A stretch of 64,000 bases of DNA from NCBI GenBank assembly GCA_958510825.1, contig OY294044.1:84490895-84554894 (forward strand). The letters run 5' to 3'. Below the pieces are notes generated by a model. The model was not told where the DNA came from. It ran no database searches and was given only the letters and a program-made list of their open reading frames with translations. This DNA is from Brachypterus glaber (lineage: Eukaryota; Arthropoda; Insecta; Coleoptera; Kateretidae). Below, piece after piece: positions 1 to 64,000 of the stretch (position 1 is the first letter of the stretch; every line of letters starts with the position of its first letter). Position numbers and translations under genes: made by a program.

Positions 1-35
1 TGGGTCTGCCTGTCCGTCTGTTTGTTCTATAACTT

Positions 36-1552
36 TTGAACGCACTGAAAGCTTTAATTTCCACCCATTTAGAGTTTTGCACTACAGTTCTTTTTAATGC
101 TACTAAAAATCACGTCCAACAGTTACAAAAAATTCAAAATAGGGCTTTAAGATCTATATTAAAATGTAATAGGTTTACATCTATTAAATATATGTTAGAA
201 ACATTGAATTTGATGAGCGTTAATCAGAGAATAGTGTATAAAACATTATACATAATTTATAAAATAAAAAGTAAAAACGTACCTAGTTATTTGTACCAAA
301 ATATTGTGTTTCTTGGCGAAGTTTATAATTACCCGACTAGGACTAGGAATTACTTTTTTATTTGAGATTTGTAAAAGTGCAAAAACTTACAATAGTATAT
401 ATCGTCGGCTTACAAGTAAAAGGCACTAAGTCACTTTTTTGCAAAAATGGGATTTTAATAGCACTGTAGTTCATTTTTGATGATCTATGTATAGGTGAAC
501 CGAACTAACTTCTAGGTGGACTGCCAAGGAAGTTACCCCCTATACAAAACGCACCAATTTGATTTTGATTAAAATTTTATCTGGCAATAGGCACTAAGTT
601 ACTTAGTGCACTTAGTGCATTTTACTTGTAGATTATTTCAAATATTTCTGCACTAAACGACTTTCTAAAAAGAGTTAATTTATAAAACTATGATTGCTTG
701 AATCATTTTTATGATACAATATTGCGTTATTTATTGTACTGACAAACGCATTAAAATTTTAATTTTGCTCTTAAATCCTTGGTTACTACATAAATAACAA
801 GAATATAAAAAAAAAACTAAAGTTCGCAGCCCTTAGAATTGCACCGCGAAGTGTTTTATCATTAAAAATGATTCATTATAATTATTGACTTTAGGATATG
901 CTTCTTTGCCGGCACAGCCGATGGCCTCTGAAAACTGTCTTAATTCTGGCATAGTAAGCAGTTTCATATAATTAATACTAATTAATTTTATTAAAGTCCA
1001 AAATGGAAACTTTCTTAAACAATCAAAAAGTCCAAACCTTCTTTTAAAAATCTAGTTTTTGAAAAGGTATGTAAACATCTTGTTTTCTACTTTATAGTTA
1101 TACGTTTAATTAATAGAAGGGTTTTAATTTTAAATAGTTGTTTTTTATATTATTTTATTGACTTAGTGCTCTTTACTTGTAAGCCGACGTCGTGGGCCTA
1201 CAAGTAAAAGGCACTAAGTCCATGTCTTTTTTCAAATTTAGTTGAATTAAACTACTTCAATTTTTCTTTATTTAACTGCAAATGGGACATCATTATGTCC
1301 CATTGCAATTTGCGGTAGTTTTTTTCCAAAAACAATTATAACAAAAATTAAAAAACAACAATGAAAGTTAAATTTGTCAATATCTCAAAACCATGTTTTT
1401 GGACTTAGTGCTCTTTACTTGTAAGCCGACGATATTATAAGGGTCTTAAGTTATTTAATGATTTGCCAAGTAAAATAAAAAATTGTAATAAGTATAATTT
1501 ATTTAAACAATTGTTAAAAAATTATGTAATTCATAAAATTGAACTATTTTAA
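36..1552 (+). pseudogene. LINE reverse-transcriptase C-terminus, frameshifted and interrupted
   Basis: This is the C-terminal end of a jockey/CR1-type non-LTR retrotransposon polyprotein, downstream of the reverse transcriptase. The piece at 36-365 reads as the conserved post-RT region, with LQKIQNRALRSILKCNRFTS followed by LNLMSVNQRI. It stops early after NYFFI. In the next frame the run continues FEICKSAKTYNSIY and resumes at 1433 as YKGLKLFNDLPSKIKN, ending at TAA 1550-1552, so a T-run near 350-361 has gained or lost a base. Between the two parts lies a 1-kb insertion (403-1431); removing it with one 4-bp target copy restores a continuous frame. The 5' part of the element is absent. Its 3' UTR and tail follow to about 1641. 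It is non-functional and stays a LINE fragment whichever clade it belongs to. Confidence 0.8.
403..1431. mobile_element. 1-kb TIR element inserted in the LINE, possibly two elements joined
   Basis: The ends are about 30-bp imperfect inverted repeats starting CGTCGGCTTACAAGT (403) and ending GTAAGCCGACG (1431). The flanks duplicate ATAT (399-402 and 1432-1435), and the interrupted LINE frame closes when the insert and one ATAT are removed. A second inverted pair sits inside, back to back: a right end at 1160-1189 and a left end at about 1191-1220. The insert could therefore be two elements of about 790 and 240 bp joined end to end. The motif CACTAAGT and its complement recur subterminally (near 423, 592-620 and 1211). 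There is no coding capacity. The superfamily is not recognised; a 4-bp duplication is compatible with few families. Confidence 0.8.
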
Positions 1553-1641
1553 ATGTGACTTGTTATATAAATTTATGATTTTTTTTTGTAAATAGCATTT
1601 TTGCTAAATAAAAGTTTTAAACTAAACTAAACTAAACTAAA
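1553..1641 (+). repeat. LINE 3' UTR and (AAACT)n tail
   Basis: The short 3' UTR of the preceding LINE ends in about four copies of AAACT at 1618-1640. A short simple repeat instead of poly(A) is a usual 3' end for CR1-like and jockey-like elements. Confidence 0.7.
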
Positions 1642-1649
1642 TACTGAAT

Positions 1650-1793
1650 GTTTTTGCATATATGTGGAACCCCCCGACAGTTTCGTAAACATTCTGGTTG
1701 TTACAGTAATACTTAACGTTGTTATAGTTCTGGTAACTGTAACAACCAGTGAATGTTTACTAAACTCTTGTGGGGTTCCATATATGCAAAAAC
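1650..1793. mobile_element. Foldback MITE, about 144 bp
   Basis: A near-complete palindrome: the left arm starts GTTTTTGCATATATG and the right arm ends CATATATGCAAAAAC, with arms of about 65 bp. It sits directly behind the LINE tail. Short open frames on both strands here come only from the palindrome. Confidence 0.75.
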
Positions 1794-1799
1794 CTTTGG

Positions 1800-2160
1800 T
1801 ATTTACCACGGTAACGAAAAAAAAAAAAATAAAAAAAAATCCGTTACATATGATCACTTTGCGTCACGTAAAATATGGGTAACATCGGTTAACCCTTCTG
1901 CGTTGTTAGGGTCTTTTTTGATCCAAATGCGATTTGTTTTTGTTGTAACTTCTTTTTGACTTCTCCTATTTAGGTGAGATTTCTTGACTTTTATTTTGTT
2001 TGTATTTATTGCTTGCTTTTATATTTTTTATTCTAACAGGCATTTTAGTTTTTTTTTTTCTGTAACAAAAATTGTTTCTTTAAGTTGTCCAGGGTCTCCT
2101 GAGACCCAGTAACTAAAGAACATCCGAATAAAAGATGTGTTTTGTAAATATTAGTAGTAT
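1800..2160. other. Unassigned AT-rich stretch
   Basis: There are A- and T-runs and no coding or structural signal that I can support, apart from a short palindrome (CCAGGGTCTCCTGAGACCC) near 2088-2106. Confidence 0.4.
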
Positions 2161-2162
2161 AT

Positions 2163-2715
2163 TAAAGTACTAGTTTCATAACATACGTTTTTAGCCCACG
2201 AGTACAAGTTTAGAAAACGAGCCGCTTGCTGTGAGTTTTCTAAAGTACTAGTGCGCTAAAAATGTGTTATGAAACGAGTGCTTTATACAATTTTTTCTAT
2301 TTTGCTCTAAAATTTTAAAAAACTTAAATTTAAATTGATCACTGATTTAGGGATTTTTGTTTCGAATTGGCATTACAGTTTTCGCCATGTTTAAAATTCT
2401 AAGAACGAATATTATTTTGATATATTTTATAGTAATTTCTTCTCTTTTCCACTGCAAGTAACCAAGCCACAATTTTAACACAGTAAAACATAACCTAAAC
2501 ACAAAATTTTGTAGAAAATTAAACTTTAAACCGACGTTCAGAATTGCACGTCAAACGTCAAGAGATAGCCTTTTGTCTGTTGCCAACCCAAAAGAAAAAA
2601 AGTAGAGACCTCTTATGGGCTTATAAGAATACGCAAAATGCGTGTGATTATGAGCTAATAAAAGTCGCAAAATAGAAAAAAATTGTTTTGATTATACTTT
2701 ATCATATAAAGCGCC
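2163..2715 (+). repeat. Dispersed repeat family R, copy 1 (with a terminal hairpin)
   Basis: The segment begins with an imperfect hairpin at about 2163-2287 (TAAAGTACTAGT... and ...AGTACTAGTGCG flank the loop). It ends near 2700 with a 24-bp inverted copy of the sequence at 2282-2305. A diverged copy in the opposite orientation lies at 45,630-46,133. The two share TTGCCAACCCAAAAG, CCACTGCAAGTAACCAAGCC and AGGGATTTTTGTTT in order, so this is a dispersed repeat and not unique sequence. No protein is encoded. Confidence 0.65.
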
Positions 2716-2719
2716 TCTG

Positions 2720-3398
2720 GTTTGATTTAGAAGCATTATTACGCTTAGTCCAGTCAAATTATAAATGTAAATTGCAATAAATGTACATATTACATACAAT
2801 ATTTTTTTCGATTTTCGAAAAAAGAACTGATTAATTTTTTGGACCTAGGCCTACAGTAAAAACATTCTTTTGTTGGCAGCAATTTGTTTTTGCATTTTAA
2901 ATAATTTTAACTTGCGATTAAGTACCATCCAATATACCATCCACTGTGAATGGTATACTATGTAATGCGAAGCATTACATTTCTTTATGACTTGTTTTAA
3001 CCTTTTTCTAAATCATTCTGTACATTATAATAATTTATCATTAATTAATTTTTTCAAGGGAAATAAAAAATATATTGTTTATCACCATAATTTGAAATTC
3101 TAAATTTAAACAAAATAGAATTATAATAATTAAATATTAATTAATTTGTCTCTATTAAACAATATTAGTTTTAAAATATTAAAATACCATACATAATTTA
3201 AGTCAATTATAGTCATATCAGAGAGCTGGTAACAATTTTTAATTTTTATTTTTTTCTAGCTAAATTTTATATATCGCCCTGCAAATTTCGAAACATAGTA
3301 TCTGCAAAAAAATTATTTTCGGTTTCTTTTACTAATTAACTTTGTACATGATGACTCGTAACTTATACAAACTCCAATGTATTACTTAAATATGGCGT
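2720..3398. other. Unassigned AT-rich stretch
   Basis: No gene is visible. A perfect short palindrome, GTAATGCGAAGCATTAC, lies near 2961-2977. The stretch at 3177-3216 recurs in diverged form at 4975-5012. Confidence 0.4.
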
Positions 3399-4344
3399 AG
3401 GGGGAGATTCCCATCATGGGAATCCCATGAATGGGACACTTTTTTTTTAAACAGCTGCCAAAATTTTATTTTTAATCTTTTTTTACGTATTTTTTTTAGT
3501 TATCATAATTTGTACTAAAAGAACACAGTACAAGTGTTAACCTCAATAATATTTATTTTTACCAAAACTGTAAGCATTATAAAAAAAATCTTAACTTGTC
3601 CTATTCAAGAACACGGTATTATTGAATGGAACATTTCTATTAAAGATAACAAATTATGAAAAGAGCTGTTATTATCTCCATTAATAATAACAATAAACTT
3701 ATAATATCATTTCATAAAAAAAACTAGCTGTTAAATTATTTAATTCACATAGAATTTACTTTAAATAATTTTACCAAACTTTGCTACATATTTTCTTAAA
3801 TCAATATCAAATATAAGTTGTGTTTTTAGTTCTAACAGTTCCAAATTCTTGTATGGGTAGTACCCTAGACACTCTCTGTCCTTTTAGAGTTATTTCTTAT
3901 TTAAAATAGATGTATAGGAATGAAATATGCAATAAAAAGTCCCCTTCAGGAAAACAAAATTTGTCCCATTCAAGAATACTAACAATATTATTAAAAAAAA
4001 AATAGGCTAAAAATATTTACCTTTATCTATAAAACTGAATTATTTGGTATATGTTTCGTGTTGTTCTAGACTATTACATAAACCAAATTCAAACGGTTTC
4101 CTTTTGCCTTTCGTCAATAAAGTATCTTTCAAAATTATTAAAAACATTACTTTTGACTTGGTAAAACTGACTTATTAGATTTGTCACAAACCCAGCTGCC
4201 TAAAGTTTGCCATTTTTTATTATTCTTTCATTGCACATCTAGGGCGATCTAATCATGGTAACAAAAACAAAAAATTAAGAAGCATAGTTCAGATAAAGGC
4301 ACTGTCCCATTCAATAATATATCCCATTCTTAGGATTTCCCCCT
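3399..4344. mobile_element. TIR element with TAGGGGGA ends, 946 bp
   Basis: The left end TAGGGGGAGATTCCCA and right end TTTCCCCCTA form about 40-bp imperfect inverted repeats that also share an inner ATGGGACA block. A TA dinucleotide lies at both edges, consistent with a TA target duplication. The motif TCCCATTCAA and variants recur at least four times inside (near 3600, 3963, 4305 and 4321), as subterminal transposase-binding repeats often do. No transposase is encoded, so the element is non-autonomous. An element of similar size and design lies at 42,360-43,380. Confidence 0.7.
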
Positions 4345-4570
4345 AACTTATAAACTAAGTGAAGTAAAGTTAAATACTAGAAATAATAGTATCGTGAAAA
4401 TATAAATTTAAGCTTAGTTATGCTCGCCATAAAAAAGTGGAACAAGAAGTTAGCAACGAACCCTACATATTTTCGATATTTTATCACTTTAAATCAGGCT
4501 CTTAATATTAGGTTGTGTCATGCTTGACACTAATTTTGACGCAAAGCAAAAGTGAGGCTTTTCTGTCTTA

Positions 4571-4705
4571 GGGTGACTTGCACCAACTTTTTGTCTGGGA
4601 TTATCTCAGCTAAACCGAGTTTAAGTTAAAAATGCTGCGTTCTGATTGGTCAGCCGTCAATTTAATCCAAGTTTAAAGTTAAACCATCATTGGTGCAAGT
4701 GGCCC
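4571..4705. mobile_element. MITE with TTA target duplication, 135 bp
   Basis: The element starts GGGTGACTTGCACCAA and ends TTGGTGCAAGTGGCCC, and is flanked by TTA at 4568-4570 and 4706-4708. A 3-bp TTA duplication with short GC-rich ends points to a PIF/Harbinger-type MITE. The duplication is seen; the superfamily is inferred. Confidence 0.8.
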
Positions 4706-4709
4706 TTAG

Positions 4710-5500
4710 ACATACATAAAATTGTGATGGTGCACCTTAAATAATATAACTTATTATATAAGGTTATCTATTATTGACAATCGACATTGTCTATTGCAAT
4801 AACATATGAAAATTTCCATTGACATCATTCTACTTATTTATTACTAGAAGCAGAAGAAGAAATAAAGGTATATTTACATAGTACATATATATATATATAC
4901 AAGCATAGTACTTTAAGACATACCTTAAATTCAGCCGAGAGAAAATTACTTTTAGAAAATGTTCACCTTTTAGACAATTAAAGTACCACACATAATTTGA
5001 GTCAATTAGTAAATACAATACTCGATAACATCGAGTTAGTGTAGTCATTTGTTTTTTAATGAAAAACAAATTGATTGTGTCTTAAAATAATGTAAATAAA
5101 AAAAAATATATTAATTAGGCATTCTGGTTTGATAATAATATAATGTACTGTGAATTATAAATTTGTTACACGTATCTACAAGTACTTACACTTATAATTA
5201 AATTAAATAGTTTTATAATGACTTTTTATGTTTATGGAAAATAAATAGCTTCTTTTATATACATGTACCATCATTTTCATAGAAAACGCTCACATCACAG
5301 AACCCTGAGGTAACCCAATATTTTAAATTTTTAGTTGTGGTATATGTGCTTTACTAAGATTGACACTGACATTTTCCGTAATAATTAAGTAAGGTTAAAG
5401 TACAGTCTATATTATATAGTGCAAGTCCTATAACTGTCTTTAAGCATATATGCTTATAAGCAAAAAGGTTAACAAATTTTATTATAAATGATATTTATAC
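4710..5500. other. Unassigned AT-rich stretch with an AT microsatellite
   Basis: It contains an (AT)n run near 4884-4900 and the diverged direct repeat of 3177-3216 at 4975-5012. Nothing coding is seen. Confidence 0.4.
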
Positions 5501-5504
5501 AGTA

Positions 5505-5758
5505 TGTCTCCAGATAGAGTTACAAAGAGGAATTTATTTTTTATTTTTGATTTGATCTCAAAAAAAGTCACTCTTTATAACTTGCCCTGCTTGATTTTAA
5601 ACTCCCAAAACACTAAGCGCTTTTTGTACAACTCTTACGGTTCATGGGATAATGTTTTTTTCTATAGTGTCTTCAAAAATATAAAGAAAAAAAACACCAT
5701 CAAGAGTGACTTATTTTGAGATATCAAAAATAAAAAAATCTTCTTTGTAATTCTAACA
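5505..5758. repeat. Foldback repeat with about 55-bp arms, abutting the Tc1 remnant
   Basis: The left arm (GTTACAAAGAGGAATT, then GTCACTCT) is mirrored by the right arm (AGAGTGAC, then TCTTTGTAATTC). Read on the minus strand, the right arm continues the reading frame of the adjacent Tc1-like transposase C-terminus (LLELQRRF), so the palindrome seems to contain or duplicate the end of that element. Confidence 0.65.
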
Positions 5759-6088
5759 GTTGGTTTGTGTAATTTGGAGTAATTTTTGCGTGCCAAGCCT
5801 CAATGATGACCTGTCGTAATTCTTCAGCATTATGACCCAGGAAAGTTAATTTCTTCCCTCGCTCTGACTCCGATAATTCATTAATTGCATATCTTCTTCT
5901 GCACTACTCATTCTACTTCGACCAGAACCCCGCTTTCTGCTAATCTGTCCAGTTTCCTCAAGTTTTTTCTTTGCTCGCATTATAGTGCTGTTTGCAACAT
6001 TTAATTCAGTGGCTATTTCAGGTACACTTATCCCGTCATTTATTCTTGCTGTTATAATACATTTTTGACAATTTGTAAGCTGCGGCAT
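5740..6088 (-). pseudogene. Tc1/mariner-type transposase, internally deleted
   Basis: The minus-strand protein starts at ATG 6086-6088 with MPQLTNCQKCIITARINDGI, then ELNVANSTIMRAKKKLEETG and a basic SRKRGSGRSRMS. This is the bipartite helix-turn-helix DNA-binding N-terminus of Tc1-like transposases (residues about 5-60). After about residue 75 the frame breaks at 5846. A different frame then reads HNAEELRQVIIEAWHAKITP and NYTNQLLELQRR, which matches the far C-terminus of Tc1 transposases (AW-I-P-Y-LV-S-RR pattern). The whole DDE/D catalytic core of about 200 residues is missing, so this is a deletion derivative that might still bind DNA but cannot transpose itself. No convincing Tc1 termini were found on both sides. 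Confidence 0.7.
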
Positions 6089-6267
6089 AACTAATGTGAA
6101 TTATTTTGACAAGTAATGTCATAATAATATTTGACAAATAAATGTCAAAGAGACCTTGATAAAGTTCAATATAATCTGTAACATTTTTAGGTAAGCGTTT
6201 ATTATGAAAACGATGGTATGTATAAAGAGAGGTCCAAAAGTCACCCACCCCCTCTTAACTTTTGAAC

Positions 6268-6832
6268 GAGTTGAGATATCGGCTTCAAATTTAGAACTCT
6301 TAAATAAGACAATTTAAACTATCTTTTATCATATATTTAATACTTTCAGCTTTTAAAATATGGGTAGGGGGCATGGGGGATATTTTTTAAATTGAAAGGG
6401 GTTCCTGTGAAATATGATTTTAAAGCTTGTGAAAGTCTTACTTTAATTATATATTTTTTAATTTTTTTAAACATTTTTTTGGGTTTAAAATAGGGTTTGA
6501 AAACGTGTATTTTTGTCAAAATTTCTCTAAACAAATCAAACAATTTTTTAAAAATGGCTAATTTCATGATGAAAAAACGTAAATTACACTTTTAGATTTA
6601 TTTTAATTGACATGAAAAAAAATACAAAAAAAAACTTAAAAAATCACATTTTTTAGCACAAAAAATTGAAAAATCTAAACCTTGTTTAAAAATTCGAAAA
6701 ATATACAGTCCAATAGAAAATTTTATTTACTTTAAAATGGTGTATCACACAATCCCCCTTTTCTATTTAAAAAAAATGTTCCCTGCCCACATTTTAAGAG
6801 CTGAAATTATTAACATCAATCTCGAGATTTAG
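6268..6832. mobile_element. Long-TIR MITE family M, copy 1
   Basis: Arms of about 200 bp mirror each other. Landmarks are CTTTCAGCTTTTAAAATATGG (left, in part) against CATTTTAAGAGCTGAAA (right), and the G-rich GTAGGGGGCATGGGGG against CCCTGCCC. A second copy lies at 38,640-39,110. Non-coding; the superfamily is unknown. Confidence 0.65.
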
Positions 6833-7139
6833 GATTTTAATTAAGAATCACCATTGTATCAAGCAGGAAAAAACCTTTTTCTACTAGCGTGAGGAAAGAT
6901 GTCTCTTTCCGAACTAATGTTAGATTATTTTCAATAATTGTTAAAACTGTTTAATATCTTAATTCTGTGATGTTATTCTTGTTATATTTGTTCTCAAAAT
7001 AATAAAAATATTTTAATTTCTTAATTGTTATTTTTTTTTCTATTGAAAAAAAAATAAAAATAAAATTTATTCAATTAAGTATATACTTATATATTAAAGA
7101 ATATTTTAATTTTAACTCGCTCGTGGAACAAATATTGTT

Positions 7140-7231
7140 CCTAACGCATGCGTAAAGAGGCTATTCCGCACTCAATTGCTTGACTGAACGACGCGTAGTG
7201 CGGAAAAGAGCCTCTTTCCACACTTGTTAGG
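7140..7231. repeat. Imperfect hairpin with GC-rich stem
   Basis: CCTAACGCATGCGTAAAGAGGC pairs in part with GCCTCTTTCCACACTTGTTAGG, and TATTCCGCACTC with GTGCGGAAAAG. It resembles a small foldback element in otherwise AT-rich sequence. A related fragment (GAGGAAAGATGTCTCTTTCC) lies at about 6891-6910. Confidence 0.55.
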
Positions 7232-7239
7232 AAAAAACC

Positions 7240-8300
7240 TTTAAAATGACATGTAACGTATCCTATTTAAATACTTAACAATTCCAGCATTAATTTTCCG
7301 AATTTATACATTAAAAACGCAAAAAAAAATAAAAAATCGCTTATAGATTTTTTTAATTTTTACCGACAACTATAGGGGCATGCCTAATCAACTCATAAAG
7401 AATAATGTTTGTTTGTCGAAAAGAAAATTAAACGTTAAAAAACTATAATGTTAAACGTGGCCAAAGACGAATTTTAGTTTCAAAACTAAACCTAAAATAT
7501 GATGTTAGGTATGATCAAATAAAAACTATAAAAGATGAAAAGATTAAGAATAAGTAATTAACTATTGGAAAATAACGATATATTGGATATATTTTCATTA
7601 TGAACAAAATAATCTTGTTTCTTGTCTAATAAAAGTGAAGACAGTAGAAATAATAAAATGCCAATCAAAAATAATTGGGAGAAAAGTTTTTCGTTCTAAA
7701 TGAAAAAGAATTAGACAGTTGTAGCAAGTTACACATAGTCCTTTTTTAGCGAGTTGTTAAAAAGCAAAATTAGTTTGACGAGACCCAACTTTTTTTTAAC
7801 TAATTTTAATTTTAAAGTGCACTTTTTATATATTTATATAATTATATATATTTTTTTAATTTGGTTTTATATAAGACCAAATTAAAAATATTTTTTACAC
7901 GTCCAAGACTAAAACTTAATTTTACGACTTTATTTGAGGTACTAAACTTGCCCTTTTTCTCCCTAGGAAAAAAATCACGGCAACCTTAATAGTATTAAAA
8001 TAGTATACATAATATGTGCTTTACTAGTACAAAAATTAGTTTTGGTGATGTTTTGTAATAAATAAGCGATTCAAACAAATTTATTTGATTTTAGTAAAGA
8101 TAGCCTTTAAAAATAACATTGTTTAAATTACTTAAAATTTATCGTCTTCGTCCATTTTTTCGAACTGACGTTTATGTCAACCATATTAAAAAACAATTGA
8201 AATTGAAAATTAGGAAAATAAAACACCCGATTTTAGACGCATGGTTTTTAATTTTAATTTTATCTTCCTACCTAAATTATGTTTGTTTTGTTTTTGCCCG
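7240..8300. other. Unassigned AT-rich stretch
   Basis: No gene or element is supported. A short palindrome (TTAATTTGGT and ACCAAATTAA around TTATATAAG) lies at 7856-7885. Confidence 0.4.
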
Positions 8301-8308
8301 ATTTGTAT

Positions 8309-8576
8309 AATTAAACTTTTTAATTTTTGGGGAATAGGGCTTTGTATCTGACTAAAATTGTTATCTAATTTTGCTGACGTTTCGACGATGGATTTTTATC
8401 GTTTTCGAACAGAGAATTAAAGCCAAAGTGACAATATGACAATGACTAATCTTTGACTTTAATTCTCTGTTCGAAAACAACGAAAATCCATCGTCGAAAC
8501 GTCACAGCAAAATTAGATAACAATTTTTGTGTCAGATCCAAAGCCCTATTCCACAAAAATCAAAAAGTTAAATTAA
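8309..8576. mobile_element. Foldback element with CGAAACGTC motifs
   Basis: This is an almost perfect 268-bp palindrome: the left arm begins AATTAAACTTTTTAATTTTT and GGAATAGGGCTTTG, and the right arm mirrors it to CAAAGCCCTATTCC. Arms are about 110 bp around a short loop near 8427-8455. Each arm, read outward from the loop, carries ATCGTCGAAACGTC. That resembles the 3' half of the hammerhead-like motif in the Penelope-type element at 54.9-55.9 kb, but the CTGANGA half is degenerate. Origin from a Penelope-like terminal repeat is an inference. Confidence 0.7.
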
Positions 8577-8616
8577 GTTTGGTGGTGCAAAAAATAGTGT
8601 ATATACCTCAGGACTA

Positions 8617-8716
8617 AACACGGCTGTTTTAGACCTTGCATTTCTGTTTCCCAAGCTCGCAACGCTAGCTCAGAAAACACTCATGCAGCTGGACTAAAAC
8701 AGTCAGTTTAGTCCCT
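8617..8716. repeat. Short hairpin, about 100 bp
   Basis: GGACTAAACACGGCTGTTTTAG is partly mirrored by CTAAAACAGTCAGTTTAGTCC. It is probably a small MITE and is non-coding. Confidence 0.55.
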
Positions 8717-8719
8717 TGG

Positions 8720-9600
8720 CATATAAATAAGTATAAAGTAGCTAGTAGCTAGTAAGCCAGAAAAATTATATTACATGAAAAAATGAGAATTATGTGAACG
8801 TTTGTGCTAAATCGCATCCTAAAGGAGATATGTCCCTTTTTTGAATATTTCTTAATTCCTTACTCAGGAACCCTTGTGGAAACCTTTAACTTATAAGCAT
8901 GAAATTTTTACTGTAATATATAATAAAAAACGTTAAAATAAAATAAATTTGACCAGAGTCGTAGTATTTGGGTGCCCTCTTAATATCTCTGTAAAGATAA
9001 TAATTTTTGTTATGGTATGAAAGGAAAACCCTAATTACTAAGTAGTAAAGCATATTAAAATTTAATCTTTTAGTTCAATCAGTTTTTTTCGCTTTTTGAC
9101 ATAAAATCAGCTCTTGAATTTATTATTTTTTTATATCGTATTTTTTTTATTGAATTAAATGATAATCGTTTTTCTGGCTTGCAGCTACATAACAGAAGTT
9201 AAATTTAGTTTTATGTTAAAAAGTAGATCATAGTAACTAAAAAAATGGGTCTGGTCAAATGGATATTTTTCTTTTTAAACACGCTAAAAATGAACTGTAT
9301 CCAGTCAGAATTCACAGAAATTTAATATCATAGGACAGTTGACCAATAATAAAAAAGTTAACACGACAGCAAAATAAAGTTAACAACGGACAAAAAAATA
9401 ATTTTATCCGCCTCGAGAAATAAAATACAAAAATACCTTTTTTCTATTATCTTCTGCAGGTTAAATTTATACAATTTTATAACTTTTTATCATGTACTTA
9501 CACACAAAAATAATGTATTCTTTAACAAAAATGATTATTACCTACATATTTTGTTCCATTATAAAAAATGTATTTAATTAAAATTAAAATTTTGTCTCGA
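8720..9600. other. Unassigned AT-rich stretch
   Basis: I see no coding region, RNA gene or clear repeat boundary. Confidence 0.4.
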
Positions 9601-9603
9601 AAG

Positions 9604-10297
9604 AAAAAACACGGTGTTTGCAGCCTTTGGTGAGAAAATTAAGGAGATGATTCTACATCACAAAACATCAAAAACCAGCATAGGGACATAGGCCCGGAAA
9701 CAAAACCTAAGAGATTGACGAATTTTTAAAATTGTACTAAAAATAAGGTTTTCAATTAATAACTCTGGTACCCCTGGAAAAATTAATTTATGTTAATTTT
9801 TTTTAATCTATCCAGAGGCGTGCCTAGACGGACAAAATGGGTAAGGCTTAACACATTTTTGCCCCAAATTTCTTTATGTGTACTTGTTTGGATTTTTTGT
9901 AAAAATATGAATTTCTTAAGTAAAAATACATAAAAAATGTCAGATAGTGTAACCGTTAAAAAAATGCATTTAATGAGGAAGTAATATTTTGTGCCACCAA
10001 AAATGTTGCTTTTTAAAGAGCTATTACTTCTTTAATATTAAATCAAGGTGTTCCGATGAAGAATATTTTTTTGCTTTATTAAAGAAGAATATTTTTTTAT
10101 CTTAAATCAAGAATCGCTCTAAAGCATTTTATTGGTGCTTCTTTTGTCCCCCATTCAATATGTCTATCTCTGAAGGGCCGTAGCACCCTTAGGCCTTATT
10201 TCCGTACAAATGTACCCTTGTTGGTTTTTCATGTTTTGTGATGTAGAATCATTCCCTTTATTTTCCGCCAAAAGACTACAAACACCGTCTATATACA
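9604..10297. mobile_element. TIR element of about 0.7 kb
   Basis: The left end (CACGGTGTTTGCAG, then GATTCTACATCACAAAACAT) is mirrored by the right end (ATGTTTTGTGATGTAGAATC, then CTACAAACACCGTC). The arms are about 110 bp and diverged. The interior is AT-rich with a possible nested hAT-like start (CAGAGGCGTGCCTAG, about 9813) that lacks a convincing partner. No transposase. Confidence 0.65.
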
Positions 10298-10345
10298 TAT
10301 TTTTTTAAATGAAGTAGTATGTTTTCTTAATGTTTTTTGTATAGG

Positions 10346-12394
10346 GCTCATTCCACGCCAAATAGGACTCTAAATTTTGGACAACGACTTCTTCGATTTT
10401 AATCATTTTTGGTATACTTGCTCTACGTATGCTTTATAAGAACTTATATAATTTTCAGATTTTTTTGGCCATTATTTATGGAGTTATGGCCTTTTGAAAT
10501 TGGCCAAAATTGCAAAATTCACTAAAACAGCCTGTTTTTAAACAGCTCTATCTCAGTAACGCTAAAAGATACAGATATAAAATATATATATATTTTAGAA
10601 GCATTTTGTTGTGTTTTAATATATTTTAAAGATATGTAAAATTTAGTGATTTTGGTGATGGTCACCAAAGTCGCCAATGTTTGGTGACGATTATCTCGGA
10701 ATACCCCCATCTTTGATTTTTTTAATAAAAAGATATAATAATCTGTAGATCTTTCTCCAACCATGTGCAAAAAATTCATAATGGGACGACCATAGGATTG
10801 CCTTGGGCAAAATATTAAAGATATAAATGTCAGTCAAAATTTCATTTCCCAACCACTTTTTAAAGCATAGTTTAATAATACTACTCTGTATTTTTGAAAT
10901 GGAAATGCTGATATATTTAATAACTATTTTATATTTATCTGCAATATTTTTTACTACGTCTGGTATACATATATTCTAGCAGTGGACCCGTCATTCGCAC
11001 GGTAATTTAGTTTTAGGAATTAATCAAACTACCATCAGTTCTTTTAATGCAATAATAAGATACTTACATAATATTTTTAAAAAAACCTTAAATTGAGTTT
11101 ATAAACATATGTACTAGCTGTGATACCCAATCTTCGCATGAGAAATCTAATTTAAATTTTACTTTCTTCTCCTGCGTTAGTATTTTTTTTTATTTTCTCG
11201 TCGTTTAATATAAAAAAAACAATAGTTTACCAATAGAAATCTGTGTGTCGGTCAATCTGTATATCTGTCTGTCCAAGAAAATTTGTGATCACTATAACTT
11301 GAGAACACTTTGAGCTAAAACCTTCAAATTTTAAATATAGATTCCTTATTCAAACAATTCGGCTAGGATTTTTTTGACCCCCTTACTCCACCTCAACATT
11401 TACCAAAAACAATTCCAACTGAAAACGTTTGGGCTCATTCCATGTCAAATAAAACACAAAATATTAAATTTTAAAGACAGACTTCTTCGATTTGTCTGAT
11501 TTTTGGCTTATATAGCATACGTACGTATGCTATGCATGCTTACTGAGAATTTGCCTTTTTTAGATTCTTTTGACATTAAACAATGTTTAGTAAACATAGT
11601 AGGCTTTACAAAATATGGCTAGTTATTATTAATTGCTTATTTAAACAAATTATAGAATATTATGAATGTCTAAAACATTCTGTAAAATGCAAAAATAATA
11701 CCTTGCCTAATTTTAATAAAAATCTAACTATTAAAAATTCCGTGCGAAAAACGGGTGTCTTGGCTAGTTATATTAAAAAAATTAATCAATTAACTTATAA
11801 TTCCGTTTGCAAAAAAGGTAATTTTAGTTTAAATTTGATTGAGGTAAAGTTAACATACAACGTACATCAAACTGTGGTCATAATATTACCAATAAATAAC
11901 AAATTGAGTTGCTACTATATTTTTAAAAATTTACCAAAGACGAATATATGGCGGTTCCATTTTGAAATTTGGGTAACTGTTAGAGAAATGTCTGAAGTTT
12001 AACATATATTTAAAAAAATAAAATCGAAGATGGCGTATTTTGAGTAAAATGTCACCAAAAATTGGTTACTTTGGTGACTATCACCAAAATCACCAAACTT
12101 AACTTTACTTTATTATTAAAATAACTTCCAACTAACAAGCTTTAAAATACACTTTGTCTGAAGTCTCTATATCTTACCGTTATAGAGATACAGCCGTTTA
12201 AAAATGATACGTTTTAGAAAAATTGGGCATTTTTGTCATCTTTAAAAGGCCAGAACTCCAAAAATAAATGTCAAAAAAATCTGAAAAAAAATCAGGTTCT
12301 TTTTGGACAAACATAGCACACTTGAGCCAAAAATAGGGCAAATCAAAGAAGTCAAAGTTTTCCTTGGGTCCTATTTGGCACAGAATCACCCATA
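10346..12394. mobile_element. 2-kb long-TIR element
   Basis: The left end (GGGCTCATTCCACGCCAAATA, in part) is mirrored by the right end (CCTATTTGGCACAGAATCACCC, in part). Similarity continues inward for about 350 bp: a GGCCTTTTGAAATTGGCC block faces its complement near 12,230-12,260, and GTCACCAAA clusters face each other near 10,660-10,690 and 12,050-12,095. A third copy of the end sequence (GGGCTCATTCCATGTCAAAT) sits inside at 11,431. The longest open frame inside (11,583-12,002, 139 codons) shows no recognisable domain and I do not call it a gene. Confidence 0.65.
10970..11430. other. Nested repeat segment inside the 2-kb element
   Basis: Sequences of the type TAGCTGTGATACCCAATCTTC and TCTGTCTGTCCAAGAAA, followed by AACTTGAGAACACTTTGAGC, look like the edge of another dispersed insect repeat. 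A similar block recurs at 60,830-60,900 (ATAACTTAAGAACGCTTTAGG) and at 1-55. The element is not named. Confidence 0.4.
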
Positions 12395-12623
12395 GGTATT
12401 TTTTTTGTCATTAATTTTGTTTTCCATTAAAATATGAAACGACAAAAAAATATGTTAGTTCGTCAAATTGTTAATGACTTAAACTACGTGTTTATTAAAT
12501 TAAAAGTCCAGTCTGTTATTTTTACCATATTATTTCGTTAAATGACAGCTGAATTCTAACATCGCAATATGATTGTTTTACAGTGTACTACGAAATATTT
12601 AGATAAATCTTCTGGGTTTTAGT

Positions 12624-12752
12624 GTATAGTGAACATTTTCTCGCAAGCAAGTCACGTTACTATCGTGCGCTCTCTCCCATTCTATAATTAAGAACGGCAA
12701 AGCGGGAAGAACATATGGTCACGTGACTTGTTTGGGAGAAAATGTTCACTAT
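12624..12752. mobile_element. Foldback MITE, 129 bp
   Basis: The termini TATAGTGAACATTTTCTC and GAGAAAATGTTCACTATA are exact inverted repeats, and an inner AAGTCACGT faces its complement ACGTGACTT. Non-coding. Confidence 0.8.
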
Positions 12753-12759
12753 AAAAAAT

Positions 12760-13820
12760 TATATCTGGTAGGTATGTACTATAAGAAAATTTGTTGATGT
12801 AAAGTTAACATTTACTTGGTTTAATGATAATCACTTAGTTTAAGAAATTATTTTTATCTGTCTAGACTCTGCATGCATAGCAAAGCAATTAGATTTCTTA
12901 TAATTTATAACAAATTTAATTATAACTTATAAATATGCCCTAGTTTAGAGAATATATATAAATATACCCTAGTTTACAGAATAGTTTTATAAATATCCAA
13001 TTTTGGCATGGATTTAATTTTGCTTTTTCCTTTTATGGTTCAATAACAAAGACCGGGAGAAAAGTATTCAAACTGGTCCACTGTAATTCCTTTTTTTTAA
13101 CGATAAGCACGACTTTGAGTTGTCATCTTGGGTGACTTGACTACTATTTTAGACTTCTTTGTTCAATAAAAAAAAAGTTTGTGAAGCGATATAAAAATAA
13201 AAATTAGAGAAATATGCCAAACTACTATGTTAATAGGCTATTAAAATATAAAGTACGTAAAATAATTGCAAGTACCCAAAAAAAAATAAAAATACTTGTT
13301 TTAAGTAACCCTCCTATTTGGGAGACTTGAAATACTGCCCTAAGACCTATTATAATTGACTCGAAACTCAAATATATTTTTTTTTAAAAGTTAAAACATT
13401 TATTTGCATTTTAAAGAAAACATGTAAGTACCTACAAAACAGGAAAATAAACATTTATTCAATAAATAATAAATAACTAATTAGGAAAAATTAAACAATA
13501 AAACAGTTTCCCCTATAAAGCATGAAGTAAACTGGGTACAAAAAAGTGTTTTTTTCTTACCCTATCTTTATATTTTTTAAAAATCAAATCACATGTAGGC
13601 TTTCATTAAATAAAGTGGTAGGTAATGTTAATGGTATCTGATTTTTGATTTGCTTCTGCTACTCACCGCTAAAGTGCAGCTTATATATTTTTAAAAGAGC
13701 GTTTCCTTGTTTCAAGTCGCACCACGATTTCAAGTCATCCAAATGACGGTATCTTAACCATGCATAAAAAAACCACCATAGTAAGCCAATAAATAATAAC
13801 AAGACCCAGAAACAATGTAT
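12760..13820. other. Unassigned AT-rich stretch
   Basis: It holds a short duplicated segment near 12,930-12,990 (ATGCCCTAGTTTAGAGAATA and ATACCCTAGTTTACAGAATA). No gene is supported. Confidence 0.4.
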
Positions 13821-13829
13821 TTATCTGCA

Positions 13830-13948
13830 AAAAAATAGTTTATTTGACAGAAATAAAACTTATTTGGACTTTTAATTCAATTGGCCATATCCAACCAATT
13901 ATTTTGTTTCGACTTTTTACATACAAATAAACTATTTTATCAGTGTAC
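13830..13948. mobile_element. MITE family X, copy 1
   Basis: The right end TAAACTATTTTATCAGTGTA and core AATTCAATTGGCCATATCC are shared with copies at about 16,612-16,690, 18,856-18,967 and 51,933-52,113. The ends are inverted versions of CACTGATAAAAYAGTTTATT. Non-coding. Confidence 0.65.
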
Positions 13949-14787
13949 ACAATATTTTTAAAAATATGCATCCTAGGGTTTTGAGGTATTTGAGGTCGCT
14001 GAAACTGAATACGATGTTAAAAATTTAAAATTTCAAATGACGGATTCAATACGGCATCGAAATTTTTAAAAAGTCCAAATTTGTTTGCTGAAAATTATTA
14101 AGTATTTTTGAAATCGGATTCGATCTCAACGACCTCCAAAAGCCTACTCTAATACTACTCAATAATTTTCGGCAAAAATATTGAATGTTTTAATATGGAT
14201 AATGAATGATATGGATCCGAAATTTTAAATTTTAAAATTGTAACATCGGATTCGATTTCAGCAACCCAAAAACGCTAGGATACCCATTTTGAAACATATT
14301 ATGTAATCTGTCAAAATTCTAATTAATTTGTCTATTTTAACAAGTTTGGGATCATTTATCTCGAAAACGGTGTGTGGTAGAAAACTTTTAGTTATTAGGC
14401 TAATAACTAGGCATAAGGTATATTCAGGATTTGTTGACACAACCCGGGCTTGAAATGTGTTTTATTTTGTAAAGCTGTGTTATTATCTGCCACACGGTAA
14501 GAAAGCTCCGACGAAAGGCGGAGGTATCAGGGAACGGCCAGCGCGCTCTCTTCTTTACGTTATGACGCGTCATAAGCGTCATAAAGCGAGTGTGCGTGCA
14601 AGTGAGAGGCACACACATTCTTCACATTCTTTGGATAGCCACAAATCCGTGTGTCAAACAATATTAATACATATTCTAGGACTAGAATGGATTGATTTTA
14701 TGTTTGAAAAGTGTATGTATTTTTCTACATCCTAAAGTAGTCGTAGATTTGTTTTTGCTGAAGCGTAGCAAAAACAGCCGTCAATCA
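13949..14787 (+). repeat. Composite tandem block, unit 1
   Basis: This is the first of two long direct copies (unit 2 at 16,690-17,640). It contains units of the type GAGGTCGCTGAAACTGAAT and TCGGATTCGATTTCAGCAAC, then a GC-richer stretch (TCTGCCACACGGT, GGAACGGCCAGCGCGCTCTC) and a tail CAAAAACAGCCGTCAATCA. The tail is cut by the 1.8-kb insertion. Short open frames on both strands (14,258-14,735) recur at the same place in unit 2 and are not genes. Confidence 0.7.
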
Positions 14788-16586
14788 CACGGTACCCCTC
14801 AATATTATTAAGTTACAAAAAAATGTGCCCAAAATCTAACATCGGATCCTAGTAGTGGAAGGTCTGAACATTAAATAACCACTTTCAGTAAAATCCCAAC
14901 CGTAGCGCTTTTGGAGAAAAGGCTTAACATCTCTTCAGGAGGATTCACGCTTCGTACCATTTATTTTTAGAAATGAGTTTACTTTAATCTTATATAATTT
15001 TTGCTGCAGAATTCGAATCCACTTGTAAAATTTTGCTAACTATTTGCATTTTCTATAAAAACGCAATTACTTATGCATTTAATGCTATTTTAAAACAACC
15101 ATATTAAAACAGTCTTTTAGTCTAACGGTTTTTTAGCAAGCTAAGAATAAAGCTTTATTCTTATACTTTAAAATTGTAAAATTATAAAACATAATATATT
15201 TATGTTTTGTACCTGCTAACCCATTTATAAAAAGATATTTAGAGATGCTTAAACCTAAATGTGTAGACTAGTGTTATTAGAAATGTTATTTTTTCTGACA
15301 GCGGTTCTCAATAAGTTATCAGTTCTTATTAAGGTTTTATAAAAAAACGTTATGTTTAAACTAAGGAAAAATGCCAATTTTACATTGTTTAAAAATAATT
15401 ATGTTGATTTATAATTTTAATTTCTAACTGTTTTTTTATTTTATGAACTGGATCTATAATTAAATTTCAAAACAATTTGTATTTGATTTTAATTATTTTT
15501 ACTGAACTATGGCAAGGTGAACTGAGGACTATGTTTTTTATATATTTGTATATATGCATGCATATTTATTTAGTACCTTATATAGCCTAAACTACTGGGT
15601 CGGTTTTAACGACAGGCAAAAATCAAAAGAATTATCACGCAAGTGATATAGGCGATATCAGGGCCGTGCGCAGGATTTGCTAATGGGGGGGGGGGTTTAT
15701 CAAATTTTTCAATCTTCAATAAAAGAACGTAAAAAATAAAGTATATTATAGAAGGAGAAGCGTTATTTGAGATCGTGTAAAAAACCAAAATCATAAAAAC
15801 GACGGGTATTTTCATTTTTAGGTTTCCCAAGATGATTAAGACCATTTACAGAATAATGTTTATCTGTTATAACCCAGGATCAAACCGTTCACCCAATCAA
15901 ATAATAATAAACCCATTTATTTTTTATTGATTATCTAGAAAAAAAATATCTGTTTAAGTCTGACTAAACGAAATTTTACCACAAAAAGTATTTTTGTACT
16001 TTTAGTAAAGTATAACGTATTAAATTTTGGTTTTGGGACCGCTGCATTTAATCTCCACGATTCTGCTAAATTTGACACTATAATCAAAATTTGACGGATA
16101 GCACAGTCTACAAAGTTAAGCATAAATATCTGAAACTATGGTTTAATTAAAGGGTCTGAAAGTGCAATATATACACATATTATGCTTTGAACTTTTAAGA
16201 TTTTAAAGAAGAAGCGTAAAGCTGAATTTTAGGCTCGCCAAAAGAGCGTTAGGTTAAAAAACTATTTTAATATAGTTGTTCTAAAATGGCATTAAATGCA
16301 GAAGTAATTGCGTTTTTCTAGAAAACGAAAAGAGTTAGCTAAATTTTTCAATGGGTTTCGAATTCTGCAGCAAAAATTATATAAGATTAACGCAAACTCA
16401 TTTCTAAAATTAAATGGTACGAAGCGTGAATCCTCCTGAAGAGATGTTAAGCTTTTTCTCGAAAAGCGCTACGGTTGGCATTTTACTGAAAGTGGTTATT
16501 TAATGTCCGCACCTTCCACTACTAGGATCCGTTGTTAGATTTTGGGCACATTTTTTTTTAACTTAATAATATTGAGGGGTACCGTG
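14788..16586. mobile_element. 1.8-kb TIR element with ATCA target duplication
   Basis: The ends CACGGTACCCCTCAATATTA and TAATATTGAGGGGTACCGTG are exact inverted repeats. Similarity extends inward as arms of about 375 bp (14,788-15,165 and 16,212-16,586). ATCA is duplicated at 14,784-14,787 and 16,587-16,590. The uninterrupted target, CAGCCGTCAATCAGCAAGGG, is present at 18,434-18,453 in another unit of the surrounding block, which confirms both ends. The interior is AT-rich and encodes no recognisable transposase. A 4-bp duplication would fit a Sola-like or similar family, but that is only a suggestion. Confidence 0.85.
15658..15700. repeat. G11 run with hAT-like end sequence
   Basis: CAGGGCCGTGCGCAGGATTT is followed closely by eleven consecutive G (15,685-15,695). 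This is typical of the start of many insect hAT MITEs. No partner end was found, so it is a fragment at best. Confidence 0.4.
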
Positions 16587-16611
16587 ATCAGCAAGGGAGA
16601 AACACCTGTTT

Positions 16612-16690
16612 ACAACCAAATAATTCAATTGGCCATATCCAACCAAATATTTCTTTGACACAAATGAACTATTTTATCAGTGTACACAAT
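16612..16690. mobile_element. MITE family X, copy 2 (partial)
   Basis: Shares ACAACCAAATAATTCAATTG and the right end ATTTTATCAGTGTA with copies 1, 3 and 4. The left part is missing at the junction with the preceding element. Confidence 0.6.
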
Positions 16691-17640
16691 ATTTTTAAAA
16701 ATAGGCATCCTAGGGTTTTGAGGGCGCTGAAACCGAATACGATGTTAAAAATTTCAAATTTCAAATGACGGATTCAATATGGTGTCGAAATTTTTAAAAA
16801 GTCTAAATTTGTTTGCTGAAAATTATTAAGTATTTTTAAAATCGGATTCGATTTCAACGACCTCCAAAAGACTACTACTAATACTACTCTCTAATTTATA
16901 TGGATGATGGATGATATGGACCCGAAATTTTAAATTTTAAAATTGTAACATCGGATTTGATTTCAGCAACCCCAAAAACGCTAGGATACCCATTTTGAAA
17001 CATATTATGTAATCTGTCAAAATTCTAATTAATTTTTATTTTTCGAAAACGGTGTGTGGTAGAAAACTTTTAGTTATTAGGCTAAGAATAATGCGAAAAT
17101 GAAGATAGCTAGCCATCTCCTTGGATAAATTTTAATTTGAAGAATTTTTTTAAAATTTGAAGTAAGATTGTGTACTTTGTAAATATTCGGACGTTTTTTT
17201 TGTCAAAATTAATAGAAAGCCCCTAGCACAAGTTTTGTAACTTATTTGGGGCTCTCCATGATTCTGTGTATCTATCCTACAATAAATAAATAAATAAATA
17301 AATAAATAGGCATTAGGTAGATGCAGGATTTGTTGACACAACCCAGGAACCTTGAAATGCTTTTTAATTTGTAAAGCCGAGTTATTATCTGCCACACGGT
17401 GAAATAGCTCTGACGAAAGGGGGAGGTATCACGGAACGGCCAGCGCGCTCTCTTATTTACGTTATGACGCGCCATAAGGGGTCATAAGACGTGCGTGCGT
17501 GCAAGTGAGAGACACACACATTCTTCACATTCTATCGATAGCCACATATCCGTGTGTCAAACAATATTAATACATATTCTTGGACTAGAATGGATTGATT
17601 ATATGTTTAAAAAGTGTATGTATTTTTAACCGAGTTCCAA
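16690..17640 (+). repeat. Composite tandem block, unit 2
   Basis: A direct copy of 13,949-14,735 with scattered substitutions and indels. An ATAA microsatellite (about seven AATA units, 17,279-17,308) is present here and not in unit 1. The GC-rich subregion (GGAACGGCCAGCGCGCTCTC) is well conserved between the copies. Confidence 0.75.
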
Positions 17641-17744
17641 AAAGGAGGAGGTAATCAATTCGACGTGTGCGTTGTGACGTCAGCAGCTTGCCGAGATGGA
17701 AGGACAACTATAATTTAGCTTCGATGACGTTACAAATTTACAAG

Positions 17745-17992
17745 TAAAAAATAAAAGCTTTTCGCAAAAAAAAATGAACCGACTTCTATGTCTCTAAAAA
17801 GTAAAAAATAAAAAATACTTAAGTCGGTGCCAATTTCACAGCAAACAATAATAAAATAATAAAAAGATAATTGTTATTAATTAATTTAGGGAATGGTGAA
17901 ATTGGCACCGACTTAAGTATTTTTTATATTTTACTTTCAAGACACAGAAGTTGGTTCATTTTTTTTTGCGAATAGTTTTTATTCTACTTCCT
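17745..17992. repeat. Inverted repeat of about 250 bp
   Basis: AATACTTAAGTCGGTGCCAA (17,815) is mirrored by TTGGCACCGACTTAAGTATT (17,902). The outer parts, GCAAAAAAAAATGAACCGAC and its complement, match the 102-bp repeats that follow. Confidence 0.75.
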
Positions 17993-18029
17993 AAAGCAGT
18001 CGTAGATTTTTTTTTGCTGAACCGTAACA

Positions 18030-18440
<411 letters not shown>

Positions 18441-18855
18441 CAATCAGCAAGGGAAAAACACTCGTTTACAACTTGTTGATTTTCTCGTGAGACGGATGTT
18501 ATTTTAATGGACTAGTTTATTAAATTATAGTTCAAGATAGGTCTTTAAAGCTTGGCTGCTTAATATTTAAATTTATTTTGCATTAGGCGAACATGTTTCA
18601 TATTATCCTTAAGTTAACCAAGTGTTAATGCCTTCTAAAATTTATGATAAGATATGGGTTAATATCAAAATTTTAGTTTTAATGATCACAAAAAAAAATA
18701 GCTATTTATACGTCCAACGTATACGCAGCTAAGTATACGTCCTGTATTCTTATTGTCTGAGCAAGTCACTTGATTATTCAGACTTTATAGATGGTATAAG
18801 TCCGACTTATATTTATTTCAAAATACATCTTGTACGTATTTTGTCCTATTATTAC

Positions 18856-18967
18856 ATAAAATAGTTTATTTGACAGAAATAAAATTTATTTCTCACAACC
18901 AAATAATTCAATTGGCCATATTTAACCAAATATTTTGTTGACACAAATAAACTGTTTTATCAGTGTA
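18856..18967. mobile_element. MITE family X, copy 3
   Basis: It runs from ATAGTTTATTTGACAG to AAACTGTTTTATCAGTGTA and shares AATTCAATTGGCCATAT with the other copies. Confidence 0.7.
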
Positions 18968-19034
18968 TAAATAGCCTGTTCCAAAAATAAAATGGTCAGA
19001 AAGAGTTTCAAGCGATATGAGTTATTTGTGATAC

Positions 19035-19185
19035 TGGCTTAGTTTACGCCATGGGTACTATATTTTAAGTTCAGGTAATTTTTATCTACCTATTTCTGTT
19101 TATAGCATTTTGTAAACAGAGATAGGTAGATAAATAGCACCTGGACTTAAAATATAGTACTCATGCTGTAAACTAAACCACTTGT
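19035..19185. mobile_element. Foldback MITE, about 150 bp
   Basis: TACTATATTTTAAGTTCAGG is mirrored by CCTGGACTTAAAATATAGTA, and ATCTACCTATTTCTGTTTA by TAAACAGAGATAGGTAGAT. The outer TTAGTTTACGCCATGG faces CATGCTGTAAACTAA. Confidence 0.8.
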
Positions 19186-19189
19186 GTTA

Positions 19190-21700
19190 GATACTTGTTA
19201 AAAGTATAAAAATACTTGATATAATAATTTTTGTGAAGTTCAGTTAGTACTTGGTTCTAAGAAATTAGTATTAGTAGGTACTATTTTTATTGTTTTGAAA
19301 TAGTCAGTATTATAGATATAGCTGTGTGTAAACTCTCTACCTATCCTAACAAACCTACCTATTCAGTAGTCAATTTAAAACTCAATACATATATACAAGA
19401 CATTTTATTATTTAAACCAAGCACTTTTACATAATTCAGGTTTTAACCAATTGCTCTAAGTAAGGTACCTACTTAACTACAATCAAGCATAATATTTAAA
19501 TTAAGTACTTAACATGCTTACGGATATACAAATGTTTGAGCCACTTGATCTGAGTATTATGTACTTGTTTTAGTAACCATTTGTCTGTGTGTGTGTAAAG
19601 TTTAAGTCAATTATATGTATTTTTTTATTTTAATAATATTTTAAAAATGATTTATAAATTTATAAATTTTGATATTAACCCATTTGCTTTTTGTTTTTTA
19701 GTAATTAATCACCTCTCCCAAGAAAATTAATTTACTATCTTTAATCTGGAAACTTGTTGGTGTATGTGCCGAAATTTTACATTTTAAATTGAAAGTCCTC
19801 GTGAACCCTAAAATTATTAAATTTAATTAAAAAGTTTTTAATTTATTCAGCCAAAATTATTTAATTTTAACGTGGATCAACCTCACACTGAAATACTGAT
19901 TTTTTTATTAGCATTATTTAGAAAATATAAAAGAATGTGGAATTAAAGACTATTATTTTGAGAGGTCGCTTAAAAATCATCTAAAATCTCATCTAAAATT
20001 TAAACGTAGCTAAACACATAGTTTTAAGTAGTATTGATAAAACTTATTTCTTTTAATTATTTTTGATTTTTTTTATTAGACGTACGTGTGTAAAACATAC
20101 TCTTCAAACAAAGGCAGATCTAGAATACTTATATCGGGTGTTTTACAAAGTTGGCCAGCCCCTATATCTTTTTTATTCCTAGAGGTAAAAAAAAATAAAT
20201 TTACAGGGTGTTAATTAGACCATATTTTGAATTATATAACCCCAACGTGTTCTTTTTTACTTCAGGTTTAACCGGAAACTACCCATAATTTTTATTTTTA
20301 AATAGAAGACGCGGTATATTTTTGCATATATCCATATATTATATGTATTCTCCATTATATCCTGTGTATTATCTCAAGTTTTTGACAAATTTTGACAGCT
20401 TTTGTCATTTTTTTTTCACAAGAAGCTAGCTAACCATGCAAGTCAATTTGTAAACAAATTTTAAATTTTTAACTTCTCAAATAATTTTTTTAAGGACCAG
20501 AGTTTGTAGCCGCGGTGCTTGGCTGCAAACCCAACTTTAAAATGGGCTAAATGGGCTAAATGGCGGAAAGTGCTATCAATGGAAATATAAAAATTAATAA
20601 AGGAATATTTATATTATCGAAAGTCATATTTGGTTTTTCTAACAAGCATTGCTGACGTCATCAGATTCTGCTGGCGTCGAAAAAAAGCCATTTTTTTAAT
20701 GAATAGAGAGAAGCAAAAATGTAATTAATTTTTTTTCCACTACTAGGTTTAGAACATACCATTATTTATCATGTTTTCAGACTGTGAAATCAATTTTCTT
20801 CACCTATAGCAGTAATAAGGTTTTCTCTCCTAGTATGAGTAAATTTTATAAATAATTGATATCTGCCACTTGATTTTCCTTGAACTGCAAAGACATGTCA
20901 TTGCTTATAATTTTTAATGGACAAAATGCAACAATATTTTACTATTGGATAAAAAATGAGCATGGCAAATATTATAAATGAATTAATTATGCACTAAAAA
21001 CTATCCAAACCAAAGATCCAAACTAGGTTCGCGTACTCGGTGCGTAATATACTATTAAACCATTATTTATTTATGTGTGTTAGATGCTGAAACCATGCAT
21101 TTGTAACTTTAATTTTAAATGATAAATGACAAAATTGAATACCACCCTATACGAAATAGGTATAAGCGTGATCGCTCGAAGGTTAAAATACGACCCTTTC
21201 AAAGAGATTTGTCAGATCAGTCATGTATGGGAATTGGGAATGTATACAATAGGGTGCCAGTGGCAGTGCCACACTGTGCCACCACTTTTTTTTTTGATTT
21301 TCGATGGGACTCGCTCGCATTTCTTCTCTTTATAATGTACGACCCAACAAGAACTTTTTTATCTTATTTTTTGATATTTTTTTTTTTAACGAAACGTCGA
21401 AAAACCAGAAAAATAGGATTAAAATCAATAAAATATCAAAATAAGAAATATAACTCATATGAATATGAGTACAATATCGACTCCTTACAGAGCTCATTTA
21501 GGATCTATCTAATAAAAATAATTAAATATAAAAAATGTCGTCCATACTGCTTGAATCCGGCAATGTTTCCAGAACCGATGCAGTATTTCCTCTCTGTACC
21601 GCAATGCCAATTCTTTGTATCAAGTACGATTTGGATTTCTTTTCGAAAGTTAAATTTTGAATGGTTCCTATTAAATTTTTAGCCTCTTCACCCCATGGGC
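19190..21700. other. Unassigned stretch
   Basis: No supported gene. The open frame at 21,119-21,682 (187 codons) has no recognisable domain, is rich in residues encoded by A/T-runs, and I do not call it. The short sequence AACTAGGTTCGCGTACTCGGTGC (in part) near 21,020 recurs at 29,288, so it belongs to a repeat. Confidence 0.4.
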
Positions 21701-21718
21701 CAAAAGTTTAAATTGAAT

Positions 21719-22575
21719 CTAATCTTTATACCTTAATATTTTCTTATTTTCTTCTAAACGGACGGCTTCCCCTGCCATATGGCATGTTAAATTAATATTT
21801 GAATTTGCCAAAGTGTCCCTACAAGTAGCATCCCACAATAATGCTTTACCATTCATCCATGGAATAAGTGATATGCCATCAGCACTTTTTCCGTCGGTTC
21901 TGCAACAGCCAGAAGGTTCAAGAATTAAAGGCACATCAGCAGATGATAGGGAACGTTTAAGGATGACAATAATAGCTGTATGTCGAGACCACTTTCCTGC
22001 ACTTTCAAGGCAAGATAGGTGACCCAAAACATCAACAGGTTCGCCGCAAGTGCAGTTATGTGGTTCGCAAACAGGTTCCCAATTCTTAAGCTGACCGATA
22101 TTCTAAAGGGCGAATAGTCTAAATGTGTCCCAAATATTGATAAAGGCAAAGCATTGAGCTAGGGTCCAGATTCTTTTTCTTTAACTGCAAGAAGTCTTGC
22201 CTTCTTTTTCAAATCCTCCGATGCCTCCAATAATAATTTAAAACTGTTTTCACAGACTAAAACATCCAAAGCTCGTTGGCTAGAAATTTTCGGGTTTCTT
22301 ATTGGCCAAAGAAGATATACATAATAAAGCCTCATTTACTGCGTCATCATGAGGACCAAATATTTTATTTGGAAGAAAAACCTCCATTAAAGGAGACGCG
22401 CCGTTAAATGAACTTTAAAAGGCTGAGTAGCATAAACTAGTTGCATCTCGAATGCCTAGATCTCCGTGTGAGACGGGTAGGCTTGATTGTTTTCCATTAC
22501 TATCAAGTATACAGTTAGTTATCTTTTCAAGAAAGTTCGTTATTAAATTATCATATTGGTTAAAAAAGTTTGGCC
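21719..22575 (-). pseudogene. C-terminus of a reverse-transcriptase-associated polyprotein (zinc-binding plus RPDG/WDAT region)
   Basis: Read on the minus strand, pieces in different frames join into one known layout. These are SHGDLGIRDATSLCYSAF near 22,430, then CEPHNCTCGEPVD with a following HLSCLESAGKWSRH near 22,000-22,060, then LEPSGCCRTDGKSADG and IPWMNGKALLWDATCRDTLA (21,820-21,900), ending in KKILRYKD. The C-x4-C-x-C, H and C spacing suggests a zinc knuckle. The (R)DG...WDAT pair resembles a PD-(D/E)xK-like nuclease core found at the C-terminus of invertebrate RT-bearing ORFs; that family memory is not verified here. The RT domain itself is missing. Several frameshifts and stops (for example after CYSAF) show decay. 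Confidence 0.6.
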
Positions 22576-22579
22576 TTCT

Positions 22580-24040
22580 CCAACAAGGAACACATCAAAG
22601 AAGATAGGTCATTCGAGGGATAGAAAAAGAGTGCTTTGAAAGGAAATAGGTAGAGTGTGTACTTAATTAGTAAAAATATATATCGAGAGCCAGTAAACCG
22701 ATTTTTAAAAACAAAAAACTGTTAAAACCAGAATCAAAAGATTTTTCAGATAAAGTGTCACTAATATTTAAGGGTCTGCTTTTAATTTTGGGACTTATTT
22801 TAATTTTTAGTCAATTTTTGACACTTCAGGTTCATTAAACCAGATTTATCTTGGGGTTTATTGGATCCCAAAAACTTCTAATTTTTGGCTGGCATCCTAG
22901 TATACAATGTATACTGTAATGTGGAAATTCATCAATGAATAGGATTGCTAAAATAACAAAAGAGAACAGATAGGTAGGAAGAATTCTCGATTTAATTATG
23001 GATACAGAATTATAGATTTCCTATGCGTTTTACTCTCTCAATAGTACGTTTAACATTTGTAGGCAAAATAGCCTATATTACTCTAGAGGATAGTGTGTTT
23101 TTTATGTGTCAACACATAAAGAAACAGTATAACAACTTTCTATGTTAGTAATAAAGTTAGTATTTAAGAGAAATGAAAAACTAATTTGGTTCAATTAAAA
23201 ATAATGTAGAGCACTGGATACACACTGCCTATTAGGCAGGCTTGTACTACCAGTTAGGGTAGGTTGGTAGCTCACACACTACCTACTATGGAAAACGGGA
23301 ACAGGAAACATGTTAAAAGCAGTATATCCATTTTTTTATTGCTTATACGAAACGAAAATGAAAGTGTGAGAATGGCAGATATGAAAAAAATATAATCTTT
23401 TAAAATATGGGGTCATACTAAGACATGCGAGTTAGGGTTATATTAAAAATTAAAAAGTAAAGTCTAAAATAAAATACTGCTCACAAATAACAGAAAACTA
23501 TGGGCAGATAATGTTGGTAATTGAAAAATTTGGCTACCTATTATTTTACTTTATTTTTCTTTTTAAAAAATGGTTATTCAAAGACAAATTAGCCCCTAAA
23601 ATTTAGAGAAACACATTATCCTGTCGGTAGCATAATTAATGCAGTAAAACAACAAATCTACGTATACGTATTATCGTGACAGTAATATGTTTATTCCTTA
23701 CATAAAGTGTTATTAGCTGGGTGCTGGAAACTATATAAATTAATCTTAACGTTGAAATAAATTTGTCATAATAATTTCATGAGTCAAGACAGACTGTTCT
23801 AAGTCAAACGAATTATTAAATAGCCTAATTTATATAAAACAAGCCGTGAAGGTATGTATTGCTTCGCACTTTATAGTATTCTCTTCACATTTAAAAGTAC
23901 ACTGCAGGGCAAAGGTCCTGCCATGGAATTTTGTTTCTTTTAAATTTGTGCCTTCAATTATTTTAATGGATTTTTAATTGTTACGAATATGTATGTTAGT
24001 CAGGATAATGTTTTCTGAAAATATGAATTTTATATAATTA
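22580..24040. other. Unassigned stretch
   Basis: Less extreme in AT content than the flanks, but no exon-like open frame, RNA gene or repeat boundary is supported. Confidence 0.35.
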
Positions 24041-24044
24041 TTAA

Positions 24045-24375
24045 TAATAAAAACATATATTTTGTGTTACTTTTGGCAAATTTTAATTGTCACTTTTCAG
24101 TACTTTATGTTTAGCCTTATTTATCAAAACCATATAAATTATGAGCATTATTTTAAAAGTTCCGAGTTTAGCATGTAATTACTTATTTATTTAAACATTA
24201 CATTACATAAATAAATTAGTGACTAATTCCATGGTATGTTCGGTTAAGCTCATAATTTAGATGCTTTTGATAAAGCCCTAAAATAAGGCGAAACGTAAAG
24301 TAGTGAAAAGTGACTATTAAAATTTGCCAAAAGTAATCCAAAATATATATTTTTATTTTTAATAAATTTTATTGG
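24045..24375. mobile_element. Foldback element with degenerate hammerhead-like arms
   Basis: TTACTTTTGGCAAATTTTAA (24,068) is mirrored by AAATTTGCCAAAAGTAA, and GTCACTTTTCAGTACTTTA by its diverged complement near 24,298. The right arm reads TTGATAAAGCC, a short loop, GGCGAAACGTA. This is the Penelope-type hammerhead layout with core changes at C3 and G8, so it is predicted inactive. The left arm carries a more decayed version on the minus strand. Confidence 0.6.
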
Positions 24376-24436
24376 CAACGTATAGTTAGTAATATTAATT
24401 TTATATAATGTTAATTTAAACAAAAATTACATTTTC

Positions 24437-24620
24437 TTGTTTATTAATTAAACATAAAAGACGGTTTAGTCTAAAAATACAAAGAAAAAATAAAAAAAAG
24501 AATAATTTTTGTTTTTAAATATTTTTATTTTTAAAAATATTCAAAAATTATTTTAGTTTTTTGATTTTTATTTTTTTATAAACATATATTAAACCGTCTT
24601 TGTTTTTAATTAATAAGTAA
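24437..24620. mobile_element. Foldback MITE, about 184 bp
   Basis: The left end TTATTAATTAAACATAAAAG, followed by ACGGTTTA, is mirrored by TAAACCGTCTTTG then TTTTTAATTAATAA. The interior is A/T homopolymer-rich. Confidence 0.75.
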
Positions 24621-25028
24621 GAGAATATAACTTATGCCCAAATTGGCCTATTTATTCAAGAGTTATGGAGGTCACCCTTTTTTTTATTTAAAAACGTTTG
24701 CCCGATAGATTTTTTATTTTTGGTTTTAAACCGATATTTACATTATGAGCAATCACACTAAATAAACAGTGGCAAACATTTTATCAAAACTGGCACTAGG
24801 CACTAATTTTAAACGTTATAAAAAATGAAGCTGCGTGAACAGACCACTTGCTTGTTGCAGAATTTGTTGAAGTTTAAAAGTCTGTATCCCCAAAACGTTA
24901 TATTCTAGCAAAAAACTGTATATTACATTTTTTAGGGCTTAAAAAGTGCTTTAATTGAAATTAGATTTTATAAAAATGAACAATAAATGAGTTATGCTAA
25001 AAAACATTTTACCGCTTTAAACTCCAAT

Positions 25029-26206
25029 ACCTGGTGAGTTTTATTTATGGCTACCCCTAAAAGTAAGATTGATCGTTATTTAATAAAAATAAACTTTGGT
25101 GATTTATATAATTTTACATTGGCCATAAAATGGCGGATTCAATTTTTTTTTCACTTTTGGTTTTGGCTGAAGTAGTATAAATATGTTTTGTTTTAATGGA
25201 TCACCGTATATTTTTTTACATTTTTGAATTCAGTCGAAAATTCTATGTATAAAAAGTTGATTGTTTTTTTTTACTTTATTTTTTTCGTTTTCGTTTTTAT
25301 CGTATATAAAACTGAGATACATATAATTTACCTTCTTTTTTACTTACTTAGTCTTCAAAGTATCTAAATCATTTTGGTATAGGAATAATTGCGGAAAAAT
25401 ACTCTAGAAATAGTTTACATGGACCAAAGACAAAATAACAAACAAACTCACTGAGTATTAACAGCATCGACATGACATTCCGCTTCGTGAACAATAGTTT
25501 AAAGTGTCTATTTACTTGAAAAAAGAGTTTTTTAAAATTCTAATTTTTTCATGCCCCCGATAATGGCTTCTTCGATCCGACCCGTGCGCATCACTGTAAC
25601 TCTACATAATTCCTTCATAATAACAAATATTTGCCACATAAATATTTAGCACACGAAATTGAGATTTGATTAAAGATAAACAATAATTTTATATTAAAAA
25701 AATGGCATAACACAACATCTCGTAGCATATACTTGACACTGTAAAATTGACAGCTATTTTAAGATTGACTTTTCAGTTGCCTACACTCTAGCGCGCAAAA
25801 TTCAATTTTGCTAAGAAATAGGTTATTTTTCGGTCAGAAAACTACATTTGTTTTTGTAGAAATATTAGCTTTTCTATTAGATCGTAAAAAATACTGCTGC
25901 CAACACATGCTTTCCCCTATAGACCTAAGTTCATTAAAACCAAAAACGAAAAAAATTTAGAAAAATAAAAAAAGTTTTTCAAAAAAAAAAAAAAAATTTC
26001 AAAAAAAGTAAAATGAAAAATAAATTGAAAAAAAAAATAATCTTTAAAAAAAATTGTTTTCATCCCATTTTACCCCCTTACCCCAATCCGATTTTTACTA
26101 AAAACAATCCCAGAATAGAATTTTGGATAATTAACTTATTGAATTATCGAGTGAATATTAATCTAGATTTTGGGGGTGGACATAAATAAAACTAACCCGG
26201 TATATC
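25029..26206. mobile_element. TIR element family G, copy 1, about 1.2 kb
   Basis: The left end ATACCTGGTGAGTTTTATTT is mirrored by the right end AAATAAAACTAACCCGGTAT, with similarity continuing through the GGCTACCCCTAAA region. A shorter relative lies at 39,712-40,330. The interior has ATGGCGGATTC-type blocks shared with that copy. Non-coding. Confidence 0.7.
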
Positions 26207-27244
26207 AAAAATTGTATATTATTTACCAAGTGAGAGAAGTTTAACATTTTTGAACTGCGTCAAATTGCGGGATGAGCGCGCTAGAGCGAAGCCCGCAAGA
26301 CGCGGTCTAAAATGTTAAATCTTCACTCACGTGGAAAATATAGTATTTTTTTCACTACCAGTACAATTAATAAGCTATTTATTTATTTATTTTACTAAAA
26401 TTTAATGCCAAAGCTACTTTCTTAAGTTAATTTTTCTTCAATTTCTTCCCTCTTCAATACAACTCTGCCTACTGATTTTAATGAACCGGAAAACCCCACA
26501 GTTTCCCACATCTTTGATACAAATTCACCTTATACTCAGAAACTTTAACACAGAATAATTTAGCAGTAAAAAAGAGAAATAAATATACCAATAACATCTA
26601 CTGCTCATATAAATATGTCTTGCCGAAATTGTACAATTAACTGTAATCTTTATAAGTAGTTTACAAAATTACTAATTACTTTTGTTAAATTTTGTTAATA
26701 AATATGTAATTTTAAAAAATAAACAATTTTATTTTAATGTTATATCAACAAAAGACCAGATTATTTGTGCTGCGCAAATTGCGGAAGGCTTGGAGCACGG
26801 CATATGAAACCTATAAAACATTGTCGTTTTACGAGTTGAGTATCTAATATCTAATATATGGGGGTTGTACCTCTAGTAATTTAGGATCTTTACGGTAATC
26901 TATAGATTGTATAATCTATGGTTGAATATGATGGACCAATGATTTTCATTTTTCGAAGTGTTTTTTGTAAAACATGTTTATAGGTACTAATTTAGTTTTT
27001 TAATTTATCATGCAATAAATAAATTTGGTGCCTAAAGACACTTGTAAATAGCAATGTGATTTTATAATTATGTGAAACGTCAGATGCCAAAACAGCTGAA
27101 TAAAAATTCATTATTAACCATGGTGCAGTTTCATTATTTTTAGAACCTCTGACTTCATAGGTAGAGAAATAATATTTCTACCAATGAAAAGAACAGTAAT
27201 AAAGATGTGTTTTTAGGCTGGTGGTGAAAAAAATATATTTTGGG

Positions 27245-30200
27245 AAAAACTCGTTGGTATTTTTTTATTTAAAAATTTGTGAAGAGTATAAGAAAATAGA
27301 TTATATAAACGTACAGGATGTCATTCAAATTGCAATTGTTTCCGTTCTATTTATATCCTTTTGTGCTTGCTTGGTCACTGTTTACTTTTTTTTTTGTTCT
27401 CGCTAACAATATACACGGGAGTTTATTTGCCAAATTTGATACAAAAATAAACTGTCAAACACGTGTTTAATGTATATTTAGAGATTAGTTTTACAAATAA
27501 TTACAATATTTATATTTAAAATCGGGCCGGACGGTTTTTGAAACAAGGAAGGCAAAATAGTTATTTATAATACAAGGGCGAAATGTTAAATCATTCGATT
27601 GAGTAGGTTTTTAGAAGCCTCCGACCTGAGGGTAGTAAAATTTATTATCCAATATTTTTTATTCGATTGTTACTTATTATAACAAATTTTTAAAATATAT
27701 TTAATACTAAATTGCAAAAAAAAAATCTTTTTACTGTTTTATTACCTATCTACTTACCCATGACAAATTACTATCCAATCAAACCGATAAAAAAAAACAA
27801 TTAAATAAAAAAGATTAATCCAACACAAACGAACTTTAGAAAAAAAAAAGAAGAACTGGTTGATTTTATTCAAAAAGTGTTTTTAAACGCAATGCGTTAA
27901 AGTAAGGATCCTACACGAGGCGTAATTTTCTTTGTAAATATTACACTAAACAAAATAGAACAAGTTTTTGGGGGCCAAAAAATTTTTGGCCCTGGAGCTG
28001 CAAAGTCCAACTTTCCGCCCGCAAAACATGGGCAAAAAGTATCGTTTTTAGAATCACTAAAAACCAACTTAGGCGCTTGACCAAATTGGCGCTCAAAATA
28101 TCTTTTTAAAGGGAGATTATTTGGAGTTGCCTTTCAACCGTGAAAGATGTAACATTAGTCTAGGCGAAATTATCTTCAGCATCGACCATGTGTTTGTTAG
28201 CAAAATAATACATTTGAAACCGTTATAACTTTTGAAAGCGTTCACCTTGCTCGTCGCTTACGGCACCAAGACTTGATGGAAAAAAGTTTAAGTGGGAGTC
28301 CAAGAAATGCATTTTCAAAGACATATTGCATCCCATTTTTGCAAAAATTTTATTGAGAGATTTAATAGGGGGTGTGGTAGGGGGGTAGCCAAAATATAAA
28401 ATATTTATTTTATAATAAAGCGGGAAGTGTATGAATTTTGGTACAATTTGCGTTACGTGATACTTGAACGTTCCTACACTTTAAACTAGATGAATAAACC
28501 AAATTAAAGTTTACCTTATATATCTGTGAGGTAGTTTACCAAATTTTACAGTGATTTTAACTGCAACATGCTAGTGTTAATAAAGACACGTTGCTTCGGC
28601 CCATGAGGTTCCAAATAAGCCAGCATGTTGTGTTGTTTTACTATAAGATATAGTATACAATACTAAAATTTGTATTTAATATCACGAGTAATTAAATACC
28701 CAAGGACGCGATATATTTAAAAAATATGTATTTACAAATAGCATTACAGTAATTAAGGTACAATAACATATCATGCGTGTACGTAATATAAATCAGTGTA
28801 ACGAAAAGGGAAGCTCTACTTAAGAATAAGGAAAAATTACAAAAAGGTCGACAAAGAAGGAGTGGGGGTCCAAAATTGGCAAAAAATGATGGCGTAATAT
28901 TTGAATAGTCCCTAACATTATATTCCTTATAAGGGATGTCATAAAACTGTGTTACATTAATTATCAAAATAAAGTTTTAAACGTTAAATTCCATTTCCTA
29001 CGACCTAGTTAGTAGTTAGTGCCTATTTCCTACCTTGTGCCTATGACAACGGGGAGGAAGTGACAATCATCTAATTTAACATATTTGCTGTCAAAAAATT
29101 CAAACACATAACCTCAATTTGACTAACTAATTTTAAGATAATTTTTCCGTTTTTTTTTTATGTTTAGGTGTTGGGTCGTAGGAAAAATAGTATACGTACC
29201 TCGACGCAAGCTCTTTCAGTGCACATCGATTGTTTTGTTTACTCGGCTGCTTTTCGTAAAAAGAAACTAACTCTCGTGTACTAAAAACTAGGTTCGCTTA
29301 CTCGGTGCGAATTCCATAGCCCACTTGCTCAAGTAATGCCCTTTAACTGATGTTAAAATTTTTGACTTCACAGTCTTTAAATTAATATTGCTCCGCTTCC
29401 AGACCTACGATTTTAAAATTTTAAAAAACAAAAGAAAGCTGATTAAATAAAAAAAATTTTTACGTATGTCTAAATAAAAAAAAACCATTTTTTGAACAAA
29501 TGGCAGAGAAAAAACCTAAACTTTTTTCGATAAAAAAACAAGTGAAAATCGCTTAAAATAAAAATCGTATAAATTATTGTAAATTGTGCTATTTTTGATG
29601 TGCAAACCAAATTTGGTAAAAAAATATTCATAAATGTGAAGTGGAAAGGATTTTAAAATTTCGTGTAATTTTTGAAAACGGATTTGAAATCAGCAGAAAA
29701 AATGGGTCTAGACAGATTACTATCGATTAATTTTCTCAGACCTAACTTAAGGTATGTAAAGTCCAAACGTATGTAAAGACGGAATGACTGTTTTAAACAG
29801 TCACTAATAGTGTATTATTTAGGATTAGGGTTATTCTTATGTTTTTTGAGGTTATGTTATAGAAAAAAAACATAGACAAGGAAAGACCTCCAAAGCCGTT
29901 GCGGAAAGGTGTGATAAATGTGCCTTGCGCATCTGCGATAAACTTGCACATGCGCACTATTATTTTTGTTTTTTTTAACCTTAGTTTTATGTGTCAAATA
30001 AAAATTGTAAAAAATGCAACAAAAAACAATAAATATCTACGAAGAAAAGTCCAAACGAAGTTTTTTTTTTATTATATTATAAGAATTTTTCGAGGTGTTT
30101 TTGAATTTCGGGATTTTGTACACCTACTTTGAGTACACCAGGGATTGACCCTTTGCTCTTCATAAAGCAACAATACAGGTCATGTTTAAAGTTATAAACA

Positions 30201-30290
30201 GATGCAGCAAAAAAACAATTAAAACACAGTAGAAGTAAAAAAATGAACAGAAACAAACGACGATCTGACAGTACTGACTAAATAAACTAC
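27245..30290. other. Interior of the 5.4-kb element, no supported gene
   Basis: It holds a solitary TTA-MITE-like end (GCGTTACGTGATACTTGAACGTTCC in part, 28,450-28,474) of the family seen whole at 51,686-51,835, plus AT-rich sequence. Open frames here (for example 28,692-28,967 and 29,899-30,132) show no domain. Confidence 0.45.
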
Positions 30291-30296
30291 TAATAA

Positions 30297-30405
30297 TTCG
30301 TCACCCCAGTATTGGTTTGCCATATCTCTATTTTCGGACATTTTAAGATTTTTACTGGGGGATTTTTGGAGATAAGACAACTGAATACTGGGTTGACGAA
30401 TTGTT
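30297..30405. mobile_element. Foldback MITE, 109 bp
   Basis: ATTCGTCACCCCAGTATTGG is mirrored by TGAATACTGGGTTGACGAAT, with further pairing of CATATCTC and GGAGATAAG. It is nested in the 5.4-kb element. Confidence 0.7.
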
Positions 30406-30859
30406 TTACCACCGACAGCATTTCACAGCTAATAGATATGCGTACTGCGCAAGGTCGGATATATTGCGTTACGTCATTTCGCTGCCCCATTCTGTCACTT
30501 AATAATCTTGCGCAGGCTGGACTTTAAGTCCTCTTTTCTTCTCTATGAAAAAAAAATATTATATTTGAAACGATTATAATAACAAGTATAATAATACTTG
30601 TATTTGGTTAAAACGAACGTATAATTAAAGACCATAAGTGACAAAAAGATCATATTTGAAGAAGAAGGAGAAGAAGAAAACTTACTTAAAACTATTTTAT
30701 CCTTTCTCCTATTTAGACTATTTTTGATTTTTAACGTTCTTCTATGAGTATAATAAAACGCGCTTCGTAATTTAAATATAGAGTAATTTAAAACGTTTGA
30801 GTAATTTAAAACGTTCGTGGTCGCGACGTTTTAAATTACCCTATTTTTCCTATGTTTAT

Positions 30860-31100
30860 ACAAATTCAATTTTAATTAATTATTTTTAATAGGTACTTTT
30901 TAATTATTAATAATAAATATTAATTATTAATAATTTAAATACAAAAATTCCGCTCAACAAATATTTTTAAACTCATTTTGTTCGTGAATAACTTATTAAT
31001 TTATTAAATATTGAACTATTAAAAAAACTAATTAAATTATAAATATGTGTCTAAATTTAAATAAATTTATTAAATGTTTATAAAATTTAATATGAAATAA
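30860..31100 (+). repeat. Dispersed direct repeat, copy 1
   Basis: About 240 bp that recurs at 32,325-32,560. Shared blocks include AAAATTCCGCTC, TATTTTTAAACTCA and AATATGTGTCTA in the same order. Confidence 0.65.
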
Positions 31101-32324
31101 TCCCCGAATACTGTGATAATATAATACTTTATTTCTGTTACTAAATTAGGTGCTAGCTTGTATATTATCTACCGTTTTTAAGGGTTGTTTACCCTGAAAC
31201 CAATAAAATTAGTGAACTTATTTATTATTGTCCGATATTGTTTATTGACGACGATTAATAATGAAAAACATTTAAGACAAATAATAACTTTTTTTCACCA
31301 CCAGCCTAAAAGCACATCTTTATTACTGTTCTTTTCATTGGTAGAAATATTATTTCTCTACCTATGACGTCAGAGGTTCTAAAAATAATGAAATTGCACC
31401 ATGGTTAATAATGAATTTTTATTCAGCTATTTGGCATCTGACGTTTCACTTAATTATTAAATCACATTGCTATTTACAAATGTCTTTAGGCACCAAATTT
31501 ATTTATTGTATGATAAATTAAAAAACATTAACTAAATTAGTACCTATAAAACAAGTTTTACACTAGCGCGCTTATCCCGCAATTTGACGCAGGTCAAAAA
31601 TGTTAAACTTCTCTCACTTGGTAAATAATATACTATTATTACTACAAACTGTCAGGTATGACAGAATAATTTTTAAACTCTATTTTTAACTGATATTTCG
31701 AGTTACTAGCTTTAGGTAGTAGAAAAAATAGTGTATAATATACACTGTATATACCGCATATGCGTAACGTCTTTAGTGTTCTTAACTGATTTTTTGTCTT
31801 AGCTCCATCTCACCAAAAAAAAGAACGCATACTAGAGGGTCTTACCATACAAAGTAAGGTTAGGTAATACCTAACTCCAAACATTTCTGATTTTACATAA
31901 AAAAATGGGTGAATGGATTTTGCATGTAAACAACGAACTTTTTTAAAGAATTGTCACATTTTAAGATTAAACTGGCGCAGTACAGAGGCAGCCGTTAAAA
32001 ATAAATAAAGTTAGTACAAACTTAGGTAAACTGCAGAGGGTCGCGACCACATGCTCCAGGGGAAAGGAGATTGAGAAGCGGCTTAGTTGTGTGAAAGTTA
32101 GGTTCAGTTAGAACTTTAATGGAAAGTCGAAAGTAGTAAGGTGGCTTACTATAAAGTTAGTTCTCAGTCGTATGAAAAGAAGTTTAGGTACATATTAGCT
32201 TATTTAAAACTAAGCTCGAATGTATTAAATGTGACCCACCATTTGATCCCTTCTTCTAATACCTCTTTATGAATATTTTTGATCTTCTACATAACACGAC
32301 GTTCAAAGTAATCTATTTTTTTCT

Positions 32325-32560
32325 ATGTTTATAAAAATTAAATTAATTATTTATTAATATGCAATCTTTAATGTTTAATAATAGTTTTTAATTAATAATA
32401 ATTTAAATGTAAAAATTCCGCTCCAAAGATATTTTTAAACTCAATTTGTTTGTGAATAATTTATTAAATGATAAATTATTAAAAAAAAATAATAATATGT
32501 GTCTATATTTAAATAAACTTGTCAAATGTTGATAAAATTTAATACGAAATAATCACCAAA
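32325..32560 (+). repeat. Dispersed direct repeat, copy 2
   Basis: Copy of 30,860-31,100. It lies outside the 5.4-kb element whereas copy 1 lies within it. It is followed by a small GTAATAAC repeat (32,596-32,640). Confidence 0.65.
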
Positions 32561-32683
32561 TGGTACAGCAGTCCCCCCTACGTAACTAATTTATATAATA
32601 ACGTAATAACGTAATAACGTAACGTAATAACGTAACTAATTTATGTAGATTAGATTTTTTGGGTTAAATCGCTGCAATAATTA

Positions 32684-34391
32684 CGCACGGTTCACTTGGG
32701 CGATTTTAAATAAAAATTTCGTGGACCCCTACATTTTTTGGACTAAAACATAACTGATGACATCAGAAATCAATTCCCATTTGAAAGAAAATCGTAAAAG
32801 ATACACTTTTTTAGACACATAAAAAAACGTTTTTTTGAGTAATAGGGTGTGTCAAAAAATTCCGATTTGCGAAATCAAAAACGCTCTCTGGCTCAAAAGT
32901 TGCTCCTTAGTGAAAAACTGTGGCCAAAAATGAGCCAAATCGATTAATGTTTAGAGGTAGCTCAAAGCACTCAAACTTTGAAAAATATCGGTACCTGTTT
33001 TTCGCATAAAAAGTGATTGTATATAAAAATAAGGAAATTTTGGATGGTTTCTTTGGTAATATTTAGAAACAATACTAATTGCAAGAAAACTAAAAAAATT
33101 ATATTTCCCCTTCCCTTAAGTTAGAACATAAAAAAATCGCCAATTATTTGAAGATATTGCGAAAATTTATTGAAAATGGGCATATTTAAAAGGACATAAC
33201 TTCCTTAGGAATGATTTTTTGAGCAAGGTGTATATAAACTTTTTCTATGTTTTTAATGTTAAATAATCACTCATTACTAAAATATTTGTTTTTCGCTTTA
33301 TATTATTTCATTTTTTTATTTTTGGTTCTTTATGCGTAAGAACTTACTTTTAAATGCATTTATCTTTAAAACGGTTAAACCTGCGATGTTAAACCACAGA
33401 AACTTTTTTGATTATTTTTACATAAAAAAATAAAATTTATTGAAAATGGGCATATTTAAAAGGACATAACTTCCTTAGGAATGATTTTTTGACCAACGTG
33501 CATATAAACTTTTTCTATGTTTTTAATGTTAAATAATCACTCATTACTAAAATATTTGTTTTTTGCTTTATATTATTTAATTTTTTTATTTTTGGTTCTT
33601 CATGCGTAAGAACTTACTTACTAAATGCATTTATCTTTAAAACGGTTAAACCTGCAATGTTAAACCACAGAAACTTTTTTGCGTATTTTTACATAAAAAA
33701 GTATTCCTACCAAAAAATCCAAAAAAAGTACACCGAAAAAAGTTTTAGGCAAAAAACAGAAAATCCACCCGGTTTCTAATCGAAATTAATTTTTTTTACT
33801 CAACTTGAGGAAAAAAATTATGTTTTCTGTATAGTCATGTAGGTTAACATGTATATATGCTTATATACTAATATATAATTTTGCAGATTTTTTATTTAAA
33901 ACTATTTTTTATGCACTTTTAAAAACTTTTTGGCGTTTTTTTCATGTTCTAACTTAAGGAGAGGGGGGATTTAATTGTTTTAGTTCTTACATTTAGGATT
34001 GTTTTTAAATATTACCAAAGACACCCTCCAAAATTTCCTCAATTTTTATCGGTATCAGTTTGTATCCGAAAAACAGGTACCGATTTTTTTTTGAGTTTGA
34101 GTGCTTTGAGCTACCTCTAAACATTTATCGATTTTGCTCATTTTTGAGTGGCCACTGTTTTTTACTAAGGAGCAACTTTTAAGCCAGAGAGCGTTTTTGA
34201 TTTTGAAAATCGCGATTTTTTGACACACACTATTATTCAAAAAAAAGGTTTTTTATCTTTCTAAAAAAGTGTATCTTTTACGATTTTCTTTCAAATGGAA
34301 ATTGATTTCTTATGTCATTAGGTATGTTTTAGTCCAAAAAATGTAGGGGTCCACGAAATTTTTATTTAAAATCGCCCAGGTGAACCGTGTA
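32684..34391. mobile_element. 1.7-kb long-TIR foldback
   Basis: The left end GCACGGTTCACTTGGGCGAT is mirrored by the right end ATCGCCCAGGTGAACCGTGT. Arms extend about 350 bp (GAGGTAGCTCAAAGCACTCA faces GAGTGCTTTGAGCTACCTC). The interior contains a 270-bp tandem duplication. Non-coding. Confidence 0.75.
33162..33700 (+). repeat. 270-bp tandem duplication
   Basis: AAAATTTATTGAAAATGGGC starts both units (33,162 and 33,432), and the units match along their length with few substitutions, so this is a recent duplication inside the foldback loop. Confidence 0.85.
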
Positions 34392-35040
34392 CTCTGGTCA
34401 ATAAATCTGAAAATTTCTCTGAGATTCTAGACATAGGTTTATACTAATTTTGGGTCGCTGAATCCAAGTCCGAAGGCCGTTTGTCTCCATTACCCTCAGA
34501 TTTTTTGATATCATAAAAAAAATTAAAATTAGTAAAATGGTTTTATCACATTAAAATTTAGTACGGTTAATAGTAGTAATATAAGTTATTTATTTCTCCA
34601 GTTAGCCAAAAATACAATTGTGTGTATGTCATAGGCGTGCGTTCTAAAGGGTTTCTGTAATATATTTCTCAAAAAAAAAAATGATAAATATGTATAGAAT
34701 CTTACAATTTCGATAAAAAATTATCATTTCTTGATTACTTTTGCAAAAAGCCTGTAGAACGCACGCATCTGACATACACATAATTGTATTTTTGGGTAAG
34801 TAGAGGAATAAATAACTTATATTAGCTATTAACCGTACTAAATTTTAATGTGATAAGTCAAAGAATTTTCTAGTAATTACACAAAAACAATTTACCTAAT
34901 TCTAATTTTTTTTATGATTTCAAAAAATCAGAGGCTGATGGAGAAAACGGCCTTCGGATTTGGATTCAGCTACCCAAAATTAGTATAAACCTATGTCTAG
35001 AATCTCAGTTAGAGAAATCCTCAGATTTGTTGACCAGTGT
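34391..35040. mobile_element. 650-bp foldback abutting the previous one
   Basis: The left end ACTCTGGTCAATAAATCTG and ATTCTAGACATAGGTTTATA are mirrored by TATAAACCTATGTCTAGAAT and CAGATTTGTTGACCAGTGT. The arms are about 300 bp and the loop is near 34,690. Its left end starts exactly where the right end of the 32,684-34,391 element stops. Confidence 0.75.
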
Positions 35041-35281
35041 TATTAATCTTTGAGAAGGTGATTCCAAAATTAAATTTGAAATGCACTTGAAAAATAATAT
35101 AGAAATAAAAAACTATTTTAAATCTGTGAGTTAGAAAATATTTTACTTTATAATAAATTAGCTAATTTCAAAACAAAATGAATGTAACACGTGCATGTCG
35201 AGACCAAGAATTAACAGAAGGCGCCATTTAACAGGTATTATTTGGCTTAAAAACTGTTTTTTAGACGGCCATGCTCGAATA

Positions 35282-36882
35282 TACAGGGTGTTTCCTAAGT
35301 ACGGTCAGTAACTTCAGGGTATTATTTCTTACCCAAAAATAAGAAAAAAGAATTTCTGTAACCAAAGGGTTAAAACAAAATATGAGTTGATAATTAGACA
35401 AATACACATATGTTTCTCTAAAAATCTCACCTGATCTTTAAATGGCCTAAAAGTTTACAGAAAATTAAAACAATAGTAGCTTGCGTAATAAAGGTGCAAG
35501 TCGGTTTTAAAACAAAATTACACTACGATATTTCAAGAACGCATCGACACAGAGACTTTAAATTTGGAACAAAGATTTTTTTGAAGTTTTCATGTCTCTA
35601 TGTCAAAGAGTTCTTGAAATATCGTAGTGTAAAGTGGTTACGCCCTTAAATACGACTATAACTGCGAACTGCTACTCCTATATCTAAAATAAAAAGAAAC
35701 TTTATTTAATTTTTTTTTTTTGAAAAAATGTTTGAATATTTTTTTTTATTGTTTTTTGATTTTTTTTTATTCTTTTTTTTTTTGGTTTTTTGATTTTAAT
35801 CAACCTATATATACAATTATCCGCCATCTTGGAAAATAGCGTCCAATTTGTAATATTGCATATAACTTAAAAACGAATTATCGGATCAAAAAATATTCGA
35901 TTGCTAGGTAGAAGATTCAAGGTGAAAATTTCTATTAAAATTCACTATTTATTTTTTTCATTGCAAACTTGCAATTTTTAAAAAATTTAAATTTTTTGAC
36001 ACTTTTGAATCAAACTTTCGATTTTTAAATAGAGAACCCTGTATATTTTTACATTTTTTGATTCAGAAATCAATTCTAAGGGAGCGTTCAAGTATTACGT
36101 AACGCAAAATTTGGCCATTTTTGACCCCCACCCCCCCATGTAACGCGGCGTAACATTTTTGAGAACCCTCCACCCTCCCCCCCACCCTATTTGTTACGTA
36201 AAATTTTACAGAAAGTAAAAAAAAATGAAAGAAAATTGTGCTTTATGGTTTAAACCGGTTTTTAACCGGTTATTGCTCCCTAAGAAGCATTTGTCACTTA
36301 TCAATTTTTGACAGGTCATGTAATTTTTATTTAAATTTTTATTTTAAATCTTTGGGGTTTTAATACCAAGTTATTCCAAATTAACTATTCATATGTAGCA
36401 TGAAAATTCTCTCTCATTTTAGCCTAATAAGCCACCCTCTTTCCATTAAAAAAAACTTATGGACCAAAGTATGTTTTTCGAAATTTTAAGAGCCCATTAA
36501 ATTTAGAGTTTTGGGAAAAAACAAAATAGTATTTTTCTTAAGATACTAGACAAAACATTAAGCGAATAATCTAATTCAAGGCACTATAGATTTAGTGAAA
36601 ATTTAAATAACAAATGATATGACCCGTCGAGAACTGACAAGTGACACATGCTTCTTCTCAGAATTGATTTCTGAATCAAAATATGTAAAAATATATACCG
36701 TGTTCTATTTAAAAATCGAAAGTTTGATTCATTTCCGGCGAAACCGGAAGTGTCAAAAAAATTATAGCCATCTCGAAAAGTCCTAAATTATACATAATGT
36801 AGCTCCTGCAAATTTCACGATCCTACCTAAAAAAGTAAAAAGTTAAGGGGGGTGAACCACCTTCCTGAAACACCCGGTATAT
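35282..36882. mobile_element. 1.6-kb TIR element with CAGGGTGTTTC ends
   Basis: The left end TACAGGGTGTTTCCT and the right end GAAACACCCGGTATA are short inverted repeats. A longer internal inverted repeat, TCAAACTTTCGATTTTTAAA, lies near 36,010 and 36,704-36,728. A palindrome (TACACTACGATATTTCAAGA) lies at 35,515-35,632. A TTA-MITE-type end (GAGCGTTCAAGTATTACGTA) lies at 36,080. Non-coding. Confidence 0.6.
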
Positions 36883-36889
36883 ACATATA

Positions 36890-37780
36890 TTTGGCGAGTG
36901 TGCCATGAAAAAAATAAATAATGCATTTTAATAAAAATTTAAACATTCTCTCTTCAAGCCCAAATAAAAAAAAAAAATTCAACTGGCTTATGGAAATTTT
37001 TGTCAAAATTTGACTTTTGAACACTTTCTAAAGATATTTTTTGCCTTTGATGCTGAGAAAAATGTGGTAGGACGGGGTAAGTGAAAATAAATGAGAAAGG
37101 GTGATGAAATTACCCCATTTTTAATATTAAGACCCACTGTACTACCATTTAGCAAGGGTTTATCAATGTTAAATTTTAAATAAATTAAAAACACTTATTA
37201 GGCAACAATTTAAAATTATAATAGTTTAACATTTTAAAATCTGGTGATTAGAAGTTTCAAAAATAAAGAAGCTCGTAAAATTAGTGAAATCGCAAATGTT
37301 TCAACCACCGTGCGATCGTATCCGTAATGCAACCGAGTTGAATTTTTGTTCAAAATATATAGGTCTACATACCCATGTATTTAAATTGTTCCTAAACCGG
37401 GTTTGAAATTCGGGGACCACTCTAATGTCACATACTACCTCCATATTATGTATAAAAAATTAAAATTGTATTTCCAGAGGTTTTTCTCAATTTACTCAAA
37501 ATTGCGTTTATTGGATATTTCAAGTTTTGCAGTTTAACTCCTCATAAGTCAATTCTAAAAATTTTTATTTAATCAAAACGGAATTTCCTAAATTCTCATT
37601 TCAAATTTACTTATGTCAAAGGCATTAGTAGATGGCGCTTCAAAGATAAGCAGTTCTGCGAGAGCTCCTCTATAAATTAACAAATTAAAGTGGTTTAAAG
37701 TAACAAAAAAATATTTATTTTGTAATAAGTAATAACTATCAAAATTGTAGTACATCACGTAAAAGTTCGAAAAATTTACA
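36890..37780. other. Unassigned stretch before a LINE ORF1
   Basis: No element end is clear. Part of 37,560-37,780 may be the 5' UTR of the LINE whose ORF1 begins at 37,785. Confidence 0.4.
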
Positions 37781-37784
37781 GACA

Positions 37785-38296
37785 ATGCCAAAATTAACAA
37801 TTGAAAATATAAACAGCAAAGTTGAGAAGATGGCGGCAGATATGCAGCGGGATCAAAAGTGTTAAGTGAAAATGTTTCTGGTGCTAGTTTATTAGAAAAG
37901 TTTAATCATATGGAAGAAAATATAAATTTGTGTGTCAATACATTGAAAAAGGATCTAGATACATTAAAAACACAAACGGAGTTATTACATAAAAAAGTTT
38001 TGTCCAGTGAAATGCGTGAAAACATGAATTACATCATTATTCATGGTATTAAGGAGGACAAAAAATGTGATTATGAGAAGGTACTAGATGTGTTCAAGAA
38101 TAACCTAAAAGTGGACGTAAAAAAAGAAGACCTGAATTAGTGTTATCGGCTGGGAAATAAAAACAATGTAAACAATACTAAACATATACCTATATCAGTT
38201 CAGTTCTGGACATATCGTGGTTTCATTTATGCAGATGTTAATGATAAAAGGGTTTTAATTAAGGATGAGCTCGATTTCATAAATTTTGTTTTATGA
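37785..38296 (+). pseudogene. LINE ORF1-like protein, broken
   Basis: A non-LTR retrotransposon ORF1-type protein of the coiled-coil class. The likely start is ATG 37,785 (MPKLTIENINSKVEKMAADM). The frame then shifts near 37,858 and continues VLSENVSGASLLEKFNHMEE and a heptad-like helix to about residue 70. NYIIIHGIKEDKKCDYEKVL follows, which is the 'HGI-E' motif common to LINE ORF1 proteins. An in-frame TAG at 38,138-38,140 is followed by CYRLGNK, ISVQFWTYRGFIYADVNDKR and VLIKDELDFINFVL, ending at TGA 38,294-38,296. The YRLG plus later basic motif is the usual ORF1 C-terminal half. No ORF2 follows. One frameshift and one stop make it non-functional. Assignment to CR1/jockey against other clades is open. 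Confidence 0.65.
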
Positions 38297-38526
38297 ATAC
38301 TGTTTTAACCCCTTGGCCCCAAAAATATTGTTTATAACTATGAAAATTGTTTTATCTAAAAGTAATACATGTATTATTTAATATCTGGCATGTATCTGAC
38401 TTGGCAAGTTAAAACTAGATTTTTAGAGTACCCCATTTTCACAGCTTTTAGAGCTTCTAGAACCCAAAAAACCGGTTTTAACCGGATCCAGAACCTGGCC
38501 ACTTGGAAATAACTTAATTTGAATGT

Positions 38527-38565
38527 TTGATATAGTATAGTATAGTATAGTATAGTATAAAGTAT
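38527..38565 (+). repeat. (TATAG)n microsatellite
   Basis: About five to six TATAG units, followed within 80 bp by an ATATT-rich run (38,612-38,638). Confidence 0.9.
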
Positions 38566-38639
38566 TTCTTCATTATTACATAAGCATGGAGAGCCCCAAA
38601 TAATGTATCTTATATAATATATATTATATTATATTATGT

Positions 38640-39110
38640 TTGGACTGGGGGCATAGGGAGGATTTTTGTTAAATGGAAAAGGGGATAGTGTGATACATCG
38701 ATTTAAAGCAAATAAAATTCTCTATTGGACTGTATATTTTTTAATTTTTAAAACATTTTTTTTAAGATTTTGATTATTTACTTTTTTGTGCTATTTATGT
38801 CAATTAAAATAAGATTTAAACTATAATTTACTTTTTTATTATCATGAAATTAGTAAATTTTGTCTGACTTTTTTAGAGTAAATTTGACAAAAATACCCAT
38901 TTTCAACCCTACTTTAAACCCAAAAAAAAATTAAAAAATATACTTAAATGGTGAATTTAATAAGCTTTAAAAATTATTTATCACACGACCCCCCTTTCCA
39001 TTTAAAAAAATGTCCCCCTATACCCCCCTGCCCACATTTTAAGAGCTGAAAGTATCAAATATATGCTAAAAGATAGTTTAAGTGGTCTTATTTAAGATGA
39101 TTTTCGCAGA
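38640..39110. mobile_element. Long-TIR MITE family M, copy 2
   Basis: Diverged copy of 6268-6832. It shares GGGGGCATAGGGAGGATTTT at the left, and CTGCCCACATTTTAAGAGCT then AAAAGATAGTTTAAGTGGTC at the right, in inverted arrangement. Confidence 0.65.
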
Positions 39111-39640
39111 ATTCGATTAACTATTAAAGTTTTCGAGAAAACCGTTGGGTAAATAGAGTTATATAAAATACAGCCGGGAGAAAATAATGAAATGAAAATG
39201 GTCTAGTCCCCGACTAGAACTTTAGTTTGAGGAATTTATAAAATTTATATCTTTTTGTTTAAATAAACTGTTATGCTAAAGTTCAGTTGCGACAAAAGAA
39301 ACAATTTTCATTATTCTTTCTTTCAAAGTCAAGTGTAGTTTGGAAATATTTCTCTAAGTTTGTTTGCAAGAGTTGATTTAATTTGTTTTTTGCTTATTTT
39401 TTGAGATTTACTTTTATTATTTTGTTTTTAATAACGTCTATTGAAATCTTAATATATTTTTGAAATATAAGTATTTTTATTAGAAACTAAATTAGAATTC
39501 ATGCCAACACGGTAAAAATTATATCGTAGTGTTACTTTCTCAACCTCATATCTCCAAAAAATACATTTTTGATTGTTTGCAATAATCAATTCTGTAAATA
39601 ATAACTTAAACGAATTCTAATTAAAAAGTCCAATACAACG
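39110..39640. other. Unassigned AT-rich stretch
   Basis: No gene, RNA or repeat boundary that I can support. Confidence 0.35.
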
Positions 39641-39641
39641 T

Positions 39642-39692
39642 AGTAAATTTTTGGGTTGGCCAAAGCCGGACAACTGGGCCATTTCATTTTAG
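39642..39692 (-). repeat. LINE 3' UTR fragment (I/R1-group), copy 1
   Basis: GTAAATTTTTGGGTTGGCCA, then AAGCCGGACAACTGGGCC, matches the 3' UTR of the RNase H-bearing LINE at 59,185-59,265 in the same orientation. It is severely 5'-truncated. Confidence 0.75.
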
Positions 39693-39711
39693 TAAGACCT
39701 GGTATACTTAG

Positions 39712-40330
39712 TATACCGGGTGAGTTTTATTTATGTCCAGCCCTAAAGTTAGGATTAATTTTCATTCGATAAAAACGAAACTATGGTGATTTACAAAATT
39801 TTGGATTGGTTATAAAATGGCGGATTTATTTTTTTTGTTTCACTTCTTTCGTGTTTTTTAAAAGTTAAAGTTTAAAAAAAAATGTTTAAAAAATTATTGT
39901 TTTTCTTTTACTTCCAGGGGATTTTATTTTTCGTTTATTTGTTGGTTTCTATCGTATATAAACGAGATACGCATAATTTACCTGCTTTTTAATTACTTAA
40001 GCTTTAAAAATTATAAAACTAATATTTCAATAAAATATTGATCAGTGACGGCGATTTAGAGCTAAAAAAACGGTTTTTTGTCAAAAACTTCAATTTTATA
40101 CGATAAAAACGAAAAGGAAAAAATAATCCCTTAAAGTAAAAAAAAAACATTTTTTATACTTAGATAGATTTTTCGGCTGAAGTTAAAAATGTGAAAAATT
40201 ACATGGTTTCATTAAAAAAAATTAAATCGGATATTTTATAGGCAATGTAAAATTATGTACCTAAATCAACAAAGTTTTTTTTTATAAAAATTAATCTTAA
40301 TTTTAGGGGTGGACTGATATAATTATAGCG
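39712..40330. mobile_element. TIR element family G, copy 2, about 0.6 kb
   Basis: TATACCGGGTGAGTTTTATT and GTCCAGCCCTAAAGTTAGGA are mirrored by TCTTAATTTTAGGGGTGGAC. The arms are about 250 bp, with ATGGCGGATTTA facing its diverged complement. Related to 25,029-26,206. Confidence 0.7.
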
Positions 40331-40331
40331 T

Positions 40332-40432
40332 TATTAATACAACAACATAGTGTTATATATGCCCCAACCACAGATTGTACTATAATATAGTACTAACTAT
40401 GATATAAGATAGCATTTGTTGTATTTATTACA
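40332..40432. repeat. Small hairpin
   Basis: AATACAACAACATAGTGTTATA is partly mirrored by TATAAGATAGCATTTGTTGTATT. It may be a MITE; non-coding. Confidence 0.5.
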
Positions 40433-40519
40433 ATTTTATGTTGTTAACCTATTAATTCTACAACTGGTTGTTGTATCGTATAACATATTACAAATTATGG
40501 TTGGCGCCTATATTACAAC

Positions 40520-40534
40520 AACATTTCTATCAGT
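40520..40534 (+). repeat. 15-bp target-site duplication, left copy
   Basis: AACATTTCTATCAGT, identical to 42,122-42,136 on the other side of the hammerhead array. Confidence 0.85.
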
Positions 40535-40628
40535 AAGGACAGAAATTTTTAATTTTAAACAAAATTATAAAAATATTAATTTATTATTTTTTATTAATTT
40601 ATTATTTTTTATTAATTTATTATTTTTT

Positions 40629-40720
40629 CTTAATCAGCGTGCAGAGTTGACTCTTGGTACTGAAGAGGGCCAGCAGCCCGAAACTGTCAGTCTACCAATA
40701 TCACTCTGTACGATGATTAG
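40629..40720 (+). ncRNA. Type I hammerhead ribozyme, monomer 1
   Basis: A self-cleaving RNA motif. The core reads CTGAAGA (40,660-40,666), stem II GGGC/GCCC with loop CAGCA (40,667-40,679), GAA (40,680-40,682), stem III ACT/AGT with loop GTC (40,683-40,691), and C17 at 40,692, so cleavage is expected after 40,692. Stem I pairs TTGGTA (40,654-40,659) with TACCAA (40,693-40,698). An internal loop follows, then GCAGAG with CTCTGT, and TAATCA with TGATTA further out. All invariant positions (C3, U4, G5, A6, G8, A9, G12, A13, A14, A15.1-U16.1, H17) are present. Only the variable N7 is A instead of U. The 3-bp stem III suggests the dimeric RNA is the better-cleaving form, an inference from known minimal-stem III hammerheads. 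Confidence 0.9.
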
Positions 40721-40982
40721 AAAATAGATTGATGGAATAATAAATTAATATTTTTATAATTTTGTTTAAAATTAAAAATTTCTGTCCTTACTAATTTTAC
40801 GTCTAACCACCCGTTAGTGGTACTATGTGCTTGAGACACACAAGTCTTCAACTTGCTACCATTCAAAGTCTCCAGATAAGGAGAGGTATGAGTAGTTGTC
40901 TACATCTAGAAATAGATGGCGCACAAGTCTACATCAATCTAATGGCTATATTCCTTTTGCGAGTAAAGTCTAAAAACGTTTT

Positions 40983-41074
40983 CTTAATCAGCGTGCAGAG
41001 TTGACTCTTGGTACTGAAGAGGGCCAGCAGCCCGAAACTGTCAGTCCACCAATATCACTCTGTACGATGATTAG
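40983..41074 (+). ncRNA. Type I hammerhead ribozyme, monomer 2
   Basis: Same fold as monomer 1, with the core intact and C17 at 41,046. The first stem I base after the cleavage site is C instead of T (CACCAA), giving one A-C mismatch next to the cleavage site, so activity may be reduced. Confidence 0.85.
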
Positions 41075-41299
41075 AAAATAGATTGATGGAATAATAAATT
41101 AATATTTTTATAATTTTGTTTAAAATTAAAAATTTCTGTCCTTACTAATTTTACGTCTAACCACCCGTTAGTGGTACTATGTGCTTGAGACACACAAGTC
41201 TTCAACTTGCTACCATTCAAAGATAGAAATAGATGGCGCACAAGTCTACATCAATCTAATGGCTATATTCCTTTTGCGAGTAAAGTCTAAAAACGTTTT

Positions 41300-41391
41300 C
41301 TTAATCAGCGTGCAGAGTTGACTCTTGGTACTGAAGAGGGCCAGCAGCCCGAAACTGTCAGTCTACTAATATCGCTCTGTACGATGATTAG
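41300..41391 (+). ncRNA. Type I hammerhead ribozyme, monomer 3
   Basis: Core intact, C17 at 41,363. The stem I strand is TACTAA, giving a G-U wobble that preserves pairing, and CGCTCT replaces CACTCT nearby. The monomer before it lacks 37 bp (317 instead of 354). Confidence 0.88.
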
Positions 41392-41653
41392 AAAATAGAT
41401 TGATGGAATAATAAATTAATATTTTTATAATTTTGTTTAAAATTAAAAATTTCTGTCCTTACTAATTTTACGTCTAACCACCCGTTAGTGGTACTATGTG
41501 CTTGAGACACACAAGTCTTCAAATTGCTACCATTCAAAGTCTCCAGATAAGGAGAGGTATAAGTTGTTGTCTACATCTAGAAATAGATGGCGCACAAGTC
41601 TACATCAATCTAATGGCTATATTCCTTTTGCGAGTAAAGTCTAAAAACGTTTT

Positions 41654-41745
41654 CTTAATCAGCGTGCAGAGTTGACTCTTGGTACTGAAGAGGGCCAGCA
41701 GCCCGAAACTGTCAGTCTACCAATATCACTCTGTACGATGATTAG
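41654..41745 (+). ncRNA. Type I hammerhead ribozyme, monomer 4
   Basis: Identical to monomer 1 across the core, both stem I strands and stem III. C17 is at 41,717. Confidence 0.9.
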
Positions 41746-42007
41746 AAAATAGATTGATGGAATAATAAATTAATATTTTTATAATTTTGTTTAAAATTAA
41801 AAATTTCTGTCCTTACTAATTTTACGTCTAACCACCCGTTAGTGGTACTATGTACTTGAGACACACAAGTCTTCAACTTGCTACCATTCAAAGTCTCCAG
41901 ATAAGGAGAGGTATGAGTAGTTGTCTACATCTAGAAATAGATGGCGCACAAGTCTACATCAATCTAATGGCTATATTCCTTTTGCGAGTAAAGTCTAAAA
42001 ACGTTTT

Positions 42008-42099
42008 CTTAATCAGCGTGCAGAGTTGACTCTTGGTACTGAAGAGGGCCAGCAGCCCGAAACTGTCAGTCTACCAATATCACTCTGTACGATGATTAG
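42008..42099 (+). ncRNA. Type I hammerhead ribozyme, monomer 5
   Basis: Core and stems identical to monomer 1, with C17 at 42,071. The monomer ends about 20 bp past the ribozyme at the 3' junction of the insertion, so the 3' end of the inserted cDNA lies just downstream of a ribozyme. Confidence 0.9.
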
Positions 42100-42121
42100 A
42101 AAATAGATTGATGGAATAATA

Positions 42122-42136
42122 AACATTTCTATCAGT
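42122..42136 (+). repeat. 15-bp target-site duplication, right copy
   Basis: AACATTTCTATCAGT, identical to 40,520-40,534. Confidence 0.85.
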
Positions 42137-42359
42137 GTAATTACTGATAATCATACACAGAATTACTTAGTGCAAATAACCAAAAATCGTATATTGTTAA
42201 ACTATTCAATTTTGTTTTCGCAAGTATTAGATATTAAAATAAAACTGTGCATTAACCTTTAATTTTAGGCAGTTTTAAATTCCATAGGTTTATAAATATT
42301 TTTTTAATTTTACAGGTCATTTTAGTCGTATTTAATTCATATCTAACATATTTTATGAG

Positions 42360-43380
42360 TAGGGGAAAGTGGTCCATATTGGGACGTGGTCTATAGTGGG
42401 AAATATGTAGTAAGTCATAATTTTATTGACGGATAGAGCTATGAATATTTACAGTAGCTTGTAGAATGGGCGGTGTTATGTTGTACGTGTTTATTGGCAA
42501 ATCCATTAAGCGGTATCTGAAAAAAGCTACGTATGTAGCTTGCTATTTTTTATTTGAATCCTTTTATTTCCTTGATAACTTTTTTGGAGACCAATTTTTT
42601 ATTATTTGGTTTTCAATATAACCCTAAATATGGTATGTTTTTACTATTTCTACCATTGCTAAATTTATGTTTCTATCAATTTAAAAAGAATTATTGTTTT
42701 TTACTAGATATGCATGATGGTCTATAGTGGGATGTTATTAAGTGGTATATATCGGGACATGCTACTATATACAAAATAGAAAAAAATATATATTTTTTTT
42801 TCACTTTTTTTCAAAAGTATGAATTTTGTATTTTAGACTCGAATATGCCAAGATATTCACGGAAAAAACAAAGTATTACATGTCATGATTTTAAAGTACC
42901 AGATTTATTAATCCATTTTATATTTATTTTCAGTTATATAGGTACCTTGTTTTACTGTTTGCTTTCAGTTTGTTAAGTTTCAATAATTTAGTATTATTTT
43001 TATTATTAAATAAACTATTATTGTAAAAAAAAAGTTTTTATGTTACTGTTGTAATAAAATGGCTAGGATTTCCTGGGGTGACAAAAAGGGCCAGAAATGG
43101 CCTAGTGGTCCGGCTTTAGCCAACCCATAAATTTACTACTACTACTGTTGTAATAAGTAAAATCCCACTATGAACCATAGGAAATCCCAATATAGACCAT
43201 TTCATGGGACGGGTGGTACATAGTGGTCTTTTGCTTATATTTTTTAAAATAAAATTAAAAAACAAGATAATAAATAAACATTAAAAATTATTTATGTACC
43301 TTCAGGTATTGACATATAGTTTATATAAAGAAAGAAAAAAATATTGAAAAAATTGTCCCACTATAGACGACTTTCCCCTA
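42360..43380. mobile_element. TIR element with TAGGGGAAAG ends, about 1.0 kb
   Basis: The ends TAGGGGAAAGTGGTC (42,360) and GACTTTCCCCTA (43,380) are 27-bp imperfect inverted repeats, closed inward by ATTGGGAC and GTCCCACT. TA lies at both edges. Variants of GGTCTATAGTGGGA and of its complement recur at least five times inside (near 42,389, 42,719, 43,148, 43,180 and 43,359), the expected form of transposase-binding subterminal repeats. A LINE 3' end is nested inside. No transposase. A similar design lies at 3399-4344, and a solitary end (TAGGGGAAACTGG) at 51,404. Confidence 0.75.
43060..43145 (+). repeat. Nested LINE 3' UTR fragment (I/R1-group), copy 2
   Basis: ATGGCTAGGATTTCCTGGGG, then TGACAAAAAGGGCCAGAAAT, then GCTTTAGCCAACCC, ending in an ACT-type trinucleotide tail. 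It matches, in opposite orientation, the 3' UTR at 59,185-59,266. It is 5'-truncated and inserted in the TAGGGGAAAG element, so it is younger than that element. Confidence 0.8.
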
Positions 43381-43384
43381 CTAA

Positions 43385-44130
43385 CACATTTATTAATTTT
43401 ATTATACATATATAAAGTTTATTTAAACGTAACTATGACATAAAAATTATTCAAACATTAAAATTTCGGTTTGTTACTGTTTCTCATATAAAATATGTTA
43501 AATTAGTTAAAACTTGTAAGTTTATTAGTTTGCTTAAAGTTCTCGATTGGAATTCTTCGGTGTTATTTTATTAAATTGTACTTTTAAAAATGCAAATTTG
43601 ATATGATGTTATTTGTTGATTCTTAGGGACTGTAGGTTCCGTTTTTTTTTTTTTGCAAACCTATTATTATTTTTAATGTATATTTAATCTTGTAAACATA
43701 ATCAGATAATACATATTGATTAAATTTTTAATACCAATTTATGCATATTTTTTAAATAAATAGAAATGATTATTACGACACTCCCAAGCAACAAGGATGT
43801 AACTCAAGTTAGACCCATTTTGAGTTATACTCTTAGGTAATAGCCTTAAAAAAAGACACACATGGTGGTACTACTCAGGTTTCTCCACAATCCACTTTAA
43901 GCAAAAGTTTACTTAAAATCACTAAAGTAAGGAATTCTAAATTTGAATATTATCAGAAACAAACAGTAAATAAACAATAAATAAATAAAACAGTTAAATA
44001 GAGAATTTTATAAGCTTTCAAATGATGTATCACATGACTTCCTTTTCCACTTCAATCATTTACCCACCCTTAAATAACAAAAAAAATATTTTAGAAATTT
44101 AGCTGTCGTGAAAAATGACAATATATGAGT
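43385..44130. other. Unassigned AT-rich stretch
   Basis: No gene or element boundary is supported. Confidence 0.35.
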
Positions 44131-44159
44131 TACGGCTTTGTTGGGGTATCGATTAGGTA

Positions 44160-44262
44160 AATATTATATCTATGTTTCCAATCATCAAATTGACTGATAT
44201 TGGTAGTTTTCGGCTGCTCACTCTTGCCTCGTCAGTTATCTCTGTGGGCTAACTGAAAAAAA
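44160..44262 (-). pseudogene. Decayed hammerhead monomer (stem III lost)
   Basis: On the minus strand: CTGACGA (44,229-44,235), a GGC/GCC stem II with a long loop, GAA, then directly AACTACCAATATC. The stem III/C17 segment is deleted and the 5' stem I strand is shortened, so self-cleavage is not expected. It sits exactly 200 bp from the next copy. Confidence 0.6.
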
Positions 44263-44263
44263 T

Positions 44264-44560
44264 GTTTCAAAATATTTTATAAGATAGATGTATACTTGTG
44301 CGCCATCTATTTCTAGAAGTAGACAACTTTACTTCTCCTCATCTATTATTAAAATATTTCATCAATCTATTTTCTAATCATCGTACAGAGTGATATTGGT
44401 AGACTGACAGTTTCGGGCTACTTGCCCTCTTCGGTACCAAGAGTCAACCCTGTAAGCTGATCGAGAAAATATTTTTCGAGTTTATTCAAGAAATAAATAG
44501 TCATGAGATTGATGTATACTTGTGCGCCATCTATCTAAAGTCTATAAATAGGATCTCTAC
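44264..44560 (-). pseudogene. Decayed hammerhead monomer (U4 to C)
   Basis: This is a diverged minus-strand copy of the 354-bp monomer, including TAGAAATAGATGGCGCACAA and the ribozyme region at 44,375-44,464. TTGGTA/TACCAA, GGGC/GCCC, GAA, ACT/AGT and C17 are preserved. The core reads CCGAAGA instead of CTGAAGA (44,429-44,435), and the invariant U4 change should abolish cleavage. Confidence 0.75.
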
Positions 44561-44564
44561 GATC

Positions 44565-45625
44565 GATGCCATTAAAGAGTGACCGCAAAAAAAGAGGTTT
44601 TTTAGGTTCTTTTTCAAACACCTGTAACTTCGATTGGAATTGATAAAATGTAAAGTGCTCAAAATTTTTGTCTGGTAATGCGAAATAGGAGTGAGTAAAA
44701 GTGAGTGAAAGTCTGTGGGACATGGTTAATAGAGTCCCAAAATCGTAACATTTTACAGTTTTTTTAAGTTAAAATATGCAAGATATTCATTATAATTATA
44801 ATGTATTACCAAGTTACTATTTTATACATATTTTGATGGCTGAAACTTATTTCAGCCAGACAAATATTTGTAGCTGGCTTACTAACATTATTTATTCATT
44901 TGGGGGTAAATCCAGCAAATGAAGGCTTATTGACATATTATGGGAGTTTTATAGTCATATTATGGGAGTCTTAAAGGTACATTATGGGTCTTATGGGACT
45001 ACCGACCCGAAAGCTCTTTAAGGATAATGCAGACATTTCGCATTCGCTGAAAGCTCCCAGGGGCTGAATATGGGACATCTCATGGAAGCTTATTGTGGGA
45101 GCTCCCTGGAAACCTTTATGTGAAAGCTGCTTATTTGTTTGAATAATACCAACCATTTTTTTTTTCGCAATGAAATATGTTTGAAGTTGCATTTTTTGGT
45201 AACGTTTTTAATAAAGTTTCTCAGAATATTCAAAAAATGAGTTTTTTGTTTTTTTATATAATTATCTAAGTAAAGTTTATTATATATTTAATTCATACAA
45301 ACTTTTTTATTGAAATAAATGGTGTTTGTTATATTTTTCTGTAAATTTTATATTGGGGTTTAATTAACCCCACGTGGTTAATAACGTTATTTTTTCCACC
45401 TGGTTAACGGAGGGTTAAAGTAAAAACGCCTGTCTCTATAAAATTTTACGCCTTCGAGGCTTTTTTTATTAAAGCGTAAGATGCATTGTTCCCAATAAAA
45501 TACATCAGTGTATTTGTAAGATTTTTCCAAGCCATGGCGTGCACCCTATAGAACCTGAAGGGGTGCATCCAAGGAAACTTAACGCTTATTTATGCAAAAC
45601 TCATAATTTTCAAAGTAAAAATTCA
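44565..45625. other. Unassigned stretch
   Basis: It holds short repeats of TTATGGGAG/ATTATGGG (44,937-44,995) and a small palindrome, GGGGTTTAATTAACCCC, at 45,355-45,371. Short minus-strand open frames here show no domain. Confidence 0.4.
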
Positions 45626-45629
45626 ATAT

Positions 45630-46133
45630 TTTTTTTTCGACTATTATAAGCCTATGCATTTTCCGTGTTCATATATGCATATAAGAGGTTTGGACTTTTG
45701 TTTTGTTTTGGGTTGGCAACAGGACCAATGAATAATCCTGCACGTTTTCTCTCCAAATGTAAACATAGCTTCGGAGTTTAATTTTCTTTGTTTTAAATTA
45801 AGTTTTTATAAATAATAAATAATGGTCAGGTATTTACTATAGTTTTACAAGATGTAAATTACATCCATCGTTATATTCTGCCGAATTAAATTTTTATGTT
45901 TTTTTTAACGTATTACAATTGTGGCTTGGTTTTATGCAGTGGAAAATGTAAGAGCTAAAATATATCAAAATATAACTTGTTCTTCAAATATGGCGAATAT
46001 TAAAATCCAACCCAAAACAAAAATCCCTAAATCATCAATTTAAATGTGAGTTTTTTTTTTAATTTTACGGCAAAAGAATAATAGTATAAAGCACTCATTT
46101 CATAAAAGGTTTTTAGCACACTAGTACTTTACA
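45630..46133 (-). repeat. Dispersed repeat family R, copy 2
   Basis: Inverted diverged copy of 2163-2715. It shares TTTTGGGTTGGCAAC, ATTGTGGCTTGGTT, GCAGTGGAAAA, AACAAAAATCCCTAAATCA and GCACACTAGTACTTTA in colinear order. Confidence 0.65.
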
Positions 46134-46139
46134 TAAATA

Positions 46140-47150
46140 TTAATTTTAGTCTAAAAACATTAAACAGCTCTTTACCACGCCAGAGCGTCATCCCTGCCGT
46201 TTTTGGGAAAAAGTAAATCCACCTTTAAGTTGACTGAGCGTTACTTGGGTAATTGTGGATTTACCCTGAGGCCTTTTTAATCTTTCAGCTTTATTTAAGA
46301 TTCTATGCATACATTTTAAAATATTTTTCCGTCCAATTTCCGATTTTCCTCTACAATTTATTTTACAGAATTTTCACTTGCTGATATTTTTATATAAAAG
46401 TAAATATTTAAATACAATTTGTAATATAAATTTTATATATTTAATACCAATTTCTTGTACCTTTGAACGATTCGAGATACGAGATAATATTTTTTCTACG
46501 ACTGGTTTAGAATGTAGGGAAATGCAGTTTTTAAACATGGCTCAAATCCATTCGAGCTCTATACACGGTATGACTATTCTATATCAAGTATTAGAATGAG
46601 CACATGAGCATATGTGGTGTCATCTCTTGTCTATAAAAGTAAAGAAAACTATAGTAAAATTAGCAAAAAATATAATGAACAATTCCAATTTAAAATTTTT
46701 CGTTAAAATTACAAAAAAAATTTAGTTTTCCGTAATATTTTACTAATTTGTAATAAATTTAGTTTAAAATAATAAAACTGCTCCATCTATTGTTGATTAT
46801 TGAACCTATGATATATTATAGAAATCTGACATAACCTTCAATGTTTGCATTATAGTTTGTAAATAGGTGGAAAAATTCAATAAAACTTATTTGATAAAAC
46901 TATTAGGTGCTTTATTTATAAATATGTGATTTGTTGGATTTATAATGTCTAGTGACAAGAAACATTGTTTTCAACATTCTTCACAGTTTAAAACAGTCCA
47001 GTGTTTCGTATTTGCAGTCAAAGAAAAAGTATAGTCTATAACACGTATCGAATATATATTCCGCTCTTGCGGGATCGTTAAAACGCGTTATACTCGCCTA
47101 CCGGCTCGTATAAAAAACATGCCGCTCGCGCTAGTCCATACTACTTAGAA
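46140..47150. other. Unassigned AT-rich stretch
   Basis: No gene or RNA supported. GC-richer around 47,055-47,140, but without an open frame or a recognisable site. Confidence 0.35.
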
Positions 47151-47579
47151 TACACGGAAAGAAATTAGTGGGCTCTGCGCTATACATTATAAGATATTTG
47201 GTAACAGTGGCAAATTATAGTGATTTAAGCTATAGATTATAAGGGACACAATAACTAATAATGTTAAAAATAAATTGGAAACGATTATATATATTACAGA
47301 CACGATTATATTTATTACAGGCACTATTATAAATTTACAGAAATTTTATTATATTATAAAAATTATTAGCACGGACAATAATTAAATCTATTTAAGCTAT
47401 AAATGCCATACTATTTGTTATATTTTATTATTCACTAAACAATTAAAGTATTTCATATAAATTTTTACACTGACTGCCATAATTGTAAGAGAAAGCCTTG
47501 TATTTATATAATAAGCGATTATAATTTGCTTGGTATGTGTGTTATAGCGCTCCTAGCTATAATTTTTTTTTTCCGTGTA
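47151..47579. mobile_element. TIR element with TACACGGAAA ends, 429 bp
   Basis: The left end TACACGGAAAGAAATTA is mirrored by the right end ending TTTTTTCCGTGTA, and AGCGCTATA-type blocks face each other further in. The edges are TA, compatible with a TA duplication. The interior is rich in ATTATAA motifs. Confidence 0.7.
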
Positions 47580-47857
47580 TAAGTACTATTCTTACGTATT
47601 TTTGGTCACTGAAAATCAATTTGACAATAAAAAGGCTCACCTTACTCAAATATAAAAAAAGTTACCTTTGTGCCGAAGGAGATTATTTTAAGGCGAAAGA
47701 ATTTTTCATTATGTTTCATTAGCTTTTACATGGCTATAGCCAAGGTCGGGTGTTAGTTTAACGTGCAATTTAGATAAGAATGTAATAACCCTTACCCTTT
47801 GGAGGTAATTTATGAGACATAGGCATGGCCTACTCCTAGAATAGTTTTAGCTATACT

Positions 47858-48617
47858 CAGGGCCGGACTAAGCTAACCGGGACCCCTACGTAACTTTTGA
47901 TTCCGGCCCTCAATTTTTCCAAAAAGTCACTTTTTAAACCAGGGCCGCTGCCAACAAAATTTTAGCTCCGCAGCGATTTTTTTTACGAATTCTGTTAATT
48001 TCTGATGTTTTCTTTTTAATTTAAATAATGTAAAACGCAAGTTTAATAAAAAAAGCTAAGAAAACCCTAGCACTGCAGGCGAATTTTTTTACAATTTTGA
48101 TGTTCTGTTTAAAACATTGTATCACTAAATTTTATAAAAATGGAAAAAAGCTTTGTCATCGCAGGCAAAATTTTTTATAAATTACACGCTTAAGTTTTAC
48201 AAACTGAAATAAAATTAAAAAAAAAAACGTAAAAAGCCTGACGCCGCAGGCAAAAATTTTCATAATTTGGATAGTCTATTTTAATTTTAAAACATGGCAT
48301 TGCAAGCAAGCTCTATCGGCACAGGACAATTTTTTTACAAATGTTAAACTTAAGTTTTACGAGCTCAAATAAATAAAAAAAAAATAATTTTAAAATAGTG
48401 TTACAATATAAAGTTTTACAAAAATGCAAGAACATTCGGGCGCCTCGGCAAAAATTTTCACGTTTTTAAATGTTTTACAATCTTAAAGTAAAAACCGAAA
48501 AATACCCTCTGTATATTTTCTCCTTCTGGTAGGAGTAGGAGTAAATAAATAAAGTATAAACTAAAAGTAACTTTCGACGCCAGGCTCCCCTCCACCCTCC
48601 CCCTGAAGCCGGCTCTG
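47858..48617. mobile_element. hAT-type non-autonomous element, 760 bp
   Basis: It starts CAGGGCCGGACTAAGC and ends CTTCAGGGGGAG in complement, ending AAGCCGGCTCTG on the plus strand. A perfect 8-bp target duplication, GCTATACT, flanks it (47,850-47,857 and 48,618-48,625). CAGGG ends plus an 8-bp duplication are hallmarks of the hAT superfamily. The interior is made of about five diverged units of roughly 110 bp, each marked by GCAGGCAAAAATTTT or similar. No transposase is encoded, so movement would need one supplied in trans. Confidence 0.85.
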
Positions 48618-48629
48618 GCTATACTTGGA

Positions 48630-49425
48630 AACTTGTGAACATAATTACTAAAGATATCAGATGCTTTTATGTGATACTGTCATTTCAAAATTTAACTTTC
48701 TATACACTAAAAAAATTGTATACTGTATATGTATATCCCCACTTTTCCGTTTGACAAATTCTACAGTACTTTTTTACTTCTAATTTATTTTATTCTACGG
48801 TATTTTAAGCAACGCACAGCACGCATTGATATTCTGTGATAGCAAGCGATTTTGACAGACTCGCTTTTGTTTACTACTAAAGAATGCGCTTGAAATGGCA
48901 ACGCCGATTTCATTGTCGCCTGTCCGTAGTCTTAAACAAAGCCATCGCACAGTTATAGCATGGCCTTTGAACGGGACGGTTGTAGCCTTCTTGGCACCTG
49001 AATTCAGTACATCGAATTCGCCATCTTTTATGATATGCCTTGTGTATTTTAGTTTTGCCTAGAGTATTTTTATATTAATGTTTTATGTACAAGTTAAAGT
49101 AAACCATAGATATGGTTATTAATCGTGTGAACTGTTCAATTTTAAATTGATAATAATGGACGTTCTAAAATTTCGGACCCTATTTCAAATACACCGTGTA
49201 TAATTTTTCATTGTAAATTTAATTAGTTATTATTATTAATAATGATATTAATAATAACTTCAGCATCTATTTTATCGTTTTCGTCATTTTACCAACGATT
49301 TTTACTCATTTCTATCAATATTCATATAGTAGAAAAAACGTAATAAAGCTAATTTTGAGAATTAAATAACCCTAGCAAACTGATCACAATAAAGTGATAA
49401 AATCTTTTCTTTTTACCAAGATATC
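48630..49425. other. Unassigned stretch
   Basis: 48,880-49,030 is less AT-rich but has no open frame or identifiable repeat. Confidence 0.35.
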
Positions 49426-49429
49426 TGGA

Positions 49430-49975
49430 GGTTTGAGCCCTGGTACCCGCACTCTGTCAGTCTTTGAGGCTAGTAACCAGAGGACGCCACGCTATAAGCG
49501 GCTGTAAAATTGAACTGAAAATTGCTGAAAAGACCATATTTGGACGTTATATTTACATGTTTATAAATGTCAAAGTTAACTATATTATTAATTAAATTAA
49601 TTAATTAAACTTCACTAAATTTCCGTTATTAAAAAAAAAAATCTCCTAGTTCTGAATATTTCTCTCCGACATATATTTATGTACACAAAATATCAAGTTA
49701 AAATATAACTACACAAAATTATAATGTAATTTATTAAAATTGGATCCGCACACAAGCGGATCCCCATCTATCTATATATTTATATTGTAAAACTTTTTGG
49801 TAAATAAATTGAAATTGAATTGAATTGCAATTGAACTGACCAAAATTATCATATAAATTATTATATTTATGCTTTTTCCAGCAATTTTCAGTTTAATTTG
49901 ATAGCCGCTTATAGCGTGGCGTCCTCTGGTTACTAGCCTCAAAGACTGACTGAGTGATGACACCAGGGTATCTAT
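49430..49975. repeat. Inverted repeat flanking a LINE-like tail
   Basis: GGCTAGTAACCAGAGGACGC, then CACGCTATAAGCGGCT (49,468-49,504) is mirrored at 49,901-49,945. Arms are about 110 bp. Between them, at 49,785-49,830, TTGTAAAACTTTTTGGTAAA followed by repeats of TTGAA resembles a LINE 3' end with a short repeat tail. Confidence 0.65.
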
Positions 49976-50232
49976 TCTCGGGCTCGAGAGAACCGATCGC
50001 ATCATATCAAAGTTCCCCAAAGTAAAAAAATGCTATTCTTGAACAGTAGTGAGCGTGATGGGATCTCTGCAGCAGGTTGCAACTTTTCCAAGTATTTTAG
50101 CGGATTTTAACCAAGCAGATTATGCGACACGAGTTTGTGTGCGCAGGCTGTCATTATTTTCAGTATTTGTAAACAAGTTGCTGTAGTTTGAATAATTTTT
50201 ATAATTAATATCCAAAAATTAATGTGTAAGAA

Positions 50233-50361
50233 ATGACTGAAAATAAAAATAAAAACAGAAAAAGATCGGTGCCCACCAGCAGTCAACAAAAAAAAATAAT
50301 ATTAAATTTTATTCAGGACAATGTCAATAGTGGGCTGTTAAGTCCTGAATTCACATTATAA
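50233..50361 (+). CDS. Short Myb/SANT-like N-terminal fragment (42 aa)
   Basis: ATG 50,233 opens a 42-codon frame starting MTENKNKNRKRSVPTSSQQK, continuing KIILNFIQDNVNSGLLSPEF and ending at TAA. The second half resembles the first helix of Myb/SANT-like (MADF-like) domains in transposon-derived insect proteins, where a 'K-LL-F-E-P-L-G-F-P-FT' pattern is usual. The basic stretch before it is typical as well. No continuation of the domain is found in the next kilobase in any frame by eye. It is either a first exon, a truncated element or chance. The start is the first ATG in frame. Confidence 0.3.
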   Translation: MTENKNKNRKRSVPTSSQQKKIILNFIQDNVNSGLLSPEFTL

Positions 50362-50364
50362 TAA

Positions 50365-50980
50365 TATGTATAATAATTTCTAAATACAAGAAAGCTTATT
50401 TTTAATTATTATTATTATAAAATAAAACGGTATTCAAAGTAACAACACAAAACCAAAGCGAAAATAGGGTTATGTTCGAATGCGCGCGACTAACTTATAT
50501 GTCAAAATTTCCGTGAACGCTCGCTTCTCACGCTCCCGAGTAGTAGAAGTATATTTCCTCGATTTTCGTGCGAAGTGAACTCAAGAATAAGTAGTTTTGC
50601 GTTTGGAGAGAACCAATATGCAACCCACAACACCTTACTCCCGGGAATGCGTTCTCTCGATTCCGAGAATATAGGGAACTAGTTCCTCAAGTCATTTTGC
50701 TTTTTACCATCGATGTGATAAACTAGTAATTAGGCAAGTTCTTTATTTATATTGGTTAATTATAATATAAATTATATTCACACAAGTACAGTACTAAATA
50801 CCAAATGTATCAGTATAAATATAAACCAAACAGTTGTAGCTGCGTTTTTTTTTATTAAAAACGAAAACGTGTGTGTTAAACGTATTTTCCTGTTTCCCTC
50901 AAGGAAATAATTCAATTTTTTAGACACATGAATAAAAATTGGCTTGCTTTTTAATAAAACCAGACACTCTAAATAGACAG
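50365..50980. other. Unassigned stretch
   Basis: 50,460-50,680 is GC-richer with several GCGCGC and CGCTCG-type words. No open frame or repeat boundary is supported. Confidence 0.35.
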
Positions 50981-50985
50981 GGTGT

Positions 50986-51310
50986 CCCAGAATATTTCCA
51001 ATGTCTCTTAGGAATGATTAGATCTCGTCAAAATAATGCCAAAAGTTGGTATAAAATTACCTGGCTACAGCTGATATATCTAAAACTATAGCGAAAGTGC
51101 GCCCCTGAATTTTCGAAAAAATTTCTAAAAGTCTGTTATGATTATTCGTTGTTCATTAATTTTTTACAACCCTGAAAAAGTTGTTAAAAAATATCAACAA
51201 ATGAAAATGTTATCCCAAAAATTTGATTTTTATTTATCAACTTGTGGCATTACTTGGACAAGATCTGATCATACCTAAGAGATTTTAAAAACATTCTGAG
51301 ACAGCCTGTA
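50986..51310. mobile_element. MITE with CAGGGTGTCCCAGAATATTT ends, about 325 bp
   Basis: GACAGGGTGTCCCAGAATAT is mirrored by ATTCTGAGACAGCCTGTA, and CTCTTAGGAATGATTAGATC by GATCTGATCATACCTAAGAG. The arms are about 80 bp. Non-coding. Confidence 0.75.
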
Positions 51311-51403
51311 CTTAGCAGAGCAATTTTTATAATCATCATTTTAGTTAGAAACTAAATTAAAAAGTTTATTTTTAAACACAGTAAATTGTGTTTATTATAG
51401 GAA

Positions 51404-51480
51404 TAGGGGAAACTGGTATACATTGAGCCTGAACTTAAATCATACTTATCCTCGGTAGCAAGGTATACAGGGTTATTCAC
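51404..51480. repeat. Solitary TAGGGGAAA-type element end
   Basis: TAGGGGAAACTGGTATACA resembles the end of the 42,360-43,380 element. No partner end was found within a plausible distance. Confidence 0.35.
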
Positions 51481-51685
51481 CTAACACAAATAAATCGTTT
51501 TTTGACGTAATTACTAAAGTTGCAAAATAAAAATTATACCAGTTTTAAAAGACCCACCAAGCTACAAGTTTTCTCAGACAAATGTTTTTTACTAGCTTTA
51601 GTTTTCGAGAAACATAACAGAACATTTTTAATGTTAATTAAAATAAAATTATATAATAGTAAAATATTTTTCATTTTTTTTTTTA

Positions 51686-51835
51686 GGGAACGTTCAAGTA
51701 TTACGTAACGCTCTTAGGGGGAGGTTCATTTTGGAGTGTTACGCCCATGTTAATAGTATAGGAAAATAAGGTTACGGGGGGGGGGGGGGTCCAAAATGAT
51801 CAAAATTTGCGTTACGTAATACTTGAACGTTCCCT
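51686..51835. mobile_element. MITE with TTA target duplication, 150 bp, with a G14 run
   Basis: GGGAACGTTCAAGTATTACG and CGTAATACTTGAACGTTCCC are exact terminal inverted repeats. TTA flanks at 51,683-51,685 and 51,836-51,838. Fourteen consecutive G lie at 51,777-51,790. Fragments of the family lie at 28,450 and 36,080. The TTA duplication suggests PIF/Harbinger. Confidence 0.85.
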
Positions 51836-51932
51836 TATTCGTTAAAAAGTACTTTCTAACAATTATTTTATTTTTAAATTCATAATTAAAATTTATATAT
51901 TTAAATAATTATTTAACTAGAGCCCTACACCG

Positions 51933-52113
51933 ATAAAACAGTTTATTTGTGTCAACAAAATATTTGGTTGGATTTCCATTGTTCCTATTAATAAATCATT
52001 TTGAAATTAAAATATTTGTTTACATGAACTAAATATTTATTCGACTCAAATAAAATTTGTTACAACCAAATAATTTAATTGGCGATATCCAAATAAATCC
52101 TTTTATCAGTGTA
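51933..52113. mobile_element. MITE family X, copy 4 (full length)
   Basis: The left end CACCGATAAAACAGTTTATT is mirrored by the right end CCTTTTATCAGTGTA, with both inner blocks (AAATATTTGGTTGG; ACCAAATAATTTAATTGGC) present. It is the most complete copy of the family in the window. Confidence 0.75.
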
Positions 52114-52389
52114 TGAGTGTTTTCTATTTTTATCTCCGATAGTTTTATGAATTGTCAAACTTATATATTCCTTAATTTGGATAAAAAGAACTTAAACATA
52201 TAAAAATATTTGGAACATGTCTGTCATTAAAGGAAATAGGACAAAAAGGCAAAAATTTCCTTATTCAGATTATAATATAAGCTGGGTGAACCAATTATTG
52301 CCATGTTAAGAGATTTTATGGCCAAAAAATAAACAAATTGCCAGGGTACTGGCAATAATAGGAAAGAACAAGCTAATAAGAAAATATTG

Positions 52390-53500
52390 TAAAAGTAAAA
52401 GTAAGTCTTTATTTCATATTATAAGAAATTTGACATAAAAAAAGTACATCAAAATTTTATACAATGAACAAGTCAATAACAATTAAACATCTCTCATTAA
52501 AATATTCATCAATGGAGTAGTATGCCCTTTTTATGAGATTTTTTTTAATTCTATTTTTAAAAATATTTTGAGCCAGTATCTTATATTCTTGGCCCAATTT
52601 ATTATACATATTTGTGCCCCTGCACAGTGGCCCGTTTTGAGTAAGTGTAAGTCGTGACTTCTGAATTGACAACTTATCGTTGTTTCTGGTGTTGTAGTTA
52701 TGGAAACTCTTATTTCTTGATATTTTTTCCTCATTTTTATGAATATAGTTTAAAATATTAAAAATGTAAAGGCTAGGGACTGTCAAAATACCCAACTCAA
52801 TAAATTTTTCCCGACATGTATGATTTTTATTAAGACCCGCCATCACTCTGATTGCCTTTTTTTGCAATGTAAAAATGTCATTAAAATTTGCTCCCATTCC
52901 TAAATGTATACCCAAAAATCTGCAACTTGATACTTGAGGAATAGTCTTATCATCTAATCTGATAAGAATACTATTATTGTTGGTAAAATTTTTGGGGACA
53001 AAACGCATAAACTGCGTCTTAGCCACATTGAGGACAAGTCCATTCTCACTACAATAGTTTTGTATTAATGTGATTACCTGGTTAGCTAAATACAGCAGCT
53101 CTTCCAGGTCCTTCGCTTTTATCAAAATATTTAAATCATCCGCGAACATAATTATTTTAAATATATTTTTGCAATATTTTACAATATCATTCACAAAAAT
53201 CAAAAATAATAGGGGTCCTAATATGGACCCCTGAGGACACCTTTTTTAACTTTTTTAAATTGTGACTTAAAAACTTGCTGGAACCTATCTTCAAGATATG
53301 AGCAAAGCCAATCATTGGCTGGCCCCCTCACTCCGAATACAAATAGTTTTCTTAGTAACAGGGGGTGGTCAATGGTTTCAAAGGCTTTGCTCATATCAAA
53401 CAAAAGGGCCAAGATGAGCTGCTTATCTTCCAAATTTTTTAGCATATATTGTGGCACAATAACAATTTCAGCTGTTTTTAGGTACAGTTTGGGTACTTAA
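52390..53500 (-). pseudogene. LINE reverse transcriptase (jockey/CR1-type), 5'-truncated
   Basis: Non-LTR reverse transcriptase on the minus strand. The first part (53,457-53,218) carries LILALLFDMSKAFETIDHPL, the RT motif with the first catalytic Asp, and then RGPANDWLCSYLEDRFQQV. A one-base loss near 53,237 breaks the conserved PQGSILGPLLF motif, which is readable across the shift. The second part (53,203-52,457) has FADDLNILIKA, the catalytic FADD box, then CRFLGIHL. It passes directly to LQKKAIRVMAGLNKNHTCRE, so roughly 100 residues usually between them are deleted. It ends with the family's C-terminal region (FHNYNTRNNDKL, NGPLCRGTNMYNKL). The 3' end has an (ACTTTT)n-like tail near 52,390-52,410. 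No endonuclease or ORF1 precedes it. Confidence 0.85.
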
Positions 53501-53684
53501 ATAAAAATTTCTTGTTTTTAATAAGCCTTACGTACTATCGATTATAATCTCATATTGGTCTGTCGATTCTCTTCGAATAAAAAGCAGAACCAAGATTTAG
53601 AACTCTCTGAATTCTTCGTAACTTTCTTTTCTTGTTGTTTCTTGTTTTTTAATTTGTTTTTTTTTTTCAACTACTTATAATATT

Positions 53685-53795
53685 AGGAACAGAGTTATCT
53701 ATACAACACTCAAAAAAATACTTTTTCATTCTTTGTTGAGTTAAACACAATATGGTTCAAGAAAGTGCATATTTGTTTCTGTTTAAAGAATAAAA
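53685..53795 (+). repeat. Direct repeat of about 105 bp, copy 1
   Basis: TATTAGGAACAGAGTTATCT, CAACACTCAAAAAA and TTGAGTTAAACACAATATGG recur in diverged form at 53,998-54,095. Confidence 0.65.
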
Positions 53796-53997
53796 ATAAG
53801 GATAATTATATGCGGTGTCTCTGTCTAGGGACTCTAATTATATATTTTGAAGTTAATGTAAAAAAATATTAACCTAAATTTAAACATAAACAAAAAACTT
53901 CTTTGAGCCTTTATTAATTGATAACAAAATTATAGTTTATATCAAAAATATTTTGAGGTTGTCCCACATTATGTTTATGTTTCTATACTTCGCATGT

Positions 53998-54095
53998 CAA
54001 TATTAGGAACACACCTACTTAGACAACAAAAATTACCTTTTCGATACTTTATTGAGTGAAACACGATATGGGTAAAAAAAGTTCATGTGTGTGCC
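53998..54095 (+). repeat. Direct repeat of about 105 bp, copy 2
   Basis: TCAATATTAGGAACACACC, then TATTGAGTGAAACACGATAT, match copy 1 in order. An open frame on the other strand over 54,033-54,254 has no recognisable domain. Confidence 0.6.
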
Positions 54096-54917
54096 TACCT
54101 TATTACGTTTCTGTCCTGCAATAATCGATGCTACACAGCTTGCAACATTCTGCACAATTTTATAAGTCTTTATAATGGAAGAGCACGAAACACGAACTGA
54201 GTTTTTGTGTACGCCATTACAAACTGTATACAGATAAATCAAATTTACAGGCATCTTTTCTATATAAAAGATATACTGGCAGTACCATCTATTACACAGA
54301 GGACCAACTAGCTAGTTAAAGAAGGGGTGGCAATATTAAAAACATGGCAATAATTGGTTCAGAAACCCTATATTATATACCATGGAATAAATTTTATATC
54401 AATAAAATACACGAAGAAAAAGTCTAGGAAACATTACCTTGGTTTCTTGGTGAGCATTTGTTGCTTCTCAGAAAACCTTTTATAAAAACACTAGAAAATT
54501 TAAAATATTAAAAGGTACTTTTATTTAATAGCAATTTTAGTACAAGAACACAATTTTTGCGTAGATTTTTTCTCTGTATAGTTTAGTTTATATTCTCTTA
54601 TAATTATTATTAATATTATTATCTAGGTATTTTGACTAAAAATTTTGGCGGGAAAACAGACCGGTAGACATTTTATTGCGGAAATCATCTTTTTTTGCAT
54701 TAAAATGAAAGCAATAAACATAAAAAAATAAAACAATACTAGGTACTTTTATTTAATATCAATTTTAGTACAAGCAGACAATTTTTTTGTAGATTTTTTC
54801 TCTGTGTAGTTTAGTTTATATGTATTATTGTCATTATTATTATTTTAGATTTTAAGCTTTCACGGCCATTAAGATATAAAGAACTTTCACTTTCGGGTTT
54901 AGAGCTTGTTAATGGAT

Positions 54918-54978
54918 TTTCACTTTCCGACGTTTCGTCTCTTACTACTAGAGACATCTTCAGGGATTAATCTGAAAC
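54918..54978 (-). ncRNA. Hammerhead-like motif of the Penelope-like element, left copy
   Basis: Minus-strand equivalent of the motif at 55,881-55,945: CTGAAGA, an extra T, a GTCTC/GAGAC stem II, GAA and ACGTC. See the right copy for numbering. Confidence 0.55.
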
Positions 54979-55006
54979 TAAGTTTCGAATCAACTTGTGT
55001 CACTAT

Positions 55007-55450
55007 TTATGACGAGTTGTGGTTATTCACCCGTGACGAGGTTTTTCCTATCAAAGACTTCCATATTGCAGGTAAGTGGTAACCAGTGTCCCGATTGATA
55101 TTGTTAGGATGCTTGATGATTTCTATCGATTCCCGTAACTTCCTTGGCATTTTTCTGTTTTCTGTTAATATTTGTTTTGTTTCAGACAAATTGATTTTAT
55201 GACCTGTTTCATGTACATGTTCGGCTACTGCCGATAAGGAAATTTGTTTCTTTCTTATATTGCGCTCATGCTCTTGAAGTCTTGTAGAAATTTTTCTCTT
55301 AGTTTCACCTATGTAAACCGTACCACAGGAGCAGGGTATTTTATATACGCCTTCTGAACTCAGGGGTATTTTGTCTTTTGTTGAAGTCAAACATTGACCT
55401 AATTTTAGGTTGGACCGAAATATAGGCTTAATATTTGACTTCTTCAAACC
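55007..55450 (-). pseudogene. Penelope-like GIY-YIG endonuclease domain, left copy
   Basis: The minus-strand frame reads FGLKKSNIKPIFRSNLKLGQ, then GVYKIPCSCGTVYIGETKRK, STRLQEHERNIRKK, VAEHVHETGHKINL and ESIEIIKHPNNINR, and stops at 55,007-55,009. GVYKIPC plus TVYIGET is the GIY-YIG pair, followed by the conserved Arg and the H-E-H region, with Glu in IEI as candidate metal ligand. The CSCG Cys pair is usual in Penelope endonucleases. Codons upstream of 55,450 on this strand are the antisense of the other copy, so the frame there is not real. The domain looks intact, but the element lacks its reverse transcriptase and start. Confidence 0.85.
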
Positions 55451-55851
55451 AAAAATTAGGTCAATGTTTGACTTCAACAAAAGACAAAATACCCCTGAGT
55501 TCAGAAGGCGTATATAAAATACCATGCTCCTGTAGTACGGTTTACATAGGTGAAACTAAGAGAAAAATTTCTACAAGACTTCAAGAGCATGAGCGCAATA
55601 TAAGAAAGAAACAAATTTCCTTATCGGCAGTAGCCGAACATGTACATGAAACAGGTCATAAAATCAATTTGTCTGAAACAAAACAAATATTAACAGAAAA
55701 CAGAAAAATGCCAAGGAAGATACGGGAATCGATAGAAATCATCAAGCATCCTAACAATATCAATCGGGACACTGGTTACCACTTACCTGCAATATGGAAG
55801 TCTTTGATAGGAAAAACCTCGTCACGGGTGAATAACCACAACTCGTCATAA
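55450..55851 (+). pseudogene. Penelope-like GIY-YIG endonuclease domain, right copy
   Basis: The plus-strand mirror copy begins inside the coding region at KLGQCLTSTKDKIPLSSE, then GVYKIPCSCSTVYIGETKRK, and runs open to the stop at 55,849-55,851. One residue of the CSCG turn is changed to Ser (CSCS), and RKLRES is RKIRES. It is 5'-truncated compared with the left copy and has no start codon of its own family. Confidence 0.85.
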
Positions 55852-55880
55852 ATAGTGACACAAGTTGATTCGAAACTTAG

Positions 55881-55945
55881 TTTCAGATTAATCCCTGAAG
55901 ATGTCTCTAGTAGTAAGAGACGAAACGTCGGAAAGTGAAAATCCA
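55881..55945 (+). ncRNA. Hammerhead-like motif of the Penelope-like element, right copy
   Basis: CTGAAGA (55,895-55,901), one unpaired T, GTCTC/GAGAC stem II with a 9-nt loop (55,903-55,921), GAA (55,922-55,924), ACGT as a 2-bp stem III (55,925-55,928), C17 at 55,929, and stem I GGA with TCC plus TGAAA with TTTCA further out. The core is hammerhead-like, but the T between A9 and stem II departs from consensus. Penelope-like elements are known to carry minimal type I hammerheads, so the identification is likely. Activity is unknown. Confidence 0.6.
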
Positions 55946-56266
55946 TTAACACGGTCTAAACCCGAAAGTGAAAGTTCTTTATATTATTATTATTATTATC
56001 TAGTTATTTTTCCAGCGGAAATCATCTTTTAAAAGCAATAAACTTAAAAAATAATACAATACTAACACAATACTTTCGTTTGGAAAATGGGGAAAATAGG
56101 AATAAATCTTGCTTCCATATATTTTTTTAACTTCACATTAAAAACTATCGCACATAGGGGTATTTGGGCAATCTGGGCAGTCAAAATTATTTTTCAACTT
56201 AATTCGATTTAGAATGTGTTTTCATATTATAGTAAATGATAAAAAAGTAAAAAACCATTTTCATCG

Positions 56267-56990
56267 ATACCGGGTGTCCCATATAAAAGGATCAACCCTT
56301 AATAATTTTTAAACCAAATTTTAAAAAAATCCTAGGGCAGGTCGATTTTTGTTTCAAAAGTCACATTCTTTGATGATATCTCCACCACATCCCAATTATC
56401 CCTCCACCGTGTGGAGGTACCAACTTTGAAATATTAAAAGGTACTATATATTGAGTAATACCATGATTAAAGGGTATTTTAATTCTCTATTTAACGGTGG
56501 ATTGTTTTTGTAAATCGGTCCAGCCATTCTCAAGATTTTTAACCTTAATTTTTTTAAAAGTTCTCCATTATTTTTTAACAGTTTACCATTACATACTTCT
56601 TGACTTTAAAAAATATTATTCCTTGGAGAGTTTGATTTTTTTTCGAAAAGGACATCTTTTAATGTTATCCCCACCCCAACCAAAAAATAATAGGGTGCTT
56701 CGAAAACTTTAAGGATAAATATCTTGAAAATGGCTGAACCGATTTTAAAAAACAATACACCGTTGAATGGAGAATTAAAATACCTTTTAAACGAGGCATT
56801 ACTAAATATATAGTGTCACTTAGAATTTCAAAGTTGGTGCCTCCCCACTATGGTTGGTGGTGAATATATCATCAAAAGATATCCCCCTTGAAACAAAAAA
56901 AAACAAAAATCATATTGTCCGAGGATTTTTTCTAAACAAATTTAGTTTAAAAATTATTGAGGGTTGGACCTTTATATGGGAGACCGAATA
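56267..56990. mobile_element. Foldback element with GGGTGTCCCATAT end, about 0.72 kb
   Basis: CCCATATAAAAGGATCAACC (56,278) is mirrored by GGTTGGACCTTTATATGGG (56,963-56,981). Arms of about 300 bp also share TGATGATATCTCC with its complement and AAGGGTATTTTAATTCTC with its complement. Non-coding. Confidence 0.75.
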
Positions 56991-57950
56991 TATATATATA
57001 TATATATAAATATTTTTAAAAGCCCTATCTTGAACAGTCGCTACTATTCGCAACAAATTTTACGAGTTTTCTAAAGAATAAGTCTCTAGCTTTCTAATAA
57101 ATTTAAAGTCAATAGTAAATAACTTTGAAGAGTACAACTACTAGACTCAAATTTGAAAAAAAAAATACACTAAAAAATAGCACTTACTGAAAAAGTATTT
57201 TTTTAGTTAATGTAAGAGATATAGCCACAAAAAGCTACGTAAAATAGGCACACTTACCTGCTTCATCAGAATGCATGGTATTTATTTATAACTTTTTACA
57301 AAAAAAAAGAAAAATAGCTACTTGTAGGCGAAGGAGCTCAAAAAACAAAACTTGCACTTAAAATGACCACTATGTTTCGACCGATCGTAGTGGGGATAGG
57401 AATGTACGGGGAGTGGGGGATATACTGTATCTCATTTAAAAATCTCTCAACTTTATATAGGACCTTTCCTTTTCTGTTTATGCTAAAGTTTTTATTACCA
57501 ACTTTTGGCCGGCTAGATCAGTCAAATACCCGTCTGTGTCTCGCTTTTATCCGTGTCATGAAAACTAACTTTGTACGTGAAATGAATCCATGGCCTTCAT
57601 AAAAAAGTAAGATACATCATTCAAAATTTATAAACTATGTTGTAGAGTCTTTTATATTCTTGACAACACCTTAAGTGCACTAAAATTGCCTAGGTTTTTT
57701 CTTATACAATGGTTTCAGCTTTTATTATAGCGATTTTAAAAAACTATAGAATAATATATGTGTCATGTGTGAACATTTTTAATGAACTATTGTAAAAATC
57801 TATTATTATAAATCAGCTGGAAAATAAAACTATTTTATTTTAAAGTGGACCCGTAGGTTTGAGTGCTTTATCTGTTTTTTTTTTAAGTTTAAATTTTAGT
57901 ACAAAATTTTATTTGTACTTTTTCCTAGGAAATTCCTGAGTTAGTAAAAA
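56990..57950. other. Unassigned stretch
   Basis: It begins with an (AT)n microsatellite (56,990-57,008). The open frame at 57,363-57,602 has no recognisable domain. Nothing else is supported. Confidence 0.4.
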
Positions 57951-58230
57951 TACACTGCCCAGTAAAAGATCTTTCCCATTTTACACCTCCGCGCGTAAAA
58001 TGGATTTTCACGAAAACTACCCCTCGCCTCTTAGGGGGTGCAGTTAGAACTTTTTTATTATCAGATTCTCTTTCAGCAACCGTAAAAACCCAATACACCA
58101 ATTTTCACAAAAACTACCCCCCACCCCTCAGGGGGTAAAATTAGAAAAAAAATATTAAAAGATTCAGTTTTAGCGACCTCAAAAACCCCAAGATATAAAT
58201 TTTCAAGAAAACTACCCCCTGCCCCTTAGG

Positions 58231-58501
58231 GGGTTTGTTTGTTTGTTTGTTTGTTTAACCTCGTACTATTCTACTTAATTAAGCATCCCCTAAGTCCAGG
58301 ACTTGTGTGAGCTAGTAGTAGAGGGAACCACCGGCTTATACTGACTTTCGAACCAGTTTCTAGGGAGTGTCCGTTTCACTTATCGCCTTCGCCAAATTTC
58401 AATTATTAATTAACTGAAAAAGGCAAATCGGCGCCAGTGAGAATCGAACTCACGATAGTAGACTTGCTATGCATACGCGCTAGCCACTACGCTATGCTAT
58501 G
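58231..58501 (-). mobile_element. tRNA-derived SINE
   Basis: On the minus strand the head (58,501-58,432) reads AGCATAGCGTAGTGGCTAGC, with an A-box-like GTAGTGGCTAGCGCG, and later GTGAGTTCGATTCTCAC (58,437-58,453), an RNA polymerase III B box set in a T-arm-like hairpin. A tRNA-unrelated body follows, ending in a (CAAA)n tail of about six units (58,232-58,256). It interrupts a repeat unit of the foldback arm (GGGGGT before it, GGAGTAAGAATTTT after it). The head is tRNA-like, not a functional tRNA gene, because the tail and body continue it. Confidence 0.8.
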
Positions 58502-58819
58502 GAGTAAGAATTTTGTTGTTGTCAGATTCACTTTCAGCCACCTGAAAAACCCCAATATACCAATTTTCACGAAACAACCCCCGCCCCTTTGGGGTGGAGT
58601 TAGAATTTTTTTACAATCAGATTCACTTTCAGCAACCTCAAAAACCCCAATATACCAATTTTCAAGAAAACTACCCACAACCCCTCGGGGGGTGGATTTA
58701 GATTTTTTTATTATCAGATTCAATTTCAGCATCCTCGAAAACCCCAATATACCAGTTTTAATGAAAATTACCCGCCCACCCCTCAGGGGGTGAAATTAGA
58801 AAAAAATTATTATCAGATT

Positions 58820-59165
58820 TATATCTCCTCATATCATCCTTGTTTCTTTTATAAAGTCCAGGTACGGTTTCAGGGGAGTGTTCATGATCTTGTTTGGTTC
58901 CAGCGAGTCGTTCCCAAAGTACCTCCATCTTAGGCCTATTAGAGATAGACATTCACATATGAGGTGGTAGGGCTCTTCGTCCCCTTCCCCACATCTCCTG
59001 CACACGGGGCTCGTAGTCGGTCCCATTTGGTGTCGGTGCTTGTTCAGTAAGCAGTGCCCAGTTATTATACCACTTATTGCTCTCAGTTGACGCCTGGACA
59101 TGCCTAGAAGTAAGCTGGTTCTTTTCTTGGTTGGCCCCCCTAGAATGAGTTTAGAGTGCCTTATT
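58820..59165 (-). pseudogene. LINE B: C-terminal zinc-binding region fragment
   Basis: The minus-strand frame APKIRHSKLILGG, then LLLGMSRRQLRAISGIITGH and CRRCGEGDEEPYHLICECLS, ends at a TGA after LDFIKETRMI. The GH plus C-x2-C-x7-H-x3-C-like cluster is the C-terminal domain that follows RNase H in I/R1-group LINEs. It is homologous but not identical to the same domain of LINE A next to it. Only this domain is left; no 3' UTR or tail is recognisable, since foldback repeat resumes right after the stop. Confidence 0.75.
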
Positions 59166-59169
59166 TTAG

Positions 59170-60311
59170 GTGCAGTAGTAGTAGTAGTAGTAAATTTTGG
59201 GTTGGCCAAAGCCGGACAACTAGGCCATTTCTGGCCCTTTTTGTCACCCCAGGCAATCCCAGCCATTTACTAATTTGAGTCCTCCTTGAACCTGCCCGTC
59301 CTTTCAATAAAGGTCAGGATATTGGCCCAGGGGAGATCTCTTAGTTCCTCTTGGTTGAGTCTTTGAGTGTCAAAGACTTGCAACCTGATCCTGTCGTATC
59401 TGACACACTCGGCTAAGTAATGAGAGGATGTTTTATCCTCTTCGCACTCTGGGCATAGCGGACTCTCTAGAATCCGCATTGTTGCCAGGTGCTTCCTTAG
59501 CCTGCAGTGGCCCGTGAGGACCCCTAGAAGTTGTCTGAGTGCAGTTCTTCCTTTTTCCAGCACCCAGTCGGTCTTTGATTTGCTTGGGCCAGCCAGGAAG
59601 TCTCTAGCTTGCCGGTAACCGTCGACCGCTCTCCAATGCTCCTTTAGCTTGGTATAAGCCCACTCATCGAGAGCGGTCTTTACCTGCTTCCTTGTAACAC
59701 CCAATATAGGTTCCGGTGCATCTATCTAATTTTCCTGGTGTTCATTCCTCAACATTCTCCTGACCTCGTGTCTGGCAGTGGAATAAGTTACCCCACAGCA
59801 CGGTTCTGGTCCTGTGAGTACGGCTTCACTCCCCTTTCTTGCAAGATCGTCTGCCTTCTCATTACCATATATTCCTTGATGTCCTGGTACCCATATCAAA
59901 TTTACTTTGTTATGTTCAGCCAGTCTACATATCTCGCCGTGGCATTCATATACCGAGTTCCGAGCTAAAGGCATATGAATCTAATGCCTTTATTGCTGCC
60001 TGGCTTTCTGAAATAATATTTACTGTCCTATCCGTGTAGGACTCCGATACCATTTCTTGTGCGCAGACATAAATCGCATAGATTTCCGCTTGGAAAACGG
60101 TGGCCTTGGTTCCCAGGTTTAAGCTAATTTCTTTGCCCGGTTCATGGATTCCTGCTCCCTTCCCTTCCTTCATTTTGGATCTATCTGTGTACCAGGTTTC
60201 ACATTTTAATAGTTTAGGGTATAGTCCATATTTCCATGCATCCCGGCTAGGTATTTCAGCCTTTGCCGGTTGCCTGAAATCATAGACTATAGCAATCCTA
60301 TCTGTCTTCAT
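59170..60311 (-). pseudogene. LINE A: RNase H and C-terminal region with 3' UTR
   Basis: 3' part of an I/R1-group LINE polyprotein. The first piece (60,311-59,946) has CETWYTDRSK with the first RNase H Asp, FQAEIYAIYVCAQ with the Glu, and ISESQAAIKAL, where the usual Asp of SDSQAA is Glu. A frameshift near 59,955 leads into ICRLAEHNKVNLIWVPGHQG and GNEKADDLARKG (final RNase H motif). One in-frame TAG at 59,726-59,728 separates this from the C-terminal domain (GVLTGHCRLRKHLATM, CPECEEDKTSSHYLAEC), which ends at 59,270. The 3' UTR (59,269-59,187) ends in a TAC trinucleotide tail (59,172-59,187). The reverse transcriptase is missing. Shorter 3' fragments of the family lie at 39,642 and 43,060. 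Confidence 0.85.
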
Positions 60312-61734
60312 GGATAGTAAAGCGTTCTTAAGTTATCGTGCCCACATGATTTCCCGGACACACCGATCGACCGACCGACAATTTTTTTTTTGCTTGAAAT
60401 TGATTTATATCGACATAAAACGTCATAAAACGCAAAAATACGCAAAAGAAATTGAAAATTTTTGCACGAATACTAGCCCAATTTTGACTAAAACAATCCC
60501 AGCGGAGAATTTTATCTCAAGGCGTTCTAGTCACAAATTTTTCCTGACTAACCGACAGAGGGACCCACGGACAGAACAAATTTCTTTTCCTCAGATCGTA
60601 TTTTTTTTTGCATATAAAACGTCGAGAAAGTTTTCATTTTGCTTTCCCATTTTGAAAATTTTTAAAATTTCGGAAATCCTTGTACTCGTGCAAAAATTTT
60701 CAAATTTTTTTTTTGCGTATTTATGCGTTTTATGACGGTTTATGTCGATATAAATCAATTTCAAGCAAAAAAAAATCGCTCGGTGCGTCGGTCGGTTGGT
60801 CGATCGGTCGGTAGGTTGGTTGGTCGATCGGTCTGTCCGGTAAATATTTGGGCAAGATAACTTAAGAACGCTTTAGGCTAGAGACTTGAAATTTGGCATA
60901 CAGGTATGTTACCAAAAGTTCTCGTTCGGGATTGTTTTTGGTGAACATTGGGATGCGGCAAGGGGGCAAATGGGGAAAAATACATTATTTTTTACAAACA
61001 TTTGAAAATTGCTATATAGGGGTTTTTAAGGTTGCTGAAATTGAATCTGATAAAAAAACTAACTCCACCCCCGCAGGGGTGAGGGGGTAAATATTTATAA
61101 ATAATTTCAATATTTTCGTCAAAATTGGTTTTTGGGGTCGACGAATATGAATCTTATAATAATTTTTTTCTAATTCCAGATTCGTGAAAACTGGTATATT
61201 GGGGTTTTTGAGGTTTCTGAAATTTAATATGATAATAAAAACTAAAATTAAAATAATAACAAAATTATAAATTCACCCCCTGAGGGCTAGGGGGGTTGTT
61301 TTAATGAAAATTGGTATATTGGTATATTCAGGTTGCTGAAAGTGAATCTGATAATAAAAAAAATCTTAAAGTCCAAACCACCCCCTGAGAGGCAGGTGGT
61401 AGTTTTCTTGAAAATTTATATATGTATAGGGTTTTTGAGGTCGCTAAAACTGAATCGTATAATAATTTTTTTCTAATTTCACCCCCTGAGGGGTAGGGGG
61501 TAGTTTTAGTGAAAATTTGTGTATAGGGGTTTTTGAGGGTGCTGAAAGTGAATCTGATAACAAAAAAAATCTGACTTCACCACCTAAGAAGCGGAGGGTA
61601 GTTTTCGTGAAAACTGGTATATTTTTAAGGTTGCTTTTCAGTATTTCACTTCACTTTTGTGAATCTGATAATAAAAATCCATTTCACGCGCAGAGGTGAA
61701 AAATGAGAAAGCTTTTTTACTGGGCAGTGTATTT

Positions 61735-63075
61735 TTTGTTCAAAGTGATTTCAATAATGACATTTGAATTGTTAACTACCCACTTATCTGATGAGAAATG
61801 GAAATCCAATATATATTAGATCTTGATGAACTTAACATGACTACCCTTTTAAGGTCCTTGTACCTAGTACATATTTAATTCTATCACTTGTTAGAAACTT
61901 ACAATGTCATTCATTCGATTTTGTATGCTATTTTTAAAAGCTTTCTACTGGATTTTGTTTTTGAGATGCAATAGTACTAAATATCTCAATTACCAACATA
62001 ATTTTAACTGGAAATGCAAAATTTTAAAACTAATTCATTTTTCCTGATTTTACAACCATTTTTTAGACCAAACATCTATAGTATATATGCATACAATTAA
62101 GTACCTAAATTAGCCCCTGTGTTTAACTATATTTTGATCTGAATAAATTTTGCCTTTTTTCGCCCTCCTTTTTGTCCTTTAAGAGATCATTCTGGTTTAT
62201 AATTTTCAAAAAATCGATCGTTTCCTTTTACATTTTTCGAGAGTATATGTAGACTTTTTCATAACTGTTCATTAAAAAAAAAACTTAAAACGCGTTTTTC
62301 TCAAAAGTATTTGTAGACTTTTTCATAATTTTTTATTAAAAAAACTTTAAACGCGTTTTCCTCAAAACAACGTTTTTTCGGTCGGCAGCTGTGATTTCTC
62401 CGGAACCGCTGGACCGATCCTTATGAAATTTTAACCAAATAATTCTACACATGAATAGCTTCAGCGTATTCTACAACCGTATTAAAATGTTAATTTTTAC
62501 TTTTTTTTTGGCAAAAACAGTGAAAAAATACCTCATGTTTTGTTTTTTAATCTCTGCCATATTATTATTTATCGATAAATATTAATATCCAAAGAATACG
62601 CGAGAGCCACAGTCACTGAATATATTATTGATTTTTTCGTTTTAGATGAGCCGTTATCAAGATATCACAGCGTCATATCTTCTTTTAGATGAGTTAGGTT
62701 GTCTGTTATTTTTTTGTATAAAAAGTGTTTTAAAAAAAATGTTTTATGTATTTCGAGAATGTATTTATTAAGCTCAATAAATTTTAGATCAATATCTATA
62801 ATGAAACATTCTTAAAAAAAAATAACAAAAATAGCGCTTTTTTTGAGCATCTAAACCAGAATAATCCCTTAACAAAAACCGAATGTAAAAAATGTTCTTT
62901 TTTAAATAATAAGGATTTTTATGGAAGTTAAAAAATATTTAAGTTGACAGCTCTTAAAACTATTAAGTCATTTAATGTTAGCATCTTGAAAATGTAATTG
63001 GAGATAAAATAAGATGAAATTTATAAATTTTTTGTTATACTGTTAAAAAAAACTAATTTATTAATAAAACTAAAA
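61735..63075. other. Unassigned stretch with a short tandem repeat
   Basis: At 62,244-62,370 a unit of about 70 bp is duplicated (GTAGACTTTTTCATAA, AACGCGTTTT, CTCAAAA). The GC-richer TCGGTCGGCAGCTGTGAT (62,378) resembles an edge of a dispersed insect repeat. No gene. Confidence 0.4.
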
Positions 63076-63079
63076 ATTA

Positions 63080-63185
63080 ATACTGTTCGTCAGTATTTGA
63101 ATCAACACTTCCCTGATCAGTGGTTCGGGAGGAGAGGTTTCAGAGAATAGCCCCACGATCACCAGACTTTTCAGCTGGAGGTGAA
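63080..63185 (+). pseudogene. Mariner-type transposase fragment
   Basis: VRQYLNQHFPDQWFGRRGF (63,085-63,143), then after a one-base loss at about 63,145 PRSPDF. This is the block before and including the second catalytic Asp of mariner-like transposases (usual form: LN-FP-W-GR-G-WP-RSPDL). Only about 35 residues remain, with a stop or frameshift in the middle. No termini were found. Confidence 0.7.
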
Positions 63186-63189
63186 CATT

Positions 63190-63920
63190 TCCAGCATTTA
63201 CTATGATTAAATGTATGTAAATTTTCGAAATTAAAAATCCATTTTTTTGAAAACGGTTCACTTAAATATAAAAAACCGCATACCACGGTTTAGAGAATTA
63301 AAAGGGATTTCGAATGATGTATGACTCGACCCCTTTTTCCTTTTCAAATTTTAGGGGTTATTCATCCCACTGCCCGGGGGTTGGCGTGAGGATATTGCAA
63401 ATTGGAAAATTGTCCCCCTCCAAACTAAAATCACCTGTCTGAGCGTTTTTTTTTACATCTACGCTATTATCAACAAAAACCCCCATGTCAACTTTTCGTT
63501 GGGCCATCCTGTATACGAAAAAAATTACTTTTATATTACCTTATTTACAATAATAATAAATATAATTGTCCAGTATTCTGTTTCTCGAAAACAAAAGCTA
63601 GAAGAAATTGTTAGGTATGTTTTAAATGGTATTAATGTTATTTTGATAACTTTAATAATAACGTCGAACAACGACTGATTTGTGGCAGATAAATTACCCT
63701 GTATATACCCTGGATAAAATTCATAACAGACTTTATGCAAATGCATTATGTATACCTTCCAAAAGTTTAAAATGGCTTTAGTAAAAAAGTTGATGAAAAC
63801 GTTTATAGATATATTCTTATTATGCAAATTTTGCATGCATAATTACACGCGTTTAAAATATTTTTTTATTAATTTTTGCCAGAGCACAAAATAGTTATTT
63901 TTGTATGAAGAGCGCAAAAT
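63190..63920. other. Unassigned stretch
   Basis: It contains scattered mariner-like end words (GGGCCATCCTGTATAC near 63,499; ACCCTGTATATACCC near 63,696) but no paired ends. The open frame at 63,531-63,836 on the minus strand has no recognised domain. Confidence 0.4.
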
Positions 63921-63996
63921 GACTGATTTCTGCTTGATCGTGATTGCTGATCTCGGCTAGACGCCTCGATCAGCAATCATGCCAAAGCAGAAATCA
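63921..63996. repeat. Hairpin at the window end
   Basis: GATTTCTGCTTGATCGTGATTG is mirrored in part by CAATCATGCCAAAGCAGAAATC, with CTGATCTCGG at the loop. The arms are about 33 bp. It is probably a MITE that may continue beyond the window. Confidence 0.65.
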
Positions 63997-64000
63997 AATT

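Follow-up and report, generated by a model that had tools for sequence, protein, structure and literature searches.

Paired internal ends of a hammerhead retrozyme family in the beetle Brachypterus glaber resemble those of the Penelope-like elements of the same genome

A tandem array of hammerhead-bearing units in Brachypterus glaber is one insertion of a young, dispersed family, whose copies end almost always at two fixed internal places of the unit (site A and site B), one of each per insertion, between short target-site duplications at preferred AT-rich targets; the copies of Penelope-like elements (PLEs) in the same genome have a like anatomy. The sequence supports the element as a metazoan-type (non-LTR) retrozyme, and in all likelihood it is a non-autonomous one integrated by Penelope-like machinery, for which a PLE protein would be the helper. 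A first-pass annotation had considered the array as a candidate for an undescribed functional system; the retrozyme class is already in print, and what is new here is only the family and its insertion signature.

The window, that is the whole stretch of 64,000 nucleotides that was analysed (G000:C1:84490895-84554894; 29.9% GC), belongs to a genome of 648 Mb in 842 contigs. At 40630-42123 it contains a tandem array of five head-to-tail units of 354, 317, 354, 354 and 115 bp, with unit spacings of 354, 317, 354 and 354 bp. The insertion to which they belong spans 40520-42136 and consists of an inverted arm and a direct arm inside a 15-bp target-site duplication. The array had been taken to start at 40535, which lies in the inverted arm; the first direct unit begins at 40630. 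Position 1 of the monomer numbering is set at TTAATCAGCG. The features of the window are the following.

40520..40534, no strand: left target-site duplication AACATTTCTATCAGT; its last 3 nt also match the RNA end
40532..40588, minus strand: inverted arm, monomer 163 down to 107, antisense; outer end at site B
40574..40634, no strand: 18-bp tandem repeat, 3.4 copies, at the inner junction of both arms
40630..40983, plus strand: retrozyme unit 1, 354 bp, exactly the family consensus
40654..40698, plus strand: type I hammerhead motif 1, TTGGTA...TACCAA; predicted cut after 40692
40984..41300, plus strand: retrozyme unit 2, 317 bp, with a 37-nt deletion
41008..41052, plus strand: hammerhead motif 2, A.C mismatch at 1.1/2.1; predicted cut after 41046
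41301..41654, plus strand: retrozyme unit 3, 354 bp, 5 differences from the consensus
41325..41369, plus strand: hammerhead motif 3, one G.U in stem I; predicted cut after 41363
41655..42008, plus strand: retrozyme unit 4, 354 bp, 1 difference from the consensus; query of the genome search
41679..41723, plus strand: hammerhead motif 4; predicted cut after 41717
42009..42123, plus strand: partial retrozyme unit 5, 115 bp, ending at site A; ribozyme whole
42033..42077, plus strand: hammerhead motif 5; predicted cut after 42071
42122..42136, no strand: right target-site duplication AACATTTCTATCAGT; its first 2 nt also match the end of unit 5
44168..44534, minus strand: older diverged retrozyme relative, about two shorter units
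54833..55997, no strand: Penelope-like (PLE) insertion, two arms with 3' ends outward, tail at one end only

Since the last 3 nt of the left AACATTTCTATCAGT also fit the RNA end, the exact left boundary is ambiguous. The left part of the insertion is antisense and the remainder sense, so the RNA strand points its 3' end outward on either side, at monomer positions 163 (left) and 115 (right). The 18-bp repeat may have arisen when the AT-rich stretch at site A was copied with stutter. In the older relative the first hammerhead has U4 changed (CCGAAGA) and the second is degenerate. The monomer size of about 350 bp given previously is right for the 354-bp units, but not for unit 2, which lacks 37 nt, or for unit 5, which has just 115 nt.

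In every unit there is a type I hammerhead whose stem III has 3 bp; it reads TTGGTA-CTGAAGA-GGGC-CAGCA-GCCC-GAA-ACT-GTC-AGT-C-TACCAA, with at most one base changed. A descriptor based on the hammerhead consensus, applied to the full window in both orientations, found these five and no others, against one match in total among 200 dinucleotide shuffles, which confirms five consecutive type I hammerheads in tandem, as the first-pass annotation had claimed. CTGAAGA, GGGC/GCCC, GAA, ACT/AGT and C17 were likewise correctly reported for every unit (5/5). Stem I, described there as exactly complementary, is so in units 1, 4 and 5, whereas C replaces T at 1.1 in unit 2 and unit 3 contains a G.U pair; one G.U pair also occurs in the outer stem GCAGAG/CTCTGT. 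The covariance-model check that had been suggested gave no support: Rfam had no hammerhead match in the array at the gathering score or up to E = 10, while RF00163 does find one different hammerhead elsewhere in the genome. Because Rfam misses the five motifs, the shuffle-controlled descriptor was used in its place.

The 90-nt hairpin of unit 1 is far more stable than its shuffles (z = -6.0). According to nearest-neighbour energies, which ignore tertiary contacts, the minimum-free-energy fold has CUGA paired with UCAG and is not the three-way junction; for the monomer the three-way fold is about 10 kcal/mol worse than the alternative (-14.8 vs -24.6 kcal/mol). Stem III with its loop, ACUGUCAGU, is a palindrome except for the central U, and it is predicted to be unstable as a monomeric hairpin (+2.1 kcal/mol) and stable as a duplex with a second copy (-8.3 kcal/mol); a dimeric ribozyme is therefore the likelier form, and the hammerhead probably works as a dimer. 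The description of the motifs as complete hammerheads thus holds for the core in 5/5 units, but not for a 3-bp stem III hairpin standing alone. It might be argued from the silence of Rfam and from the unfavourable monomeric fold that the hammerhead is inactive and that the element is a SINE-like passenger of PLEs which forms no circles. We consider this improbable, since the consensus of this young family retains an intact catalytic core, the stem III duplex is stable, and retrozymes of axolotl and newt with a weak helix III are active as dimers (PMC7229834). We infer that the ribozymes of this family cleave themselves.

The genome search with unit 4 gave at least 188 matches, and the best 39 of 440 candidate places were scored; the sample examined comprises all 38 loci behind the matches listed, on eight contigs, with 39 insertion clusters (locus L037 has two). 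A monomer identical to the consensus is present in 37 of the 38 loci, 47 such monomers altogether, and substitutions amount to about 0.4% per site (91 units of at least 250 nt, from 33 of the 38 loci). Since the sample is the best-scoring 39 of 440 and a full-unit query favours close copies and long arms, these figures describe the youngest part of the family. Substitutions are about equally frequent inside the hammerhead (14/3879) and elsewhere (109/27845). Selection on the ribozyme after insertion was considered and rejected, as the substitution rate is not clearly lower there; nothing follows from this about activity.

The units have 35.9% GC, the array holds no open reading frame of at least 110 aa (stop to stop), and no LTR-like ends were seen in the retrozyme inserts inspected for this feature alone. 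Together with the type I hammerhead, the 354-bp units and the dispersal with duplications, the GC content and the lack of such a frame uphold the metazoan retrozyme layout recognized earlier (cf. PMC7229834). The ribozyme core was not found in the viral contigs scanned for it. An ordinary satellite, grown by local tandem duplication and immobile, with a hammerhead remnant, would also consist of tandem repeats, and hammerhead substitutions about as frequent as elsewhere, in copies not visibly conserved after insertion, would be in keeping with it. However, the near-identical monomers are dispersed over 38 loci on eight contigs, and the duplications and fixed ends already refute the satellite as a full explanation; we give it next to no weight.

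The ends of the insertions are the most informative feature of the family. Two outward 3' ends were present in 31 of the 39 clusters, and 29 of these 31 combine an end within site A (110-132; GGAATAATAAA) with an end within site B (158-171; TTTCTGTCCTTA). No A+A or B+B pairs occur among the 31; the remaining two are L030, with ends at 325 and 115, and the complex locus L039, with ends at 138 and 119. The eight one-ended clusters include four at A, two at B and two at neither, namely L043 at 95 and L064 at 264, the other side of the latter being beyond the fetched DNA. Altogether 66 of the 70 outward 3' ends are at A or B, ranges that were fixed only after the first ends had been seen, and with independent ends the chance of 29 mixed pairs out of 29 is about 2e-9. 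The predicted ribozyme cut is at 63|64, where none of the 70 ends was found, which indicates that cDNA synthesis starts internally in the RNA: site A is 52 nt and site B about 98 nt downstream of the cut, and about 46 nt separate the two.

Exact duplications of 11-17 bp surround 26 of the 29 A+B insertions (they are missing at L031, L044 and L063), and the same finder gave duplications of this length at 24 of 1049 random boundary pairs. The retrozyme duplications have a median length of 13 bp and 14% GC (n=25). Beyond the nick, on both strands, NTT occurs at 24 of 52 and GTT at 15 of 52 places, compared with 15.8% and 2.0% in the local flanks; the like preference on both strands suggests a symmetric, perhaps dimeric nuclease. 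Both strands of the staggered break served as primers. All 29 A+B insertions have a longer arm of more than one unit, an outcome favoured by the full-unit query, and the shorter arm is at most one unit in 27 of the 29. Where the two arms meet inside the insertion, 17 of the 29 junctions show an overlap of 2-10 bp (raw counts), which resembles microhomology joining; in two others the overlap is 0-1 bp and in one 27 bp, and nine have a gap of 2-41 bp. B-primed arms stop at 107, just past site A, in the window insertion and at L055, L059 and L062, and this stop, like the stutter in the window, could be explained by collision with A-primed cDNA on the same template. A halt of the short cDNA arm at the ribozyme-made 5' end (position 64) was also considered and dropped, since the stops are scattered.

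In the twin priming of L1 elements the inverted arm has a variable outer end. If the retrozyme were moved by LINE retrotransposition with ordinary twin priming, in which one strand primes on the 3' end of the RNA and the other anywhere upstream, leaving an inverted 5' arm, the outer ends would hardly be at A or B in 29 of 31 insertions, nor would the ribozyme-made RNA end at position 63 account for none of 70 ends; the equal nick preference on the two strands and the anatomy common to the genome's PLEs speak against it as well. Although the window holds a LINE-type reverse transcriptase fragment (RVT_1; 52457-53245), and L1 twin priming too can give an inverted arm with duplications of 11-17 bp (PMC2837659), we regard this route as very improbable.

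The PLEs of this genome offer the closer comparison, the set of compared ends being the retrozyme and PLE insertions of this genome. The PLE insertion of the window has a 12-bp duplication, which is an ATT repeat with ambiguous boundaries, and in each arm there is CTGAAGATG...GAAACGTC, which we take to be a minimal hammerhead of the PLE kind. Each arm terminates in an open frame with GIY-YIG-type relatives (75 homologues; conserved columns), and the PLE ORFs of this genome are known here from these ends, not as complete frames. PF01541 matched 4 of 32 homologues of the ORF ends, and one homologue is named GIY-YIG by its source. On the ORF ends themselves Pfam and NCBIfam gave no GIY-YIG match, and their five PDB sequence matches are weak, none of them to GIY-YIG; the best structural match of a predicted model is the UvrC GIY-YIG domain, a weak one (E = 1.4). 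A PLE protein search of 243 kb of genome DNA found the window copy alone.

The genome search with the PLE 3' part returned 367 candidates, the best 40 of which are 99-100% identical, and ten of these 40 were fetched. The opposite end lies within the fetched DNA in 8 of the 10 copies, and all eight are tailed there (602-612 of the query), while their query-side end is tail-less (571); the tail-less end is set by the query, thus only the opposite end is informative. At L067 the tailed piece is just 27 nt, and at L068 and L075 the tail-less end alone is visible. Counting the window copy and L044 as well, 10 of 10 PLE insertions have an outward 3' end with a tail on one side and an outward 3' end lacking it on the other. 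Their duplications measure 11-17 bp in 10/10 (median 12; random boundary pairs 0/773), those of L066, L067, L070 and the window copy being ATT-rich repeats and hence uncertain in their boundaries. Beyond the PLE nick NTT occurs at 13 of 20 places (local background 16.3%) and GTT at 3 of 20, GTT being commoner at retrozyme sites (15/52). Relative to its own hammerhead cut the PLE ends 55 and 86-96 nt downstream, the retrozyme 52 and about 98 nt. By BLAST the monomer and the window PLE have chance-level similarity only, with none evident around sites A and B, so recognition would be structural, or by another PLE family.

These observations agree with the biochemistry of PLEs. Purified PLE protein was reported to begin reverse transcription at two adjacent internal RNA sites and to cleave and extend both target strands, favouring AT-rich DNA; the 'tail' of genomic copies was traced to the existence of two start sites, and the authors describe this feature as common to, and unique to, PLEs (PMC11167929). 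In that system the hammerhead cut is at +26 and the main start of reverse transcription at +111-118, that is 85-92 nt downstream. The start site was alike on both strands in vitro, therefore the strict rule of one A and one B is not explained by this work. PLE copies have been described as direct pLTRs with an adjacent inverted pLTR, inside a duplication, with an optional tail on one of the inverted pair (PMC3846280).

On the basis of the above we propose the following route, with a PLE protein as the putative helper. The transcript of tandem copies would be cut by its own hammerheads, probably acting in pairs, and the resulting 354-nt pieces may be closed into circles. A PLE protein would bind the RNA region just downstream of the ribozyme and cut AT-rich DNA with a stagger of about 13 bp, after which the 3' ends of both DNA strands would prime, one at site A and the other at site B. 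One cDNA would circle the template more than once, giving the tandem array, while the other would usually stay short; the two would then be joined, often via a few shared bases, and the product would be an inverted arm next to a direct array, both with the RNA 3' end facing outward, inside a duplication. In the circular minimum-energy fold of the unit, sites A and B are predicted at the edges of two loops, and in the centroid fold of the circular unit the region of the two sites is mostly unpaired.

A circle as the template is suggested by the copies themselves, and the point can be argued against a PLE machinery that uses a linear tandem transcript, so that an array is copied from an existing array. 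The sequence variants alternate in L044, L041 and L048, and L039 has a higher-order period of 856 nt, which fit a multimeric template or later unequal exchange; in vitro, moreover, the dominant substrate of the PLE protein was unprocessed RNA (PMC11167929). Against a linear template, in many arrays the monomers match the consensus or carry private changes, 249T is found in all four full units of L046, as expected from one circular template, and the 29 A+B pairs without A+A or B+B fit one of each site per template. These patterns fall short of proof, and we regard the linear transcript as a rather unlikely template.

SINEs are non-autonomous RNAs moved by the proteins of another element, as is proposed here for the retrozyme; unlike SINEs, the retrozyme has a hammerhead, tandem arrays, two ends that are both 3', and a PLE rather than a LINE signature. 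We are somewhat inclined to regard animal retrozymes as the 'SINEs' of PLEs: their circles would mimic the start-site region (hammerhead, A about 52 nt and B about 98 nt further), one PLE dimer would load both strand ends on one circle, and one cDNA would roll to give the array while the other is blocked early.

With PLEs (PMC11167929, PMC3846280) the family shares two adjacent internal starts of reverse transcription, a tail at one end, target-site duplication, an inverted arm beside direct repeats, and a hammerhead similarly far upstream of the starts. It differs from them in its size of 354 nt, in lacking a 110-aa ORF and in its chance-level similarity to the PLE family of the window; because it has no such ORF, the retrozyme is not itself a PLE, and it would be PLE-like in integration only. 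Metazoan non-LTR retrozymes (PMC7229834) likewise form tandem arrays, with units of about 170-400 bp that each carry a type I hammerhead; they too are poor in GC, non-coding and dispersed, with duplications of more than 4 bp, and some of them combine a weak helix III with dimeric ribozymes. A fixed internal end pair of opposite orientation is not described in the main text of that article. The hammerhead repeats of newt and axolotl have tandem units of 330-350 bp and a very short stem III as well, and they are active chiefly as a dimer; their sequence is other than that found here, and the main text of the same article does not report where their insertions end (PMC7229834). Plant LTR retrozymes (PMC4918200, as presented in PMC7229834 and PMC7761336) are likewise non-autonomous and hammerhead-bearing and have circular RNA intermediates; type III hammerheads, LTRs, PBS, PPT, 4-bp duplications and the presumed Gypsy machinery are theirs only.

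The helper of retrozymes has been sought among LINEs or PLEs, the latter being strong candidates since both carry type I hammerheads in tandem and coexist (PMC7229834). PLEs were also called the likely helper in a work that nevertheless noted repeats without a motif pointing to the partner (PMC7761336); retrozymes 'may rely on PLEs' according to PMC8969392, and a review of 2024 kept both options (PMC11722881). A two-site end structure of retrozymes was not found in the titles, abstracts and passages of the literature searched, supplements and most subscription papers excepted.

PLEs have thus been suspected earlier as the movers of retrozymes, and the footprint described here gives direct support to this view: in a young family with identical copies, the paired ends are a direct and countable footprint of the PLE type. 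They reduce the question of the helper to a bench test with one RNA and one protein, and they offer a way to test RNA circles as templates. If the proposal is true, one A and one B per insertion would mark the use of a single circular template on which each of the two sites occurs once.

The cDNA arm that begins at site B, the fixed internal end of retrozyme insertions about 98 nt past the ribozyme cut, has a common stop at position 107 of the 354-nt unit, just past site A (the other such end, 52 nt past the cut), in four independent insertions, namely that of the window (40532-40588) and those at the loci L055, L059 and L062 elsewhere in the genome. Among the 26 retrozyme insertions with duplications of at least 11 bp, a nick preference of N|GTT / NTT was found on both strands, the two nicks lying about 13 bp apart. 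GTT was weaker at the sites of Penelope-like elements (PLEs), where it was seen at 3 of the 20 examined.

Two PLE insertions, the first in the window and the second in locus L044, also have outward 3' ends, and the window contains further elements:

54833-55997, Penelope-like insertion whose two arms both have the 3' end outward
L044 7948-8127, small PLE insertion
44168-44534, on the minus strand, a relative of the retrozyme that is older and diverged and has shorter units
52457-53245, minus strand, fragment of a LINE-type reverse transcriptase (RVT_1, E 2.4e-16)
56273-56985, about 0.7 kb with imperfect self-complementarity in inverted orientation (70% identity), which may be a folded-back DNA element
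18035-18436, a run of 51 AG repeats and, after it, a 102-bp tandem repeat in three copies

The arms of the first PLE insertion form a palindrome of about 97% identity and both carry a minimal hammerhead, with a tail at one end only. In L044, 14-bp duplications (TTAGTTAAGTATTT) enclose about 150 bp, made up of a pair of outward 3' ends, of which one carries the hammerhead.

In the retrozyme relative, U4 of the first hammerhead is lost (CCGAAGA), and the second hammerhead is degenerate. A distinct hammerhead above the RF00163 cut-off of Rfam lies at L001 1501-1546 (G000:C10:30938340-30938386); no relation was seen between this locus and the retrozyme of the window.

The arrays of L048, L044, L041 and L039 contain alternating sequence variants among their units or, in L039, an 856-nt period; such arrays would fit multimeric RNA templates or later unequal exchange.
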